The notes beneath the pieces are model-generated. The model saw only the letters and a list, made by a program, of their open reading frames with translations. It made no database searches and was not told the origin of the DNA. The translations under genes were made by a program, and so were the position numbers. A DNA stretch of 64,000 nt, taken from the NCBI RefSeq assembly GCF_900105115.1, contig NZ_FNRV01000001.1, positions 5,068,501 to 5,132,500 of the forward strand, in the 5' to 3' direction. Source of the stretch: Pseudomonas mohnii. Its GTDB lineage: Bacteria; Pseudomonadota; Gammaproteobacteria; Pseudomonadales; Pseudomonadaceae. This document shows, piece by piece, positions 1 through 64,000 of the stretch. Every line of letters begins with the position of its first letter. Position 1 is the first letter of the stretch.

Positions 1-235
1 CGCCGGGCAGCATCAGGTCGAGCACCACCACATCAAAATGTTCCGCTTGCATCGCCAGGCGCATGGCGGCGCCATCGGTGACGCCGCTGGCATGGATGTT
101 GAACCGGGCCAGGTAATCGATCATCAGTTCGCGGATCGGGACGTCATCGTCGACGATCAGGGCGCGAATGCTCCAGCGTTTGTCGTCGCCGGGCGCTTTT
201 TGATCGTCGTTCAAGGGGGCTTGGGTGCTGTGCAT
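1..235 (-). CDS. Response regulator, receiver domain (partial, 3' end outside window)
   Basis: The minus strand from an ATG at 235 encodes 78 codons before running off the window. It has a short charged N-terminal tail and then the start of a CheY-like receiver domain: hydrophobic strand RALIVDDDVPIRELM with the acidic pair, and further on VVVLDLMLPG, where the D is the expected phosphoacceptor. The output domain lies beyond the left edge, so the subfamily (OmpR, NarL or other) and the partner kinase cannot be told. No Shine-Dalgarno sequence was checked as decisive for the start. Confidence 0.85.
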   Translation of the reverse strand, partial: MHSTQAPLNDDQKAPGDDKRWSIRALIVDDDVPIRELMIDYLARFNIHASGVTDGAAMRLAMQAEHFDVVVLDLMLPG

Positions 236-528
236 GCGTGCGATTATCTGCCGTGTAGGCTGCCAACCACAAAGATAGGCGGCGAGGTTGTGGCTCCAGC
301 ATAGGCGTCCGGCCCGGGGGCGGGAAGTGCTGTAAGGACGTGTTGCGGCTGCCGAGGGTAGCGGGCAAGGGTGTTGTGGACGTGTCGTGTATGTACCGGG
401 CTCGACACAATTGGGCCAGCGGCTAGGATTGCGTGAGCGTTCTCGACGATTTACCGATCATCGGGTCCCGCAGTGGCGCTGCTTCCGCTACAATGCGCGC
501 CGATTTCGACTTGCCTGAGAGCCCACTC

Positions 529-1227
529 ATGTCCGCCTGCCAGACTCCTATCATCGTCGCCCTGGATTTCCCTACCCGTGACGCCGCACTGAAGCTGGCC
601 GATCAGTTGGACCCGAAACTGTGCCGGGTCAAAGTCGGTAAAGAGCTGTTCACCAGCTGTGCATCGGAAATCGTCGGCACCCTGCGCGACAAGGGTTTCG
701 ACGTGTTCCTGGACCTCAAGTTCCACGATATTCCCAACACCACCGCCATGGCCGTCAAGGCCGCTGCGGAGATGGGCGTGTGGATGGTCAACGTGCATTG
801 CTCCGGTGGCCTGCGCATGATGGCGGCCTGCCGTGAAGTGCTGGACAAGCGCAGTGGCCCGCAACCGCTGTTGATCGGCGTGACCGTGCTGACCAGCATG
901 GAACGTGAGGATCTGGCGGGTATCGGCCTGGATATCGAGCCGCAGGAGCAGGTCCTGCGCCTGGCCGCGCTGGCGGAAAAAGCCGGGATGGACGGTCTGG
1001 TGTGCTCGGCGCTGGAGGCCCAAGCCCTGAAGTCGGCACATCCGTCGTTGAAGCTGGTGACACCGGGCATTCGCCCGGCGGGCAGTTCCCAGGACGATCA
1101 GCGCCGCATCCTGACCCCGCGCCAGGCATTGGATGCCGGTTCCGACTACCTGGTGATCGGCCGTCCGATCAGCCAGGCGGCTGATCCGGCGAAGGCGTTG
1201 GCTTCGGTTGTGGCCGAACTCGCCTAA
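529..1227 (+). CDS. pyrF: Orotidine 5'-phosphate decarboxylase
   Basis: Last step of de novo UMP synthesis: decarboxylates OMP to UMP in the cytosol. The 232-residue protein has the normal length for the bacterial family. The catalytic Asp-x-Lys-x-x-Asp array is visible as [10 protein letters not shown] (D62, K64, D67), and the phosphate-binding end TPGIRPAG and IGRPI are present. The open frame extends upstream to 433, but the ATG at 529 starts the conserved sequence [22 protein letters not shown] box at 489-494 could be the -10 element of a promoter, without a convincing -35. The gene stands alone and is convergent with the next one, with a perfect REP hairpin between them. Confidence 0.97.
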
Positions 1228-1240
1228 TACCGCTGAAGCT

Positions 1241-1266
1241 GTGGGAGCGAGCAAGCTCGCTCCCAC
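1241..1266. repeat. REP-type palindrome / possible terminator
   Basis: Perfect 12-bp inverted repeat GTGGGAGCGAGC with its complement, separated by AA. It lies between the convergent pyrF and CurA-like genes. The core matches the other REP elements of this window; there is no U-tract. Confidence 0.8.
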
Positions 1267-1296
1267 CGTTGTTTTGAGCTCATTTCAAGCGCTGGG

Positions 1297-2301
1297 TTAA
1301 ACCTTCAGCACCAATTTCCCGAAATTCTCCCCGCTGAACAACTTCATCAGCGTCTCCGGGAACGTTTCCAGTCCTTCGACGATGTCTTCCTTGCTCTTGA
1401 GCTGCCCCTTGGCCATCCAGCCGGCCATTTCCTGTCCGGCGGCGGCGAACTGTGCGGCGTAGTCCATCACCACAAAGCCTTCCATGCGCGCGCGATTGAC
1501 CAGCAGCGACAGGTAGTTCGCCGGGCCTTTGACCGCTTCCTTGTTGTTGTACTGGCTGATGGCGCCGCAGATCACCACCCGCGCCTTCAGGTTCAAGCGG
1601 CTCAGCACCGCGTCGAGAATGTCGCCACCGACGTTATCGAAATACACGTCGACGCCTTTCGGGCATTCGCGTTTGAGCCCGGCGATGACGTCTTCGTTCT
1701 TGTAGTCGATAGCGCCGTCGAATCCCAGTTCATCGATCAGGAACTGGCATTTATCCGCACCGCCGGCGATGCCGACCACCCGGCAACCTTTGATCTTGGC
1801 GATTTGCCCGGCAATGCTGCCCACCGCGCCAGCCGCGCCTGACAACACCACGGTGTCACCGGCCTTCGGGGCGCCGACGTCGAGCAGGGCGAAGTAAGCG
1901 GTCATGCCGGTCATGCCCAGGGCGGACAGGTAACGCGGCAGCGGTGCCAGTTTCGGATCGACCTTGTAGAAACCGCGCGGTTCGCCGAGGAAGTAATCCT
2001 GCACACCCAGCGCACCGTTGACGTAGTCCCCAACCGCAAATCCGGGATTGTTCGAGGCGATGACCTTGCCCACGCCCAGGGCGCGCATGACTTCACCCAG
2101 GCCCACCGGCGGGATGTAGGACTTGCCTTCGTTCATCCAGCCACGCATGGCCGGGTCGAGGGACAGGTATTCGTTTTTGACCAGGATCTGACCCGCAGCC
2201 GGCTCGCCGACCGGTACTTCCTGATAGGTGAACGTCTCGCGGGTTGCCGCGCCTACGGGGCGTTTGGCGAGCAGGAACTGGCGATTGGTCTGGGTAGTCA
2301 T
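1297..2301 (-). CDS. NADP-dependent oxidoreductase, CurA-like MDR family
   Basis: Zinc-free medium-chain reductase that should use NADPH to reduce the double bond of alpha,beta-unsaturated ketones or aldehydes in the cytosol. The 334-residue protein resembles E. coli CurA (YncB, curcumin reductase) along its length: SLDPAMRGWM near residue 50, the nucleotide-binding turn SGAAGAVGS near 150, YFDNVGG near 220, and an ending NFGKLVLKV. No zinc ligands are seen. ATG at 2301 was preferred to the in-frame ATG at 2310. It is divergent from the SDR gene at 2540. The natural substrate cannot be told from sequence. Confidence 0.9.
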   Translation of the reverse strand: MTTQTNRQFLLAKRPVGAATRETFTYQEVPVGEPAAGQILVKNEYLSLDPAMRGWMNEGKSYIPPVGLGEVMRALGVGKVIASNNPGFAVGDYVNGALGVQDYFLGEPRGFYKVDPKLAPLPRYLSALGMTGMTAYFALLDVGAPKAGDTVVLSGAAGAVGSIAGQIAKIKGCRVVGIAGGADKCQFLIDELGFDGAIDYKNEDVIAGLKRECPKGVDVYFDNVGGDILDAVLSRLNLKARVVICGAISQYNNKEAVKGPANYLSLLVNRARMEGFVVMDYAAQFAAAGQEMAGWMAKGQLKSKEDIVEGLETFPETLMKLFSGENFGKLVLKV

Positions 2302-2539
2302 GACAGGCACTCAAGATGAATGAAGCCTTGTTGATAGCCCCACATGACCATTGCCGCAAGTTCGGCTGATGCGGCGAATGCAGGCCGATCCAGTGCAGTG
2401 ATAGTTGGTACGGCAGTTCCATCACTGCAACTCATGGTCTGGCAACCGGCCTCTTGATAGTGCTGCCGTGCCCGGGGCCGCTATGGCTAGACTGGGCAAA
2501 CACGATCTCCCGCACATCTCTCTCTTCGAGGACATAACA

Positions 2540-3301
2540 ATGAGCATGACCTTTTCCGGCAAGGTCGCCGTCGTCACGGGCGCGGCCAATGGTATCGGCC
2601 GCGCGACCGCCCAGGCATTCGCCGCCGAAGGCTTGAAGGTGGTGGTGGCCGATATGGACACGGCGGGGGGCGAGGGCACCGTGGCGCTCATTCGTACGGC
2701 GGGCGGCGAAGCGACGTTCGTGCGCTGCAACGTCACCGTGGAAAGCGATGTGAAAAACCTGATGGATGAGGTCGTGAATACCTACGGCCGTCTCGACTAT
2801 GCCTTCAACAATGCCGGTATCGAGATCGAGAAGGGCAAACTGGCAGAAGGCACGATCGACGAGTTCGACGCGATCATGGGCGTCAATGTCAAAGGCGTCT
2901 GGCTGTGCATGAAATACCAGTTGCCGTTGCTGCTGGCCCAGGGGGGCGGTGCGATCGTCAACACTGCCTCGGTGGCGGGCCTCGGGGCGGCGCCTAAGAT
3001 GAGCATCTACGCGGCATCGAAACACGCGGTGATCGGCCTGACCAAATCGGCGGCCATTGAATACGCCAAGAAAAAGATCCGGGTCAACGCGGTGTGCCCG
3101 GCGGTGATCGACACCGACATGTTCCGTCGCGCTTATGAGGCCGATCCAAAGAAAGGCGAGTTCGCCAATGCCATGCACCCGGTCGGTCGCATTGGCAAGG
3201 TCGAGGAAATCGCCAGTGCGGTGTTGTACCTGTGCAGCGACGGCGCGGCGTTCACCACCGGGCACTCGTTGGCCGTGGATGGCGGCGTCACGGCTTTTTA
3301 A
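2540..3301 (+). CDS. SDR family oxidoreductase
   Basis: Classical short-chain dehydrogenase of 253 residues. It has the cofactor motif TGAANGIG near residue 15, the NNAG motif, the active-site serine in NTASVAG and the YAASK tyrosine-lysine pair, and ends in the usual DGGVTAF. The frame opens at 2405, but the ATG at 2540 follows a GAGGA ribosome binding site and starts directly before the Rossmann fold. An acidic residue after the second strand (ADMD) suggests NAD rather than NADP. The substrate is unknown. The 2311-2539 region shared with the divergent reductase shows no clear promoter. Confidence 0.9.
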   Translation: MSMTFSGKVAVVTGAANGIGRATAQAFAAEGLKVVVADMDTAGGEGTVALIRTAGGEATFVRCNVTVESDVKNLMDEVVNTYGRLDYAFNNAGIEIEKGKLAEGTIDEFDAIMGVNVKGVWLCMKYQLPLLLAQGGGAIVNTASVAGLGAAPKMSIYAASKHAVIGLTKSAAIEYAKKKIRVNAVCPAVIDTDMFRRAYEADPKKGEFANAMHPVGRIGKVEEIASAVLYLCSDGAAFTTGHSLAVDGGVTAF

Positions 3302-3334
3302 GGCCGGATTTTTTTCAACACACCACTCCGAACC

Positions 3335-3365
3335 GGTGGAAGCGAGCCTGCTCGCGACCAGGAAG
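3335..3365. repeat. REP-like element
   Basis: Contains the imperfect palindrome GGAAGCGAGCCTGCTCGCGA, the same core as other REP sequences here. The rest of the 3302-3570 gap shows nothing I can name. Confidence 0.55.
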
Positions 3366-3570
3366 TGTCAGTCGACATTTGTGCTGCCTGGCGCATCCTG
3401 ATTGCGAGCGAGTTTGCCCACCGGTTTTTCATTGGCCTCAGGTTCCGCCAAAGGCCGGGCGATATGTTTCAAATCGTTAGAACCGAGGATTTTGGCGGCG
3501 TTGTCGCACATTCCATCGCGCGCTCCTGTGATTAACTGCTCCTGCAAAACGAACAGGAGTTTGCTTGCTC

Positions 3571-4956
3571 ATGGAGTTGAGAATCGATCGACAGGCTTTG
3601 GTGCCGATTGTGCAGCAAATTGTCGATGCGCTGACCTGTTGGCTGCGTTGTAACGGTGTGCCGCCGGGTATACGTTTGCCTTCGGTGCGGCAAATCGCGC
3701 GAATCAATCTGCTCAGTCAATCAAGTGTCATGGAGGCCTGTGAACGTCTGGTGGCGCAAGGTGTACTGGTATCGCGTCATGGCAGCGTTTTTTTCGTCGC
3801 CGCTGCGCAGTCGGCCGGTCAGGGGCAGCAGGACACATCGCGGTTCGAAGGGACACAAATCAATCAAGGCTCGTTATTGAGCGCGTTGAAACTGGGTTGC
3901 GGTGGACTGCCCGAAAGCTGGCGCGAGACGGACGACCTGAGTTACGCAATCCGCGAGGTCAGTCGTACCGACATGGCCGGGTTGTTCAACTACAGCACGC
4001 CGCTGGGCTTGCCATTCCTGCGCCAACAGATCCTCAAGCGCCTGAACAAACTGGATATCAAGGTGGACGACAGTCGAATCCTGACCACCGCGGGTGCCAG
4101 TCAGGGCTTGGACCTGATCGTGCGAACCTTCTTCAAGCCGGGCGATTGTGCAGTGGTGGAAAGTCCCGGTTATCCCTTGCTGTTCGATTTGCTCAGGCTG
4201 CACGGGGTGAACTTGCTCGAAATGCCGCGAACCCCCTGTGGTCCGGACGCCACAGTGCTGGAGACGCTGTTGCTCAAGCATCAGCCGCGTGGAGTGTTCA
4301 TCAATAGTTTCTGCCACAACCCGACGGGCAGCAGCCTGGCGCCAAAAGTGGCGCTGCAAGTGCTGCAGTTGGCGAACAAGCATGGCGTGCTGGTCATCGA
4401 GGATGATGTCTATGCGGACCTGCACTGTGGCCCCGGTGTTCGGCTGGCTGCGCTGGATGACGGTGTGATCTACGTCGGCAGTTACTCCAAGACCCTCAGC
4501 AGTTCTCTGCGGGTCGGCTTTGTGGTGGCGGGTGCCGAGGCGATTGCGCGACTGGCGCAGGTCAAGATGATCAGCAGCATGGGAGCGTCGCTGTTTGGTG
4601 AATCGGTGCTGGCCTGTCTGTTGGCCAACGGCGCATACCGTAAATTGGTGCAACGCCAGCGCCAGCGCTTGAATGGTGTCGGGCTGGCGGCGTTACAGTT
4701 GCTCGAAGACGCTGACTGGGAGGTGTTCGGCAAGCCCGTCGGTGGCCTGTTCATCTGGGCGCGATCACGGATGTCCGACTACGCTCATGTGCGGACCCAG
4801 GCGCAGCGCTTTGGTGTCTTGCTCTCATCGAAGACGGCCTTCAGCCCCAGCGGTGCGGCCAATGACTGGCAACGCATCAATGTGGCCTTTGCCTGTGATC
4901 CGCAAGCCCGCGCTTTTTTTCAGTCCACCGCTCCGGATCGACCTCAAGCGTTCTGA
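3571..4956 (+). CDS. MocR-type regulator: GntR DNA-binding domain fused to PLP aminotransferase
   Basis: Transcriptional regulator of about 461 residues. The N-terminal winged helix spans roughly residues 10-75 (IRLPSVRQIARINLLSQSSV, then ERLVAQGVLVSRHGS). The remainder is a fold-type I aminotransferase domain used as a PLP-responsive sensor; the Schiff-base lysine is in YVGSYSKTLSSSLRVGF and the NPTG motif in SFCHNPTGSSLAP. Start: AGGAG at 3555-3559 precedes a TTG at 3565 by 5 nt and an ATG at 3571 by 11 nt; either is possible. No target operon is obvious among the neighbours. Confidence 0.9.
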   Translation: MELRIDRQALVPIVQQIVDALTCWLRCNGVPPGIRLPSVRQIARINLLSQSSVMEACERLVAQGVLVSRHGSVFFVAAAQSAGQGQQDTSRFEGTQINQGSLLSALKLGCGGLPESWRETDDLSYAIREVSRTDMAGLFNYSTPLGLPFLRQQILKRLNKLDIKVDDSRILTTAGASQGLDLIVRTFFKPGDCAVVESPGYPLLFDLLRLHGVNLLEMPRTPCGPDATVLETLLLKHQPRGVFINSFCHNPTGSSLAPKVALQVLQLANKHGVLVIEDDVYADLHCGPGVRLAALDDGVIYVGSYSKTLSSSLRVGFVVAGAEAIARLAQVKMISSMGASLFGESVLACLLANGAYRKLVQRQRQRLNGVGLAALQLLEDADWEVFGKPVGGLFIWARSRMSDYAHVRTQAQRFGVLLSSKTAFSPSGAANDWQRINVAFACDPQARAFFQSTAPDRPQAF

Positions 4957-5064
4957 AAACGACGTGGGCGTAGCTTTTTGCCATTATTCCGACGCCAGAG
5001 ACTTGTGTTGCTACAGGCCCGTTGCGAATCTGCGTCTATTGATTCTGGCAGGGGACTAAGTGCA

Positions 5065-7029
5065 ATGATTTCGGCCGTGCAAGGACGTTTTGCCAACCTC
5101 GGGATGGCAAAAAAACTGGGTATCGGGTTTGTGCTGGTGCTGTTGTTGACCGCCCTGGTTGCGGGTATCGGCGTCTGGTCCCTGCAAACCATTAGTCATC
5201 GTTTCGACGGGCTCAAGCAAATGTCATTGCTCAACAGCGGTTTGTTGAAGGTGCGACTGCTGGAGCAGGAATACGCCTTGCGCGGTAATCCGAAAACCGC
5301 CGATGCCTTGCACGAAGGGGTCGATGGGCTGATCGCCCTGGCCACCCAGCTCAAGGCGCAGTCGGCGGCCAATGTGCCGGTCATGACGGACGTCGAGCAG
5401 TCCCTGGGGGCTTACCGCAAGGCTTTCGACGAGTTCGTTTCGCTCAGTCAGGCCAAGGACCTGGCGCTGGAAATGGCCAGTTGGTCGGTGTCCAGCGTGG
5501 CCAACAATCTTGATGTGCTGCAGTCCGGTCTCGCCGATGACGGCGCCTATACCTTGAAGGACTCCGAAGGCAAGGACGGTGCGCAGTTCATCGAACAAGC
5601 CAATCAAGTCAGCCAGGTGTCGCGCTTGATGCTGCAAGCCATGAATGAAGCCCGTGTGCGTCTGGACCAGAGCCGCAAGGGTGACGACAGCGCGGGGCAG
5701 GGCAAGATCGAACAGGCCAGTCAAGCACTGACCCAGGCCGAGCAGCTTAAAACCACGGTCAAGGATGACGGCTACCGTACCGTGCTCAATGAAGTGACCG
5801 GTCACATCGCCAGTTTCAGTGACAAGCTCGCTGAGTACACCGGACTGCTGGAGCAGGAAAAGACCGTCTACCAGCAGCTGCATCAACGGGCTGACCAAGT
5901 GGTGGAGCGAGTGGACTAGGCCTATGCGGCCGAAGATCGGTCCATGCAGACCGAACTGAAAAAGAACTCGCTGCTGATCATCGGTTCCTCGGCACTGGCG
6001 TTGCTGGTCGGGCTGGTGGCGGCCTGGGTGATTACCCGCTTGATCGTGGGCCCGCTGCGCAGTGTGATTCGTGTGGCGCAGCAGATCGCCTCGGGGGATT
6101 TGAGCGCCACGGTCGAGGTGACTCGCCGCGACGAGATCGGTCAATTGATGCAGGCCATGCAGCAGATGGGGGCAGGGCTGAGCCATATCGTCAGCGGCTT
6201 GCAGGCCGGGATCGAGCAACTGGCAACGTCAGCGCAATCACTGTCCGCCGTGACTGAGCAGACCAACCTCGAAGTCAGCAGCCAAAAGGAAGAAACCGAG
6301 CAGGTCGCCACGGCCATGAATCAGATGACCGCTACCGTGCACGACGTCGCACGCAACGCGGAGGAGGCTGCGCAAGCCGCGCAAACGGCGGACGGCAAGG
6401 TTGAAAGTGGGCAACAGGTGGTGCGCCAGAGCATGGCGCGGATCGAGCAATTGGCGGACTCGGCCACCTCGGCCAGTTCCAGCATCGAAAGCCTGAGTGC
6501 GGAAATCCAGAACATCGGCACTGTGCTCAGTGTCATCAAGAGTGTGGCCGAGCAGACCAACCTGCTGGCGCTCAACGCTGCCATCGAGGCGGCGCGAGCC
6601 GGGGAGCAGGGCAGGGGGTTTGCGGTGGTGGCCGATGAAGTGCGGGCGCTGGCCAAGCGCACCCAACAATCGACCGAAGAGATAGAACGGCTGGTCAGCG
6701 CTTTACGCACGGCAGCACAGGCATCGGTGCAACAGATTCAGAGCAGTGGCGAGCTGGTGAAGCTGGCGGTGAGCGATGCGCTGCAGACCGAGAGTGCGCT
6801 CGGCAGCATTGCCACGGCGGTGTCCTTGATTCAGCAGATGAACCAGCAGATCGCCGCCGCTGCCGAGGAGCAGAGTTCCGTGGCCGAGGAGATCAACCGC
6901 AGTGTCACGAGTATTCGTGCCAGTGCGGATCAGTCTTCGTTGGCGATGCAGGGGAATGCGGCGTCCAGTATCGAGCTGGCGCAGCTGGGGGTTGAGCTGA
7001 AGGGGATGGTGGGGCATTTCAGGCTCTGA
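5065..7029 (+). pseudogene. Methyl-accepting chemotaxis protein interrupted by an in-frame TAG
   Basis: Read through one TAG (5917-5919, codon 285) this is a complete 654-codon chemoreceptor: TM1 (LGIGFVLVLLLTALVAGIGV), a roughly 250-residue helical periplasmic domain suited to the HBM type, then directly after the stop [12 protein letters not shown]2 ([20 protein letters not shown]), a HAMP domain and the signalling hairpin with [21 protein letters not shown]. Both halves are in the same frame, so one base change (CAG or AAG to TAG) explains the break. The downstream ATG at 5944 could still start a TM2-HAMP-signalling fragment. There is no CheR-tethering pentapeptide at the end (GHFRL). ATG 5065 was chosen because it follows AGGGGA. 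A sequencing error remains possible. Confidence 0.85.
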
Positions 7030-7256
7030 GGGTGGCCTGACCAACTCCCAGCGGTCACGTCTGCGCGGGGTTGCGCTGTACTGTTTGGCGGGTATACGCG
7101 TTTTCCTGTAGGCGCTGGCTTGTCGGGTCGCCGCATCGCCGCGATGGTCGTTAACGATTACGCGTATGAACAGGTTAAGCGCGGCGCACTTGATGTCATC
7201 GCTGGCAAGCCAGCTCCGGTATTGCGTCCTGCATGTTCCCCAGGATTGCGAACCAA

Positions 7257-7286
7257 AAAAAAGCCACCTGTCACGGTGGCTTTTTT
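7257..7286. terminator. Bidirectional intrinsic terminator
   Basis: GCCACC/GGTGGC stem flanked by A8 and T6, between the convergent chemoreceptor and the 7302 gene. Confidence 0.85.
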
Positions 7287-7301
7287 GCGATTGCTCGGTG
7301 A

Positions 7302-8072
7302 TCAGTCGTAAATCACTTTTTTCTTCCAGTCCGCATCCGCCTCGACGTCTTTGAGGCCTTCGGTCAATTGGTTCACTTCGCCTTCTACCGGCGCGATGCG
7401 GTCCATGACCTGGTCGTTGGCGCGGGCCAGGAGTTTTTCCAGGTATTCCAGTTGTTCGGCATAGACCTGTGGTTCCTGCTGTTTGCGCAGGTATTGCACG
7501 CCGCGTTCGAATGCCAGGCGCGCCTGGCCAGGCTGGTTCTGTTGCAGGGAGTGCTGACCGAGGTTGTTGAAGAATTCAATGTGCAGCAACACCAGAATGT
7601 GGCGCACCTCGCGGATCCAGCGCTTGGCCTCAGTGGGCGGCAGGAAGCCATCCTGCGTCGCGCGGGTGATCTGGCCGTGCAGGGCTTCGAGCAGGAAACG
7701 CACGTCCTTAGCCTTGGCTTCGGTCAGGATCGGTGCCGGCGGGTTGTTCACTGGTATCCCTTCGCCCAAGGCCATCAGTACCTCCAGCTCGGCAATCCGT
7801 ACCTTGAGATTGGAACTGGTTTTTTCCAGATTCAGCAGGCGCTGGCAGACGTTCATTTCCAGGCGAGTCAACAGCAGCTTGAGCGCTGGTGTCATAAACT
7901 GGCCGGGGAAGGTCTCGGTAATCTCGCCGCAACGACGCAGGCGATCATTGAGTTCAATCTTGGTACGGGCCCTTTCCACCTTGTTGTTTTCCACCACATG
8001 GTTGATGTAGCCAATGGCGATCAATAGTGCGATCCCTGCTACTACGAACAGGGTGATCATGAGTGGTGTCAC
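7302..8072 (-). CDS. Membrane-anchored conserved protein of unknown function
   Basis: A 256-residue protein I cannot assign. It starts with a single hydrophobic helix (ITLFVVAGIALLIAIGYINHVV, about residues 6-27). The soluble part is rich in long amphipathic helices (KVERARTKIELNDRLRRC, LEMNVCQRLLNLEKTSSNLK), suggesting a coiled coil; the segment around 160-220 (LGQHSLQQNQPGQARLAFERG) has the look of a TPR-like helical pair. The acidic C-terminus ends in ADWKKKVIYD. An internal ATG at 8060 is an alternative start that keeps the helix. Genes like this are, as far as I recall, common in Pseudomonas. It is a single-gene unit closed by the bidirectional terminator. Confidence 0.8.
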   Translation of the reverse strand: MTPLMITLFVVAGIALLIAIGYINHVVENNKVERARTKIELNDRLRRCGEITETFPGQFMTPALKLLLTRLEMNVCQRLLNLEKTSSNLKVRIAELEVLMALGEGIPVNNPPAPILTEAKAKDVRFLLEALHGQITRATQDGFLPPTEAKRWIREVRHILVLLHIEFFNNLGQHSLQQNQPGQARLAFERGVQYLRKQQEPQVYAEQLEYLEKLLARANDQVMDRIAPVEGEVNQLTEGLKDVEADADWKKKVIYD

Positions 8073-8356
8073 CGGTAAGACCTCTTAATAGGGTTCGCGT
8101 CCGAGTTTAGTGGCTTGGCATTTAAGCGCCTAGGGCCGCTCGACGAGTTGGATCGGCGTGGCTCAACCTGTATCGGTCTGACCCTGCTTATATGAATACT
8201 GGCACCTCCTGAGCAAATTGCCATCATTCATGCCATTGACTATAACGTCTTGGCGAGTGTCAGAATATAGGCGCCAAACACCGGGCGGCGGAAAATCCGG
8301 ATTGGTGCCGAAAAGCAGGGCGAAGTCATTGATTTAAATAAATTTATATCAGGGGG

Positions 8357-8385
8357 TTGACGACCTTCCAATCCATCCATAGAAT
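8357..8385 (+). promoter_or_regulatory. Sigma-70 promoter of the tRNA cassette with GC-rich discriminator
   Basis: TTGACG (8357-8362), 17-bp spacer, TAGAAT (8380-8385), followed at once by GCGCGCC. A GC-rich discriminator is typical of stable RNA promoters under stringent (ppGpp/DksA) control. It lies about 60 bp before the first tRNA. The rest of the 8073-8446 gap shows nothing else that I can name. Confidence 0.8.
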
Positions 8386-8446
8386 GCGCGCCACTTGCAG
8401 CGTAAAGCACACCGCGAAACGAAGCAGGGAGTGAATGTTGTAGCGT

Positions 8447-8522
8447 GTCCCCTTCGTCTAGTGGCCTAGGACACCGCCCTTTCACGGCGGTAACAGGGGT
8501 TCGAGTCCCCTAGGGGACGCCA
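8447..8522 (+). tRNA. tRNA-Glu (TTC), copy 1
   Basis: 76 nt including encoded CCA. The acceptor stem GTCCCCT pairs with AGGGGAC; the anticodon loop CTTTCAC gives TTC; the T-arm GTTCGAGTC is present. It matches bacterial tRNA-Glu as I recall it. Two nucleotides separate it from the following tRNA-Gly. Confidence 0.98.
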
Positions 8523-8524
8523 AT

Positions 8525-8600
<76 letters not shown>

Positions 8601-8704
8601 ATTTTAAACAGCGTTGCTTTCGGGCAGGGCTGAGTGAAACCAGAACCAAGTCTTCGGATGCGGATCTGGGCACCGAAACACACACCATGTGTTCCGGGTA
8701 GCGT

Positions 8705-8780
8705 GTCCCCTTCGTCTAGTGGCCTAGGACACCGCCCTTTCACGGCGGTAACAGGGGTTCGAGTCCCCTAGGGGACGCCA
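8705..8780 (+). tRNA. tRNA-Glu (TTC), copy 2
   Basis: Identical in sequence to the copy at 8447-8522, including the preceding bases GTAGCGT. Probably co-transcribed from the same promoter. Confidence 0.98.
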
Positions 8781-8783
8781 TTT

Positions 8784-8859
<76 letters not shown>

Positions 8860-8868
8860 TATTTAACG

Positions 8869-8897
8869 AAAACGCCGCTCATTGAGCGGCGTTTTTG
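8869..8897 (+). terminator. Intrinsic terminator of the tRNA operon
   Basis: Stem AACGCCGCTC/GAGCGGCGTT with loop ATT, followed by TTTTGTTT. Confidence 0.9.
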
Positions 8898-8924
8898 TTT
8901 GTGCGTGATTTATCTGCGAGATAG

Positions 8925-8960
8925 AAAAAAGGCCCGCCAGTCTGACTGAGCGGGCCTTTT
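8925..8960. terminator. Bidirectional intrinsic terminator
   Basis: Stem AAAAGGCCCGC/GCGGGCCTTTT. On the minus strand it ends the oxygenase-lysE operon with a U-tract. Confidence 0.85.
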
Positions 8961-8974
8961 ACGTGGTCGGGATT

Positions 8975-9613
8975 TTACATCGACAGAATCAGCCTGCCGG
9001 CAAACAGGATCAGGACCACCCCCATGGTGCGTTCAAACCAGTGTCCCATGCGCATGAACAACAATCGCACCCGTGCACTGGAAAAGAACAGTGCAACGAT
9101 GACAAACCACAATGCGTTTACGAAACACATCCAGACTCCGTACAGCGCCTGAATCTTCAGTGGGGTCGTGGCGCTGATGAGGGTGGTAAAAATCGCCAGG
9201 AAAAACAGAGTGGCTTTGGGGTTTGAGGCGTTGGTCAGAAAACCGGTGGTGAAGGCTTTCAGCATCGTTTGCTCGACGAACGGTTCGTTGGCGTCGTTAT
9301 TGCCCTCCGCCACGGTTTTCGGTTTGCTGCGCAACAGGCTGACACCGAGGTACAGAATGTAGGCGCCGCCCACGACCTTGGCCACCGTCAACAGCCAGGG
9401 AGTGGTGTGCATCAGCGCGCCGACGCCCAACAAGGTGTACAGCACGTGTACTGAAATTCCCGCGCCGATCCCCAATGCCGTGCAAATCCCGATCATCCGG
9501 CCGAAACGCACACTCTGGCGAATCGTCACGGCGAAGTCAGGGCCGGGAGCGACCACCGCCAGAAAGTGGATCATCGCCAGCGCCAGAAACTCGCTCAGGT
9601 AGTTCGAATACAT
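8975..9613 (-). CDS. LysE/RhtB family amino-acid exporter
   Basis: Inner-membrane efflux protein of 212 residues, the normal length for the family, with about six hydrophobic segments. The family signature VVAPGPDFAVTIRQSVRFG lies after the first helix, and LTNASNPKATLFFLAIF near residue 120. It starts one base after the stop of the 2OG oxygenase gene, so the two are one transcript and probably translationally coupled. Members export basic, neutral or modified amino acids; the context points to the product of the neighbouring oxygenase or a related toxic amino acid, which is inference. Confidence 0.9.
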   Translation of the reverse strand: MYSNYLSEFLALAMIHFLAVVAPGPDFAVTIRQSVRFGRMIGICTALGIGAGISVHVLYTLLGVGALMHTTPWLLTVAKVVGGAYILYLGVSLLRSKPKTVAEGNNDANEPFVEQTMLKAFTTGFLTNASNPKATLFFLAIFTTLISATTPLKIQALYGVWMCFVNALWFVIVALFFSSARVRLLFMRMGHWFERTMGVVLILFAGRLILSM

Positions 9614-9614
9614 T

Positions 9615-10385
9615 TCAACTCCAAAAGGTCAGGGGGGAAGCATTGCCGCGGTAGCCGACAAAGAATGAAAGGCTCAAACGCGGATCCGCCACGCCCGGTG
9701 TTACTGAATGCATGCGTCGTGAGTTGAACATGATGAAATCCCCGGGCTCGGGGCGAATTTCCAGGGTTGGCGTGCCCAGAAGAGCAGGGTCGATGCCATA
9801 GCTGTCGCCGCGCATTTCGTCGAACCGCTCCGGGGAAACATCGTGGTTCCATATCTGCAGCGCGCCACCCGCAGTGGGCATGCTCAGGTAAATATTGCAG
9901 GCGAACTGCGCTGCCAGGCTTCTGGCCTGAAAGCTGTCGGGGGCGTCCTTGGCGAAAATGTCGTGGTGGGCCAGAAAGCACACGTCTGGTTTCACCACCC
10001 GCGACAGGCCAACGTACATCTTGCGGCCGTAGAGGCTTTCCAGGTGCGCGCCGGCTGGCCATGATTCGTCGAGCATGCAACGCAGCGTGTCGACCGGGCA
10101 GGCATAGGGCGCGCAACGGTTGCGCAACTCTGCGATGTTGCGGGTGGCCCGCTCAAAGTAATCCTCGATCAACTGCGGCCGGTTTTCCGCTTCATAGAAC
10201 GCCATGCCGATGCGTCCGATGCTCGGTGCGTTGATATAGCCTTCAAAGCCTGGTGCGAGAATCTTTTCACCGATCTGGATGGCCAGCGGCCGGGGTATCC
10301 AGCCTTTGACGCGGATGGCGAGGACTTCTTCGTTGGCCAGTTTTTTTATGCACGCCTCATCGAGACGCTCGACGTCAAACATCAT
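9615..10385 (-). CDS. 2-oxoglutarate/Fe(II)-dependent oxygenase
   Basis: A 256-residue enzyme expected to hydroxylate or otherwise oxidise a small molecule with 2-oxoglutarate and O2. The iron-binding facial triad is visible as H140-x-D142 (AHHDIF) and H226 (MHSVTP), and the 2-oxoglutarate-binding arginine as R236 (DPRLSLSFF), ten residues after the distal histidine as the fold requires. The stretch PGDFIMFNSRRMHSV is typical of the double-stranded beta helix. The substrate is unknown. It lies between an alanyl-tRNA editing protein and a LysE exporter, which suggests a free amino acid; this is inference. Confidence 0.85.
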   Translation of the reverse strand: MMFDVERLDEACIKKLANEEVLAIRVKGWIPRPLAIQIGEKILAPGFEGYINAPSIGRIGMAFYEAENRPQLIEDYFERATRNIAELRNRCAPYACPVDTLRCMLDESWPAGAHLESLYGRKMYVGLSRVVKPDVCFLAHHDIFAKDAPDSFQARSLAAQFACNIYLSMPTAGGALQIWNHDVSPERFDEMRGDSYGIDPALLGTPTLEIRPEPGDFIMFNSRRMHSVTPGVADPRLSLSFFVGYRGNASPLTFWS

Positions 10386-10442
10386 GTCTTAGGTCCATCT
10401 ATCAGAGAATCAACGAGGCCTGCGAATACAGGCGCCCCGGCG

Positions 10443-11069
10443 TCAGTCCACGTGGTAGTGAACCGACAGAATCCCTTTCTTCTGTGAAAGGGATGCGATT
10501 GTGACTGTGCCCAGATCCTTCAGGCTGCGTACGTGGGTGCCGCCGCAGCCATAGGCGGGCAGTTCACCGAAACCGATCTCCCGTGCGCCTTCGCGTAGCG
10601 ATGTCAGGCGCGGCAGATCGCGGGCGATCCATTGTTCGATGCCGTGCTGAACCATGGGGGCATCAACGTCTTTTGCCGACTCTGCGGGTTTGAACTGCAC
10701 ACGTCCTTCGCCTGGCCAATGATGGGCCTTGGTCGGCATCCAGCCCATGGCCTGAACAAAGTGGCCGATCAGGTGGCCGGCGGTATGCATGCGCGTATTG
10801 AACTGACGACGTTGCTCGTCCACCTGGATCGGAGCCATGCCAGGTGTAATCGGTTGGTCGACAAAGTGAATGATCCGGTCGGGATCCTGAACCACGCGCA
10901 GTACCTGGCTTTCGCCTATCCATCCGGTGTCGCAGGGCTGCCCGCCACCCTGAGGGTGAAACAGCGTTGCGCGCAGCACCACGGCGAATTCGTTCTCGTG
11001 GGGCGTGCATTCCAGGACTTCCACATTGGCCTTGAGGTCATCCCTATGGAAAAAAAGGCGAAGCGTCAT
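10443..11069 (-). CDS. Alanyl-tRNA editing protein (AlaX family)
   Basis: Free-standing homologue of the AlaRS editing domain; the family hydrolyses tRNAs mischarged with serine or other small amino acids. The 208-residue protein shows all four zinc ligands: H95 and H99 in HTAGH, C175 and H179 in CGGTHV. The early GGGQP motif (HPQGGGQPCDTG) is also present. The frame opens at a GTG at 11096, but ATG 11069 starts the conserved sequence; neither start has a strong Shine-Dalgarno sequence. It heads the operon with the oxygenase and LysE exporter and is divergent from the LysR gene at 11161, its probable regulator. Confidence 0.9.
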   Translation of the reverse strand: MTLRLFFHRDDLKANVEVLECTPHENEFAVVLRATLFHPQGGGQPCDTGWIGESQVLRVVQDPDRIIHFVDQPITPGMAPIQVDEQRRQFNTRMHTAGHLIGHFVQAMGWMPTKAHHWPGEGRVQFKPAESAKDVDAPMVQHGIEQWIARDLPRLTSLREGAREIGFGELPAYGCGGTHVRSLKDLGTVTIASLSQKKGILSVHYHVD

Positions 11070-11160
11070 ATTCAATGCTCGTATAAATGTTTCCACTTTT
11101 TATTATATGAAGCCTCGAATTGCGTGATAATCCGTTCAAATATCAAAGGACTGTTGCGTT

Positions 11161-12159
11161 TTGAGCATAAATCTTCCGCTGCCGTTGCTCGGTGAAATGG
11201 CGATTTTCGTCAAGGTCGTCGAGACCGGCAGCTTCTCCGAGGCGGCCCGGCAATTGGGCACTTCACCTTCGGCGGTGAGCCGTAGCATTTCGCGCCTGGA
11301 GAAGGCGCTGGCCACTCGCTTGCTACAACGCACCACGCGCAAATTGCGTTTGAGTGACGGTGGCGAAGAGGTGTTCAAGCGTTGCCGGGAGATGGTCAAT
11401 GCCGCTCGTTCAGTGATGGAAATCAGTGGTCAGTTTACGGATGAGCCTGAGGGCGTGGTGCGTCTCAGTGTGCCGAAAGCGGTGGGCCGTATCGTGATTC
11501 ACCCGCATATACCGGAGTTTCTGCGCCGCTATCCCAAAGTGGATGTTGAGTTGTTGCTTGAGGATCGTCAGGTGGATTTGATCGACGATCACGTCGACCT
11601 GGCGATTCGCATCACCGATCGGCCCCCTGCGGGTCTGGTGGGGCGGCAGTTACTGACGATTGACCATTTGCTTTGTGCGACGCCGCAGTATCTGGCTGAA
11701 CACGGAACGCCAACTCATCCCCATGATTTGCTCAACCACAGCTGCATCTACCTGGGTGAAACCCCGAGCGATGCGCGCTGGAAGTTCAAGAAAGGCAGCA
11801 AATCAGTCACCGTGGGTGTGCGCGGGCGATACGCCGCCAACCACACGGGTGTCCGTTTTGGCGCCGTTTTGCAGCACATCGGTATTGGCAGCCTGCCGTA
11901 CTTTACGGCGCGCCGTGCCTTGGAGAAGGGCTTAATGGTGCAGGTGCTGCCGGACTGGACTTTTCTGGCGTCCTACCACGGCGGCGCCTGGTTGCTGCAT
12001 TCGCCCACTCGCTACCTGCCTCCCAAGCTACGGGTGTTGATCGATTACCTGGTGGAGTGCATGGAGAAAGAGCCGACGTTGGGCAAACCCGGTAAGCCGG
12101 GCAAGCTGGCTACGGCGGTTTCGGAGTATGAATTGCCTGAGAGTGACGGCTTGTTTTAA
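11161..12159 (+). CDS. LysR family transcriptional regulator
   Basis: A 332-residue LTTR. The winged helix-turn-helix is at about residues 15-75 (SFSEAARQLGTSPSAVSRSISRLEKALATRLLQRTTRKLRL is its span), followed by the effector-binding domain (LSVPKAVGRIVIHPHIPEF, HVDLAIRITDRPPAGLVGR). The start is a TTG with AAGGA 10 nt upstream; the conserved region begins soon after it. LTTRs usually act on the divergent operon, here alaX-oxygenase-lysE, with a 90-bp shared promoter region. The inducer is unknown. A convergent terminator follows. Confidence 0.92.
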   Translation: MSINLPLPLLGEMAIFVKVVETGSFSEAARQLGTSPSAVSRSISRLEKALATRLLQRTTRKLRLSDGGEEVFKRCREMVNAARSVMEISGQFTDEPEGVVRLSVPKAVGRIVIHPHIPEFLRRYPKVDVELLLEDRQVDLIDDHVDLAIRITDRPPAGLVGRQLLTIDHLLCATPQYLAEHGTPTHPHDLLNHSCIYLGETPSDARWKFKKGSKSVTVGVRGRYAANHTGVRFGAVLQHIGIGSLPYFTARRALEKGLMVQVLPDWTFLASYHGGAWLLHSPTRYLPPKLRVLIDYLVECMEKEPTLGKPGKPGKLATAVSEYELPESDGLF

Positions 12160-12165
12160 CGCATT

Positions 12166-12199
12166 AAAAAGGCCCGCATGGTTGAACAGGCGGGCCTTT
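12166..12199. terminator. Bidirectional intrinsic terminator
   Basis: AAAGGCCCGC/GCGGGCCTTT stem between the convergent lysR and PA2817-type genes, preceded by A5. Confidence 0.8.
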
Positions 12200-12216
12200 G
12201 TATGGCTGATCGCGGA

Positions 12217-12624
12217 TCAGTGCTTGCTGTCTTCATTCGACAACGCCAGCAGCTGTTTTTCCTGGTTCCAGTCGAAAGGTTCGTCGTTCTGTTCGGCTTC
12301 GAAACGACGTTCTTCCAGGGCCTGGTACAGGTCGATTTCATCGTCGGGCATGTAATGCAGGCAATCGCCGGCGAAGTACCACAGCAAGTCGCGCGGGACC
12401 AGGTGGGCGATTTGCGGGTAGCGGGTGATCACCTGACACAGAATGTCCTGGCCCAGGTATTGGCTTTCGATCGGGTCGACCGGCAGCAACGCACGCAATT
12501 CGTCGAAGCGCTCCAGGAACAAGGCATGGCTTTCTTCGGGAACCTGGTCGGCCTCACCTACGGCGACCAGGATGCTGCGCAAGTGGTCGAGCAAAACGAG
12601 ATGATCGGCAACGATGTTGGACAC
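12217..12624 (-). CDS. PA2817 family protein
   Basis: A 135-residue acidic protein of unknown function, with no signal peptide or membrane segment. I recognise it as the small protein found beside the FadE-type acyl-CoA dehydrogenase in Pseudomonas (PA2817 near PA2815 in PAO1, from memory). Residues such as LVPRDLLWYFAGDCLHYMPDDEI are well conserved in my recollection. The start is set at GTG 12624, which follows GAGG by about 9 nt; the open frame extends to a TTG at 12645. A role in fatty acid degradation is suggested only by context. Confidence 0.8.
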   Translation of the reverse strand: MSNIVADHLVLLDHLRSILVAVGEADQVPEESHALFLERFDELRALLPVDPIESQYLGQDILCQVITRYPQIAHLVPRDLLWYFAGDCLHYMPDDEIDLYQALEERRFEAEQNDEPFDWNQEKQLLALSNEDSKH

Positions 12625-12708
12625 GAGATAAGTCCTCAAGAGCAAAACGGGCGCGGGAGTATAAAGCCCCTGCGCCCTTTTTTCACTGGGTAGAGAGGGG
12701 GTGCGGGA

Positions 12709-15156
12709 TCAGCGGACCTTCCCTGCGGCCAGCGCCAGCTCGTCCTTGTCGAAATCATCGACATCAATCACCTTGCGTCGCGCCGCTTCGGCTTCACGCA
12801 GGGTGTGAGCCTCCACGGGTTGCAACACGCCAGCCTCGAGTGCCGTATCGATGATATGTTCCCCGGCGACCGGTTTGACCTGGCCGCTCTTGAGCGCCGT
12901 GTGCAGTTTCTTTTGAAGAGGTTGCGCCGCGCTCAACAGATCGCTGGCGTGCTGCAATGCGCCGACCGGGTCGTCGGCCGATTGCGGGCGGTAGCAACCC
13001 AGGAGCAACTCTTCCAGGGCCGGATCGCCTTTGGCACGGCCGATCACCGCTGCCACTTCGGCACCGAGTTTGTCCGATGGCCCTTTGTGACGGCGGCCGA
13101 ACGGGAACACGATTACCCGCAGCAGGCAGCCCAGCACCTTGTTCGGGAAGTTATTCAGCAATTCATCCATGGCCCGTTCGGCCTGCCCCAGGCTTTCCTC
13201 CATGGCCCAGGTCAACAGCGGCGTCATGTGTTCCGGTGAGTCGAGGTCGCTGTAACGCTTGAGCGCGGCACTGGCCAGGTACAGGTTGCTGAGCACGTCA
13301 CCCAGTCGTGCCGAGAGGCGTTCGCGTCGTTTCAGTTCACCGCCCAGCAACATCATGCTGAGGTCGGCCAGCAGCGCGAACGCAGCGGCCTGTCGGTTGA
13401 GCGCGCGGAAATAACCTTGGCTGAGCTTGTCGCCGGGCATGTGTTCCAGATGCCCGAAACCGAGGTTCAACACCAGGGTGCTGGCTGCGTTGCTCACGGC
13501 AAAACCGATGTGCTTGAGCAGCAGGCCGTCGAATTCGATCAGTGCCTGATCCTTGTCTTCGCGGCTGGCGAGCGCCATTTCCTTGAGGACGAACGGATGG
13601 CAGCGAATCGCGCCCTGGCCGAAGATCATCAGGTTGCGCGACAGAATGTTCGCCCCTTCCACGGTGATGCAGATCGGCGCGCCATTCCAGATCCGACCGA
13701 GATAATTCCTTGGCCCCATGATGATGGCCTTGCCGCCATGAACATCCATGGCGTGGGTGATGCACTCGCGACCGCGTTCGGTGAGGTGATATTTGAGAAT
13801 GGCCGACAGCACGGACGGTTTTTCGCCCAAATCCACTGCATTGGTCGTCAGCATTCGCGCCGCGTCCATCATCCAGGCGTTGCCGGCGATGCGCCCCATG
13901 GCTTCCTGGATACCTTCGAAGGCGGCAATCGGAACGTTGAACTGCTCGCGAATCCGCGCGTATTGGCCGGTCACAAGACTGGTGAACTTGGCCATGCCGG
14001 TACCGACCGCTGGCAGGGAGATCGAGCGCCCGACCGACAGGCAATTCATCAGCATCATCCAGCCCTTGCCGAGCATTTCCTGGCCACCGATGAGGTATTC
14101 CAGCGGCACGAATACATCCTTGCCTGAGTTCGGGCCATTCATGAACGCCGCGCCGAGCGGCAGGTGACGGCGGCCGATTTCCACACCGGCGGTATCCGTC
14201 GGTATCAGCGCCAGGCTGATGCCCAGGTCTTCCTTGTCACCCAATAAATGGTCGGGGTCGTAGGCCTTGAACGCCAGGCCGAGCAGGGTGGCCACCGGGC
14301 CCAGTGTGATATAGCGCTTTTCCCAATTCAGGCGCAGGCCGAGGGTTTCCTTGCCTTCCCATTCGCCTTTGCAGATCACCCCGGTATCGGGCATGCCGCC
14401 CGCGTCGGAGCCGGCCAGGGGACCGGTCAGGGCAAAACAGGGGATTTCTTCGCCGCGCGCCAGGCGTGGCAAGTAATGATTGCGTTGTTCGTCGGTGCCG
14501 TAATGCAGCAACAGTTCGGCCGGGCCGAGGGAGTTGGGGACCATCACGGTGGAAGCGAGGTCGCCGCTGTGGGAGGCCAGTTTCATCGCCACTTGGGAGT
14601 GGGCATGGGCCGAGAATCCCTTGCCGCCAAATTCCTTGGGAATGATCAGGGCGAAGAAGCCGTTTTCCTTGATGAAGGCCCAGGCTTCGGCCGGCAGATC
14701 CAGGGTCTGACCGAGCTCCCAGTCACTGACCATGGCACAGAGTTCATTGGTCGGGCCGTCAATAAAGGCCTGTTCTTCTTCGCTCAACTGCGCTTTGGGA
14801 TAGGCCAGCAGTTTGTTCCAGTCCGGGCGGCCACTGAACAATTCGCCATCCCACCACACCGTACCGGCCTCGATGGCTTCGCGCTCGGTTTGAGACATGG
14901 GCGGCAGGGTTTTCTGGAACCATTTGAACAGGGGCGCACTGAAGGATTTGCGACGCAGCTCGGGCAGCAACAAGGGGGCCGCTACGACCGCGAGCAACAC
15001 CCAGAAAATCAGCAACAGCCAGCCTGGTGCACGGCTCAAAGCACCCATTGCCACCAGATAGACGGCCACGATGCCCAGTGCAGGCAGCGGCGAAATGCGA
15101 CGGTGGGCCAGATAAGCTATCCCGACAATCAAAACCAGTATCCACAACAGCAGCAT
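12709..15156 (-). CDS. fadE: Acyl-CoA dehydrogenase FadE
   Basis: First step of beta-oxidation: FAD-dependent oxidation of acyl-CoA to trans-2-enoyl-CoA. With 815 residues it matches the long enterobacterial FadE type rather than the 380-residue short type. The N-terminus has two or three hydrophobic helices (LLLWILVLIVGIAYLA, then LLLIFWVLLAVVAAPLLL), so it is membrane associated. Dehydrogenase core: GGKGFSAHAHSQVA, CFALTGPLAGSDAGG, ITVEGANILSRNLMIFGQGAIRCHP; the C-terminal extension is characteristic of FadE. It is in line with, but about 85 bp from, the PA2817-type gene. Regulation by a PsrA/FadR-type repressor is possible but no site was identified. Confidence 0.93.
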   Translation of the reverse strand: MLLLWILVLIVGIAYLAHRRISPLPALGIVAVYLVAMGALSRAPGWLLLIFWVLLAVVAAPLLLPELRRKSFSAPLFKWFQKTLPPMSQTEREAIEAGTVWWDGELFSGRPDWNKLLAYPKAQLSEEEQAFIDGPTNELCAMVSDWELGQTLDLPAEAWAFIKENGFFALIIPKEFGGKGFSAHAHSQVAMKLASHSGDLASTVMVPNSLGPAELLLHYGTDEQRNHYLPRLARGEEIPCFALTGPLAGSDAGGMPDTGVICKGEWEGKETLGLRLNWEKRYITLGPVATLLGLAFKAYDPDHLLGDKEDLGISLALIPTDTAGVEIGRRHLPLGAAFMNGPNSGKDVFVPLEYLIGGQEMLGKGWMMLMNCLSVGRSISLPAVGTGMAKFTSLVTGQYARIREQFNVPIAAFEGIQEAMGRIAGNAWMMDAARMLTTNAVDLGEKPSVLSAILKYHLTERGRECITHAMDVHGGKAIIMGPRNYLGRIWNGAPICITVEGANILSRNLMIFGQGAIRCHPFVLKEMALASREDKDQALIEFDGLLLKHIGFAVSNAASTLVLNLGFGHLEHMPGDKLSQGYFRALNRQAAAFALLADLSMMLLGGELKRRERLSARLGDVLSNLYLASAALKRYSDLDSPEHMTPLLTWAMEESLGQAERAMDELLNNFPNKVLGCLLRVIVFPFGRRHKGPSDKLGAEVAAVIGRAKGDPALEELLLGCYRPQSADDPVGALQHASDLLSAAQPLQKKLHTALKSGQVKPVAGEHIIDTALEAGVLQPVEAHTLREAEAARRKVIDVDDFDKDELALAAGKVR

Positions 15157-15404
15157 ATTTAATCCTCCGTGAAACCAGGGCGAGCCAACCCTCAGAGCTT
15201 AGACGGCATCCGCAAAACAGGGGGGCACAGCGTTGTGATTGAAAACGTGGGGAAACCATGGATGATTTTGTAGGCCTGATGAACGACAGGTCGTGAAAAA
15301 TCGTTCATTGAACGAGCGACATAGCGTCCATGTTTGGCCGAAACGTCGTTATCTTTGTGCTTGATCGCTCGCTAGACTCGGGGCTTCCCCTGGAGATTGC
15401 CCTC

Positions 15405-16064
15405 ATGCACGAGTATCTGAGTCCCGGCCGCTTCATCGATAGTGACCATCCCTCGGTGGTGGAGTTCGCCGAAAAACATCGTGGCAACAGTCGCAACCCA
15501 CTCGAGCAGGCGATCAACCTCTATTACGCCGTCCGTGAAGCCGTGCGTTACAACCCTTACACGTTTAGCCGTAATCCCCAGACCTTGCGCGGCAGTCATG
15601 CACTGGCCACCGGTGAGAGTTATTGCGTGCCCAAAGCCACGCTGTTGGCCGGGTGTGCGCGGCACTGCGGGATTCCTGCGCGGATCGGCCTGGCGGACGT
15701 ACGCAATCATTTATCGACGCCGCGTCTGCTCGAATTGCTCAAGAGCGACGTGTTTGCCATGCATGGCTATACCGAGTTTTACCTGAGTGGTCGCTGGGTC
15801 AAAGCCACCCCGGCCTTCAACCAGGGTCTGTGTGAGCTGTTCAATGTCGCGCCGCTGGAATTCGACGGAATCAACGACAGTGTTTTCCACCCATTCAATC
15901 GCGATGGCGAGAAATTGATGGAGTATCTGATTGACCACGGTCAGTTCGCCGACGTGCCCGAAACGTTTTTCTTCGCCCACCTTGAAAAGTGTTATCCGCA
16001 CTTGTTCGACGAGCAACTTCCAGCGTTGCTGGGGGACATGCAGAGCGATTTGAGTCGCGCCTGA
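15405..16064 (+). CDS. Transglutaminase-like (protease-fold) domain protein
   Basis: A 219-residue cytosolic protein with the transglutaminase-like core. The catalytic cysteine is in GESYCVPKATLLAGCARHCGIPARIGLADV; the histidine is expected in the MHGYTEFYLSGRWVKATPAFN segment and the aspartate shortly after. Such proteins act as cysteine peptidases or amidases; the substrate is unknown. ATG 15405 follows GGAGA (15392-15396) and begins the conserved sequence, though the frame opens at 15330. It is followed at 43 bp by a GST gene in the same direction. The 15157-15404 gap shows no clear promoter. Confidence 0.85.
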   Translation: MHEYLSPGRFIDSDHPSVVEFAEKHRGNSRNPLEQAINLYYAVREAVRYNPYTFSRNPQTLRGSHALATGESYCVPKATLLAGCARHCGIPARIGLADVRNHLSTPRLLELLKSDVFAMHGYTEFYLSGRWVKATPAFNQGLCELFNVAPLEFDGINDSVFHPFNRDGEKLMEYLIDHGQFADVPETFFFAHLEKCYPHLFDEQLPALLGDMQSDLSRA

Positions 16065-16107
16065 TCCGGCGTATGCTGCCTGCGCATTCATCCATTGAGA
16101 GGCGGTC

Positions 16108-16731
16108 ATGCTGAAGATCTGGGGTCGGAAAAATTCATCGAATGTCAGAAAGCCGTTGTGGGCCGCCGAAGAGCTGGGCCTGGCCTATGAAGCCATCGAT
16201 GCCGGCGGTGCCTTTGGTGTCGTTGACACCCCTGAGTACCGCGCGATGAACCCCAACGGCCGCGTCCCGGTGATTGAAGATGATGGCTTCGTGTTGTGGG
16301 AATCCAATGCCATCGTCCGTTACCTGATGGCCCGTCACGCCGCGGGCAGCGCCTGGTATCCGGCCGACCTGCAAGCCCGCGCAACGGCCGACAAGTGGAT
16401 GGACTGGGCCACTTCCAGTTTTGCCGGACCGTTCCGCACGGTGTTCTGGGGCGTCTTGCGCACCCCGGCAGACCAGCAGGACTGGTCCGCCATCAAGGCG
16501 GCAATCAAGGAGTGCGAAGCACTGCTGACGATGGCCGATCAGGCACTGGCAACACGGCCTTACCTGTCCGGCGATGAGATCGGCATGGGCGACATTCCCT
16601 TGGGCAGTTTCATTTATGCCTGGTTCGAAATGCCGATCGAGCGTGCGCCCATGCCTCATCTGGAGGCCTGGTACGCACGGCTGAAACAGCGTCCGGCTTA
16701 TCAACGGGCGGTGATGACCGCGTTGACTTAA
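16108..16731 (+). CDS. Glutathione S-transferase family protein
   Basis: A 207-residue cytosolic protein with an N-terminal thioredoxin-fold domain (LKIWGRKNSSNVRKPLWAAEELGL, then the cis-proline NPNGRVPVIEDDGFVLWESNAIVRYL, the glutathione-binding motif with E-S) and an alpha-helical C-terminal domain from about residue 90. The serine after WGRKNS is the likely glutathione-activating residue. The substrate is unknown. It is probably co-transcribed with the transglutaminase-like gene. Confidence 0.92.
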   Translation: MLKIWGRKNSSNVRKPLWAAEELGLAYEAIDAGGAFGVVDTPEYRAMNPNGRVPVIEDDGFVLWESNAIVRYLMARHAAGSAWYPADLQARATADKWMDWATSSFAGPFRTVFWGVLRTPADQQDWSAIKAAIKECEALLTMADQALATRPYLSGDEIGMGDIPLGSFIYAWFEMPIERAPMPHLEAWYARLKQRPAYQRAVMTALT

Positions 16732-16864
16732 TACTCACTATCGACACACTTGACTGTACTTGTGTGGCGGCGACAAGCACCATTGTGCCGGTGCGTCGTG
16801 GTTGAGTTGTCCGCCGCCCGCCCCTATTTATTCCTCTCTTCCCTTCTTGGTGCGTAAATCCGAT

Positions 16865-17797
16865 ATGAGTTCCGCTCTGTCCATCCGGCAGCTAACCAAA
16901 ACCTACGGCAACGGTTTCCAGGCCTTGAGTGGTATCGATCTGGATGTCGCTGAAGGTGACTTTTTCGCCTTGCTCGGCCCCAATGGCGCCGGCAAATCCA
17001 CGACCATCGGCATTCTCTCCACCCTGGTGAACAAGACCAGCGGTACGGTGAATATCTTCGGTCACGACCTGGACAAGGATCCGGCGGGGCTCAAGCGCTC
17101 CATCGGCGTGGTACCCCAGGAGTTCAACTTCAACCAGTTTGAAAAGACCTTCGACATCGTCGTGACCCAGGCCGGTTACTACGGCATTCCAGCGAAAATC
17201 GCCAAGGAACGCGCCGAGCAGTATCTGACCCAGCTCGGTCTGTGGGACAAGCGCGATGTGCCGTCGCGTTCACTGTCCGGCGGCATGAAGCGCCGACTGA
17301 TGATTGCCCGTGCGCTGGTCCACGAGCCACGCCTGTTGATCCTCGACGAACCGACCGCCGGCGTGGACATCGAACTGCGTCGCTCGATGTGGACCTTTCT
17401 CACCGAGCTGAACAAAAAGGGCATCACCATCATCCTCACCACGCACTATCTGGAAGAGGCTGAGCAGTTGTGCCGCAACATCGGCATCATCGACCACGGC
17501 ACCATCGTCGAAAACACCAGCATGAAGCAGTTGCTCGGCCAATTGCACGTCGAAACCTTCCTGCTGGACTTGAAGAACAGTCTGAGCGTGCCACCGCAGC
17601 TGATCGGCTATCCGTCACGGTTGCTCGACGACCACACCCTGGAGGTCCAGGTCGACAAGAGCATGGGTATCACTGCGTTGTTCACTCAACTCGCACAGCT
17701 GAACATCGAAGTGCTGAGCCTGCGTAACAAAACCAATCGCCTCGAGGAGTTGTTCGTGTCCCTGGTGGAGAAAAATCTGTCGAAGGTGGCGGTATGA
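16865..17797 (+). CDS. yadG: ABC transporter ATP-binding protein YadG
   Basis: ATPase of an ABC-2 type exporter. The 310 residues contain the Walker A motif GPNGAGKST near residue 43, the signature LSGGMKRRL near 140 and the Walker B motif LLILDEPTAGVD near 160. The sequence NEFNFNQFEKTF region (VPQEFNFNQFEKTF) and the tail NRLEELFVSLVEK closely follow E. coli YadG from memory. The conserved protein starts at ATG 16865, not at the frame opening 16760. The stop overlaps the start of the permease gene by 4 bp (ATGA). The exported substrate is unknown. Confidence 0.92.
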   Translation: MSSALSIRQLTKTYGNGFQALSGIDLDVAEGDFFALLGPNGAGKSTTIGILSTLVNKTSGTVNIFGHDLDKDPAGLKRSIGVVPQEFNFNQFEKTFDIVVTQAGYYGIPAKIAKERAEQYLTQLGLWDKRDVPSRSLSGGMKRRLMIARALVHEPRLLILDEPTAGVDIELRRSMWTFLTELNKKGITIILTTHYLEEAEQLCRNIGIIDHGTIVENTSMKQLLGQLHVETFLLDLKNSLSVPPQLIGYPSRLLDDHTLEVQVDKSMGITALFTQLAQLNIEVLSLRNKTNRLEELFVSLVEKNLSKVAV

Positions 17798-18573
17798 GTT
17801 CCGAGCTGCAGCCCAACCTCGTTGCCCTGAACACCATCGTTTACCGTGAGGTCCGGCGTTTTACCCGGATCTGGCCGCAGACCCTGCTGCCGCCGGCGAT
17901 CACCATGGTTCTGTACTTCGTGATCTTCGGTAACCTGATCGGCCGGCAGATCGGCGACATGGGTGGTTTTACCTACATGGAGTACATCGTGCCGGGGCTG
18001 ATCATGATGTCGGTGATCACCAACTCCTACGGCAACGTGGTGTCGAGTTTCTTCGGCAGCAAGTTTCAGCGTTCCATTGAAGAACTGATGGTGTCGCCGG
18101 TCTCGCCCCACACCATTCTGATTGGCTTTACCCTGGGCGGTGTACTGCGCGGGCTGATGGTTGGCGTCATCGTGACGCTGCTGTCGCTGTTCTTCACTGA
18201 TTTGCAGGTGCATCACCTGGGTGTGACCGTTCTGGTGGTGGTGCTGACGGCGACGATCTTCTCGCTGCTGGGCTTCATCAATGCGGTGTTTGCGCGCAAC
18301 TTCGATGACATATCGATCATTCCGACCTTCGTGCTGACGCCGCTGACCTATCTGGGCGGGGTGTTCTACTCGATCTCGTTGCTGCCGCCGTTCTGGCAGA
18401 CCGTGTCCCTGGCCAACCCGGTGCTGCACATGGTCAATGCGTTCCGCTACGGCATCCTCGGCGTGTCGGATATCCGCATCAGCATTGCGATTACCTTCAT
18501 GCTGGTGGCGACCGTCGTGCTGTACATCGGTTGCGCGCGATTGCTGGTCAGCGGCCGCGGGATGCGTACCTGA
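17794..18573 (+). CDS. yadH: ABC-2 type transporter permease YadH
   Basis: Integral inner-membrane partner of the preceding ATPase. It has 259 residues with about six hydrophobic segments (TLLPPAITMVLYFVIFGNLI, IVPGLIMMSVITNSYGNVV, VVVVLTATIFSLLGFINAVF and others), ending in a last helix followed by LLVSGRGMRT. The ABC-2 signature PLTYLGGVFYSISLLPPFW is present. Its length and sequence match E. coli YadH. Translation is coupled to yadG through the ATGA overlap. Confidence 0.92.
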   Translation: MSSELQPNLVALNTIVYREVRRFTRIWPQTLLPPAITMVLYFVIFGNLIGRQIGDMGGFTYMEYIVPGLIMMSVITNSYGNVVSSFFGSKFQRSIEELMVSPVSPHTILIGFTLGGVLRGLMVGVIVTLLSLFFTDLQVHHLGVTVLVVVLTATIFSLLGFINAVFARNFDDISIIPTFVLTPLTYLGGVFYSISLLPPFWQTVSLANPVLHMVNAFRYGILGVSDIRISIAITFMLVATVVLYIGCARLLVSGRGMRT

Positions 18574-18611
18574 GTGGCGCCAAGCCAATAAGCTGTCGAT
18601 CCAGATGCGAT

Positions 18612-18643
18612 AAAAAAACGGCCTCCACTCAGGAGGCCGTTTT
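18612..18643. terminator. Bidirectional intrinsic terminator
   Basis: ACGGCCTCC/GGAGGCCGT stem flanked by A7 and T4 between the convergent yadH and DUF2062 genes. Confidence 0.88.
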
Positions 18644-18649
18644 GCTTTC

Positions 18650-19165
18650 TCACATTCGACTTTTCTTGCGCCGTTTCCATTGCCGCGCCACCCACCAGCG
18701 CCAATACATCATCACCAGGCAATAGGCGAGCGCCCCGAGGGTCAGTCCCGTCACCACCGAACCCAGCAAAAACGGCTGCCACAAGGTTGATAACTCGCCG
18801 CTGATCCACTCCCAGGTCAACGCATCCGGCAGCTGGCGGGGAGGAACGTCCAACAACCAGGCGCCGGCCTGGTAAGTGCAGTAGAACACCGCTGGCATGG
18901 TGATCGGGTTGGTCAGCCAGACTAGGCTGACGGCAATCGGCATATTGCCGCGCACGATGATCGCGAGTATGGCGGCCACCAGCATCTGCAACGGGATCGG
19001 CAGGAACGCGGCGAACAGGCCAACCGCCATCGCCCGGGCTACGGAGTGGCGATTGAGGTGCCAGAGGTTAGGGTCATGCAGCAGAGTGCCGAGAAAGCGT
19101 AAGGATTTGTGTTCCCTGATGCTGGTCGGGTCTGGCATGTAGCGTTTGAATAAGCGCCGGGGCAT
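18650..19165 (-). CDS. DUF2062 domain-containing membrane protein
   Basis: A 171-residue protein of unknown function with three hydrophobic segments: AMAVGLFAAFLPIPLQMLVAAILAIIV, VSLVWLTNPITMPAVFYCTYQAG and LLGSVVTGLTLGALAYCLVMMYW. It ends in a very basic tail (RWWVARQWKRRKKSRM). The WLTNPITMPAVFY motif is the hallmark of DUF2062. ATG 19165 is preferred over the longer frame from 19237. As I recall, it lies next to comEC in other Pseudomonas too. Confidence 0.85.
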   Translation of the reverse strand: MPRRLFKRYMPDPTSIREHKSLRFLGTLLHDPNLWHLNRHSVARAMAVGLFAAFLPIPLQMLVAAILAIIVRGNMPIAVSLVWLTNPITMPAVFYCTYQAGAWLLDVPPRQLPDALTWEWISGELSTLWQPFLLGSVVTGLTLGALAYCLVMMYWRWWVARQWKRRKKSRM

Positions 19166-19301
19166 AAGGCTTCTCGGTCGGTTAAGACGGCAAGTATGTC
19201 TGGATTCTATGAGGCGCCCATTCAGAGTTTGTGACAATTAATAACGACGGCGGTGCGACGGGCCGGCTATGCCTAGGGGCTGGACTCTCTAGGACGAGCT
19301 T

Positions 19302-21536
19302 ATGCGCACAGGGATGGTTGCGTTGGCGCTGGGTCTGCTGGCGTTGCGTTTTTTACCGGCATTGCCGCCGGTCTGGTTATGCACGTTGTTGCCGGTTATC
19401 GGTTTGATGCTGCTGCCGTTCAGGACTTATCCAGTGGCGTTTTTCCTGTTCGGTTTGAGTTGGGCCTGCCTGCAGGCCCAATGGGCGCTGGATGATCGAT
19501 TGCCATCGCGCCTCGATGGCGAAACGCGCTGGGTCGAAGGGCGGGTGGTGGGGTTGCCGCAGCATACCGAGGCAGTGGTGCGTTTCGAATTGGCCGACGC
19601 GCGGTCGCGCCACGGCACCGTGCCGCCACTCATGCGTCTGGCCTGGTATGGCGGACCGCCAGTGAAGAGCGGCGAGCGCTGGCGAGTGGCGGTCAAGCTG
19701 AAACGTCCCGCCGGGCTGCTGAATCCACATGCCTTTGATTACGACGCCTGGCTGTTGGCGCAACGAATCGGTGCGACCGGGACGGTCAAGGACGGCGAGC
19801 TATTGAGCGAGGCACGCTGGGCTTGGCGCGACGGCATCCGGCAGCGGTTGCAGGCCGTGGATGCCCAGGGCCGGACGGGCGTTCTGACGGCGTTGGTGCT
19901 GGGGGATGGTAGCGGACTCAGCCGTCAGGACTGGCAGGTGTTGCAAGACACCGGCACTGTGCATCTATTGGTGATTTCCGGGCAGCACATCGGTCTGCTG
20001 GCGGGGGTGGTGTATCTGTTGATTGCCGGACTCGCCCGCTATGGCCTGTGGCCGAACCGTCTGTCGTGGTTGCCCTGGGCCTGTGGTCTGGCATTCGCAG
20101 CAGCCCTCGGATACGGGTTGTTGGCCGGGTTCGAGGTGCCGGTGCGGCGTGCCTGTTTGATGATCGGTCTGGTGTTGTTATGGCGCCTGCGTTTTCGTCA
20201 TCTCGGTGCCTGGTGGCCGCTGTTGCTTGCGCTCAATGGCGTGTTATTGCTGGATCCGCTGGCAAGTTTGCAACCGGGATTCTGGTTGTCCTTTGCGGCG
20301 GTCGCGGTGTTGATTTTCACTTTCAGCGGTCGTTTGGGGCCGTGGCGATGGTGGCAAACCTGGACGCGCGCGCAATGGTTGATCGCCATCGGCCTGGGCC
20401 CACTTTTACTGGTGCTGGGGTTGCCGATCAGTCTCAGTGGACCGCTGGTCAACTTGCTGGCCGTGCCGTGGATCAGCCTGCTGGTGTTGCCACCTGCTTT
20501 GCTCGGGACGCTGTTATTGCCGGTGCCGTATGTGGGTGAGGGCCTGTTATGGCTCGCCGGCGGCTTGATCGATGGGTTGTTCAGGGGCCTGGCGTGGGTG
20601 GCTGGCCTGGTTCCGGCATGGGTGCCCGCGGCGATCCCGCTGTGGGGCTGGGGGCTGGGTGCCTTGGGAGCCTTTCTCTTGTTGCTGCCGCGAGGCGTAC
20701 CGTTACGCCCGCTGGGCTGGCCGCTGCTGCTGTTGCTGATTTTTCCGCCGCGTTCAGAAATACCGGAAGGCGTTGCCGACATCTGGCAACTGGACGTCGG
20801 CCAAGGTCTGGCGATCCTGGTGCGCACTCGCCACCACACGCTGCTGTATGACACGGGTCCCCGATTCGGTGATAACGATCTTGGCGAGCGCGTGGTCTTG
20901 CCAACGTTACGCAAGCTGGGCGTGGACGGTATTGATCTGATGCTGATAAGCCACGCCCATGCCGATCATGCCGGCGGGGCGCGGGCGGTCGCCCAGGGGC
21001 TACCGGTGAAGCACGTACTCGGTGGTGAACCCGCAGAATTGCCGAATGAATGGCAAGCGGCGGGCTGCGAGAGCGGTCGGCGATGGACCTGGGACGGCGT
21101 GAACTTTGAACTGTGGCAATGGGCGCACGCCCGTGAAAGCAATCCAAAATCCTGCGTGCTGCAGATTGAAGCCAGCGGTGAGCGAATGCTGCTGACCGGC
21201 GACATCGACATGGCCGCCGAGCGAGCGTTGCTCGAGAGTCCCTTGGCCATACCCACCGACTGGCTGCAATCGCCGCACCATGGCAGCCGCAGTTCGTCCT
21301 CCATGGCGCTGCTCGACCGATTGCGGCCCAAAGCGGTGCTGATCTCACGTGGCCAGGGCAATTCGTTCGGCCATCCACACCCGACCGTCCTGGCACGCTA
21401 TCAAAAGTACGGCATGGCGATCTACGACAGTGCGGATCAAGGTGCCATTCATCTCCAGCTCGGGCGTTTCGAGGCGCCGCGCTCAATGCGTCTGGAACGG
21501 CGCTTCTGGCGCGATCCACCACCCCTGGCCAAATAA
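19302..21536 (+). CDS. comEC: ComEC/Rec2 DNA internalisation protein
   Basis: Inner-membrane channel for transforming single-stranded DNA. The 744-residue protein has the full three-part layout: an N-terminal soluble OB-like domain between helices (residues about 60-170), the competence domain with about ten helices (including VHLLVISGQHIGLLAGVVYLL), and a C-terminal metallo-beta-lactamase domain (WQLDVGQGLAILVRT, SHAHADHAGGARA, LLTGDID, SPHHGSRSSSS). All metal-binding motifs are intact, so the gene looks functional. It is divergent from DUF2062. Confidence 0.95.
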   Translation: MRTGMVALALGLLALRFLPALPPVWLCTLLPVIGLMLLPFRTYPVAFFLFGLSWACLQAQWALDDRLPSRLDGETRWVEGRVVGLPQHTEAVVRFELADARSRHGTVPPLMRLAWYGGPPVKSGERWRVAVKLKRPAGLLNPHAFDYDAWLLAQRIGATGTVKDGELLSEARWAWRDGIRQRLQAVDAQGRTGVLTALVLGDGSGLSRQDWQVLQDTGTVHLLVISGQHIGLLAGVVYLLIAGLARYGLWPNRLSWLPWACGLAFAAALGYGLLAGFEVPVRRACLMIGLVLLWRLRFRHLGAWWPLLLALNGVLLLDPLASLQPGFWLSFAAVAVLIFTFSGRLGPWRWWQTWTRAQWLIAIGLGPLLLVLGLPISLSGPLVNLLAVPWISLLVLPPALLGTLLLPVPYVGEGLLWLAGGLIDGLFRGLAWVAGLVPAWVPAAIPLWGWGLGALGAFLLLLPRGVPLRPLGWPLLLLLIFPPRSEIPEGVADIWQLDVGQGLAILVRTRHHTLLYDTGPRFGDNDLGERVVLPTLRKLGVDGIDLMLISHAHADHAGGARAVAQGLPVKHVLGGEPAELPNEWQAAGCESGRRWTWDGVNFELWQWAHARESNPKSCVLQIEASGERMLLTGDIDMAAERALLESPLAIPTDWLQSPHHGSRSSSSMALLDRLRPKAVLISRGQGNSFGHPHPTVLARYQKYGMAIYDSADQGAIHLQLGRFEAPRSMRLERRFWRDPPPLAK

Positions 21537-21634
21537 CCGGGCGTCATGAATGCCCGACCGAATGCGACATCACGGTCTTCGGTGCGTCGACCCCCTATGT
21601 TAGAGTGGCGCACTTTTTCGAGGGGACTGTCACT

Positions 21635-22270
21635 GTGTGGGAATTGGTTAAATCCGGCGGTTGGATGATGATACCGATCATCCTGAGTTCCATCGCGGCA
21701 ATGGCGATTGTCGCTGAGCGCCTTTGGACCCTGCGTGCCAGTCGCGTCACCCCGGAGCACTTGCTCGGGCAGGTCTGGGTCTGGATCAAGGACAAGCAGC
21801 TCAATAAGGAAAAACTCAAGGAACTGCGCGCCAATTCGCCGTTGGGCGAGATCCTGGCGGCAGGTCTGGCGAACTCCAAGCATGGCCGCGAGATCATGAA
21901 AGAGTGCATTGAAGAAGCCGCCGCCCGGGTTGTCCACGAGCTGGAACGCTACATCAACGCCCTCGGTACCATTGCCGCCATGGCGCCGCTGCTGGGCCTG
22001 CTGGGTACTGTGCTGGGCATGATCGATATCTTCAGTTCGTTCATGGGCACGGGCATGGCGACCAACCCAGGGGTGTTGGCCGGCGGTATTTCCAAGGCAT
22101 TGATCACTACGGCGTCGGGGCTGATCGTAGGTATCCCATCGGTGTTCTTCCATCGTTTCCTGCAACGGCGTATCGATGAGCTCGTCGTGGGCATGGAGCA
22201 GGAAGCGATCAAACTGGTCGAGGTGGTGCAGGGCGACCGTGATGTGGATCTGGCCGGGAGCAAAGCGTGA
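21635..22270 (+). CDS. exbB: ExbB/TolQ/MotA family proton channel protein
   Basis: Inner-membrane proton channel subunit that energises outer-membrane processes together with the ExbD-like protein. The 211 residues carry three hydrophobic segments: GGWMMIPIILSSIAAMAIVAE, then TIAAMAPLLGLLGTVLGMIDIF and ITTASGLIVGIPSVFFHRF, the last two with the conserved G/T pattern. The start is a GTG at 21635 preceded by GAGGGG; the frame extends to 21605. This is the pair that sits before lpxK in P. aeruginosa (PA2983-PA2982, from memory), not the tol or tonB locus copy, so its TonB-like partner is unclear. Confidence 0.9.
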   Translation: MWELVKSGGWMMIPIILSSIAAMAIVAERLWTLRASRVTPEHLLGQVWVWIKDKQLNKEKLKELRANSPLGEILAAGLANSKHGREIMKECIEEAAARVVHELERYINALGTIAAMAPLLGLLGTVLGMIDIFSSFMGTGMATNPGVLAGGISKALITTASGLIVGIPSVFFHRFLQRRIDELVVGMEQEAIKLVEVVQGDRDVDLAGSKA

Positions 22271-22695
22271 AATTCCGCCGCAAACCACGGGAAACGGTGG
22301 ACATCAACCTCGTGTCGTTGATCGACGTGGTGTTTGTCCTGCTGCTGTTTTTCGTGGTGACCACGACCTTTACCCGTGAAACCCAATTGCGCGTCGACCT
22401 GCCGGAAGCGGTCAGCGGCTCGCCGGCTGAAGACCAGAACCGGCAGCTGGACATCGCCATCAGTGCCGAAGGCGTGTTTTCGGTGAATAACCAGGTCTTG
22501 CCGAAAAGCGACCTGGCGACCCTGATGGAAGCGTTGCAGAAAGAGTCAGGCGGCGATACCAGCCGGCCGCTGTCCATCAGCGCCGACGGCAAAACCCAGC
22601 ATCAGGCGGTGATCACCGCCATGGACGCCGCCGGCAAGCTTGGTTTCAGTCACTTGCGCATGACCACCATCGAGGCGGCGCCGCCCGCACCCTGA
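22267..22695 (+). CDS. exbD: ExbD/TolR family biopolymer transport protein
   Basis: A 142-residue partner of the ExbB-like protein: a short basic cytosolic N-terminus ([34 protein letters not shown]), one membrane helix with the proton-carrying aspartate in LIDVVFVLL (about residue 19), and a periplasmic domain to the end. It overlaps exbB by 4 bp. The stop TGA overlaps the lpxK ATG by one base, so exbB, exbD and lpxK form one tightly coupled operon. Confidence 0.92.
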
Positions 22696-23705
22696 TGGCC
22701 ATGTCCGATCGCCTGCTTGCCGCCTGGTATCGGGGTCATCCGGCCCTGAAACTTCTGCAGCCGCTGGAGTGGTTGTATCGACGCGTGGTCAACAACAAGC
22801 GCAAGCGCTTTCTGGCGGGCGAAGGTGAAATCTATCAGCCACCCGTGCCGTTGATCGTGGTCGGCAACATCACCGTGGGCGGCACCGGCAAGACACCGCT
22901 GATTCTGTGGATGATCCAGCATTGCCAGCGCAGTGGTTTGCGGGTGGGTGTGGTCAGTCGTGGTTACGGCGCCAGGCCGGCGCACTGGCCATGGCGGGTC
23001 GAGGCGGATCAAGCCGCAGACATTGCAGGTGACGAGCCATTGTTGATCGTCCAGCGCACCGGTGTGCCGTTGATGATCGACCCCAATCGCAGCAATGCCG
23101 TCAAATCCTTGCTGGCGAGCGAGCCGCTGGATCTGATTTTGTCCGATGACGGCATGCAGCATTACCGGCTGGCGCGGGATCTGGAACTGGTGCTTATCGA
23201 CGCTGCCCGTGGCCTGGGCAACCAGCGTTGCCTGCCGGCCGGGCCGCTGCGAGAACCGGTCGAACGCCTGCAAAGCGTCGATGCGGTGCTCTATAACGGC
23301 GCCATGGCTGATCCAGACGGGGGGTTCGCTTTCCGGTTGCAACCCACCGCGCTGGTCAATCTGCAAAGCGGTGAGCGTCGTCCCCTCGATCACTTTCCCA
23401 AAGGCCAGGCGCTGCACGCCGTGGCCGGGATCGGCAATCCGCAGCGTTTCTTCAAGACCCTCGAAACGCTACACTGGCAACCCGTGCCGCATGCCTTCGC
23501 CGACCATGCCGAATATAGCGTGCAGGCCTTGAATTTCACTCCGTCATTGCCATTGGTAATGACCGAAAAGGACGCGGTGAAGTGCCGTGCCTTCGCCGCT
23601 GCCGATTGGTGGTACCTGGCGGTCGATGCTGTGCCGTCGCCGGCCTTCGTGGCCTGGTTCGATACGCAGTTGATGCGCCTGTTGCCGGCTCGACTTTTGC
23701 CTTAA
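22695..23705 (+). CDS. lpxK: Tetraacyldisaccharide 4'-kinase
   Basis: Lipid A biosynthesis: phosphorylates the 4' position of the tetraacyl disaccharide to give lipid IVA at the inner membrane. The 336-residue protein has the membrane-associated N-terminal helix ([22 protein letters not shown]), the P-loop [14 protein letters not shown] near residue 60 and [21 protein letters not shown] near 150. Start ATG 22695 overlaps the exbD stop (TGATG); the ATG at 22701 is an alternative. Confidence 0.95.
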
Positions 23706-23728
23706 ACCGTTTTATCCAGGGAATGCTC

Positions 23729-23914
23729 ATGGACACCAAATTGCTCGACATCCTCGCCTGCCCGGTCTGCAAAGGCCCGCTCAAGCTCAGCGCCGACAAG
23801 ACCGAGCTGATCAGCAAGGGCGCCGGCCTGGCTTATCCGATCCGGGACGGTATTCCGGTGATGCTCGAAACCGAAGCTCGCACCCTCACGACCGATGAGC
23901 GTCTGGACAAATGA
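23729..23914 (+). CDS. Trm112 family protein YcaR
   Basis: A 61-residue zinc-ribbon-like protein. The N-terminal [18 protein letters not shown] holds a CxxC pair and [14 protein letters not shown] is the family's conserved second half. It lies between lpxK and kdsB as in other gammaproteobacteria. Its role is not well established; the family includes activators of methyltransferases in eukaryotes and archaea. The stop overlaps kdsB by 4 bp (ATGA). Confidence 0.92.
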
Positions 23915-24675
23915 CCGCAGCCTTTACCGTTGTCATTCCTTCGCGATACGCCTCTACGCGCCTGCCGGGCAAGCCACTGCTGTTGATCGCCGGCAAGCCG
24001 ATGATTCAACATGTTTGGGAGCAGGCCAGCAAAAGCAGCGCCCAGCGTGTGGTGGTTGCCACTGATGACGCCCGTATAGTCGAGGCTTGCCAGGGTTTTG
24101 GCGCTGAGGTGGTGCTGACTCGCGAAGACCACAACTCCGGTACCGATCGCCTGGCGGAAGTCGCGGCGAAACTGGGCCTGGCGCCCGATGCCATCGTTGT
24201 CAACGTCCAGGGCGATGAGCCGTTGATCCCGCCGAGCGTGATCGATCAGGTCGCCGCCAATCTGGCTATCCACACCGAAGCGCGCATGGCCACCCTGGCC
24301 GAGCCGATCGACGATGTTGAAACCCTGTTCAATCCCAACGTGGTCAAGGTTGTCAGTGATCTCAATGGCCTGGCCCTGACCTTCAGTCGCGCCACGCTAC
24401 CGTGGGCACGGGATGCTTTCGCCAAGAGCCGCGAGCAATTGCCGCAAGGCGTGCCTTACCGCCGCCACATCGGTATTTATGCGTACCGCGCCGGTTTCCT
24501 GCATGACTTTGTCAGCTGGGGGCCATGCTGGCTGGAAAACACCGAGAGCCTGGAACAACTGCGTGCGATGTGGCACGGCGTGCGGATTCACGTTGCCGAT
24601 GCGCTGATCGCACCGCCGGCCGGCGTCGATACCATTGAAGACCTTGAGCGCGTTCGTCGCCTGCTGGAGGCCTGA
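23911..24675 (+). CDS. kdsB: 3-deoxy-manno-octulosonate cytidylyltransferase (CMP-Kdo synthetase)
   Basis: Activates Kdo with CTP for addition to lipid A. The 254-residue protein has the nucleotide-binding start [19 protein letters not shown], the [10 protein letters not shown] motif near residue 100 and [13 protein letters not shown] near 190, all as in the family. It continues the lipopolysaccharide theme of lpxK. The last base of its TGA stop is the first base of the next gene's ATG. Confidence 0.97.
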
Positions 24676-25139
24676 TGCGTGTTTTGTTTGTATGCCTGGG
24701 CAACATCTGTCGTTCACCCACGGCCGAAGGCGTGCTGCGGCATAAATTGCGTGAGGCGGGGCTGGCCGACCAGATAGAAGTCGCCTCCGCCGGCACCGGT
24801 GAATGGCACGTCGGCCAGGCGCCGGACAAGCGTAGTCAGGCGGCTGCCAAGCTGCGAGGTTATGATTTGTCCGCCCAGCGCGCCCAACAAGTGACCCGCG
24901 CCGATTTCGCCACCTACGACCTGATCCTGGCGATGGATAAAAGCAATCTGCGCGATCTCGAGTCCATGCAACCGGTCAAGGGTAAAGCAGAGCTGGATCT
25001 GTTCCTGCGTCGCTATCAGTCGGGCATCGATGAGGTGCCGGATCCCTATCACGACAGTGACCAGGGCTTCGAGCGGGTACTGGATTTGATCGAGCGCGCC
25101 AGTGATCTGCTGGTGATCGAATTGAAGGGACGGTTATGA
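24675..25139 (+). CDS. Low-molecular-weight protein tyrosine phosphatase
   Basis: A 154-residue cytosolic phosphatase. The CX5R catalytic loop is seen as C7-LGNIC-R13-S, and the general acid aspartate in VPDPYH near residue 119. Targets in bacteria include tyrosine kinases for polysaccharide export and arginine phosphates; none is indicated here. Its start overlaps the kdsB stop by one base and its end overlaps murB by 4 bp, so it is part of the same operon. Confidence 0.95.
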   Translation: MRVLFVCLGNICRSPTAEGVLRHKLREAGLADQIEVASAGTGEWHVGQAPDKRSQAAAKLRGYDLSAQRAQQVTRADFATYDLILAMDKSNLRDLESMQPVKGKAELDLFLRRYQSGIDEVPDPYHDSDQGFERVLDLIERASDLLVIELKGRL

Positions 25140-26155
25140 GTCTGCAGGTGCGGCAACAGGTTTCGCTCAAACCGTACAACAGCTTTGGCGTGGATGTTCA
25201 GGCCCGTCTGTTTGCCGAGGCCCATAGCGACGCCGACGTGCGTGACGCTCTGGCTTATGCACGGGACCATGATGTGCCCCTGCTGGTCATCGGTGGTGGC
25301 AGCAACTTGCTGTTGACGGCAGACGTGTCGTCGCTGGTGCTACGCATGGCCACTCGCGGGGTTCGTGTGCTAAGCGACGATGGCAGCAAAGTCGTGCTTG
25401 AAGCCGAGGCTGGCGAGCCCTGGCATCCGTTCGTGCAGTACACACTGGCGCAGGGGTTGTCCGGTCTGGAAAACCTGAGCCTGATTCCCGGCACCGTCGG
25501 CGCGGCACCGATGCAGAACATCGGTGCTTATGGCGTCGAGATCAAGGACGTGTTTGCCGGCCTGACGGCGCTCGATCGCCACAGCGGAGAGCTGCGCGAC
25601 TTCAGCCTGGAAGAATGCGACTTCGCTTACCGCGACAGCGTCTTCAAGCAGCAACCGGGGCGCTGGTTGATCCTTCGGGTACGTTTTACGCTCGACCGCA
25701 CCGCACATCTGCACCTGGAATACGGCCCCGTGCGTCAGCGGCTGACCGAGCAGGGCATCGATCAGCCGACCGCCACTGATGTCAGCCAGGCCATTTGCAG
25801 TATCCGCAATGAGAAGCTCCCGGACCCGGCGGTGCTCGGCAATGCTGGTAGTTTCTTCAAGAATCCGCTGGTGCCGGCCGCGCTGGTCGCGCAGCTCAAG
25901 GGCGAATACCCGGATCTGGTGGCCTACGCGCAACCGGACGGTCAGATGAAGCTGGCGGCAGGCTGGCTGATCGAACGGGCAGGGTGGAAAGGGTTTCGCG
26001 AGAACGATGCAGGCGTGCATAAATTGCAGGCATTGGTGTTGGTCAATTATGGCGGTGCCACCGGGCTGCAATTGCTCGACCTGGCACAGCGTATCCAGAA
26101 AGACATTTCAGAACGTTTTCATGTCAATCTGGAAATGGAGCCCAATCAGTATTGA
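25136..26155 (+). CDS. murB: UDP-N-acetylenolpyruvoylglucosamine reductase
   Basis: Second committed step of peptidoglycan precursor synthesis: NADPH-dependent reduction to UDP-MurNAc using FAD. The 339-residue type I MurB shows the FAD-binding motif LVIGGGSNLLLTADV near 45-60, IPGTVGAAPMQNIGAYGVEI near 120, the catalytic serine in NAGSFFKNP near 238 and the final ERFHVNLEMEPNQY. It is the last gene of the exbB-murB operon and is followed by a strong terminator. Confidence 0.97.
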   Translation: MSLQVRQQVSLKPYNSFGVDVQARLFAEAHSDADVRDALAYARDHDVPLLVIGGGSNLLLTADVSSLVLRMATRGVRVLSDDGSKVVLEAEAGEPWHPFVQYTLAQGLSGLENLSLIPGTVGAAPMQNIGAYGVEIKDVFAGLTALDRHSGELRDFSLEECDFAYRDSVFKQQPGRWLILRVRFTLDRTAHLHLEYGPVRQRLTEQGIDQPTATDVSQAICSIRNEKLPDPAVLGNAGSFFKNPLVPAALVAQLKGEYPDLVAYAQPDGQMKLAAGWLIERAGWKGFRENDAGVHKLQALVLVNYGGATGLQLLDLAQRIQKDISERFHVNLEMEPNQY

Positions 26156-26180
26156 AGCTAAGCTCTCCTGACTGATCTCA

Positions 26181-26217
26181 AAGCTCTGTACAACTTCCGT
26201 TGTGCAGGGCTTTTTTG
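26181..26217 (+). terminator. Intrinsic terminator after murB
   Basis: Long stem AAGCTCTGTACAAC/GTTGTGCAGGGCTT with loop TTCC (G-U and one mismatch tolerated), then T6. Confidence 0.92.
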
Positions 26218-26399
26218 TTAATACTGGGTTAACTTAGCCACCTAACGATACCAGCATTTGCTCCATCCAAAGGCCCGGTGCAGACGTGTTCGTTCGCACA
26301 AGAGAGCCCATTAGCCTGAGTCGATCTGCGATGACCGAACCGCTTGGCTAAAGCGGCAGATTGCTCGACCCCATAACCCAATACTATGCGGGCGTGCCC

Positions 26400-26870
26400 A
26401 TGATTACCCTGAAACTCAATGGTCAAGACCATCAACTCGACGTCACCGAGGACATGCCGCTGCTCTGGGCGATCCGCGACGTGGCCGGCTACAACGGCAC
26501 CAAATTCGGCTGCGGCATGGGCCTGTGCGGAGCCTGCACCATTCACATCGAAGGCGCCCCTGCACGCAGCTGTATCACGCCAATCGGCTCGGTAGTGGGG
26601 CAGAACGTCACCACGATCGACAACCTGCATGCCGACCCGGTCGGCCAAGTCGTGCAGCAAGCCTGGCTCGATACGGCCGTAGCCCAGTGCGGTTACTGTC
26701 AGGGCGGGCAAATCATGTCTGCTACTGCATTGCTTAAAACCAATCCGAACCCCAGCGACGAACAGATCGAAGAGGCGATGGTCGGCAACATTTGCCGCTG
26801 CGGCACCTACAACCGCATCAAGACCGCGATCCGCCAGGCATCCACTCACCTGAAGGAGGCCAAGGCATGA
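26400..26870 (+). CDS. Molybdenum hydroxylase small subunit, [2Fe-2S] (isoquinoline 1-oxidoreductase alpha type)
   Basis: Electron-transfer subunit of 156 residues holding two [2Fe-2S] clusters. The plant-ferredoxin-type site uses C38, C43, C46 and C58 (GCGMGLCGACTI); the second, helical site uses C97, C100, C132 and C134 (CGYCQGG, ICRCGTY). The family includes the small subunits of isoquinoline and aldehyde oxidoreductases. ATG 26400 begins the conserved sequence MITLKLNG; the frame opens at 26361. It overlaps the large-subunit gene by 4 bp. The 26218-26399 stretch before it shows no clear promoter. Confidence 0.92.
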   Translation: MITLKLNGQDHQLDVTEDMPLLWAIRDVAGYNGTKFGCGMGLCGACTIHIEGAPARSCITPIGSVVGQNVTTIDNLHADPVGQVVQQAWLDTAVAQCGYCQGGQIMSATALLKTNPNPSDEQIEEAMVGNICRCGTYNRIKTAIRQASTHLKEAKA

Positions 26871-29188
26871 GCCAGTTACCGAATGATTTCGCCCTGAGCA
26901 ATCTCAGTCGGCGTGGTTTCCTCAAAGGCGTCGGCGCTGCAGGTGCGCTGGTGGTGGCCGCCAGTTGGGGCTGGCAAGACGCGTTCGCCGAAGAGGCGCA
27001 GAAGAAGTTCGGCGCCGATGGTATGCCCCATGGCTGGGTCGACGATCCCAAGGTTTATCTCAGCATCGCCACCGACGGCACGGTGACGGTTATCTGCAAC
27101 CGGTCGGAAATGGGCCAGGGTGTGCGCACCAGCCTGACCATGGTCGTGGCCGACGAACTCGAAGCCGATTGGGCGCGGGTCAAAGTCAAACAGGCGCCGG
27201 GCGACGAAGTGCGTTTCGGCAACCAGGACACCGACGGTTCGCGCAGCATGCGCCACTGGTACGAACCCATGCGCCGCTGCGGTGCCGCCGCGCGGACCAT
27301 GCTGGAGCAGGCGGCTGCCGAGCAGTGGAAAGTGCCGGTCAGTGAATGTCATGCGCAACTGCATAAAGTCATCCACAAACCTTCCGGTCGCGAGCTGGAT
27401 TATGGCGCCCTGGCCGCCGCTGCCGGCGCCTTGGCCGTGCCGGCGCGTGACAGTCTGCGACTCAAGCAACCTTCGGAGTTCCGCTACATCGGCAAGGAAG
27501 GCACCAGGGCCATCGACGGCGACGACATCGTCAACGGTCGCGCGGTGTATGGTGCCGACGTGCATGTCGACGGCATGTTGTTCGCCACCATCGCCCGTCC
27601 AGCGGTGTACGGTGGCAAGGTCAAAACGTTCGATGCCAGCGCCGCGATGAAAGTCCCCGGTGTGCTCAAGGTCGTGCAGATCGAAAGCCGTCCACTGCCA
27701 TCAGAGTTCCAACCGCTGGGTGGGGTGGCGGTGGTGGCCAGTAACACCTGGGCGGCGATCAAGGGACGTGAAGCGCTGAAAATCGAATGGGATGACGGCG
27801 CCAATGCCAGTTACGACTCGATCGCCTACCGCAAGGAGCTGGAAGCCGCTTCGCTCAAACCCGGCAAAGTGGTGCGCAACACGGGCAACATCGATGAAGC
27901 CATGAGCGGCGCCAACAGCACGCTGGAAGCCTCCTACTACTTGCCGCATCTATCGCAGTCACCGATGGAGCCAATGGTCGCCATCGCCCGCTACAAGGAC
28001 GGTGTGTGCGAAGCCTGGGGCCCGAGTCAGGCGCCACAGGTCACCCGTGAGCGGATCAGCGAACGTCTCGGCCTGCCGTTCGACAATGTCACCTTCAATG
28101 TCACCTTGTTGGGTGGCGGTTTCGGCCGCAAGTCGAAGCCCGATTTCATTATCGAGGCGGCGATTCTTGCCAAGGAGTTCCCTGGCAAAGCCGTGCGCGT
28201 GCAATGGACCCGCGAAGACGACATCCACTGCTCCTATTTCCACACCGTGTCCGCTGAATACCTGAAGGCCAGCCTGAACAAGGATGGCCTGCCATCCGGC
28301 TGGTTGCATCGCACGGTAGCGCCGAGTATCACCGCACTATTCGCGCCGGGCATGAACCACGAGGCGGCATTCGAGTTGGGCATGGGCTTTACCAACATGG
28401 CTTACGCGATCCCCAACGTACGCCTGGAAAACCCCGAAGCGGCGGTACACACCCGGGTGGGATGGTATCGCTCGGTATCGAACATTCCCCACGGCTTTGC
28501 GATCCAGAGCTTCGTCGATGAATTGGCGCACAAGGCCGGACAGGACCCGCTGAAGTACCAGATCAAATTGCTCGGTCCAGACCGTCAGATCGATCCGCGC
28601 ACCTTGAGTGAAGAGTGGAACTACGGTGAATCACCGGAACGTTACCCGATCGACACCGGACGTTTGCGCACGGTGCTGGAAATTGCCGCCAAAGCCGCCG
28701 GTTGGGGGCGCGAGCTGCCGAAAGGGCGCGGCCTGGGCCTGGCGGTGCATTACAGCTTCGTCACATACGTGGCGGCGGTGATCGAAGTCGAGGTCAAAGA
28801 TGATGGCACATTGATTGTGCACAAGGCTGACATTGCCGTGGATTGCGGGCCGCAGATCAACCCCGAGCGGATTCGCTCACAGTTTGAAGGCGCCTGCGTG
28901 ATGGGCCTTGGCAATGCGGTGCTGGGTGAGATCAGCTTCAAGGATGGCAAGGTCCAGCAGGACAACTTCCATATGTACGAAGTGGCGCGCATGTCCCTGG
29001 CGCCGAAGGAGGTCGCGGTGCATCTGGTCACGCCGCCGGGCAATGTCCCGTTGGGCGGCGTCGGCGAACCCGGCGTGCCGCCGATTGCGCCGGCGCTGTG
29101 TAACGCGATCTTCGCTGCCACCGGCAAGCGCATCCGCAGCCTGCCGGTTCGCTATCAGTTGCAGGGCTGGCAAAAGGCTGAATCCTGA
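26867..29188 (+). CDS. Molybdenum hydroxylase large subunit, Mo-pterin binding (isoquinoline 1-oxidoreductase beta type)
   Basis: Catalytic subunit of 773 residues. It has a twin-arginine-type N-terminus ([21 protein letters not shown]), so the folded two-subunit enzyme is probably exported or membrane-facing. Mo-cofactor regions are seen in [14 protein letters not shown] and [18 protein letters not shown]; the catalytic glutamate is in [15 protein letters not shown] near the C-terminus. The family oxidises N-heterocycles or aldehydes with water as the oxygen source; the actual substrate is unknown. No FAD subunit and no cytochrome subunit is encoded nearby, so the electron acceptor is open. 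Confidence 0.92.
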
Positions 29189-30171
29189 TGGACAGCGCTG
29201 ATCTGAATGTCCTGCGCAGTGTCCTGGAGTGGCGCCGCGCCGGTCAGCGGGTGGTGTTGTACAGCGTGGTCCAGACCTGGGGCACCGCGCCCCGGGCACC
29301 CGGGGCCATGCTGGCCTTGCGTGAAGACGGCGTGGTGATCGGTTCGGTGTCGGGTGGTTGTGTCGAGGACGACCTGATCGCCCGGTTGCACGATGGTCGG
29401 ATTCCGGCAGACGGGCCGCCGGTGCAATTGATCACCTACGGCGTGACCCGCGAAGAGGCGGCACGTTTTGGCTTGCCCTGCGGCGGCACGTTGCGATTAA
29501 CCGAGGAGCGTGTCGGTGATCCGGCGTGGGTCGCTGAACTGCTGGCGCGTTGCGAAGCCCACGAAATCGTGGCGCGTTGCCTTGATATCGCAACCGGTGA
29601 AGTGGTTTTGCAGCCGGCCGGTAAAACGGATGTACTGGTGTTTGACGAGCAGACTTTGCGCGCGATCTATGGCCCCCGCTGGCGCTTGTTGTTGATCGGC
29701 GCGGGGCAATTGTCGCGCTACGTTGCCGAAATGGCGCGGCTGCTGGATTTCGAAGTGCTGATTTGCGATCCGCGGACCGAGTTCGTCCATGGCTGGGAAG
29801 AGCAGCATGGTCGTTTCGTCTCCGGCATGCCCGACGAGGCGGTGCTGAGTATCCAGACCGACGAGCGCACGGCCATCGTTGCCTTGACTCACGATCCACG
29901 CCTGGATGACATGGCCCTGCTCACGGCCCTCGACTCCAGGGCGTTTTATGTCGGCGCGCTGGGCTCACGGGTCAACAGTCAGAAGCGCCGGGACAATCTG
30001 GCGCAGTTGGGCTTGTCGCAACAGTCCATCGAGCGGCTGCACGGTCCGATCGGTTTGCATATCGGCAGTCATAGCCCGGCGGAAATCGCCTTGTCGCTGA
30101 TGGCTGAAATCGTGGCCATTAAAAATGGCGTGGAGCTGAAACAGAAGAAGCCGCTACGGGAGCGCGTATGA
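29188..30171 (+). CDS. XdhC/CoxI family maturation protein
   Basis: A 327-residue cytosolic protein of the XdhC family, which binds the molybdenum cofactor, promotes its sulfuration and inserts it into xanthine-dehydrogenase-type enzymes. The N-terminal part has TWGTAPRAPGAMLALREDG and GSVSGGCVEDDL; the C-terminal Rossmann part has LLLIGAGQLSRYVAEMARLLDFEV. It starts on the last base of the large-subunit stop and overlaps the next gene by 4 bp, which ties it to maturation of this enzyme. Confidence 0.93.
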   Translation: MDSADLNVLRSVLEWRRAGQRVVLYSVVQTWGTAPRAPGAMLALREDGVVIGSVSGGCVEDDLIARLHDGRIPADGPPVQLITYGVTREEAARFGLPCGGTLRLTEERVGDPAWVAELLARCEAHEIVARCLDIATGEVVLQPAGKTDVLVFDEQTLRAIYGPRWRLLLIGAGQLSRYVAEMARLLDFEVLICDPRTEFVHGWEEQHGRFVSGMPDEAVLSIQTDERTAIVALTHDPRLDDMALLTALDSRAFYVGALGSRVNSQKRRDNLAQLGLSQQSIERLHGPIGLHIGSHSPAEIALSLMAEIVAIKNGVELKQKKPLRERV

Positions 30172-30758
30172 GCGAGTCCATCGGCGTCATTGTGCTGGCA
30201 GCGGGGCAGGGCAGTCGGTTTCGTCAGCTCGCCGGTGCCGACAAGGACAAGTTACTGGCCGATTGCACCGGCCGCGATGGCGCGGTTCGTTCGGTTATCG
30301 AGCACGTGCTGGTGAATCTTCCGGCCAATGGCGGCAAGCGCGTCCTGGTGACCACCGCTGATCGACCTCAAGTGATTCGCATGGCCCAGGCCTATGGCTG
30401 CGAAATTGTGTTGATCGAGTCCATCGGCATGGGTGACAGCATTGCTGCGGGAGTTTCTGCCTGTGCCCAACTCGATGGCTGGTTGATGGTGTTGGGTGAC
30501 ATGCCGTTCATCCTCCCGTCCACCATTGAAAAAGTCCTGGCGGGTATCAGTCACGACAGCGTCAGCGTGCCGGTGCAAAACGGAGAGTATGGGCATCCGG
30601 TCGGGTTCGGACGTGATTTCGCGGCGGGATTGATGGCGCTATCGGGAGATCGTGGCGCCAAGCCGCTATTTGCCAACGGGCGCGTGGTTGAGGTGGCTGT
30701 GGGGGATCCCGGGGTGTTGTGGGATGTGGATGTGCCGGGGAGCTTGCTCTTCAAGTGA
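30168..30758 (+). CDS. Molybdenum cofactor cytidylyltransferase-like protein (MocA/NTP-transferase)
   Basis: A 196-residue nucleotidyltransferase, expected to convert Mo-molybdopterin to the cytosine dinucleotide form used by this enzyme class. The nucleotide-binding start GVIVLAAGQGSRFRQLAG is followed by LADCTGRDGAVRSVIEH, VLGDMPFILPSTI near residue 105 and GHPVGFGRDF near 145. As the last gene of the operon it complements the hydroxylase and XdhC. A REP-like stretch and a bidirectional terminator follow. Confidence 0.9.
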   Translation: MSESIGVIVLAAGQGSRFRQLAGADKDKLLADCTGRDGAVRSVIEHVLVNLPANGGKRVLVTTADRPQVIRMAQAYGCEIVLIESIGMGDSIAAGVSACAQLDGWLMVLGDMPFILPSTIEKVLAGISHDSVSVPVQNGEYGHPVGFGRDFAAGLMALSGDRGAKPLFANGRVVEVAVGDPGVLWDVDVPGSLLFK

Positions 30759-30767
30759 TCGCAGACC

Positions 30768-30800
30768 CCTTGTGTGAGGGAGCTTGCTCGCGATAGCGGT
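30768..30800. repeat. REP-like element
   Basis: GAGGGAGCTTGCTCGCGATAG core, related to the REP palindromes elsewhere in the window. Confidence 0.55.
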
Positions 30801-30861
30801 GGGTCAGCCTGCATCAATTTCCGAATGTTAAGCAGGGAATCGGTGTGATTGTTTTAGCTAT

Positions 30862-30897
30862 AAAAAAGCCCCGCCAGGGTCACCTGGCGGGGCTTTT
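30862..30897. terminator. Bidirectional intrinsic terminator
   Basis: AAAAGCCCCGCCAGG/CCTGGCGGGGCTTTT stem between the convergent mocA-like gene and rne. Confidence 0.93.
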
Positions 30898-30912
30898 CAT
30901 TAGCCGATGGAA

Positions 30913-33900
30913 TCAGACGAGAGGTTTAGGTTCGTGTTCTTTTTCCAGGGCTTGTTCGTGTTGCTCAATCGCTTCCTGAACGGAGCGTGGTGCTTCGTGG
31001 ATTGCGGATTGAGCTGGCTCGGCATCAACTTCTGCAGTCGGGGCAGGTGCTGCCTCGGCCACTTCAGCAACGACTGCTTCAGCCTGAGCAGCAGCGGCAG
31101 CCAATTCGGCTTCCTTCTGCAGGCGCTCTTCTTCACGCTTGCGACGACGCACTTCACGCGGGTCGTTCGGTGCGCGGCCACTTGGTGTCAGGGCATTGGC
31201 CGGAGCGGCAGCAACCACTGATGCAGGCACTTCGGCAACTACCGGCGTTTCCACGACAGGAGCAGGCTCGGCTGCTGCGACGACCGGCTCGGAGGTCACT
31301 GCATCGGCAACCGGAGCTTCAATCGCCGGAGCTTCAACGACTGGCGCTGGAGTTTCGGTTACGGCTGGCTCGGCAACCCAGTTGAACGCGGTTTGCTCTT
31401 CGCGAGCTTCACGAACGGCTTCGGTCACGGTTTCAGTGGCGGTTTCGACAACCGGCTCTGCAACCACGACAGGCGCTTCAACCACAGGCTCTACGTGTGG
31501 TGCTTGTGCCACTTCGACTTCCGGCGATGCGGTAGCTTCGACCGGGGTAGTCGCTTCAACGACTGGCGCTTCGACTGGAGCGATTTCCAGGGTGGCGGCA
31601 GTGGCGCGTTCGGCTTGCTCGTTGGCCTGTGCTTCGGCCGGGGCGCTGATCACGGTGCTGGCAACGGCTGCGGTAACAGCCAGGCCGGCGGCGAGGTCGG
31701 CGGTGCTTGGTGCTTCATTGCTTTCGCCGGATTCGGATTCTTCCGATCCTTCGATCACATTGCCGTTGGCATCGCGTTGACGCTCGCGACGGTTGCTGCG
31801 ACGACGCTGGCCACGGGAACGGCGGCGTGGGCGATCGCCTTCTGCGCCGTCCTGACCTTCTTCCTGCAGTTGCTCTTCGTTGGTGGTCAGCTCTTCTTCA
31901 GCGACGGCAGCGGCTTGCTCGGCACGGGGTTGACGTTCTTCACGCGGTGGGCGTGGAGCACGTTCTTCGCGTGGCGGGCGGGCCGGGCGCTCTTCAGCGG
32001 TCGCCGCAGCAGCCGGAGCAGCCGGAGCAGCATCCAGAGGCTCACGCAGTTCACGAACGCGCTCTTCGCGTTCGCCACGTGGCTTACGGTCTTCACGCGG
32101 TGCGCGAGGTGCACGTTCTTCTCGTGGAGCACGCGGTGCGCGTTCTTCACGTGCTACGGCTGGTGTTTCTTCACGGGCTTCGCGTGGTTGACGCTCTTCG
32201 CGTGGCTCACGTGGTGCGCGCTCTTCACGCGGTGCACGTTCTTCGCGCGGCTTGCGTTCTTCATCGCGGCGACCGTTACGGTTGCGGCTCTGCTGGCGAC
32301 CGTTGCGACGTTGTTCTTCATTGCTGCGAGCCGGACGCTCGGTGGCAGCCGGTTTCTCGACCACGGCCGGGGCAGCAGGCTCTTCCTTGGAGGCGAACAG
32401 GCTGACCAGCGACTTCACCAGGCCCTTGAACAGGCTTGGCTCTGGAGCAGCGACTGGAGCGGCAACCGGAGCGGCAACGACTTCGGTCGGAACCGGAGCG
32501 TTGGCACGGGCTGGCGCAGTCTTGACCGCGGCTTCCTGGCGAACCAGGGTGCGGGTCGCTGCGGCGGGCTGGACTTCTTCCACTTCGGCAGCGGCAGCAG
32601 CGATTTCGTAGCTGGACTGGTTGATCGCGGCTTCTGGGCTGTCATCACGCAGACGCTGAACTTCGAAGTGCGGCGTTTCGAGGTGATCGTTCGGCAGAAT
32701 AACAATGCGGGCGCGGGTGCGCAGTTCGATCTTGGTGATCGAGTTGCGTTTTTCGTTGAGCAGGAACGCGGCGACCGGGATCGGCACCTGGGCGCGAACT
32801 TCGGCGGTGCGGTCTTTCAGTGCTTCTTCTTCGATCAGGCGCAGGATCGCCAGCGACAGCGATTCAACATCACGGATGATGCCGGTGCCGTTGCAACGCG
32901 GGCAGACGATGCCACTGCTTTCGCCCAGGGAAGGACGCAGGCGCTGACGGGACATTTCCAGCAGGCCGAAGCGCGAGATGCGACCGACTTGCACACGGGC
33001 GCGGTCGGCTTCCAGGCATTCGCGGACTTTTTCTTCCACGGCGCGCTGGTTCTTGGCAGGGGTCATGTCGATGAAGTCGATGACGATCAGGCCGCCAATG
33101 TCGCGCAGGCGCAACTGACGGGCGATTTCTTCGGCGGCTTCGAGGTTGGTCTGCAGGGCGGTTTCTTCGATGTCGCTGCCTTTGGTGGCGCGCGCCGAGT
33201 TGATGTCGATGGACACCAGGGCTTCGGTCGGATCGATAACGATGGAGCCGCCGGAAGGCAGTTCGACGACGCGCTGGAATGCGGTTTCGATCTGGCTTTC
33301 GATCTGGAAGCGGTTGAACAGCGGAACGCTGTCTTCGTACAGCTTGATCTTGCTGGCGTACTGCGGCATCACCTGACGGATGAAGGTCAGGGCTTCGTCC
33401 TGGGCTTCGACGCTGTCGATCAGCACTTCGCCGATGTCCTGGCGCAGGTAGTCACGGATGGCGCGGATGATCACGTTGCTTTCCTGATAGATCAGGAATG
33501 GCGCGGAGCGATCCAGCGAGGCTTCTTTGATGGCGGTCCAGAGTTGCAGCAGGTAGTCGAGGTCCCACTGCATTTCTTCACTGCTGCGGCCCAGGCCGGC
33601 AGTGCGCACGATCAGACCCATGTCGGCCGGGGCAACCAGGCCGTTCAGGGCTTCGCGCAATTCGTTGCGCTCTTCGCCTTCGATGCGACGGGAGATACCG
33701 CCGGCACGCGGGTTGTTCGGCATCAGTACCAGGTAACGACCGGCCAGGCTGATGAACGTGGTCAGGGCGGCGCCCTTGTTGCCACGTTCTTCTTTTTCGA
33801 CCTGAACGATGACTTCCTGGCCTTCGCTCAGGACGTCCTTGATGTTGACGCGGCCTTCAGGGGCTTTCTTGAAGTATTCGCGGGAGATTTCTTTGAGTGG

Positions 33901-34104
33901 CAGGAAGCCGTGGCGCTCGGAGCCGAAATCGACAAAGGCAGCCTCAAGGCTTGGTTCGATGCGAGTAATCCGGCCTTTATAGATGTTGGCCTTCTTCTGC
34001 TCGCGTGCACCGGATTCGATGTCCAGGTCGTAGAGGCGCTGGCCATCTACCAGTGCAACACGCAACTCTTCGGGTTGAGTTGCGTTAATCAGCATTCTTT
34101 TCAT
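30913..34104 (-). CDS. rne: Ribonuclease E
   Basis: Essential endoribonuclease and scaffold of the RNA degradosome. The 1063-residue protein starts [15 protein letters not shown] as in E. coli. The catalytic half (about 1-520) contains the S1 region, [17 protein letters not shown] and [11 protein letters not shown] with the metal-binding aspartates, and the zinc-link CPRCNGTG near residue 405. The C-terminal half is disordered: tandem [13 protein letters not shown] arginine-rich repeats (about 612-729), a long Ala/Pro/Val/Glu-rich linker, and [19 protein letters not shown] near 980, a short motif also known from the P. aeruginosa enzyme. The ATG at 34104 is not preceded by a strong Shine-Dalgarno sequence but by a hairpin. 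Confidence 0.97.
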
Positions 34105-34740
34105 GTAGTACCGTCGGTTTCCGGGCTGCCGGAAACGGCGTTCGGCACACACGACTTCTCATGGTCGGTGTCAGGTGCGTCAGGAGTGGTTGGACACTCC
34201 AGTGTCTAGCGAACCCCGACCAATTGGGCCGGTGTCGCGACGTACGCGTCCTGCTTGCTGTGGCTACTTAAGCACTCAGTCAGGAGGAGGAATCAACCAG
34301 CGGCTGTGGACGAGATGAAGCGTCTTGATAAAGCCTATTGCTACACAGTCCAGCGGTTGTGCATCTCCACCCTACACGTATCCCTGATAATTCGGGTGCT
34401 GCCGCGCGCAGAATCCGCAGCGGGTTGGCATTTACCGTGAGCTCCGATAGGGGAGGTCACGCATCATGGCTAATTTAGGCGTTGTTTCCGAAGCATTCGC
34501 TCGGGGTCATTCGCAGCTGACTGCACTTTGTGAACTGGCCATGAATATTGGCTCGCAAGACGAGTGAAAACTCTGCTTTGCGGTTTGATTCAGGCCTCAT
34601 GTCACCTGCGCTTGTTACAACTGCAAACTCCACCGTTACGCAGCGAAAGCCCCGTAGGACGGCCTCGCGTCCTGGTGAATTGCGTTGGTCAGGGTCGGTT
34701 TTTGACCGTTGGTCCGCTGTCCAGGCCGCTTTTGGCGGCG
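34105..34740 (-). promoter_or_regulatory. Long 5' leader of rne with start-proximal hairpin
   Basis: From the promoter at 34747-34775 to the start codon lie about 636 nt with no supported gene on either strand. Just before the start codon is a perfect hairpin, GTTTCCGG/CCGGAAAC with a 4-nt loop (34117-34136). RNase E of E. coli controls its own mRNA through a long structured leader; the same arrangement here is inference. The far end includes the rluC start region on the other strand. Confidence 0.6.
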
Positions 34741-34746
34741 TTCGCG

Positions 34747-34775
34747 ACTATAGCAGCAATGATTAAGTGCTTCAA
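34747..34775 (-). promoter_or_regulatory. Sigma-70 promoter for rne
   Basis: On the minus strand TTGAAG (34775-34770), 17-bp spacer, TATAGT (34752-34747). The transcription start is expected near 34740. Confidence 0.7.
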
Positions 34776-34804
34776 TTCCATAAAAAATTGTTATCATCCG
34801 CGGC

Positions 34805-35767
34805 ATGACGACTACAGCCCCCTCGACCCCAAGCGTACAACTGCTTGAGGTCTCGCCGGAATATGCCGGCCAACGTATTGATAACTTCCTTCTCGCTCGG
34901 CTCAAAGGCGTGCCCAAGACCCTGATTTACCGCATTTTGCGCAAGGGCGAAGTGCGGGTGAACAAGGGGCGGATCAAGCCCGAATACAAGCTGCAGGCGG
35001 GCGATATCGTGCGCGTGCCGCCGGTTCGCGTGCCTGAGCGCGACGAACCGGTGCCGCTGGCCCAAGGCCTGCTGCAGCGACTCGAAGCCTCGATTGTCTA
35101 TGAAGACAAGGCGCTGATCGTGATCAACAAGCCTGCTGGCATCGCTGTTCACGGCGGTAGTGGCTTGAATTACGGCGTCATCGAAGCCTTTCGTCAGTTG
35201 CGCCCCGATTGCAAGGAACTGGAACTGGTTCACCGTCTTGATCGTGACACTTCCGGGCTGCTGATGATCGCCAAGAAGCGCAGCATGTTGCGTCACTTGC
35301 ACACCGCATTGCGCGGTGATGGTGTCGATAAGCGCTACATGGCGCTGGTTCGTGGCAACTGGGCGAGCTCGATCAAGCAAGTCCGTGCGGCGCTCGGCAA
35401 GAGCAATCTGCGCTCCGGCGAGCGCATGGTCGAGGTCGACGAGGAGGAGGGCAAGGAGTCTGTGACCGTGTTCAAGGTCCTGCGTCGCTTTGGCGACTTT
35501 GCCACCCTGATCGAAGCCAAGCCGATCACCGGCCGCACTCACCAGATCCGCGTCCACACGTTGCACGCCGGGCACTGCATCGCCGGCGATACCAAGTACG
35601 GCGATGACGATTTCAGTAAGGAAATTCGCGACCTGGGCGGCAAGCGCCTGTTCCTGCACGCCTACATGCTGACCGTGCCGCTGCCCGATGGCGGTGAACT
35701 CAAGTTGCAGGCGCCGGTCGATGAAATGTGGGCCAAGACCGTGGAGCGATTGAGTGCGCCCATCTGA
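34805..35767 (+). CDS. rluC: 23S rRNA pseudouridine synthase RluC
   Basis: Forms pseudouridine at positions 955, 2504 and 2580 of 23S rRNA in E. coli. The 320-residue protein has an N-terminal S4 RNA-binding domain (about 20-75, [17 protein letters not shown]) and the RluA-type catalytic domain with the catalytic aspartate D146 in [21 protein letters not shown] near residue 240 is also conserved. It is divergent from rne. A TATCAT box at 34792-34797 may be its -10 element, which would give a near-leaderless message. Its end overlaps the HAD gene. Confidence 0.96.
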
Positions 35768-36416
35768 TTACAAGCTGCTGATTTTCGATTGGGATGGCAC
35801 GCTCGCCGATTCCATTGGTCGGATTGTCGAAGCGATGCATGTGGCATCGGAGCGAACCGGTTTTCCGTTGCGTGATGATTTCGCCGTCAAAGGCATCATC
35901 GGGCTTGGTCTGCCGGAAGCGATCCGCACCTTGTATCCCGAAATCGGCGATGCCGAGCTGATAGCCTTTCGTCAGCATTACGCGGATCACTACATCGCAT
36001 CGGAAGCTGTGCCTTCGCCGTTGTTCGAAGGTGTGGTCGAGTCGCTCGAAGCGTTTCGTGCCGAGGGCTATCATCTGGCTGTGGCGACCGGCAAGGCCCG
36101 TCGCGGGCTGGACCGGGTACTGAAATCCCATGGCTGGGAAGATTATTTCGACATCACTCGTGCGGCTGACGAGACCGCCAGCAAGCCGCATCCGCTGATG
36201 CTTGAGCAGATCCTGGCTCATTGTCAGGTGGCTCCCGCGCAGGCGCTGATGGTTGGCGACTCGTCGTTCGATCTGCAGATGGCGCGCAATGCCGGGATGG
36301 ATTCGGTGGCGGTCAGCTACGGTGCTCAATCGATCGAGGCGCTGAAGCTGTTCGGGCCGCGGCTGGCGGTTGATCGCTTTTCAGAATTGCATGCCTGGCT
36401 GAGTCAGCGGGCTTAA
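35754..36416 (+). CDS. HAD-IA family phosphatase (phosphoglycolate phosphatase-like)
   Basis: A 220-residue hydrolase with all HAD motifs: nucleophile region [13 protein letters not shown] (residues 7-19), motif II in [13 protein letters not shown], motif III lysine in [10 protein letters not shown] and motif [16 protein letters not shown]. The start GTG at 35754 lies inside the 3' end of rluC, overlapping by 14 bp, so translation is coupled. The substrate is unknown; the family includes phosphoglycolate and nucleotide phosphatases. Confidence 0.9.
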
Positions 36417-36440
36417 TACGTTGTTGCTGGGGTAGATGGC

Positions 36441-37430
36441 ATGACCGACGAATGGAAAGCGCCCGCCAAGTCGAGCGCAGAGAGCGGTGACGAGAAAAGC
36501 TGGAAGCTGCTGGAAAAGACGCTGCTGGCCAGCGTGCAGGAACAGCGTCGGTCCCGTCGCTGGGGGATTTTCTTCAAGTTGCTGACGTTTGTGTATCTGT
36601 TTGGTGCGCTGGCCCTGTTCACGCCGCTGATGGACATGGAAAAAGCCGCCACCCGCAGCGCCCATTACACCGCGTTGATCGACGTGACGGGCATGATCGC
36701 CGACAAGGAGCCGGCCAGCGCCGACAATATCGTTGGAAGCCTGCGAGCGGCCTTCGAGGACGATAAGGTCAAGGGCGTGATCCTGCGAATCAACAGTCCG
36801 GGTGGCAGTCCGGTGCAGTCAGGTTACGTCTATGACGAGATTCGCCGTCTGCGTGGCCTGCATCCGGATACCAAGCTCTATGCGGTGATTTCGGATCTGG
36901 GGGCTTCCGGCGCGTATTACATTGCCAGTGCGGCCGATCAGATCTACGCCGACAAAGCGAGCCTGGTGGGTTCCATCGGCGTCACGGCGGCCGGTTACGG
37001 CTTTGTCGGTACCATGGAGAAGCTGGGGGTCGAGCGTCGCACCTACACTTCTGGCGAGCACAAGTCGTTCCTTGATCCGTTCCAGCCGCAAAAACCGGAA
37101 GAGACGGCGTTTTGGCAGGGTGTGCTCGATACCACTCACAATCAGTTCATCAACAGCGTCAAGCAGGGGCGGGGTGATCGCCTGAAGGACAAAGAGCATC
37201 CTGAGCTGTTCTCCGGTCTGGTCTGGTCTGGCGAGCAAGCATTGCCGCTGGGGCTGATCGATGGCCTGGGCAATGCCAGTTCGGTAGCCCGGGATGTGAT
37301 CGGCGAAAAAGAGCTGGTGGACTTCACGGTTCAGGAGTCGCCGTTCGATCGCTTCTCGAAAAAGCTCGGCGCCAGCGTTGCTGAGCATTTGGCGATGTGG
37401 ATGGGTTTCAAGGGTCCATCACTGCGTTGA
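36441..37430 (+). CDS. S49 family peptidase (SppA-type)
   Basis: Inner-membrane serine protease of 329 residues that digests cleaved signal peptides or other membrane peptides. One membrane helix near residues 45-65 (IFFKLLTFVYLFGALALF) is followed by the ClpP-like protease domain: GVILRINSPGGSPVQSGY near 115, the catalytic serine in DLGASGAYYIASAAD near 155, and GSIGVTAAGYGF, with the catalytic lysine later in RRTYTSGEHKSFLDPF. It is probably in one operon with rluC and the HAD gene (24-bp gap). Confidence 0.92.
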   Translation: MTDEWKAPAKSSAESGDEKSWKLLEKTLLASVQEQRRSRRWGIFFKLLTFVYLFGALALFTPLMDMEKAATRSAHYTALIDVTGMIADKEPASADNIVGSLRAAFEDDKVKGVILRINSPGGSPVQSGYVYDEIRRLRGLHPDTKLYAVISDLGASGAYYIASAADQIYADKASLVGSIGVTAAGYGFVGTMEKLGVERRTYTSGEHKSFLDPFQPQKPEETAFWQGVLDTTHNQFINSVKQGRGDRLKDKEHPELFSGLVWSGEQALPLGLIDGLGNASSVARDVIGEKELVDFTVQESPFDRFSKKLGASVAEHLAMWMGFKGPSLR

Positions 37431-37445
37431 TCTTTTGGATGCTCA

Positions 37446-37474
37446 AAAAAACCGGCCCGTTTGGCCGGTTTTTT
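37446..37474. terminator. Bidirectional intrinsic terminator
   Basis: ACCGGCC/GGCCGGT stem flanked by A6 and T6 between the convergent S49 peptidase and maf genes. Confidence 0.92.
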
Positions 37475-37479
37475 GTGGC

Positions 37480-38058
37480 TCAGGGAATTTGCACGCCTTC
37501 AGTCAGCAGCATGTCGACAAGGCGGATCAGCGGTAATCCGATCAGGCTGGTGGCGTCCGGGCCTTCGGTGCTTTGGAACAGGCTCACGCCCAGGCCTTCG
37601 GCTTTGAAGCTGCCAGCGCAGTCGTAGGGTTGTTCGGCGCGCAGATAGCGCTCGATGCGGGCGTTGTCGAGTGTGCGCATGTGCACGGTGAACGGTATGC
37701 AATCGATCTGGCAGCGACCGGTCTGGCTATTGAGCAGTGCCAGGCCCGTCAGGAAGGTCACGCTGGCACCGCTGGCGGCCAGCAGTTGTTCGCGGGCCTT
37801 TTCGAAGGTGTGGGGCTTGCCGATGATGCTGTCCCCGAGCACGGCAACCTGGTCGGAGCCAATGATCAAGTGAGCGCTGTGACGGCCGGTCAATGCGCGG
37901 GCTTTTTCCTCGGCGAGGCGCTTGACCAGATCAACGGCGGTCTCTCCCGGGCGATGGCTTTCGTCGATATCCGGCGAGCTACAGGTAAACGGCAGTTGCA
38001 GGCGGGCCAGCAATTCCCGGCGATATACCGAGCTGGAAGCGAGTAATAAAGGCAGCAT
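37480..38058 (-). CDS. Maf family nucleotide pyrophosphatase (YceF type)
   Basis: House-cleaning pyrophosphatase of 192 residues; the YceF branch prefers 7-methyl-GTP. Motifs: LLLASSSVYRRELLARL at the N-terminus, SPDIDESHRPGETAVDLVKRLAEEKA near 30-50, and LIIGSDQVAVLGD near 70. The protein starts at ATG 38058; the open frame continues upstream without homology. Its position beside yceD-rpmF-plsX is the conserved one. Confidence 0.92.
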   Translation of the reverse strand: MLPLLLASSSVYRRELLARLQLPFTCSSPDIDESHRPGETAVDLVKRLAEEKARALTGRHSAHLIIGSDQVAVLGDSIIGKPHTFEKAREQLLAASGASVTFLTGLALLNSQTGRCQIDCIPFTVHMRTLDNARIERYLRAEQPYDCAGSFKAEGLGVSLFQSTEGPDATSLIGLPLIRLVDMLLTEGVQIP

Positions 38059-38126
38059 GGGCAACTCCAAAAGGCAGGCGGGAATTCTAGCGAGCCTTCC
38101 AAGTGACGGACAGGGCTGAATTTCCT

Positions 38127-38154
38127 TTGACATGGGCGGGGGCATCCCTATAAT
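38127..38154 (+). promoter_or_regulatory. Consensus sigma-70 promoter for yceD-rpmF-plsX
   Basis: Exact TTGACA (38127-38132), 16-bp spacer, exact TATAAT (38149-38154). The expected start point is at 38160-38162, only 2-4 nt before the yceD ATG at 38164, which would make the message essentially leaderless. Confidence 0.85.
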
Positions 38155-38163
38155 GCTGCGCCT

Positions 38164-38691
38164 ATGTTGAATGACCCGATTCCACCTCACGTTGACCCGC
38201 GCAAATTGGCTGACCGTGGCACCACCCTTCAAGGTGAAATGCTGCTGGCCGATTTGGAGAGACTCTGCGACCCGCTTTCCGACAATGTCGGTACGGTGCA
38301 GGCTAAATTCGTTTTTGAACGAGATGAACGTAAATCTGTGGTCATCCACAGCTTTATCGACACTGAAGTCAAAATGGTTTGCCAGCGTTGTCTTGAGCTG
38401 GTCACCCTGCCGATCCATAGCGAATGCAGTTATGCTGTGGTGAAGGAGGGTGCGAATACCCAGTCGTTGCCGAAAGGTTATGACGTGCTGGAACTGGGCG
38501 AAGATCCATTGGATCTGCAGTCACTGATCGAGGAGGAGCTTCTGCTCGCCTTGCCCATTGTGCCTGCTCATCATCCGGAAGAATGCCAGCAGCCGGCGGG
38601 AGCAGATGAGCCCGAACCGAGCGAGGACGAGGTAACGCGGTCCAACCCGTTCAGTGTATTGGCGCAGTTAAAGCGTGACCCAAACGTTTAG
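38164..38691 (+). CDS. yceD: YceD family protein (DUF177), 23S rRNA accumulation protein
   Basis: A 175-residue protein encoded upstream of rpmF in most bacteria; in E. coli and plants the family is needed for normal 23S rRNA levels. The conserved core VIHSFIDTEVKMVCQRCLELV contains the CxxC pair and LGEDPLDLQSLIEEELLLALPIVPAH near residue 115 is the second family block. It is acidic (DEPEPSEDEV) near the end. There is no room for a Shine-Dalgarno sequence if transcription begins at the consensus promoter just upstream. Confidence 0.93.
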   Translation: MLNDPIPPHVDPRKLADRGTTLQGEMLLADLERLCDPLSDNVGTVQAKFVFERDERKSVVIHSFIDTEVKMVCQRCLELVTLPIHSECSYAVVKEGANTQSLPKGYDVLELGEDPLDLQSLIEEELLLALPIVPAHHPEECQQPAGADEPEPSEDEVTRSNPFSVLAQLKRDPNV

Positions 38692-38704
38692 GAGTTAATC
38701 AATT

Positions 38705-38887
38705 ATGGCTGTTCAGCAGAACAAAAAATCCCGCTCTGCCCGTGACATGCGCCGTTCGCACGACGCTCTTGAGGCTAGCACTCTGTCTGTAGAAAAAACC
38801 ACTGGTGAAGTTCACCTGCGTCACCACGTATCGCCAGAAGGCGTATACCGTGGCCGTAAAGTGATCGACAAGGGCGCTGACGAGTAA
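38705..38887 (+). CDS. rpmF: 50S ribosomal protein L32
   Basis: A 60-residue basic ribosomal protein with the usual start [21 protein letters not shown] and the conserved [15 protein letters not shown]. It lacks the CxxC zinc pairs seen in some bacteria, as is normal for this group. It is preceded by TTAGGAG and sits 13 bp after yceD. Confidence 0.98.
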
Positions 38888-38891
38888 TCAC

Positions 38892-39902
38892 TTGTCCGCT
38901 CAAGTCATCGCGATTGACGCAATGGGCGGGGACTTCGGTCCCCGCAGCATTGTCCAGGCCAGCCTTGCTTGCCTGTCTGCTACACCCTCGCTACACCTGA
39001 CCCTCGTCGGTCAAGCCTCCCTCCTTGAAGAATTGATCGCTGGCCATTCGGCTGTGGATCGCGCTCGCCTGTCGATTACACCTGCGTCCGAATTCATCAC
39101 CATGGACGAAAAACCGGCCCAGGCCCTGCGCGGCAAGCCTGATTCCTCGATGCGCGTGGCGCTTGAGTTGCTGCGTGACGGCAAGGTCCAGGCCTGTGTC
39201 AGTGCTGGCAACACCGGTGCGTTGATGGCGTTGTCGCGGTTTGTGCTCAAGACCTTGCCTGGCATTGATCGGCCCGCCATGATCGCGGCGATTCCGACGC
39301 AGAAAGGGTACTGCCAGTTACTCGACCTGGGTGCGAATGTCGATTGCAGTGCCGAGCACTTGTTGCAGTTCGCGGTGATGGGGTCTGTCGCGGCAGAAAC
39401 CCTCGGTATTGTTCGTCCGCGTGTAGCGCTGCTGAATATCGGCACTGAAGACATCAAGGGCAACCAGCAGGTCAAACTGGCGGCAACGTTGTTGCAGAAT
39501 GCCCGTGGCATCAATTACATCGGTTTCATTGAGGGTGACGGCTTGTACCGTGGTGAGGCGGATGTCGTGGTGTGTGATGGCTTTGTCGGCAATATCCTGC
39601 TCAAATCCAGCGAAGGCTTGGCCACCATGATTGCCGGACGCATCGAGGCATTGTTCAAGAAAACCCTGATGTCGCGAATGGTCGGTGCATTGGCGCTGCC
39701 GTTGATGAAGCGCCTGCAGGCGGATCTGGCTCCGGCGCGGCATAATGGCGCAAGCTTTTTGGGGTTGCAGGGGATTGTGGTGAAAAGTCACGGTTCTGCC
39801 GGAGTGCAGGGCTTTCAGAGTGCCATTCAGCGTGCCCTGATCGAGATTCAGGAAAACCTGCCTGAACGGCTTCACGGTCGTCTTGCGGATTTGTTGCTTT
39901 AG
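38892..39902 (+). CDS. plsX: Phosphate acyltransferase PlsX
   Basis: Converts acyl-ACP to acyl-phosphate for phospholipid synthesis, at the membrane periphery. The 336-residue protein begins [20 protein letters not shown], with the conserved [12 protein letters not shown] near residue 103 and [14 protein letters not shown] near 230. The start codon is a TTG at 38892, 4 nt after rpmF, because no ATG precedes the conserved N-terminus. Confidence 0.96.
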
Positions 39903-40027
39903 GCGTTTTCGTCGGACAATGCTTAAATGTGACCGCTCAGTTCAATTGGCCATCCAACTGTCAGTTTCTTGCGTCCCCCAAGAGGGACGTCAATTCTCCG
40001 ACGACAAGATCATTAGGGGCTTGTTAC

Positions 40028-40966
40028 ATGTCTGCTTCCCTCGCATTCGTCTTTCCGGGACAGGGTTCGCAGTCCCTCGGCATGCTGGCCGAGTTGGGCG
40101 CGCAACATCCGGTTGTCCTCGAAACATTCAAAGAAGCTTCCGATGCTCTGGGTTACGACCTGTGGGCACTGACCCAGCAAGGGCCGGAAGAGCAACTCAA
40201 TCAAACCGATAAGACCCAGCCGGCCATTCTGACCGCCTCGATCGCCCTGTGGCGTCTGTGGCTGGCTGAAGGTGGTGCGCGTCCAGCCTACGTGGCCGGT
40301 CACAGCCTGGGTGAATACAGCGCGCTGGTCGCGGCGGGCAGCCTGAGCCTGGGCGATGCAGTGAAGCTGGTCGAGCGTCGTGGCCAACTGATGCAGGAAG
40401 CCGTTCCGGCCGGGCAGGGTGGCATGGCCGCCATCCTCGGGCTGGACGATGCTGACGTAGTGGCGGCCTGTGCTGAAGCGGCACAAGGCGAAGTGGTCAG
40501 CGCGGTCAACTTCAACTCCCCGGGCCAGGTGGTTATCGCCGGTGCCAAGGCGGCGGTCGAGCGCGCCATCGAAGGCTGCAAGGCCCGTGGTGCCAAGCGA
40601 GCCATGCCACTGCCGGTCAGTGTGCCGTCCCATTGCGAGCTGATGCGCCCGGCCGCCGAGCGTTTCGCTGAGTCGATCGCGGCGATCGACTGGCAGGCGC
40701 CGCAGATTCCGGTGGTGCAGAACGTCAGTGCCGAGGTGCCGGCCGATCTGCAAACCCTCAAGCGCGATCTGCTTGAACAGCTCTACAAGCCTGTGCGCTG
40801 GGTCGAATCGGTCCAGGCACTGGCGGCCAAGGGGGCAACTCAATTGGTCGAATGCGGCCCGGGCAAAGTGCTGGCCGGTCTGAACAAACGCTGCGCCGAA
40901 GGCGTATCGACTTCCAACCTCAATACCCCAGACGCTTTCGCTGCCGCTCGTGCAGCGCTGGCCTGA
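40028..40966 (+). CDS. fabD: Malonyl-CoA:ACP transacylase
   Basis: Loads malonyl groups on ACP for fatty acid elongation. The 312-residue protein has FVFPGQGSQSLG at the N-terminus, the nucleophile S93 in GHSLGEYSAL, the catalytic histidine in PVSVPSHCELM near 200 and the end motif VECGPGKVLAGLNKR. ATG 40028 begins the conserved sequence; the frame opens at 39929. Confidence 0.97.
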   Translation: MSASLAFVFPGQGSQSLGMLAELGAQHPVVLETFKEASDALGYDLWALTQQGPEEQLNQTDKTQPAILTASIALWRLWLAEGGARPAYVAGHSLGEYSALVAAGSLSLGDAVKLVERRGQLMQEAVPAGQGGMAAILGLDDADVVAACAEAAQGEVVSAVNFNSPGQVVIAGAKAAVERAIEGCKARGAKRAMPLPVSVPSHCELMRPAAERFAESIAAIDWQAPQIPVVQNVSAEVPADLQTLKRDLLEQLYKPVRWVESVQALAAKGATQLVECGPGKVLAGLNKRCAEGVSTSNLNTPDAFAAARAALA

Positions 40967-40982
40967 ATCAGGAGAAGCTTGC

Positions 40983-41726
40983 ATGAGTCTGCAAGGTAAA
41001 GTTGCACTGGTCACTGGTGCAAGCCGCGGTATCGGCCAGGCTATCGCCCTGGAACTGGGTCGTCAGGGCGCCATCGTTGTGGGCACCGCGACCTCCGCTT
41101 CGGGTGCCGAGCGCATTGCCGCCACCCTGAAGGAAAATGGCATTCAGGGCACTGGCCTGGAACTCAATGTCACCAGCGACGAGTCCGTGGCGGCTGTCCT
41201 GGCGAGCATTCAGGAGCAGTTCGGTGCGCCGGCGATTCTGGTCAATAATGCCGGCATCACCCGCGATAACCTGATGATGCGCATGAAAGACGACGAGTGG
41301 CATGACGTTGTCGATACCAACCTGAACAGTCTGTTCCGCCTGTCCAAGGGCGTTTTGCGTGGCATGACCAAGGCCCGTTGGGGACGAATTATCAGTATTG
41401 GCTCGGTTGTGGGTGCCATGGGCAACGCAGGCCAAGTAAACTACGCTGCCGCCAAGGCCGGTCTGGAAGGTTTCAGTCGTGCACTGGCGCGTGAAGTCGG
41501 TTCGCGTTCGATTACGGTAAACTCGGTGGCCCCAGGGTTCATCGATACCGATATGACCCGCGAACTGCCCGAGGCGCAGCGTGAAGCCTTGCAGGCGCAG
41601 ATTCCGCTGGGTCGTCTGGGGCAAGCACAAGAGATCGCGTCTGTGGTCGCTTTTCTTGCGTCCGACGGTGCGGCATACGTTACTGGGGCTACAATCCCGG
41701 TGAACGGCGGGATGTACATGAGTTAA
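40983..41726 (+). CDS. fabG: 3-oxoacyl-ACP reductase
   Basis: NADPH-dependent reduction of 3-ketoacyl-ACP. The 247-residue SDR has TGASRGIGQAIA near residue 12, NNAGITRDNLMMRM near 88, and the S-Y-K triad in SIGSVVGAMGNAGQVNYAAAKAG (span near 137-157). It ends GATIPVNGGMYMS. An AGGAG site precedes ATG 40983. Confidence 0.97.
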   Translation: MSLQGKVALVTGASRGIGQAIALELGRQGAIVVGTATSASGAERIAATLKENGIQGTGLELNVTSDESVAAVLASIQEQFGAPAILVNNAGITRDNLMMRMKDDEWHDVVDTNLNSLFRLSKGVLRGMTKARWGRIISIGSVVGAMGNAGQVNYAAAKAGLEGFSRALAREVGSRSITVNSVAPGFIDTDMTRELPEAQREALQAQIPLGRLGQAQEIASVVAFLASDGAAYVTGATIPVNGGMYMS

Positions 41727-41837
41727 ATGTGACGGATTGCTTCAAAAAAATGTCATACGAGCTGTCTAAAATCCGTTATAAAGCTGCAATCTATTTATAG
41801 GCAGAGGGCTGCAGGGTTTGAGGAGTGAAGCTTTCAG

Positions 41838-41865
41838 TTGAAAAGCTGAAAAGTCTTTCTATACA
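41838..41865 (+). promoter_or_regulatory. Likely acpP promoter
   Basis: TTGAAA (41838-41843), 16-bp spacer, TATACA (41860-41865), giving a start near 41872 and a leader of about 46 nt that contains the RgsA pairing site. Confidence 0.55.
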
Positions 41866-41895
41866 CTTACCCACTGGCCAGCTGCCTGAATTTGT

Positions 41896-41916
41896 CCATT
41901 AGGAGTGAAAACAAGG
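41896..41916 (+). promoter_or_regulatory. RgsA sRNA pairing site at the acpP ribosome binding site
   Basis: The leader sequence CCATTAGGAGT, one base (G), then AAAACAA is complementary to a segment of RgsA encoded at 48206-48223 on the minus strand: 11 pairs, one bulged base, 7 pairs. The pairing covers the Shine-Dalgarno sequence AGGAG, so it should block translation. Confidence 0.75.
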
Positions 41917-41917
41917 T

Positions 41918-42154
41918 ATGAGCACCATCGAAGAGCGCGTCAAGAAAATCGTTGCCGAGCAACTGGGCGTTAAAGAAGAAGAAGTGATCAACACTGCCTC
42001 CTTCGTTGAAGACCTGGGTGCTGACTCCCTTGACACCGTTGAGCTGGTGATGGCTCTGGAAGAGGAATTCGAGACCGAAATCCCTGACGAAGAAGCTGAG
42101 AAGATCACTACTGTACAAGCTGCAATCGACTACGTTACTAGCCACCAGGCGTAA
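41918..42154 (+). CDS. acpP: Acyl carrier protein
   Basis: A 78-residue acidic carrier protein. The phosphopantetheine attachment site is S37 in [12 protein letters not shown], as in nearly all primary ACPs. It carries acyl chains for fatty acid and lipid A synthesis. It is separated from fabG by 191 nt with its own likely promoter, allowing higher expression than its neighbours, and is followed by a terminator that must let some transcription into fabF or leave fabF to its own promoter. Confidence 0.99.
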
Positions 42155-42183
42155 TAGTTTGTAATCGTTGCTTGCTGTCATGG

Positions 42184-42219
42184 AAAAACCGCACTGCTAT
42201 CACGGCGTGCGGTTTTTTC
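42184..42219 (+). terminator. Intrinsic terminator after acpP
   Basis: AAACCGCAC/GTGCGGTTT stem followed by TTTTTTCTTT. Confidence 0.9.
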
Positions 42220-42263
42220 TTTAGGCCTGATGCAAAGTCGTCATTTCAAAAAAGGAGAGTGCT

Positions 42264-43508
42264 GTGTCGCGTAGACGCGTCGTAGTCACCGGTATGGGTA
42301 TGTTGTCGCCACTGGGCACGGATGTGCCAAGCAGCTGGCAGGGCATTCTGGCTGGCCGCAGTGGCATTGGTCTGATCGAACACACCGACCTTTCTGCCTA
42401 TTCCACCCGTTTTGGCGGCTCGGTAAAGGGTTTCAATGTCGAGGAATACCTGTCGGTCAAGGAAGCCCGCAAGCTCGACTTGTTCATTCAGTACGGCCTG
42501 GCCGCAGGTTTTCAGGCGGTACGCAATGCCGGCCTGGAAGTCACCGATGCCAACCGTGAGCGCATTGGCGTCGCCATGGGCTCGGGCATTGGCGGACTGA
42601 CCAATATCGAAGAAACCAGCCGTACCTTGCATGATTCCGGCCCACGACGGATTTCGCCGTTTTTCGTGCCTGGCTCGATCATCAATATGATTTCCGGTTT
42701 CCTGTCGATCCACTTGGGTGCACAGGGACCTAACTACGCCATCGCCACCGCATGTACCACGGGTACGCACTGCATTGGCATGGCTGCACGCAACATCATG
42801 TACGACGAAGCTGACGTGATGATTGCCGGCGGCTCCGAAATGGCGGCCTGTGGCCTGGGCATGGGCGGCTTCGGTGCCTCTCGCGCCTTGTCGACCCGCA
42901 ATGACGAACCGGCCCGCGCCAGCCGCCCATGGGACAAGGGCCGTGATGGCTTCGTGCTTTCCGATGGTGCCGGTGCGCTGGTTCTTGAAGAGCTGGAACA
43001 CGCCAAGGCCCGCGGCGCGACCATCTATGCCGAACTGATCGGTTTCGGCACCAGTGGCGATGCCTATCACATGACCTCGCCTCCGGCTGATGGCGCCGGT
43101 GCTGCGCGCTGCATCACCAATGCCTTGCGCGACGCCAGGATCAATGGCGATCAAGTGCAGTACATCAACGCCCATGGCACCTCGACGCCTGCTGGCGACC
43201 TGGCGGAAGCCAATGCGATCCGTTCGGTGTTCGGCGATCACGCCTACAAGCTGGCCGTCAGTTCGACCAAATCCATGACCGGTCACCTGCTGGGTGCGGC
43301 GGGCGCGGTCGAGGCGATCTTCAGCGTGCTGGCGATCAACAGTCAGGTGGCGCCACCGACCATCAACCTCGATGAACCGGACGAAGGTTGCGATCTCGAT
43401 TTTGTGCCGCACACCGCGCGCAACATGGATATCGATGTCGTCCTCTCCAACTCCTTCGGTTTTGGCGGTACCAACGGCTCGCTGGTATTCCGCCGGTTCG
43501 CAGGCTGA
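42264..43508 (+). CDS. fabF: 3-oxoacyl-ACP synthase II
   Basis: Elongating condensing enzyme of fatty acid synthesis. The 414-residue protein has the active-site cysteine C164 in [12 protein letters not shown], the two histidines in [11 protein letters not shown] near 305 and [14 protein letters not shown] near 342, and the end [18 protein letters not shown] at 42264 follows AAGGAG. The stop overlaps the pabC ATG by one base. Confidence 0.97.
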
Positions 43509-44323
43509 TGGACAGCTGGGTCGACGGTCAGCCGGCTGACGCTTTGTCGCTGAAGGATCGCGGCCTGGCTTATGGTGATGGTCTGTTCGAGACCATTGCC
43601 GTGCGGCGTGGCCTTCCAGTGTTGCTGGACCGCCATCTGCAGCGTTTGGCGAAGGGGTGCCAGCGGTTGGCGATCAACCTTGATCGTGATGCGATGGCCA
43701 CGGAGCTGCTGGCCTACGCCAGGGAGCTGGACGAAGGTGTGCTCAAGCTGATCGTGACTCGCGGCGATGGCTTGCGTGGCTACGCTTTCGATCCTTCAGC
43801 CCAGGCCCGACGTATCCTGTCTGGTAATCCTCCAGCCGTTTATCCAGCCGCCCATGCTGAGCAGGGTGTTCGTCTGTTCCCCTGCACGACACGACTTTCC
43901 ATTCAGCCATTGCTCGCCGGTCTCAAGCACTTGAACCGCCTCGAACAGGTGATCGCCCGCGCCGAATGGCGAGACACCGAACATGCCGAAGGCCTGATGC
44001 TCGATCAGGCGGGGCGCGTGATCGAAGGTGTGTTCAGTAACCTGTTCCTCGTACGCAATGGCGAGTTGATCACGGCCGATCTGAAACGTTGCGGCGTGGA
44101 AGGTGTGATGCGTGCCGAGATATTGTTTCAAGCCGAGTCATTGGGCATTCCCACGCAAATCACCGATATCACCCTCGAACAGCTGCAATGGGCTGACGAA
44201 GTCTTTGTCTGCAACAGCGTGTATGGTATTTGGCCCGTGCATGCCTATGCCGCACTGAGCTGGCCGGTTGGGCCGCTCACCCGTAAACTCCAAATCATTG
44301 CCCGTGCGCTATTGGATGCTTGA
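43508..44323 (+). CDS. pabC: Aminodeoxychorismate lyase
   Basis: PLP enzyme making 4-aminobenzoate for folate. The 271-residue fold-type IV protein has DRGLAYGDGLFETIAVRRG near residue 17, the Schiff-base lysine expected in the AGLKHLNRLEQVIARAEW segment near 140 and EGVFSNLFLVRNGEL near 175. Start ATG 43508 lies on the fabF stop (TGATG). Its place between fabF and mltG is the conserved one. Confidence 0.95.
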   Translation: MDSWVDGQPADALSLKDRGLAYGDGLFETIAVRRGLPVLLDRHLQRLAKGCQRLAINLDRDAMATELLAYARELDEGVLKLIVTRGDGLRGYAFDPSAQARRILSGNPPAVYPAAHAEQGVRLFPCTTRLSIQPLLAGLKHLNRLEQVIARAEWRDTEHAEGLMLDQAGRVIEGVFSNLFLVRNGELITADLKRCGVEGVMRAEILFQAESLGIPTQITDITLEQLQWADEVFVCNSVYGIWPVHAYAALSWPVGPLTRKLQIIARALLDA

Positions 44324-44326
44324 TAC

Positions 44327-45529
44327 GTGAGACGTAAATTCTTGCTGCTGCTGGAAACCGGACTGGTTCTGGCAGGGCTGATGTTGGGCGCTTCTGCCTG
44401 GAAAGTTCATTCGGCGCTGGTGCAGCCGCTGAATATCGCTCAGGAAGAACTGCTGGAGGTGCCCAAGGGCACCACGCCGACCCGCACCTTCTACCGACTC
44501 GAAGCCGATGGCGTCATCAAGGACGCTTTTTGGCTGCGCCTGTACTGGCGTTTCAATCTACCGAAACAACCCTTGCACAGCGGCGAATACCGCATGCTTC
44601 CCGGCATGACCGTAGAAGGTCTGATCGATCTGTGGAAGCGTGGAGAAATGGTGCAGTACAGCGTAACCCTGGTCGAAGGCTGGAACTTCCATCAGGTTCG
44701 CGCCGCCTTGGCCAAGGAAGAGAAACTCGATCACACCCTGGACGGCCTGAGCGACACCCAGGTCATGGATAAGCTCGGCCATGGCGGAATTTTCCCTGAG
44801 GGACGATTCTTCCCTGACACCTATCGCTTCGTTCGTGGAATGTCCGACGCAGAACTGCTGAAAACAGCCTATGACCGTCTCAATGAAGTGCTCGCCAAGG
44901 AATGGGAGCGGCGTGCCCCTGATGCGCCCTACACCGAGCCCTATCAGGCGTTGATCATGGCCTCGCTGGTGGAAAAGGAAACCGGCGTGCCACAGGAACG
45001 CGGGCAGATCGCGGGTGTATTTGTGCGGCGGATGGCGATCGGCATGTTGCTGCAGACCGACCCGACGGTGATCTACGGCCTTGGTGATCGGTACAGCGGC
45101 AAATTGACCCGCGCCCATCTCAAGGAGCCAACGCCGTACAACACCTATGTGATTGCCGGCCTGCCGCCGACCCCGATCGCCATGGTCGGCCGTGAAGCGA
45201 TTCATGCGGCGTTGAATCCGGTGGCTGGCAACAGCCTGTATTTTGTCGCTCGTGGCGATGGCAGCCACGTGTTCTCCGATGACCTGGATGCCCACAACAA
45301 CGCCGTGCGCGAGTTCCAGCTCAAGCGTCGTGCCGATTACCGCTCCAGCCCGGCGCCCGCCACCGTACCCGACACGCAGGAGACCCCGGCCGCGGAAGGC
45401 CAGGCGATTCCGGCTGCTTCACCCGATCCGGCCCCGGAAGCCCTGTCGCCAGTGCCGGCGCAAGATCCCGCACCTGCGCCAGCGACTGCTCCGGAGCCGG
45501 ACGCAGCCGCCCCGCAAAGCCCGCAATGA
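44327..45529 (+). CDS. mltG: Endolytic murein transglycosylase MltG
   Basis: Cleaves nascent glycan strands at the inner membrane and sets their length. The 400-residue protein has one N-terminal helix (FLLLLETGLVLAGLMLGA), a LysM-like segment, and the YceG-like domain with the catalytic glutamate in ASLVEKETGVPQERGQIAGVF near 225 and the QTDPTVIYGLG motif after it. The last 55 residues are a Pro/Ala-rich tail (PAPATVPDTQETPAAEGQ and onward), longer than in E. coli. Start is a GTG 3 nt after pabC. Confidence 0.95.
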   Translation: MRRKFLLLLETGLVLAGLMLGASAWKVHSALVQPLNIAQEELLEVPKGTTPTRTFYRLEADGVIKDAFWLRLYWRFNLPKQPLHSGEYRMLPGMTVEGLIDLWKRGEMVQYSVTLVEGWNFHQVRAALAKEEKLDHTLDGLSDTQVMDKLGHGGIFPEGRFFPDTYRFVRGMSDAELLKTAYDRLNEVLAKEWERRAPDAPYTEPYQALIMASLVEKETGVPQERGQIAGVFVRRMAIGMLLQTDPTVIYGLGDRYSGKLTRAHLKEPTPYNTYVIAGLPPTPIAMVGREAIHAALNPVAGNSLYFVARGDGSHVFSDDLDAHNNAVREFQLKRRADYRSSPAPATVPDTQETPAAEGQAIPAASPDPAPEALSPVPAQDPAPAPATAPEPDAAAPQSPQ

Positions 45530-45539
45530 CTCTGACTAA

Positions 45540-47160
<1,621 letters not shown>

Positions 47161-47307
47161 CCTGGACGCTACCTGTCAGCGGTAAGGCGTTACCAGGCCA
47201 CCGGGGTTGGCGTACAGTTCAACCATGGTGAAAACACTGCCCGCAGTCGAATCGAAATCCATCTGGCCGGAGTCCTCGAGTCCGGCCTTCCCACTCATAC
47301 GATGTAA
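47161..47307 (+). pseudogene. pilZ: pilZ remnant (5' two-thirds deleted)
   Basis: Between holB and tatD, where pseudomonads carry a roughly 118-codon pilZ, only 162 nt exist. In frame with a TAA at 47305, codons from 47191 read RYQATGVGVQFNHGENTAR, then SRIEIHLAGVLESGLPTHTM and stop. This matches the C-terminus of Pseudomonas PilZ as I recall it (GVGVQFNDGDNTAR near its end and the terminal PTHTM). Just upstream, in another frame, PVSGK recalls the PVAGK of PilZ. No start codon or N-terminal domain exists, so no functional PilZ can be made. PilZ is required for type IV pilus biogenesis in P. aeruginosa. The reference sequence is from memory. Confidence 0.8.
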
Positions 47308-47322
47308 GTTGCAGCCCTTTTT

Positions 47323-48111
47323 ATGCTCGTAGATTCCCATTGCCACCTTGATCGCCTTGACCTGGCAGCCCACGACGGATCCCTGGACGCAGCTCTGGAT
47401 GCCGCTCGTCAACGCGGGGTTGGGCACTTTCTGTGTATCGGCGTCAGCGTCGATAACGCGGCTGATGTCAAAGCGCTGGCCGAGCGTTATGACGACGTCG
47501 ACTGCTCGGTTGGCGTGCATCCGCTGGATGTGCAGCCGGGAGCGGCGCCTGCGCTGGACTGGCTGTTGCAGGAACTCAATCACCCGCGCGTCGTGGCGAT
47601 TGGTGAAACCGGTCTGGACTACCACTACGAACCCGAAGCCGCCGAATTGCAGCAGGCGTCTTTTCGACTGCACCTGCAAGCGGCGCAACAAACCGGCAAA
47701 CCGGTGATCATCCATACCCGTGGTGCCCGTGCAGATACCCTCGACTTGCTGCGTGAAGCGGCGCTGCCCCAGGCGGGCGTTCTGCATTGCTTCACCGAAG
47801 ACTGGGACATGGCCAAGGCAGCCCTGGACATGGGTTATTACATTTCCCTGTCCGGTATTGTCACTTTCCGCAATGCCGATGCGTTGCGTGATGTGGCCAG
47901 CAAAGTCCCGGCCGATCGGTTGCTGGTCGAAACCGACTCGCCGTATCTGGCGCCGATTCCCTATCGTGGCAAGCCGAACCTGCCGCAGTATGTGCGAGAA
48001 GTGGCAGAGTTTCTGGCCATGCTGCGCGGTGAACCCTACGAGCGATTTGCCGAGCAGACCACCGAGAACTTCAAGCGATTGTTCCCGCTGGCGCATGTGA
48101 AATCAGTTTAA
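47323..48111 (+). CDS. TatD family metal-dependent hydrolase
   Basis: A 262-residue TIM-barrel hydrolase; family members have 3'-5' exonuclease activity on DNA. The metal-binding HxH motif is in LVDSHCHLDRLDL (H6, H8), the glutamate in AIGETGLDYHYEPEAAELQQ near 92, the later histidines in VIIHTRGA and GVLHCFTEDWDMAKAAL, and the aspartate in LVETDSPYLAPIPYRGKPN near 205. It ends the fab-holB block and is followed by a REP core and the RgsA gene on the other strand. Confidence 0.93.
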   Translation: MLVDSHCHLDRLDLAAHDGSLDAALDAARQRGVGHFLCIGVSVDNAADVKALAERYDDVDCSVGVHPLDVQPGAAPALDWLLQELNHPRVVAIGETGLDYHYEPEAAELQQASFRLHLQAAQQTGKPVIIHTRGARADTLDLLREAALPQAGVLHCFTEDWDMAKAALDMGYYISLSGIVTFRNADALRDVASKVPADRLLVETDSPYLAPIPYRGKPNLPQYVREVAEFLAMLRGEPYERFAEQTTENFKRLFPLAHVKSV

Positions 48112-48115
48112 GGTT

Positions 48116-48152
48116 CGAAGCCGCTTTCGCGAGCAGGCTCGCTCCTACAGGG
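48116..48152. repeat. REP-like element
   Basis: Contains TTTCGCGAGCAGGCTCGCTCC, trimmed here to the palindromic core GCGAGCAGGCTCGC, the same core as elsewhere in the window. Confidence 0.6.
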
Positions 48153-48165
48153 TTAAATCGCAGGC

Positions 48166-48284
48166 AAAAAAAACCCGGGTTCTGGGGGGTGAATCCGGGT
48201 TAAGACCATTAGGAGTAAAACAATGGCACGCGGTCCGTTGGTACCAATATCGGCGTGACACTTGGGGGAGATGCCCCGCCGACA
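48166..48284 (-). ncRNA. rgsA: Small RNA RgsA
   Basis: RpoS-dependent sRNA of about 118 nt that in P. aeruginosa represses acpP and fis (established work, from memory); its PAO1 gene lies beside the tatD homologue PA2959, as here. On the minus strand I see a stationary-phase-type -10 region, C followed by AATACT (48296-48290), a start near 48283, a GC-rich first hairpin, the unpaired seed TTGTTTTACTCCTAATGG (48223-48206), and an intrinsic terminator AACCCGG/CCGGGTT (stem 48201-48195 with 48178-48172) followed by T8. The seed is complementary to the acpP ribosome binding site. The rest of the 48112-48498 gap shows nothing else that I can name. Confidence 0.85.
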
Positions 48285-48289
48285 GTTCA

Positions 48290-48296
48290 AGTATTG
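48290..48296 (-). promoter_or_regulatory. RpoS-type -10 element of rgsA
   Basis: CAATACT on the minus strand, close to the sigma-S consensus CTATACT with the diagnostic C just before the hexamer. No good -35 is required for sigma-S. Confidence 0.6.
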
Positions 48297-48498
48297 ATCA
48301 CTATTGCGCCCAGTCCAGTTTACCGGACACAGTTTTTAAACAATTTTGGAATACGCCCGCTTCGGAAGCGTTCTCATCAGGCGCAGACCCTGTCCGAATT
48401 CATCAGGAAACACAGACATGGTCGGATGATCCGTGCATTTTTGCGTAAGTTAGGCATAATACGCGGCTTCGAATTTTGACCCCTACAGACCTTTTCTT

Positions 48499-49137
48499 AT
48501 GCATAAAGAACCTCGTAAGGTCCGTGAGTTTCGCCGCCGCGAGCAGGAAATTCTCGATACCGCGCTCAAGCTGTTCCTCGAACAAGGTGAAGACAGTGTC
48601 ACCGTCGAGATGATTGCTGATGCCGTCGGTATCGGCAAAGGCACGATCTATAAGCATTTCAAATCCAAGGCCGAGATCTATCTGCGGCTGATGCTCGACT
48701 ACGAGCGCGATCTGAATGAACTGCTGCATTCGGCCGACGTCGACAAGGACAAGGAAGCCCTGTCGCGCGCCTATTTCGAATTCCGCATGCGTGACCCGCA
48801 ACGTTATCGGCTGTTCGATCGCCTGGAAGAAAAGGTGGTCAAGGGCAACCAGGTTCCGGAGATGATCGAGGAGTTGCACAAGATCCGCGCCTCGAATTTC
48901 GAACGCCTGACCTTGCTGATCAAGGGCCGGATCAGCGAAGGCAAGCTGGAAGACGTGCCGCCTTACTTCCATTACTGCGCATCCTGGGCGCTGGTGCACG
49001 GTGCCGTGGCCCTGTATCACTCGCCGTTCTGGAGCAATGTGCTGGAAGATCAGGAAGGCTTCTTCCAGTTCCTGATGGACATCGGCGTTCGCATGGGCAA
49101 CAAGCGCAAGCGCGACACCGACGCCCCGAGCAGCTGA
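48499..49137 (+). CDS. TetR family transcriptional regulator
   Basis: A 212-residue repressor-type protein. The helix-turn-helix lies at about residues 14-60 (ILDTALKLFLEQGEDSVTVEMIADAVGIGKGTIYKHFKSKAEIYLRLML is the domain span). The rest is a helical ligand-binding domain. It corresponds by position to PA2957 of P. aeruginosa, from memory. The downstream neighbour, a MoaA-family gene, is 138 bp away behind a 12-bp inverted repeat, a possible target. The ligand is unknown. Confidence 0.92.
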   Translation: MHKEPRKVREFRRREQEILDTALKLFLEQGEDSVTVEMIADAVGIGKGTIYKHFKSKAEIYLRLMLDYERDLNELLHSADVDKDKEALSRAYFEFRMRDPQRYRLFDRLEEKVVKGNQVPEMIEELHKIRASNFERLTLLIKGRISEGKLEDVPPYFHYCASWALVHGAVALYHSPFWSNVLEDQEGFFQFLMDIGVRMGNKRKRDTDAPSS

Positions 49138-49214
49138 GCCATTCAGTTGCCTTATGACGCCATGAATTCGTTACATGGTGCGATACCGCAGGAATATACT
49201 CAGGCATAGGGCTT

Positions 49215-49246
49215 GCTAAAACTTGATTTGTGAGTCAAGTTTTAGC
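49215..49246. promoter_or_regulatory. 12-bp perfect inverted repeat before the MoaA-family gene
   Basis: GCTAAAACTTGA and its exact complement TCAAGTTTTAGC with an 8-nt loop, ending 29 nt before the ATG at 49276. No U-tract follows, so an operator or an mRNA leader hairpin is more likely than a terminator. Confidence 0.6.
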
Positions 49247-49275
49247 GGTTCGATTTTCTTCCGCCGGAGTGATCC

Positions 49276-50244
49276 ATGATCGTTGACCGTCAAGGCAGGC
49301 GTTTTCGTAATTTGCGAATCAGTCTGACCTCAGCCTGCAATTACGCTTGTACCTACTGCGTGCCTAACGGCAAGCGGCTGGTGGCTGCGCAGGATGAACT
49401 GTCGGCCGAAGCCATGGCGCGCGGCGTGGCCTATCTGATTGAAGCGGCAGGCATCGAGCGCTTGCGCATCACCGGCGGCGAGCCGCTGGTCAGCCCCAAA
49501 CTCGAAGCCTTCATGACCGCCATCGGGCAGATGGGCCTGGAAGACATCAGCCTGACCACCAATGGCCAACTGCTGGCGAAAAAGCTGCCATTGCTGGTCA
49601 ATGCCGGCATTCGCCGCATCAACGTTTCCCTCGATACGCTCGACGCCAGCGCCTTTCGCGGCATTGCCCGTGGCGGCGATCTGGCGACGGTACTCGACGG
49701 CATGGACCAGGCCAGCGCCGCCGGCATGAAGATCAAGGTCAACATGGTGCCGTTGCGTGGCCAGAACCTTGACCAGGTGATGCCACTGCTCGAGTACTGC
49801 CTGGAGCGTGGCTATGAGCTGCGCTTCATCGAATTGATGCGAATGGGCCACCTGGCCAGCGACTCCAATGCCTTCCTGCAGCAGTTTGTCAGCCTTCAGC
49901 AGTTGTTGAGCCTGATCGGCGAACGCTACGAATATCTCCAGGCCGATGCCCCACTCGATGCCACGGCCGTGCGTTACGAGATTCCGGGGATGGGCCATTT
50001 CGGTGTAATCGCCAACGAAAGCGTGCCGTTCTGTCGCACCTGTTCCAGGCTGCGCCTGTCCTCCACCGGCTGGTTGCATGGCTGTTTGTCCTCGAGCAAT
50101 CGCCACTACGTCGGCGATCTGTTGGACAAACCGCGTCATCAAGCGCTGCCGGCGCTCCAGCGGCTTTTGGTGAAAGCCTTGGGCGACAAGCAGGAGGTGG
50201 CGTTTTCCGGTGGTGCCACAGTCATGAAGATTATCGGCGGCTGA
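49276..50244 (+). CDS. Radical SAM protein, MoaA family (GTP 3',8-cyclase-like)
   Basis: A 322-residue enzyme with both iron-sulfur sites of MoaA: C21, C25 and C28 (CNYACTYC) for SAM, and C253, C256, C270 (CRTC, 13 residues, C) for the GTP-bound cluster. The arginines of CSRLRLSSTG and the terminal GG (MKIIGG) that MoaA needs are also kept. It therefore probably makes the first molybdopterin precursor. It is not in a moa operon, and the N-terminus (RISLTSACNYACTYCVPNGK) differs from typical MoaA, so it may be a second paralogue with a specialised role. The window contains a molybdenum hydroxylase at 26.4 kb. Confidence 0.82.
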   Translation: MIVDRQGRRFRNLRISLTSACNYACTYCVPNGKRLVAAQDELSAEAMARGVAYLIEAAGIERLRITGGEPLVSPKLEAFMTAIGQMGLEDISLTTNGQLLAKKLPLLVNAGIRRINVSLDTLDASAFRGIARGGDLATVLDGMDQASAAGMKIKVNMVPLRGQNLDQVMPLLEYCLERGYELRFIELMRMGHLASDSNAFLQQFVSLQQLLSLIGERYEYLQADAPLDATAVRYEIPGMGHFGVIANESVPFCRTCSRLRLSSTGWLHGCLSSSNRHYVGDLLDKPRHQALPALQRLLVKALGDKQEVAFSGGATVMKIIGG

Positions 50245-50256
50245 ACCGGCCTCATG

Positions 50257-50326
50257 GCGGGTAAGCCACGCTCCCACAAGCATCTACGTAAAACCTTGTG
50301 GGAGAGTGGCTTGCCCGCGATTGCGT
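50257..50326. repeat. REPIN (two inverted REP sequences)
   Basis: GGGTAAGCCACGCTCCCACA and, inverted after about 15 nt, TGTGGGAGAGTGGCTTGCCC. The whole can fold into one long hairpin. Confidence 0.75.
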
Positions 50327-50416
50327 TGGATCAGGTGACGATGTCCGTGAGGTGGCGCAAAAGCTGCATCCCATGGCCATTCGCCGGTTTTCCGACACCG
50401 GCCTCTGGAGGATAGG

Positions 50417-51025
50417 ATGCGTAGCCTGGTTTTGCTGCTGGCCGTTTTGGCGCTTGGCGGCTGCATGAATGTCAGCGATATGGCCGAAGGGACTCGTTAC
50501 CACATGAGCGACGCCGGTCTGCTGGACCACAGCGACAGCCGCCGCGTGAATAACCTGCGCATTCAGCCGGACTCGTTCGTCTATATTGCCCAGGGCGCAT
50601 TCGTACCGCCGGGCAGTGCCGTCTACCCGCGACCTAACGTGATCGCCGAAGTCGCCTTTGATGGCTTTGTCGAATACTTCCCGATGGTTCGCCGCGCTCG
50701 CACGCCGGAAGGTCTGGACCAGGCCATGAGCGAAGCCCGTGCCGTTGGCGCCCATTACCTGCTCTACACCCGTTTCGCCAAGTCCGATGACCGCATTGGC
50801 AACTCGGATGAATGGCTGGATCAAGAGGCGCTGGATCGCCTCGGAATCGACAGCGGCGTGATTCAGATCATGTTGATCGAGACCAGCACCCAGTATTTGA
50901 TTGATACTGCACGTATCAAGAGTCGTGGCGGTTTACTGACGTTCCACGATAAAAAGCCGGAAGACCTGATGGGCCCGCCGCTGGAGCAATACGCTCGTAG
51001 TCTGCTGGGGCTCAGCGACCAGTAA
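50417..51025 (+). CDS. DUF4823 domain lipoprotein
   Basis: A 202-residue lipoprotein of unknown function. It has a signal peptide with the lipobox LALGGC (cysteine at residue 16), so it is lipid-anchored; N at +2 favours outer-membrane sorting. The mature part has [34 protein letters not shown] and [19 protein letters not shown], typical of this uncharacterised family. It lies 16 bp before the DUF1285 gene, probably in one transcript. Confidence 0.85.
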
Positions 51026-51041
51026 ATCAAAGGAGATCGCC

Positions 51042-51602
51042 ATGAGTGGCCCGCAAAAAGCCAACGACCTGTTGGGGCAAATCCCCAAAACCAAAGGCTT
51101 GCCGCCGGTCCACCTGTGGAATCCCGACTTCTGCGGCGACATCGACATGCGCATCGCCCGCGACGGCACCTGGTATTACCTGGGCACGCCGATCGGGCGC
51201 AAGCCGATGGTCAAACTCTTCTCCACCATCATTCGTCGCGATGGCGATGATTATTTCCTAATCACACCGGTCGAGAAGGTCGGCATCAAGGTTGATGACG
51301 CGCCCTTCGTGGCCATCGCCGTGGACGTCGAAGGCGAGGGTGAGGCGCAGGTCCTGCGCTTCACCACCAACGTCGACGAAACCACCGACGCCGGTGCTGA
51401 ACACCCGATTCGTGTGGTGGTCGATCCACTCACCCAGGAACCGGCGCCTTACGTGCATGTGCGCACGAACCTTGAAGCGCTGATCCATCGCAATGTGTTT
51501 TACCAACTGGTTGAGCTGGCAGTCAGTCGCGAGATCGATGGGCAGCGTTGGTTGGGCGTGTGGAGTGGGGGTGAGTTTTTCCGCATCGGTCTTGAGCCCT
51601 GA
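51042..51602 (+). CDS. DUF1285 domain protein
   Basis: A 186-residue soluble protein of unknown function. Family features are [33 protein letters not shown] near the N-terminus (written as a span, residues 20-52) and [19 protein letters not shown] near residue 108. A Shine-Dalgarno sequence AAGGAG precedes ATG 51042. It is followed by a REP core at 51612-51637. Confidence 0.88.
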
Positions 51603-51611
51603 CACATAACC

Positions 51612-51637
51612 CTATGGGAGCAAGCTCGCTCCCAAAA
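51612..51637. repeat. REP palindrome
   Basis: TATGGGAGCAAGCTCGCTCCCA, a nearly perfect short palindrome of the same family as 1241-1266. Confidence 0.65.
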
Positions 51638-51664
51638 GGGTTTGCGTGTGTTCAAAAAATCAAT

Positions 51665-51693
51665 TTGACAGTCAATCATATGATGATTAGCGT
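51665..51693 (+). promoter_or_regulatory. Promoter/operator of the GntR gene
   Basis: Exact TTGACA (51665-51670) with a weak -10 about 17 bp later. The spacer contains AATCATATGATGATT (51674-51688), with palindromic core ATCATATGAT, the kind of site bound by FadR-type regulators. The core TATGATGATT recurs inverted upstream of araF. Confidence 0.6.
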
Positions 51694-51725
51694 GGCCACC
51701 TTAGCGAATGGCTTTGGGGATATCC

Positions 51726-52442
51726 ATGTCCAGCAGTTTTCATGCGTCGACCGTCGATTGGCTGGGTTGCTGGATCGCTACCGGCCAAGTGAAGCCCGGC
51801 GAAACCATCAAGGTCGAAGCTGACCTCGGCGAGCAGCTCGGCGTCAGTCGTACCGTCATCCGCGAAGCCATCAAAACCCTGGTTGCCAAAGGCCTGCTCG
51901 AAGTCGGGCCGAAGGTCGGCACCCGTGTGTTGCCGGTACGGCGCTGGAACCTGTTCGATCCGCAAGTCGTCGGCTGGCTGTCGCGCAGCGGCTTGCCGGA
52001 AAACTTCGTCGATGACTTGCTCGACCTGCGCCGCACCATCGAACCCATGGCCGTGCGCTGGGCCTGTGAGCGGGCGACGGGCGAGCAGGTCGAGGCGATT
52101 TTACTGGCTTGCAACGCGCTCGAACGCGCCGTGGACAGTGGCATCGACTACAACCGCGCCGACCAGCTCTTCCATGAGTGCATCCTCGCCGCGAGCCACA
52201 ATCAATTCATCGAGCAAATGGTGCCGGCCCTCGGTGCCTTGCTGGCGGTGTGTTTCGAAGTGTCCGCCGCCGACCCCGACGAACTGCGTCGCACCTTGCC
52301 CATTCATAAAGACATGGCCCAAGCCATCGCCGCCCGCGATGCCGCGCGCGGTGTCTGGGCCTGCATGACCCTGATCGACAACGCTGACCTGGCGATCAAG
52401 CGCTACTACCCGCAGGTCATGGCCGACAAAAAAGCCAGCTGA
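51726..52442 (+). CDS. FadR/GntR family transcriptional regulator of the arabinose locus
   Basis: A 238-residue regulator. The N-terminal winged helix covers about residues 15-75 (GETIKVEADLGEQLGVSRTVIREAIKTLVAKGLLEVGPKVGTRV is its span) and the FCD effector domain the rest (DLLDLRRTIEPMAVRWA, FHECILAASHNQFIEQM with metal-binding His/Asp). GGGGA precedes ATG 51726; the frame extends to 51708. Next to it are a lactonase, an SDR and an arabinose ABC transporter, so arabinose or a derived acid is the likely effector. Confidence 0.88.
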   Translation: MSSSFHASTVDWLGCWIATGQVKPGETIKVEADLGEQLGVSRTVIREAIKTLVAKGLLEVGPKVGTRVLPVRRWNLFDPQVVGWLSRSGLPENFVDDLLDLRRTIEPMAVRWACERATGEQVEAILLACNALERAVDSGIDYNRADQLFHECILAASHNQFIEQMVPALGALLAVCFEVSAADPDELRRTLPIHKDMAQAIAARDAARGVWACMTLIDNADLAIKRYYPQVMADKKAS

Positions 52443-52486
52443 AAACGAAGAACCTGTGGGCGCCGGCAAACCGGCTCCGACCTGAA

Positions 52487-52498
52487 AAGAATAAGAAA
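52487..52498 (+). promoter_or_regulatory. Probable Hfq-Crc A-rich site, lactonase mRNA
   Basis: AAGAATAAGAAA is an (AAN)4 tract 3 nt before the AGGAGG of the lactonase gene, matching the AANAANAA motif through which Hfq and Crc repress translation in Pseudomonas. Confidence 0.6.
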
Positions 52499-52510
52499 GC
52501 AGGAGGTTTC

Positions 52511-53386
52511 ATGACGTGGACAGCGGTGACCGGACACCGGGCGCAACTCGGTGAAGGCCCATTCTGGGATGCGCCGAACCAGGCACTGTACTGGGTGGAC
52601 ATCGCCGGCAAGCAAGCGTTGCGGCTGATTGGCGCCAACGTGCAGATCTGGCAGATGCCGGAGCACGTGTCAGCGTTCATTCCGTGTGAGCGCGGCGATG
52701 CACTGGTGACCTTGAGCAGTGGCGTCTATCGACTTGATCTGGATTCGCCCGGCCTGGAGCCGCGGCTGACGTTGCTCTGCGTTGCCGACCCGCAACCGGG
52801 CAACCGCGCCAACGAAGCGCGTTGCGATGCCCTCGGTCGGCTCTGGCTCGGCACCATGCAAAACAATATCGGCGAACAAGGCGAAGACCTGCCCATCGTG
52901 CGGCGTACCGGCGGGCTGTTTCGCATTGACCGCGACGCCAGGGTAACGCCCCTGCTTCGCGGTTTGGGCATTCCCAATACGTTGTTGTGGAGCGATGACG
53001 TCACCACCCTGTATTTCGGCGACAGCCTCGATGGCACGCTGTATCAACATGTCATCCGCACCGACGGCAACCTCGAACCGGCGCAGACCTGGTTTGCAGC
53101 CCATGGGCGCGGCGGTCCGGACGGATCGGCGATGGATGCGCAAGGTTTTATCTGGAACGCCCGGTGGGACGGTAGCTGCCTGCTCAGGCTCAGTCCGGAC
53201 GGGAAAGTCGATCGGGTGATTGAGCTGCCAGTCAGCCGCCCCACCAGTTGCGTGTTCGGCGATACCGATCTTAAAACCCTGTACATCACCAGTGCCGCGA
53301 GCCCGCTCGGGCATTCGCTGGATGGGGCCGTGTTGTCGATTCGTGTGGACGTCCCCGGAAAGCATTGCACTCGTTTTGCGGGATAA
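52511..53386 (+). CDS. SMP-30/gluconolactonase family protein, probable L-arabinolactonase
   Basis: A 291-residue six-bladed beta-propeller lactonase. The metal-binding glutamate is in AQLGEGPFWDAPNQALYWVDI near residue 16; the asparagine and aspartate sites are in NRANEARCDALGRLWLGTM near 100, GIPNTLLWSDD near 155 and DGSAMDAQGFIWNARWDGS near 205. In oxidative pentose catabolism such enzymes open the lactone made by a sugar 1-dehydrogenase, here probably L-arabinono-1,4-lactone. The substrate is inferred from the AraF-type transporter downstream. Confidence 0.85.
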   Translation: MTWTAVTGHRAQLGEGPFWDAPNQALYWVDIAGKQALRLIGANVQIWQMPEHVSAFIPCERGDALVTLSSGVYRLDLDSPGLEPRLTLLCVADPQPGNRANEARCDALGRLWLGTMQNNIGEQGEDLPIVRRTGGLFRIDRDARVTPLLRGLGIPNTLLWSDDVTTLYFGDSLDGTLYQHVIRTDGNLEPAQTWFAAHGRGGPDGSAMDAQGFIWNARWDGSCLLRLSPDGKVDRVIELPVSRPTSCVFGDTDLKTLYITSAASPLGHSLDGAVLSIRVDVPGKHCTRFAG

Positions 53387-53416
53387 ATCCCAAAATATGG
53401 GATGTAAATATATATA

Positions 53417-53446
53417 TTGAGATTTATCCTGGGCCAGGTTTATAGT
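53417..53446 (+). promoter_or_regulatory. Promoter of the SDR-araFGH operon
   Basis: TTGAGA (53417-53422), 18-bp spacer, TATAGT (53441-53446), in an AT-rich stretch. A start near 53453 leaves a leader of about 207 nt before the SDR gene. Confidence 0.6.
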
Positions 53447-53476
53447 CGGCCTCACCAGTTACATGCACTCACACTT

Positions 53477-53488
53477 AAGAAAAACAAA
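53477..53488 (+). promoter_or_regulatory. Probable Hfq-Crc A-rich site, operon leader
   Basis: AAGAAAAACAAA, an (AAN)4 tract just before AGGTGAAG and the small ORF at 53501. Confidence 0.55.
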
Positions 53489-53500
53489 ACAGGTGAAGTG

Positions 53501-53656
53501 ATGCAGCGATATTCCACCGTCTTCCCGTGCGGAGTCAGTGCTTCAGAGCGTTTCAAAGCTGAAACGTTTTTTGCGTGCCTGTTCTTGCCTCAACGCCTTT
53601 TGACCGGACATCCACGGATGCCCGGTTTTCGTCGTGCTTTCGAACAGGAGTCTTGA
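53501..53656 (+). CDS. Possible 51-residue leader ORF
   Basis: ATG 53501 follows AGGTGAAG, and the frame runs 51 codons to a TGA at 53654-53656, 3 nt before the SDR start. The peptide (MQRYSTVFPCGVSASERFKA and onward) resembles nothing I know, and it is encoded across two terminator-like hairpins. It could be a regulatory leader peptide or chance. Confidence 0.3.
   Translation: MQRYSTVFPCGVSASERFKAETFFACLFLPQRLLTGHPRMPGFRRAFEQES
53549..53572 (+). terminator. Intrinsic terminator/attenuator in the operon leader, hairpin 1
   Basis: Perfect 7-bp stem CGTTTCA/TGAAACG with a 4-nt loop, then T6. It lies between the promoter and the first gene, so it is either an attenuator or the 3' end of a leader-derived small RNA of about 120 nt. 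Confidence 0.65.
53604..53629 (+). terminator. Terminator-like hairpin 2 in the operon leader
   Basis: CCGGACATCC/GGATGCCCGG with one mismatch and a 2-nt centre, followed by TTTT. It lies 31 nt before the SDR start. Confidence 0.5.
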
Positions 53657-53659
53657 TCC

Positions 53660-54478
53660 ATGGCTGAACCTCTTTCCTTGCCACCGGTACCCGAACCGCC
53701 GAAGGGCGAGCGCTTGAAAAACAAAGTCGTGTTGCTCACCGGCGCGGCTCAGGGTATTGGCGAAGCGATCGTCGCCAGCTTCGCATCTCAGCAAGCCAGG
53801 CTGATCATCAGCGATATTCAGGGGGATAAAGTCGAAAAGGTTGCGGCGCACTGGCGGGGAAAAGGTGCCGATGTGGTGGCGATCAAGGCCGATGTCTCGC
53901 ACCAGCAGGATCTGCACGCCATGGCCAGGCTGGCGGTGGAACGTCACGGCCGGATCGACGTGCTGGTCAACTGTGCCGGGGTCAATGTGTTCCGCGACCC
54001 GCTGCAAATGACCGAAGAAGACTGGCGTCGCTGCTTTGCCATCGACCTCGACGGCGCCTGGTTCGGCTGCAAGGCCGTTTTGCCGCAGATGATCGAGCAG
54101 GGCATCGGCAGCATTATCAACATTGCCTCGACCCATTCCAGCCACATCATTCCCGGTTGCTTCCCGTACCCGGTGGCCAAGCACGGCTTGCTCGGCCTGA
54201 CCCGTGCCCTGGGCATCGAATATGCGCCCAAGGGTATTCGCGTCAATGCCATTGCACCGGGCTACATCGAAACTCAGTTGAACGTCGATTACTGGAACGG
54301 TTTTGCCGATCCTTATGCCGAGCGTCAGCGCGCCTTTGATCTGCACCCGCCAAAACGAATCGGTCAGCCGATAGAAGTCGCCATGACAGCGGTGTTCCTG
54401 GCCAGCGATGAAGCGCCGTTCATCAACGCGTCGTGCATCACCATCGATGGTGGGCGCTCGGTCATGTACCACGACTGA
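53660..54478 (+). CDS. SDR oxidoreductase, probable L-arabinose (aldose) 1-dehydrogenase
   Basis: A 272-residue classical SDR: TGAAQGIGEAIVASF near residue 27, NCAGVNVF near 105, the serine in NIASTHSS and the YPVAKHG tyrosine-lysine pair near 170. The acidic residue after strand 2 (ISDIQGD) suggests NAD. Between an SMP-30 lactonase and an arabinose ABC transporter, oxidation of L-arabinose to the lactone is the best guess; a general sugar dehydrogenase is possible. AGGAG at 53646-53650 precedes ATG 53660. The later pathway enzymes (arabonate dehydratase and onward) are not in the window. Confidence 0.82.
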   Translation: MAEPLSLPPVPEPPKGERLKNKVVLLTGAAQGIGEAIVASFASQQARLIISDIQGDKVEKVAAHWRGKGADVVAIKADVSHQQDLHAMARLAVERHGRIDVLVNCAGVNVFRDPLQMTEEDWRRCFAIDLDGAWFGCKAVLPQMIEQGIGSIINIASTHSSHIIPGCFPYPVAKHGLLGLTRALGIEYAPKGIRVNAIAPGYIETQLNVDYWNGFADPYAERQRAFDLHPPKRIGQPIEVAMTAVFLASDEAPFINASCITIDGGRSVMYHD

Positions 54479-54488
54479 AACCTGAGGA

Positions 54489-54514
54489 TTTCAGGCGCAG
54501 TACTGCGCCTGAAA
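54489..54514 (+). repeat. Intercistronic hairpin between SDR gene and araF
   Basis: Perfect inverted repeat TTTCAGGCGCAG/CTGCGCCTGAAA with a 2-nt centre and no U-tract. It may stabilise or delimit the mRNA so that araF, a high-copy periplasmic protein, is expressed differently from the SDR. Confidence 0.65.
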
Positions 54515-54517
54515 CTC

Positions 54518-54536
54518 AATCATCATACGATATGAC
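54518..54536 (+). promoter_or_regulatory. GntR-type operator upstream of araF
   Basis: AATCATCATACGATATGAC contains, on the reverse strand, the decamer TATGATGATT that is also in the operator at 51674-51688 before the GntR gene. Confidence 0.5.
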
Positions 54537-54596
54537 TATTTAGCGATAAGGTTTCACCGCGCCATTGGTTGAAAAGAACGCTTTCGAAGAATGCTC

Positions 54597-54611
54597 AACA
54601 AAAATAACAAG
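54597..54611 (+). promoter_or_regulatory. Probable Hfq-Crc A-rich site, araF mRNA
   Basis: AACAAAAATAACAAG is a perfect (AAN)5 tract overlapping the Shine-Dalgarno sequence AAGGAG of araF, the strongest of the three A-rich sites in this locus. Confidence 0.7.
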
Positions 54612-54623
54612 GAGTCAAAACCT

Positions 54624-55628
54624 ATGAATCGTCGTCGTGCAATCCGTTCCCTGTGCTGTGCCGCTCTGGCGGTCACTGCGGTCAGCCTGAGCAGTACGCT
54701 GCTGGCGGCCGAGGAAGTGAAAATCGGGTTTCTGGTCAAACAAGCGGAAGAGCCGTGGTTCCAGACCGAATGGGCCTTCGCCGAAAAGGCCGGTAAGGAG
54801 AAGGGCTTCACCCTGATCAAGATTGCCGTGCCTGATGGCGAGAAGACCCTGTCGGCCATCGACAGCCTGGCCGCCAACGGCGCCAAGGGTTTTGTGATCT
54901 GCCCGCCCGATGTGTCCCTCGGCCCTGCGATCATGGCCAAGGCCAAGCTCAACGGCTTGAAAGTGATCGCCGTCGATGACCGCTTCGTCGATGCCAGTGG
55001 CAAATTCATGGAAGAGGTTCCGTACCTTGGCATGGCAGCGTTCGAAGTCGGCCAGAAGCAGGGCGGCGCCATGGCCACCGAAGCGAAAAAGCGCGGTTGG
55101 GACTGGAAAGACACCTACGCGGTGATCAACACCTACAACGAACTCGACACCGGCAAGAAACGCACCGACGGTTCGGTCAAGGCGCTGGAAGACGCCGGCA
55201 TGCCGAAGGATCACATCTTGTTCTCGGCGCTGAAAACCCTCGACGTGCCGGGCAGCATGGACGCCACCAACTCGGCGCTGGTGAAGCTGCCGGGCGCGGC
55301 GAAGAACCTGATCATCGGCGGCATGAACGACAACACCGTGCTCGGCGGCGTGCGCGCCACGGAAGCTGCCGGCTTCGCGGCGAAGAATGTGATCGGCATC
55401 GGCATCAACGGCACCGATGCCATCGGTGAATTGAAGAAACCCGACAGTGGCTTCTATGGCTCGATGCTGCCAAGCCCGCACATCGAGGGCTACAACACCG
55501 CCAGCATGATGTACGAGTGGGTCACCACCGGCAAAGAACCGGCGAAATACACGGCCATGGATGACGTGACGCTGATCACCCGCGACAACTTCAAGCAGGA
55601 GCTGGAAAAGATCGGTCTGTGGAACTGA
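54624..55628 (+). CDS. araF: L-arabinose ABC transporter substrate-binding protein
   Basis: Periplasmic binding protein of 334 residues with a signal peptide (NRRRAIRSLCCAALAVTAVS, cleavage after LLAAE region). The mature part closely follows E. coli AraF: KIGFLVKQAEEPWFQTEWAF, IKIAVPDGEKTLSAIDSLAA, GAKGFVICPPD, VIAVDDRFVDA, GGMNDNTVLGGVRATEAAGF, GFYGSMLPSPHIEGY. The sugar-contacting regions are kept, so arabinose (and perhaps galactose or fucose) is the ligand. AAGGAG precedes ATG 54624. Confidence 0.95.
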   Translation: MNRRRAIRSLCCAALAVTAVSLSSTLLAAEEVKIGFLVKQAEEPWFQTEWAFAEKAGKEKGFTLIKIAVPDGEKTLSAIDSLAANGAKGFVICPPDVSLGPAIMAKAKLNGLKVIAVDDRFVDASGKFMEEVPYLGMAAFEVGQKQGGAMATEAKKRGWDWKDTYAVINTYNELDTGKKRTDGSVKALEDAGMPKDHILFSALKTLDVPGSMDATNSALVKLPGAAKNLIIGGMNDNTVLGGVRATEAAGFAAKNVIGIGINGTDAIGELKKPDSGFYGSMLPSPHIEGYNTASMMYEWVTTGKEPAKYTAMDDVTLITRDNFKQELEKIGLWN

Positions 55629-55692
55629 GGGCGGGTTGATTTCATCGGCAGCCCCGGCCACGGGGTTGCCTGATCTGTGTCATGAGGTGGTT

Positions 55693-57252
<1,560 letters not shown>

Positions 57253-57261
57253 GAGGTGACT

Positions 57262-58233
57262 ATGATGACAACCCAAAACGAAACCCTGCCGACCGTGCGC
57301 AAGCCTCTGGACCTGCGACGCTTTCTTGATGACTGGGTGATGCTGCTGGCGGCGGTGGGGATCTTCGTGCTCTGCACCTTGCTGATCGACAATTTCCTAT
57401 CGCCGCTGAACATGCGTGGCCTGGGCCTGGCGATTTCGACCACCGGGATTGCCGCCTGCACCATGTTGTACTGCCTGGCGTCCGGGCATTTCGACTTGTC
57501 GGTGGGCTCGGTGATCGCCTGTGCCGGGGTCGTCGCGGCCGTGGTGATGCGCGACACCAACAGCGTGTTTCTCGGTGTCTGTGCGGCACTGGTCATGGGG
57601 CTGATCGTCGGGCTGGTCAACGGGATCGTGATTGCCAAGCTGCGGGTCAATGCGTTGATCACGACGCTGGCCACCATGCAGATCGTGCGCGGCCTGGCCT
57701 ACATCTTCGCCAACGGCAAAGCGGTGGGCGTGTCCCAGGAATCATTCTTCGTGTTCGGCAATGGCCAACTGTTCGGTGTACCGGTGCCGATCCTGATTAC
57801 CATCGTCTGCTTCCTGTTCTTCGGTTGGTTGCTCAACTACACCACCTATGGCCGCAACACCATGGCCATCGGCGGTAACCAGGAAGCGGCGCTGCTGGCC
57901 GGGGTCAACGTTGATCGGACCAAGATCATTATCTTCGCCGTGCATGGCCTGATCGGCGCGTTGGCCGGTGTGATTCTGGCTTCGCGCATGACCTCGGGTC
58001 AGCCGATGATCGGCCAGGGCTTCGAGCTGACGGTGATCTCGGCGTGTGTGCTGGGCGGGGTTTCGTTGAGTGGCGGGATCGGCATGATCCGGCACGTGAT
58101 TGCCGGGGTGTTGATTCTGGCAATCATCGAGAATGCGATGAACCTGAAGAATATCGATACGTTTTACCAGTATGTGATTCGGGGTTCGATTCTGCTGTTG
58201 GCGGTGGTGATTGACCGTTTGAAACAGCGCTGA
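57262..58233 (+). CDS. araH: L-arabinose ABC transporter permease
   Basis: Inner-membrane permease of about 323 residues with eight to ten hydrophobic segments. It has the CUT2 features SGHFDLSVGSVIACAGVVAAV, GLVNGIVIAKLRVNALITTLATM, YGRNTMAIGGNQEAALLAGVNV and CVLGGVSLSGGIGMI. ATG 57262 follows GAGAGG; a GTG at 57256 and an ATG at 57265 are alternatives. It ends the operon and is followed by a REPIN. Confidence 0.95.
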   Translation: MMTTQNETLPTVRKPLDLRRFLDDWVMLLAAVGIFVLCTLLIDNFLSPLNMRGLGLAISTTGIAACTMLYCLASGHFDLSVGSVIACAGVVAAVVMRDTNSVFLGVCAALVMGLIVGLVNGIVIAKLRVNALITTLATMQIVRGLAYIFANGKAVGVSQESFFVFGNGQLFGVPVPILITIVCFLFFGWLLNYTTYGRNTMAIGGNQEAALLAGVNVDRTKIIIFAVHGLIGALAGVILASRMTSGQPMIGQGFELTVISACVLGGVSLSGGIGMIRHVIAGVLILAIIENAMNLKNIDTFYQYVIRGSILLLAVVIDRLKQR

Positions 58234-58255
58234 GATTTTCGCTGCTCTCACGAGC

Positions 58256-58327
58256 GCCATCGCGGACAAGCCACGCTCCCACAGGTTTTTGCGTAATCTG
58301 TGGGAGCGTGGCTTGCCCGCGATGGCT
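58256..58327. repeat. REPIN
   Basis: GCCATCGCGGACAAGCCACG with CTCCCACAG, a 13-nt spacer, then CTGTGGGAG and CGTGGCTTGCCCGCGATGGC: two REP sequences in inverted order, nearly perfect over about 29 bp. Confidence 0.85.
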
Positions 58328-58430
58328 GCATGACTGACTCACTCCCGCTCTCGCGAACAATCGCATCCTTCTGTCACCTCCCTTAAATATTTCTTGCCCG
58401 TCCCAACCCGTTTCGGGTATCAATTTGTAC

Positions 58431-59144
58431 ATGATTAGACAGGTACGATTCGACAAGAAACAACGGGTGGTCGACGAACTCATCCGGCGCATTGAAAGCG
58501 GCCTCATGGAGGACGGCTTTCATCTGCCGGGCGAGCATCAGTTGGCTCAAGAATTCAAAGTCAGCCGAGGTACTTTGCGTGAAGCCCTGGCCGAGTTGAA
58601 ACGGCGCAACTACATTGCGACGCAAAGCGGGGTAGGCTCCATCGTCACCTTCGACGGTATGGTGCTCGACCAGCGCAACGGCTGGGCCCAGGCCCTGGCC
58701 GACAGCGGCGCGCTGGTCAACACCGAAGTACTGCGGTTGGAGGCGGTGACCCGTCCTGACCTGCTGTCGCGCTTCGGCATCGACCAGTTCATTACGCTCG
58801 ACCGACGCCGCCGTTCCAACGACGGCACGCTGGTCTCCCTCGAACGCTCCTTGATGCCCGCCACCGGAGGTCTGGAAAGCCTGCCGCGTGTCGGTCTGAT
58901 CGACAACTCCCTGACCATCACCCTGGCGGCCTATGGCTATATCGGTGAACGCGGCGATCAATGGATCGGTGCCGAACCGCTGAACGCCGAAGACGCGGAA
59001 CTGTTGGGCCGCCCGGTCGGTACGGTATTCCTGAAAGCCTTGCGCACCACGTACGACCGGCAAAACCGTTTCATGGAACAGGTGGAAAGTTTGCTCGACC
59101 CTGTGCACTTTCGTCTTCACCTGCAGTTTGGAACGGCGCAATGA
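58431..59144 (+). CDS. GntR family regulator with UTRA domain (YegW-like)
   Basis: A 237-residue regulator of the HutC type. The winged helix is at about residues 5-75 (VVDELIRRIESGLMEDGFHL, QEFKVSRGTLREALAELKRRNYI), and the UTRA ligand-binding domain follows (RRSNDGTLVSLERSLMPATGG, PVGTVFLKALRTTYDRQNRF). It is the first gene of a cluster with an ADP-ribosylglycohydrolase, an NCS1 permease and a PfkB kinase, as YegW accompanies YegU and YegV in E. coli. It overlaps the hydrolase gene by 4 bp. ATG 58431 was preferred to TTG 58425. Confidence 0.88.
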   Translation: MIRQVRFDKKQRVVDELIRRIESGLMEDGFHLPGEHQLAQEFKVSRGTLREALAELKRRNYIATQSGVGSIVTFDGMVLDQRNGWAQALADSGALVNTEVLRLEAVTRPDLLSRFGIDQFITLDRRRRSNDGTLVSLERSLMPATGGLESLPRVGLIDNSLTITLAAYGYIGERGDQWIGAEPLNAEDAELLGRPVGTVFLKALRTTYDRQNRFMEQVESLLDPVHFRLHLQFGTAQ

Positions 59145-60139
59145 CGGCGCTCAACCGTGCGCTTGGCGCATTCTATGGCTTGGCCCTGGGTGATGCGCTG
59201 GGAATGCCGACCCAATCCCTGAGCCGCCCCGAAATCAAGGCGCGCTTCGGCGAAATCACCGACCTGCAAGACGCCGGCCCCTTGCAACCGATTGCCCCCA
59301 ACATGCCCAGGGGCTCGATCACTGACGACACCGAACAGGCGATCCTGGTCGGCCAGTTGCTGATCGACGGCAAGGGCAGGATCGAACCGGCGCTGCTCGC
59401 CCGGCGCTTGATCGAATGGGAAGCCCAAATGCAGGCCAAGGGCTCCCAGGATTTGCTCGGGCCGTCGACCAAACGTGCGATTGAAATGATCCTGGCCGGT
59501 CATTCGCCGGAAGAGGCGGGGCGTTACGGCACCACCAACGGTGCGGCGATGCGCATCACCCCGGTCGGTATCGCGGCCGACGTCGCAGATCCCGCGCGTT
59601 TTATCGATGCCGTGGTACAGGCCTGCCAGGTGACCCATAACACCACGCTGGGTATTTCGAGCGCGGCGGCGGTGGCGGCGGTGGTTTCGGCCGGGATCAA
59701 CGGCATGGATTTGGGGGAAGCGCTGAACCTTGGCCAGCAAGTCGCCCAGCAAGCCGAAAGCCATGGCCATTGGGTTGCCGGCGGACGCATTGCCTCGCGC
59801 ATCAGTTGGGCGCGCAGCATCAGCATCGACAGCGACAAGGCGTTGTTGGCCGACCTGCTGTACGACGTGATTGGCACTTCGGTGGCATCACAGGAATCGG
59901 TGGTGGTAGCGTTTGCCCTGGCGCAGCAAGTGGCCATCGGCGAGATGAATGCCTTCGAAGCGCTGTGCATGGCCGCCAGCCTGGGGGGCGACACCGACAC
60001 CATCGCCGCGATTCTCGGCGCGATGCTCGGGGCCAACCTGGGCCTTGAGACTTGGCCTGTCGCGTTGATCGACACAGTCAAGGCTGTCAACGATCTGGAG
60101 CTGAAGCCACTGGTGCAGGGGCTATTGGCTTTGCGTTGA
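59141..60139 (+). CDS. ADP-ribosylglycohydrolase family protein (YegU-like)
   Basis: A 332-residue DraG/ARH-type hydrolase that cleaves N- or O-glycosidic bonds to a ribosyl group. The dinuclear magnesium site is intact: T61-D62-D63 (GSITDDTEQAIL) and D284-T-D286-T287 (GGDTDTIAAILGAMLGA); the N-terminal GLALGDALGMPTQ is also typical. In this context (permease, sugar kinase) it is more likely a nucleoside or N-glycoside hydrolase than an enzyme acting on ADP-ribosylated protein; this is inference. ATGA overlap with the regulator gene couples their translation. Confidence 0.88.
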   Translation: MTALNRALGAFYGLALGDALGMPTQSLSRPEIKARFGEITDLQDAGPLQPIAPNMPRGSITDDTEQAILVGQLLIDGKGRIEPALLARRLIEWEAQMQAKGSQDLLGPSTKRAIEMILAGHSPEEAGRYGTTNGAAMRITPVGIAADVADPARFIDAVVQACQVTHNTTLGISSAAAVAAVVSAGINGMDLGEALNLGQQVAQQAESHGHWVAGGRIASRISWARSISIDSDKALLADLLYDVIGTSVASQESVVVAFALAQQVAIGEMNAFEALCMAASLGGDTDTIAAILGAMLGANLGLETWPVALIDTVKAVNDLELKPLVQGLLALR

Positions 60140-60150
60140 TTGCGCTGACG

Positions 60151-60237
60151 CCATCGCGGGCAAGCCCGCTCCCACAGGTACAGCGTGTACCTTCAGGATC
60201 GCAGTGACCCTGTGGGAGCAAGCCTGCTCGCGATAGT
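60151..60237. repeat. REPIN
   Basis: CCATCGCGGGCAAGCCCGCT ... then TGTGGGAGCAAGCCTGCTCG and CGATAG in inverted order. It fills most of the gap before the permease gene. Confidence 0.75.
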
Positions 60238-60361
60238 CGCGCTGAACACTGGATTTGATAACCCGCAATGGATCGCACGAGCACGGCCAGGAACGCCGAG
60301 ACGTTGTGTCGACTTCCGTATTGCCCACAACCACAACAAAGGCAACAGGAGCATTTTTTTC

Positions 60362-61828
60362 ATGAGTTCATCAAACGCGGGGCAAAATGCCGGACAACTG
60401 GAAACCCGTGGCATCGAACCTGTGCCGGAAGCCGAGTGCAAGGGTCATCCCTTGCAACTGTTCTGGGTCTGGTTCGCCGCCAACATTTCCATCCTCGGCC
60501 TGCCTTTGGGCGCAACCCTCGTAGCGTTTCGCGGCTTGGCGATCTGGCAGGCGATCATCGTCGCGATCCTCGGTGCCGCCGGTTCTTTCGCGGTGGTCGG
60601 GATCATCTCCATCGCCGGCCGTCGAGGCCGGGCACCTAGCCTGACCCTGTCGCGCGCGATCTTCGGCGTACGCGGCAACATCGGCCCGACCCTGGTCTCA
60701 CTGATGTCGCGCCTGGGTTGGGAAACGGTCAACACCACCACTGCCGCGTTCGTGCTGTTGTCATTGTGTTCGATTCTGTTCGGCTCGCCGGTGGAAGCGA
60801 AAAGCGCACCGCTGTTGACGCTGCTGTTCATCGCGATTTTCGTGTTGCTGACCCTGTCGGTGTCCGGCCTCGGTCACGCCACGCTGTTGGTGATCCAGAA
60901 ATGGGCGACCTACGTGTTCGGCGCGCTGAACATTCTGGTCGGCGGGTTCCTCTGCGCCACCATCGACTGGAGCGCGGTATTCAATGCCACGCCTGCGCCG
61001 CTCAGCGCCATGATCATCGGCGTTGGCACCATGGCGGCGGGCACCGGGATTGGTTGGGCCAATGCCGGTGCCGACATGTCGCGCTATCAGCACCGCAGCG
61101 TCAAGGCTGTGCGCCTGGTGGCGTCGGCGGCATTCGGCGCGGGCATTCCGCTGGTGCTGCTGATCACCCTCGGCGGCCTGCTGTCGGTGGGCAATAACGA
61201 CCTGGCCCAGGCCACCGATCCGATCATCGCGATTCGCGACATGCTGCCGACCTGGATGGCCGTGCCGTACCTAGTCACCGCATTCGGCGGGCTGCTGCTG
61301 TCGAATAACCTCTCGGTGTATTCCGCCGGCCTGACCACGCTGACCCTCGGTTTGAAGGTCAAGCGTGTCTACGCCGTGGTGGTCGACATCGTTGCGATCT
61401 TCGCCGGTTCGATTTACTTCATGCTGATCGCCGACAGTTTCTATGGTCCGTTCATCACCTTCATTTCCCTGCTGGCAGTGCCGATCACCGCGTGGGTCGG
61501 GATTTTCGTGGTCGACCTGATCCATCGTCACTATTACAGTCCCAAGGACTTGCTGGATGTCAGCCCGAGCAGCGCCTACTGGTATCGCGGCGGCGTCGAA
61601 TGGCGAGCCTTCGGTGCCTGGGCCATCGCCATTGTGCTCGGTTTCAGTTTCACCACCATTGGCACTACCGCAGACAACGTCTGGTTCAAAGGCTTTCTGT
61701 CCGATTCGTGGCTGGGCCATAACGGCCTCGGCTGGATCGTGACCTTCGTGGTCGCTGGTGGGATTTATCGGGTACTCGGCGGGGCGAAGGATCGTCGCGC
61801 CGCATTGATCGAGAATGCCCATGCCTAA
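60362..61828 (+). CDS. NCS1 family permease (cytosine/purine/allantoin type)
   Basis: Inner-membrane symporter of 488 residues with about twelve hydrophobic segments. NCS1 features are FWVWFAANISILGLPLGA near residue 36, the stretch LSRAIFGVRGNIGPTLVSLMSRLGWETVNTTT (span 98-130) and GWANAGADMSRYQ near 225. NCS1 carriers take up nucleobases, hydantoins and some nucleosides. Here it takes the place of the YegT nucleoside transporter of E. coli. ATG 60362 follows AGGAG by 10 nt. Confidence 0.9.
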   Translation: MSSSNAGQNAGQLETRGIEPVPEAECKGHPLQLFWVWFAANISILGLPLGATLVAFRGLAIWQAIIVAILGAAGSFAVVGIISIAGRRGRAPSLTLSRAIFGVRGNIGPTLVSLMSRLGWETVNTTTAAFVLLSLCSILFGSPVEAKSAPLLTLLFIAIFVLLTLSVSGLGHATLLVIQKWATYVFGALNILVGGFLCATIDWSAVFNATPAPLSAMIIGVGTMAAGTGIGWANAGADMSRYQHRSVKAVRLVASAAFGAGIPLVLLITLGGLLSVGNNDLAQATDPIIAIRDMLPTWMAVPYLVTAFGGLLLSNNLSVYSAGLTTLTLGLKVKRVYAVVVDIVAIFAGSIYFMLIADSFYGPFITFISLLAVPITAWVGIFVVDLIHRHYYSPKDLLDVSPSSAYWYRGGVEWRAFGAWAIAIVLGFSFTTIGTTADNVWFKGFLSDSWLGHNGLGWIVTFVVAGGIYRVLGGAKDRRAALIENAHA

Positions 61829-62750
61829 GTTGTTGCACACCGGCCAGGTCATCATCGACCTGGTCATGGCCGTGGATAAATTGCCGCAAGCAGGTGGCGA
61901 TGTGCTCGCGCAATCGGCCCGTTTCGAAGCCGGTGGCGGTTTCAATGTGATGGCCGCCGCCCGTCGCAATGGTCTGCCGGTGGTTTACCTGGGTCGGCAT
62001 GGCACCGGGCGCTTCGGTGACTTAGCGCGCGAGGCGATGAACGCGGAGGGCATCCAGATCGGCATCGCTCAGCGCGCCGAGCGCGATACCGGATTGTGTG
62101 TCGCCATCACCGACGCTTCGGCCGAGCGCAGTTTTGTCTCCTACATCGGTGCGGAAGGTGAACTGACGGCCGAAGACCTGGCAAGCGTGTCGGCCGAGGC
62201 GGGTGATTATGTCTACGTCAGTGGCTACAGCCTGCTGCACGTCGGCAAGGCACAGGCGCTGGTGGACTGGGTGCTGGCGTTGCCGAGCGCTATCAAGGTG
62301 GTATTCGATCCGGGGCCCTTGGTGGATTCACCGGATGCACCGCTGATGCAGGCGTTGTTGCCACGCATCGACCTGTGGACCAGCAACGCGGTCGAGGCGC
62401 AGAGATTCATGGGGGTGTCGGACATCTCCGACGCGCTGACGTGCCTGGCGGCGCATCTACCGGCCACGGTGTTGATGGTCGTGCGCGATGGGCCGCAAGG
62501 CTGCTGGATCAGCCAGGGTTCTGAGCGTCGGCATGTGCCGGGCTTCAAGGTCGACGCGGTGGACAGCAATGGTGCGGGCGATGCCCATGCCGGGGTGTTC
62601 GTGGCGGGGCTGGCCCAGGGATTGTCGGCGTTTGATGCAGCACGGCGGGCGAATGCGGCGGCGGCTTTGGCGGTGACTCGCTGGGGGCCTGCTACTTCGC
62701 CAGGGGCGGCTGAAGTGGATGCGTTGATTGGCGATGGCTCTAGCCGTTGA
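61821..62750 (+). CDS. PfkB family carbohydrate/nucleoside kinase (YegV-like)
   Basis: A 309-residue ribokinase-type kinase. Signature 1 is seen as EAGGGFNVMAAARRNGLPV near residue 36, and signature 2 with the catalytic aspartate as VDSNGAGDAHAGVFVAGLAQ near 252; the DSN in place of DTT is unusual. It overlaps the permease stop by 8 bp (ATG 61821; ATG 61815 also possible). It should phosphorylate the sugar or nucleoside that is taken up or released by the hydrolase. Confidence 0.88.
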   Translation: MPKLLHTGQVIIDLVMAVDKLPQAGGDVLAQSARFEAGGGFNVMAAARRNGLPVVYLGRHGTGRFGDLAREAMNAEGIQIGIAQRAERDTGLCVAITDASAERSFVSYIGAEGELTAEDLASVSAEAGDYVYVSGYSLLHVGKAQALVDWVLALPSAIKVVFDPGPLVDSPDAPLMQALLPRIDLWTSNAVEAQRFMGVSDISDALTCLAAHLPATVLMVVRDGPQGCWISQGSERRHVPGFKVDAVDSNGAGDAHAGVFVAGLAQGLSAFDAARRANAAAALAVTRWGPATSPGAAEVDALIGDGSSR

Positions 62751-62800
62751 TCTGCCGTCATCGTTGGCAAGCCGGCTCCTGAAGGCGATTCGCGATAGCT

Positions 62801-62846
62801 GATCCGCACCCCGAAAGTGGGACAGCAATCCTGCTTTCCGGGGGTG
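62801..62846. terminator. Hairpin between convergent genes
   Basis: CACCCCGAAAG and CTTTCCGGGGGTG can pair with one bulge, closing a loop of about 17 nt. It lies between the PfkB gene and the minus-strand gene at 62853; no U-tract, so the terminator call is weak. Confidence 0.4.
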
Positions 62847-62852
62847 GGGCAG

Positions 62853-63176
62853 CTATTGGCTGATTCCGCCGGCTTTGCCCGAGTCACCGCTGGTGCTTGA
62901 GCCCAGGCCGCCGCCGGTGTCACCGGGTGTTTCGGTGTCCGGCAAGTCGAATCCGCCCTGGCGCCCGGGGTCGTTGCCCTGGGTGCGTGGATCGGTCCCC
63001 GTGGAAGGCGGCAAACGGTTGTCGATTCCCGCACCGTCGGTGTTGATGCCAGGGGCGCTCTGGATGGCCGGGGCCTTGGGTTTCTCCACAGGGTTAGTGG
63101 GGCCGGTGGTCCCGGCGAAGGCGGTAGAGGACAGCAGCGCAGCAAGGGCGAGGGCGGTCAACCGGGACAGGCTCAT
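62853..63176 (-). CDS. Small secreted Gly/Pro-rich protein of unknown function
   Basis: A 107-residue protein with a clear signal peptide (MSLSRLTALALAALLSSTAFAG, cut after AFA) and a low-complexity mature part rich in Gly, Pro, Asp and Thr (PSTGTDPRTQGNDPGRQGG, GDTGGGLGSSTSGDSG). It has no cysteine, so it is probably a disordered periplasmic protein. I do not recognise it; the codon usage and signal peptide support a real gene. Confidence 0.75.
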   Translation of the reverse strand: MSLSRLTALALAALLSSTAFAGTTGPTNPVEKPKAPAIQSAPGINTDGAGIDNRLPPSTGTDPRTQGNDPGRQGGFDLPDTETPGDTGGGLGSSTSGDSGKAGGISQ

Positions 63177-63256
63177 GGTGTTGTCTCCAATAAATAGAGT
63201 CCTACCTGATTAGTCCGCCCCGGATCTCGATGGGTGCCTGATGGGCGACGGACGGC

Positions 63257-64000
63257 TCAGGCGCGCTGCAACGCCTTGGCCATGCTCATTCGACGCCAGA
63301 GCAGGCGCCCGACGGTGATCAACCAATTGAGCGATGCAACCGCCATTACGGTGAGCAGCAGCGTGGCCATGCCGTGTTCGACGATGATTTTCCCGGCCAG
63401 CAATGGAAAGCCGAATACGCCGATGAAGTACGACAGGCTGAACAGCAGCAAGGATTGCGCGGTGGTGCCGCTCGGCGCCTCATTGGCGGCCAGGCCGTTG
63501 ATCACTGAATAGGTCAGGCCGTAACCGACCCCGAGCATCACGGCGGCGAGCACGTAGTTGAAGCCGTTGTCGACCACGAACCCGAACATCAGGATCGAGG
63601 CCAGCATCAGCCCCGAAAGCAGGCAGGACGCACGCAGTGGATCGCGCTTGACCACGAATCCGGCGATCAGCAGGCGACCGCTGATCGCCGCGCTCATGAA
63701 GCCGAGAAAGAACAACGAATAGTCGAGCGAGCGCTGCGCCGCGTAGCTGGTTTGAAAGCTCGACAATCCGCCGAACACGCAGCCACCGAGGCCGACCATG
63801 ATGATCGGAAACACCGCTCTGGACGACAGCACTCGGGCCGCGGCGTGCCAGGAAATCCGCGATACGACGGTCGATTGCGCCGCGGCCGTTTTCAGGTGTC
63901 GGTCCAGACGCCAGAACAGCAGTACCCCCACAAGACTCGCCAGCGCCGCCAGGTAAAACGCCGCCGTTACCGGATAGCCGAGGGCGCTCGCGGCGCGACC
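63257..64000 (-). CDS. MFS transporter (partial, 5' end outside window)
   Basis: The frame is open to the right edge: 248 codons are present and the N-terminal part is missing. Six or seven hydrophobic segments are seen, including FPIIMVGLGGCVFGGLSSF, LDYSLFFLGFMSAAISGRLL, GLMLASILMFGFVV, FNYVLAAVMLGVGYGLTYSVING and LLLFSLSYFIGVFGFPLLAG, fitting the C-terminal half of a 12-helix major facilitator. The internal GTG at 63931 is not the true start, because the frame continues upstream with a membrane helix. The substrate is unknown. Confidence 0.85.
   Translation of the reverse strand, partial: GRAASALGYPVTAAFYLAALASLVGVLLFWRLDRHLKTAAAQSTVVSRISWHAAARVLSSRAVFPIIMVGLGGCVFGGLSSFQTSYAAQRSLDYSLFFLGFMSAAISGRLLIAGFVVKRDPLRASCLLSGLMLASILMFGFVVDNGFNYVLAAVMLGVGYGLTYSVINGLAANEAPSGTTAQSLLLFSLSYFIGVFGFPLLAGKIIVEHGMATLLLTVMAVASLNWLITVGRLLWRRMSMAKALQRA

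Follow-up and report, generated by a model that had tools for sequence, protein, structure and literature searches.

The RgsA small RNA gene of Pseudomonas mohnii, its predicted pairing with the acpP Shine-Dalgarno region and its relatives across the order

Identification of the rgsA gene

The window analyzed here is a stretch of 64,000 nucleotides of the Pseudomonas mohnii genome (contig NZ_FNRV01000001.1, positions 5,068,501 to 5,132,500), and all coordinates refer to it unless another locus is named. Its minus strand carries, at 48166..48283, the gene of a small RNA (sRNA) of about 118 nt, which extends from a predicted +1 at G48283 to the end of a T8 run at 48166 and reads GUCGGCGGGGCAUCUCCCCCAAG...CAUUGUUUUACUCCUAAUGGUCUUAACCCGGAUUCACCCCCCAGAACCCGGGUUUUUUUU. 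The initial annotation, made from the letters alone, had named this RNA RgsA. A covariance search with the Rfam model RF00628 (RgsA) bore out this identity: the model matched positions 48175-48368 of the minus strand with 175.5 bits (E 2.7e-42) over its whole length (model positions 1-194 of 194), against a gathering cut-off of 88.4 bits, and this was its only match in the 6.59-Mb genome.

The sigma-S-type −10 element, the start near 48283 and the T8 terminator that had been proposed for this strand can all be read in the sequence. The −10 element, CAATACT (48290..48296), is contained in TGATCAATACT, with TGAT before it, and differs at one place from the RpoS −10 search pattern, TGN(0-2)CCATACT, given in the relevant passage of a previous report (PMC2375449). 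It is preceded by a conserved region (48297..48368, minus strand) that holds the URS (TATTCCAAA...GTTTAAAAA), as deduced from the alignment and the literature, and that belongs to the Rfam model but not to the RNA. An RpoS-type −10 element (TGATCAATACT), a URS (GTATTCCAAAATTGTTTAAAAA) and a predicted RNA of 118 nt, as expected of RgsA, were therefore found together. The Rfam match begins about 85 nt upstream of the predicted 5′ end of the RNA, i.e., in the promoter, and a discrepancy of 87 nt between the model and the start of the RNA is already noted in a passage of an earlier study (PMC3709562). Because the model reaches into the promoter, its outer helix pairs promoter bases with seed bases, and inspection of the alignment showed that this helix cannot be formed by the 118-nt RNA.

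Within the RNA, the loop of hairpin 1 contains a conserved CCCCC (48264..48268, minus strand), a second anti-SD-like element besides the seed. The seed itself, ACUCCUAAUGG, corresponds to nt 68-78 of RgsA (48206..48216, minus strand); it was assigned from its conservation, and its 5′ part is predicted to be mostly unpaired. In the predicted fold, the probability of being unpaired was at least 0.93 for nt 64-70 and 0.43-0.71 for nt 71-76, falling to 0.12 for two G residues. The adjoining UUGUUUU (48217..48223, minus strand) is the second block that pairs with acpP, and an intrinsic terminator with a C-rich loop, recognized from the sequence and its fold, occupies 48166..48201 of the same strand and ends in the T8 run (48173-48166).

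The neighboring gene, at 47323..48111 on the plus strand, is a tatD homologue (Pfam TatD_DNase, 282.5 bits), so that rgsA and tatD adjoin each other on opposite strands, as is the case for known RgsA genes. The neighbor was thus rightly annotated, with the correction that the two genes converge. Elsewhere in the window, an rne-II 5′ leader element was detected at 34114-34381 of the minus strand (Rfam RF01756, 270.9 bits), and four tRNA genes were found at 8447-8856, apparently as two repeated pairs, since the same two scores occurred twice.

Predicted pairing of RgsA with the acpP leader

The acpP gene, encoding the acyl carrier protein (78 aa, Pfam PP-binding), is the target considered here and is located at 41918..42154 on the plus strand. 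Its Shine-Dalgarno (SD) region, at 41896..41914 on the same strand, reads CCATTAGGAGT G AAAACAA, and the strand opposite RgsA reads CCATTAGGAGT AAAACAA. Eighteen of the 19 bases can hence be paired (11 + 7), with one bulged G, exactly as had been described for the ribosome-binding site of acpP, coordinates included.

The whole 11-mer CCATTAGGAGT occurs at only two sites in the 6.59-Mb genome, the acpP leader and rgsA itself. When up to one mismatch was allowed, 14 sites were found (12 with one mismatch), compared with 109 for the reversed control pattern, which indicates that this 11-mer is rare in any case. The duplex between a 30-nt RgsA segment containing the seed and acpP had a predicted energy of −29.2 kcal/mol. 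As background, we used tiles of the window and of 400 kb of its genome, on both strands and with rgsA removed (mean −13.1, sd 3.3); like that of acpP, their energies are duplex energies that do not take full account of accessibility. Only 2 of the 30,695 tiles were as low, namely the tile of acpP itself and one in L191. Moreover, the best of 1000 shuffled seeds reached only −23.4 kcal/mol against acpP. The energy of the acpP pairing is thus beyond chance, with one equally low tile outside acpP. A second background, of 382 leaders of frames of at least 120 aa and hence without acpP, is heuristic, and the tile background is the one cited throughout. Co-folding of the acpP leader with RgsA gave −69.5, compared with −11.8 and −37.3 for the two apart, with pairing at the SD. 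In the leader on its own, part of this SD is predicted to be structured.

The other tile as low as acpP lies at L191:4590-4650, where a frame of 164 codons (MALVNQLV...) begins; with −29.8 kcal/mol, its duplex with RgsA is as strong as that of acpP. A duplex with fis was also evaluated: the RgsA seed and the fis stretch from −45 to +15 of the first in-frame ATG gave −19.3 kcal/mol, and 1167 of the 30,695 tiles were as low as this particular stretch. At the start used, fis was therefore not retained as a second visible target.

RgsA within the Pseudomonadaceae

RgsA was found above the Rfam cut-off in 198 of the 199 genomes of the window's genus, the exception being an 87% complete genome. Across the family, 93 of 119 genomes matched at E <= 0.001, 80 of them above the cut-off, and the matches covered 14 of 19 genera. 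Eighty family loci were fetched, 40 from the window's genus, in which weak hits are over-represented, and 40 from 13 other genera. With the window, these gave 81 RgsA sequences: the seed core ACTCCTAA was present in 78 and ACTCCTAATGG in 73, AATACT of the −10 element in 68 and TTCCAAA of the URS region in 71. CCCCC was found in the 5′ part of 79 of the 81 sequences and also in all seven further RgsA sequences that have no seed.

The pairing with acpP was analyzed in 75 pairs from these 81 rows, after removal of three loci with no acpP in the stretch (L047, L053, and L080), one in which acpP is cut (L108), and two without a seed (L056 and L057). Contiguous pairing extended over 11 bases in 27 of the 40 pairs of the window's genus and over 6 to 10 bases in the other 13; in the other genera tested, it was mostly 7 to 9 bases long and only once 11 (genus g5). 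When RgsA and acpP partners were swapped between genera, the fraction of permutations as low as the true pairs was 0.09 (75 pairs); within the window's genus it was 0.04, a value uncorrected for kinship. Covariation between the seed and the acpP leader was thus too weak in these 75 pairs to serve as proof of pairing, and none was seen overall in six pairs from other families (permutation fraction 0.57 for cognate versus swapped partners).

The conservation of the acpP leader was also considered in genomes of the family that had no RgsA match at E <= 0.001. AGGAGT was kept in 17 of 20 such leaders, three of genus g13 having been left out, and the leader motif likewise persists where RgsA has lost its seed. 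Since the motif is kept without RgsA or without its seed, conservation of the leader does not speak for regulation. What does so specifically is the published experimental work and, in this genome, a match that is both rare and strong. When the RgsA-negative genomes were searched more laxly, 9 of 25 gave matches at E values of 1 or less (best 0.006), but so did 8 of 14 controls.

RgsA beyond the family

In a sample of 95 genomes of the order, four of which belong to the Pseudomonadaceae, 25 matched RF00628. Among the 91 genomes of other families, 21 matched at E <= 0.001, but only one (G342, 106.8 bits) exceeded the Rfam cut-off, which hides RgsA relatives in these families. Twenty of the 21 loci were fetched (L244-L263, from 14 families; G340 was left out). 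ACTCCTA was present in 17 of them, ACTCCTAATGG in 13 and ACTCCTAATGGTCTT in 12, and most of the 20 have the C-rich loops and the terminator stem. Two, in G366 and G312, have no clear seed, and their assignment to RgsA is doubtful. In 16 of the 20 stretches, one or more of seven window proteins have a homologue (acpP in eight, a TetR-type regulator in eight, and moaA in one, with both acpP and the TetR homologue in one stretch). These neighbors support orthology independently of the RNA model, although TetR and moaA are the weaker markers.

An RNA model of our own, R1, was built from 25 sequences; RNAalifold gave it three base pairs, so that it is nearly a sequence profile. Of the 70 order genomes without an Rfam hit, 40 were searched with R1, which matched two. 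Class-wide, in 274 genomes searched under strict filters with 14 candidates scored per genome, it matched only the window's genome and one other of the Pseudomonadaceae, and none outside the order; 252 unmatched genomes enter this sample as a count, their kinship unseen.

The eight acpP leaders found in other families paired with their own RgsA at −14.9 to −20.7. Compared with tiles of its own stretch, acpP stood out in G318, with a 9-base run (8 of 1278 tiles as low), and in G355 (L257; 27 of 1276). In the latter, the altered seed ACTCCTATTGG pairs with the leader of its own acpP, CAATAGGAGT, over 10 bases, a change that looks compensatory and may possibly be so. G353 was intermediate (50 of 786), whereas acpP was unremarkable in G375, G337, and G384, which have a clear seed, and in the doubtful G312 (238 to 559 tiles as low); in the doubtful G366, 83 of 774 tiles were as low. 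Outside the family, the pairing with acpP is therefore patchy (clearly strong in two of eight) while the seed is mostly constant. The idea that the acpP match arose only in the Pseudomonadaceae was weakened, since acpP stands out in two other families. What these comparisons newly suggest, from computation, is that RgsA may be more widespread than its strong match with acpP.

A further candidate target and a seedless clade

Twelve genomes were scanned for ATTAGGAGT shortly before an ATG. This returned 44 matches versus 24 for the reversed control, so single hits may be due to chance. Thirty of the 44 places were read, the other 14 having no locus. Besides acpP, the recurrent gene among the loci read, present in three genera, encodes a lipoprotein (TTCATTAGGAGTT...) that resembles Pal/OprL; its first 110 residues gave a match to Pfam OmpA. 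The pal leader carries CATTAGGAGT at G000:C1:2150227-2150244 of the minus strand (L038, L273), as do its counterparts in G206 and G209. Its duplex with RgsA has −26.7 in the window's genome, with 10 of the 30,695 tiles as low, and in two other genera the pal leader is predicted to pair slightly better than acpP (−20.4 versus −19.9 and −22.6 versus −21.9). The scan showed no such pal match in the two other genomes of the family, and none was seen among the loci read from other families. In three genera, the leader of pal (oprL) is thus a second candidate target of RgsA. RgsA and OprL occur together in one publication, and we do not present the link with pal as unpublished.

A different situation was met in genus g6, in which 9 of the 12 genomes with RgsA hits scored just 53.7-65.6 bits. 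In this clade of nine genomes, the P. oryzihabitans group (L056, L057, and L221-L227), the URS, the −10 element, the CCCCC of the first hairpin, the terminator, and the tatD neighbor are kept and the ACTCCTAA block is absent; the other three genomes of g6 retain it. Our literature search found no publication treating both RgsA and oryzihabitans. The promoter pattern of the seedless RgsA was also matched in two metagenome-assembled genomes labelled Spirochaetes and Poribacteria (L233 and L234), which may reflect chance or contamination.

Discussion

The sequence at 48166-48283 of the minus strand is best read as RgsA, a trans-acting sRNA with a sigma-S-type promoter whose seed pairs over the SD of acpP and which would lower the synthesis of acyl carrier protein when RpoS is active; we give this reading a probability of roughly 92%. 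By comparison with other Pseudomonas, RpoS would drive RgsA at the entry into stationary phase. The mostly single-stranded seed, 5′-UUGUUUUACUCCUAAUGG-3′, would then base-pair over the acpP SD with the help of Hfq, as in these species, and the covered SD would keep ribosomes off, so that less acyl carrier protein would be made. By the same analogy, RpoS control, the use of Hfq and repression probably hold in this species, as does the physiological sense of such repression.

The gene, its control by RpoS and its acpP target are already known, and the window adds one more species. According to the description given in 2008, RgsA is a 120-nt, RpoS- and GacA-dependent sRNA beside tatD (PMC2375449). 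In P. syringae, the sections of a later study that concern RgsA report RpoS control by lux fusion, qRT-PCR, and ChIP (PMC3709562). In P. aeruginosa, acpP and fis are reported to be repressed by RgsA through base pairing, for which nt 71-77 and Hfq are needed (Lu et al. 2016, as summarized in PMC5686131, PMC8395346, and PMC9308961), and another report (PMC6890931) mentions that RgsA has an Hfq peak at its 3′ end. The annotation of an RpoS-dependent RNA that represses acpP and fis is therefore in print for other Pseudomonas.

The gene in the window shares with RgsA/P16 (RF00628) its sequence, its promoter with a URS and a sigma-S-type −10 element, the tatD neighbor, the seed, the terminator, and the size. 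Nothing essential differs, although the length of contiguous pairing with acpP varies among relatives. As in P. aeruginosa, a central conserved seed lies on the acpP SD (nt 71-77 there, nt 68-78 here); unlike in that species, the pairing with fis was unremarkable at the start used, and pal (oprL) is a further candidate here. Exposed C-rich stretches that target Shine-Dalgarno sequences are also found in other anti-SD sRNAs with C-rich seeds, such as those of the RsaE type. The likeness to RgsA lies in these stretches and does not imply common ancestry.

The alternative that survives best is that RgsA is real but its match with acpP is incidental, the anti-SD-like seed CUCCUAA fitting any strong SD and the function lying with pal (oprL), other targets or the C-rich loops. 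The seed is indeed near-constant in genera where acpP pairs more weakly (mean −17.6 to −19.9; g15, g8, g17, g5, and g9), acpP is unremarkable in four of the six other-family loci whose seed is clear (50 to 559 tiles as low), and the pal leader carries CATTAGGAGT in three genera and slightly outdoes acpP in two. We nevertheless regard this explanation as rather unlikely: acpP is the sole other site of the whole 11-mer in the genome and tops the background together with one other tile, it stands out in G318 and in G355, where the seed and leader changes (ACTCCTATTGG and CAATAGGAGT) look compensatory, the pal match is absent from the other-family loci read, and repression of acpP by base pairing is reported for P. 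aeruginosa in the publications cited above.

The distance of about 6 kb between the regulator and its target, to which the initial annotation drew attention, could itself be thought functional, by local concentration or co-evolved linkage. In the family, 77 of 80 stretches contain acpP, always on the strand opposite rgsA (77 of 77), and in 76 of the 80 loci it lies at 6.0-8.6 kb; in other families, 8 of 20 loci have it at a distance of 5.5-6.8 kb. This regularity reflects the synteny of a fab-tatD block throughout the family, however: the spacing between acpP and tatD, 5.4 kb in the window, is 4.8-5.8 kb in all nine readable loci without detectable RgsA. Nearness is thus no evidence of function. 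No acpP was found within the stretch in 12 of the 20 other-family loci (in four of these, the stretch runs up to the end of a contig), and a functional role of the distance appears very improbable. Finally, a small coding gene on the strand opposite rgsA, where an SD-like TTAGGAG with an ATG (GGAGTAAAACAATGG) resembles a start site and opens an 11-codon frame (MARGPLVPISA), can practically be dismissed, as it is the minus strand that bears the promoter, the terminator and the match to the RNA model, and the bases after the ATG vary among relatives, with changes in length.

With the pairing of RgsA over the acpP SD retained as the preferred reading, the comparisons raise a wider question about the seed. 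Since it is constant while the pairing with acpP is patchy, acpP alone does not obviously explain its constancy. We tentatively propose, at somewhat less than even odds, that RgsA is order-wide and that acpP is not all that keeps ACUCCUAAUGGUCUU constant. Pairing with acpP would be regularly strong within the window's genus alone and strong only in places outside it, and the seed would be kept by other targets, with pal (oprL) as a candidate in the family; outside the family, too, we infer that other targets may keep it constant. In the P. oryzihabitans group, where RgsA has no seed, the C-rich loop may have a role of its own, and this clade offers a natural test of what the remainder of RgsA does.

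A known regulator and its known target were thus recovered from bare sequence. The interest of the finding lies in the wide spread of RgsA and the constancy of its seed, in the seedless clade, and in pal as a candidate target, all of which are computational results.
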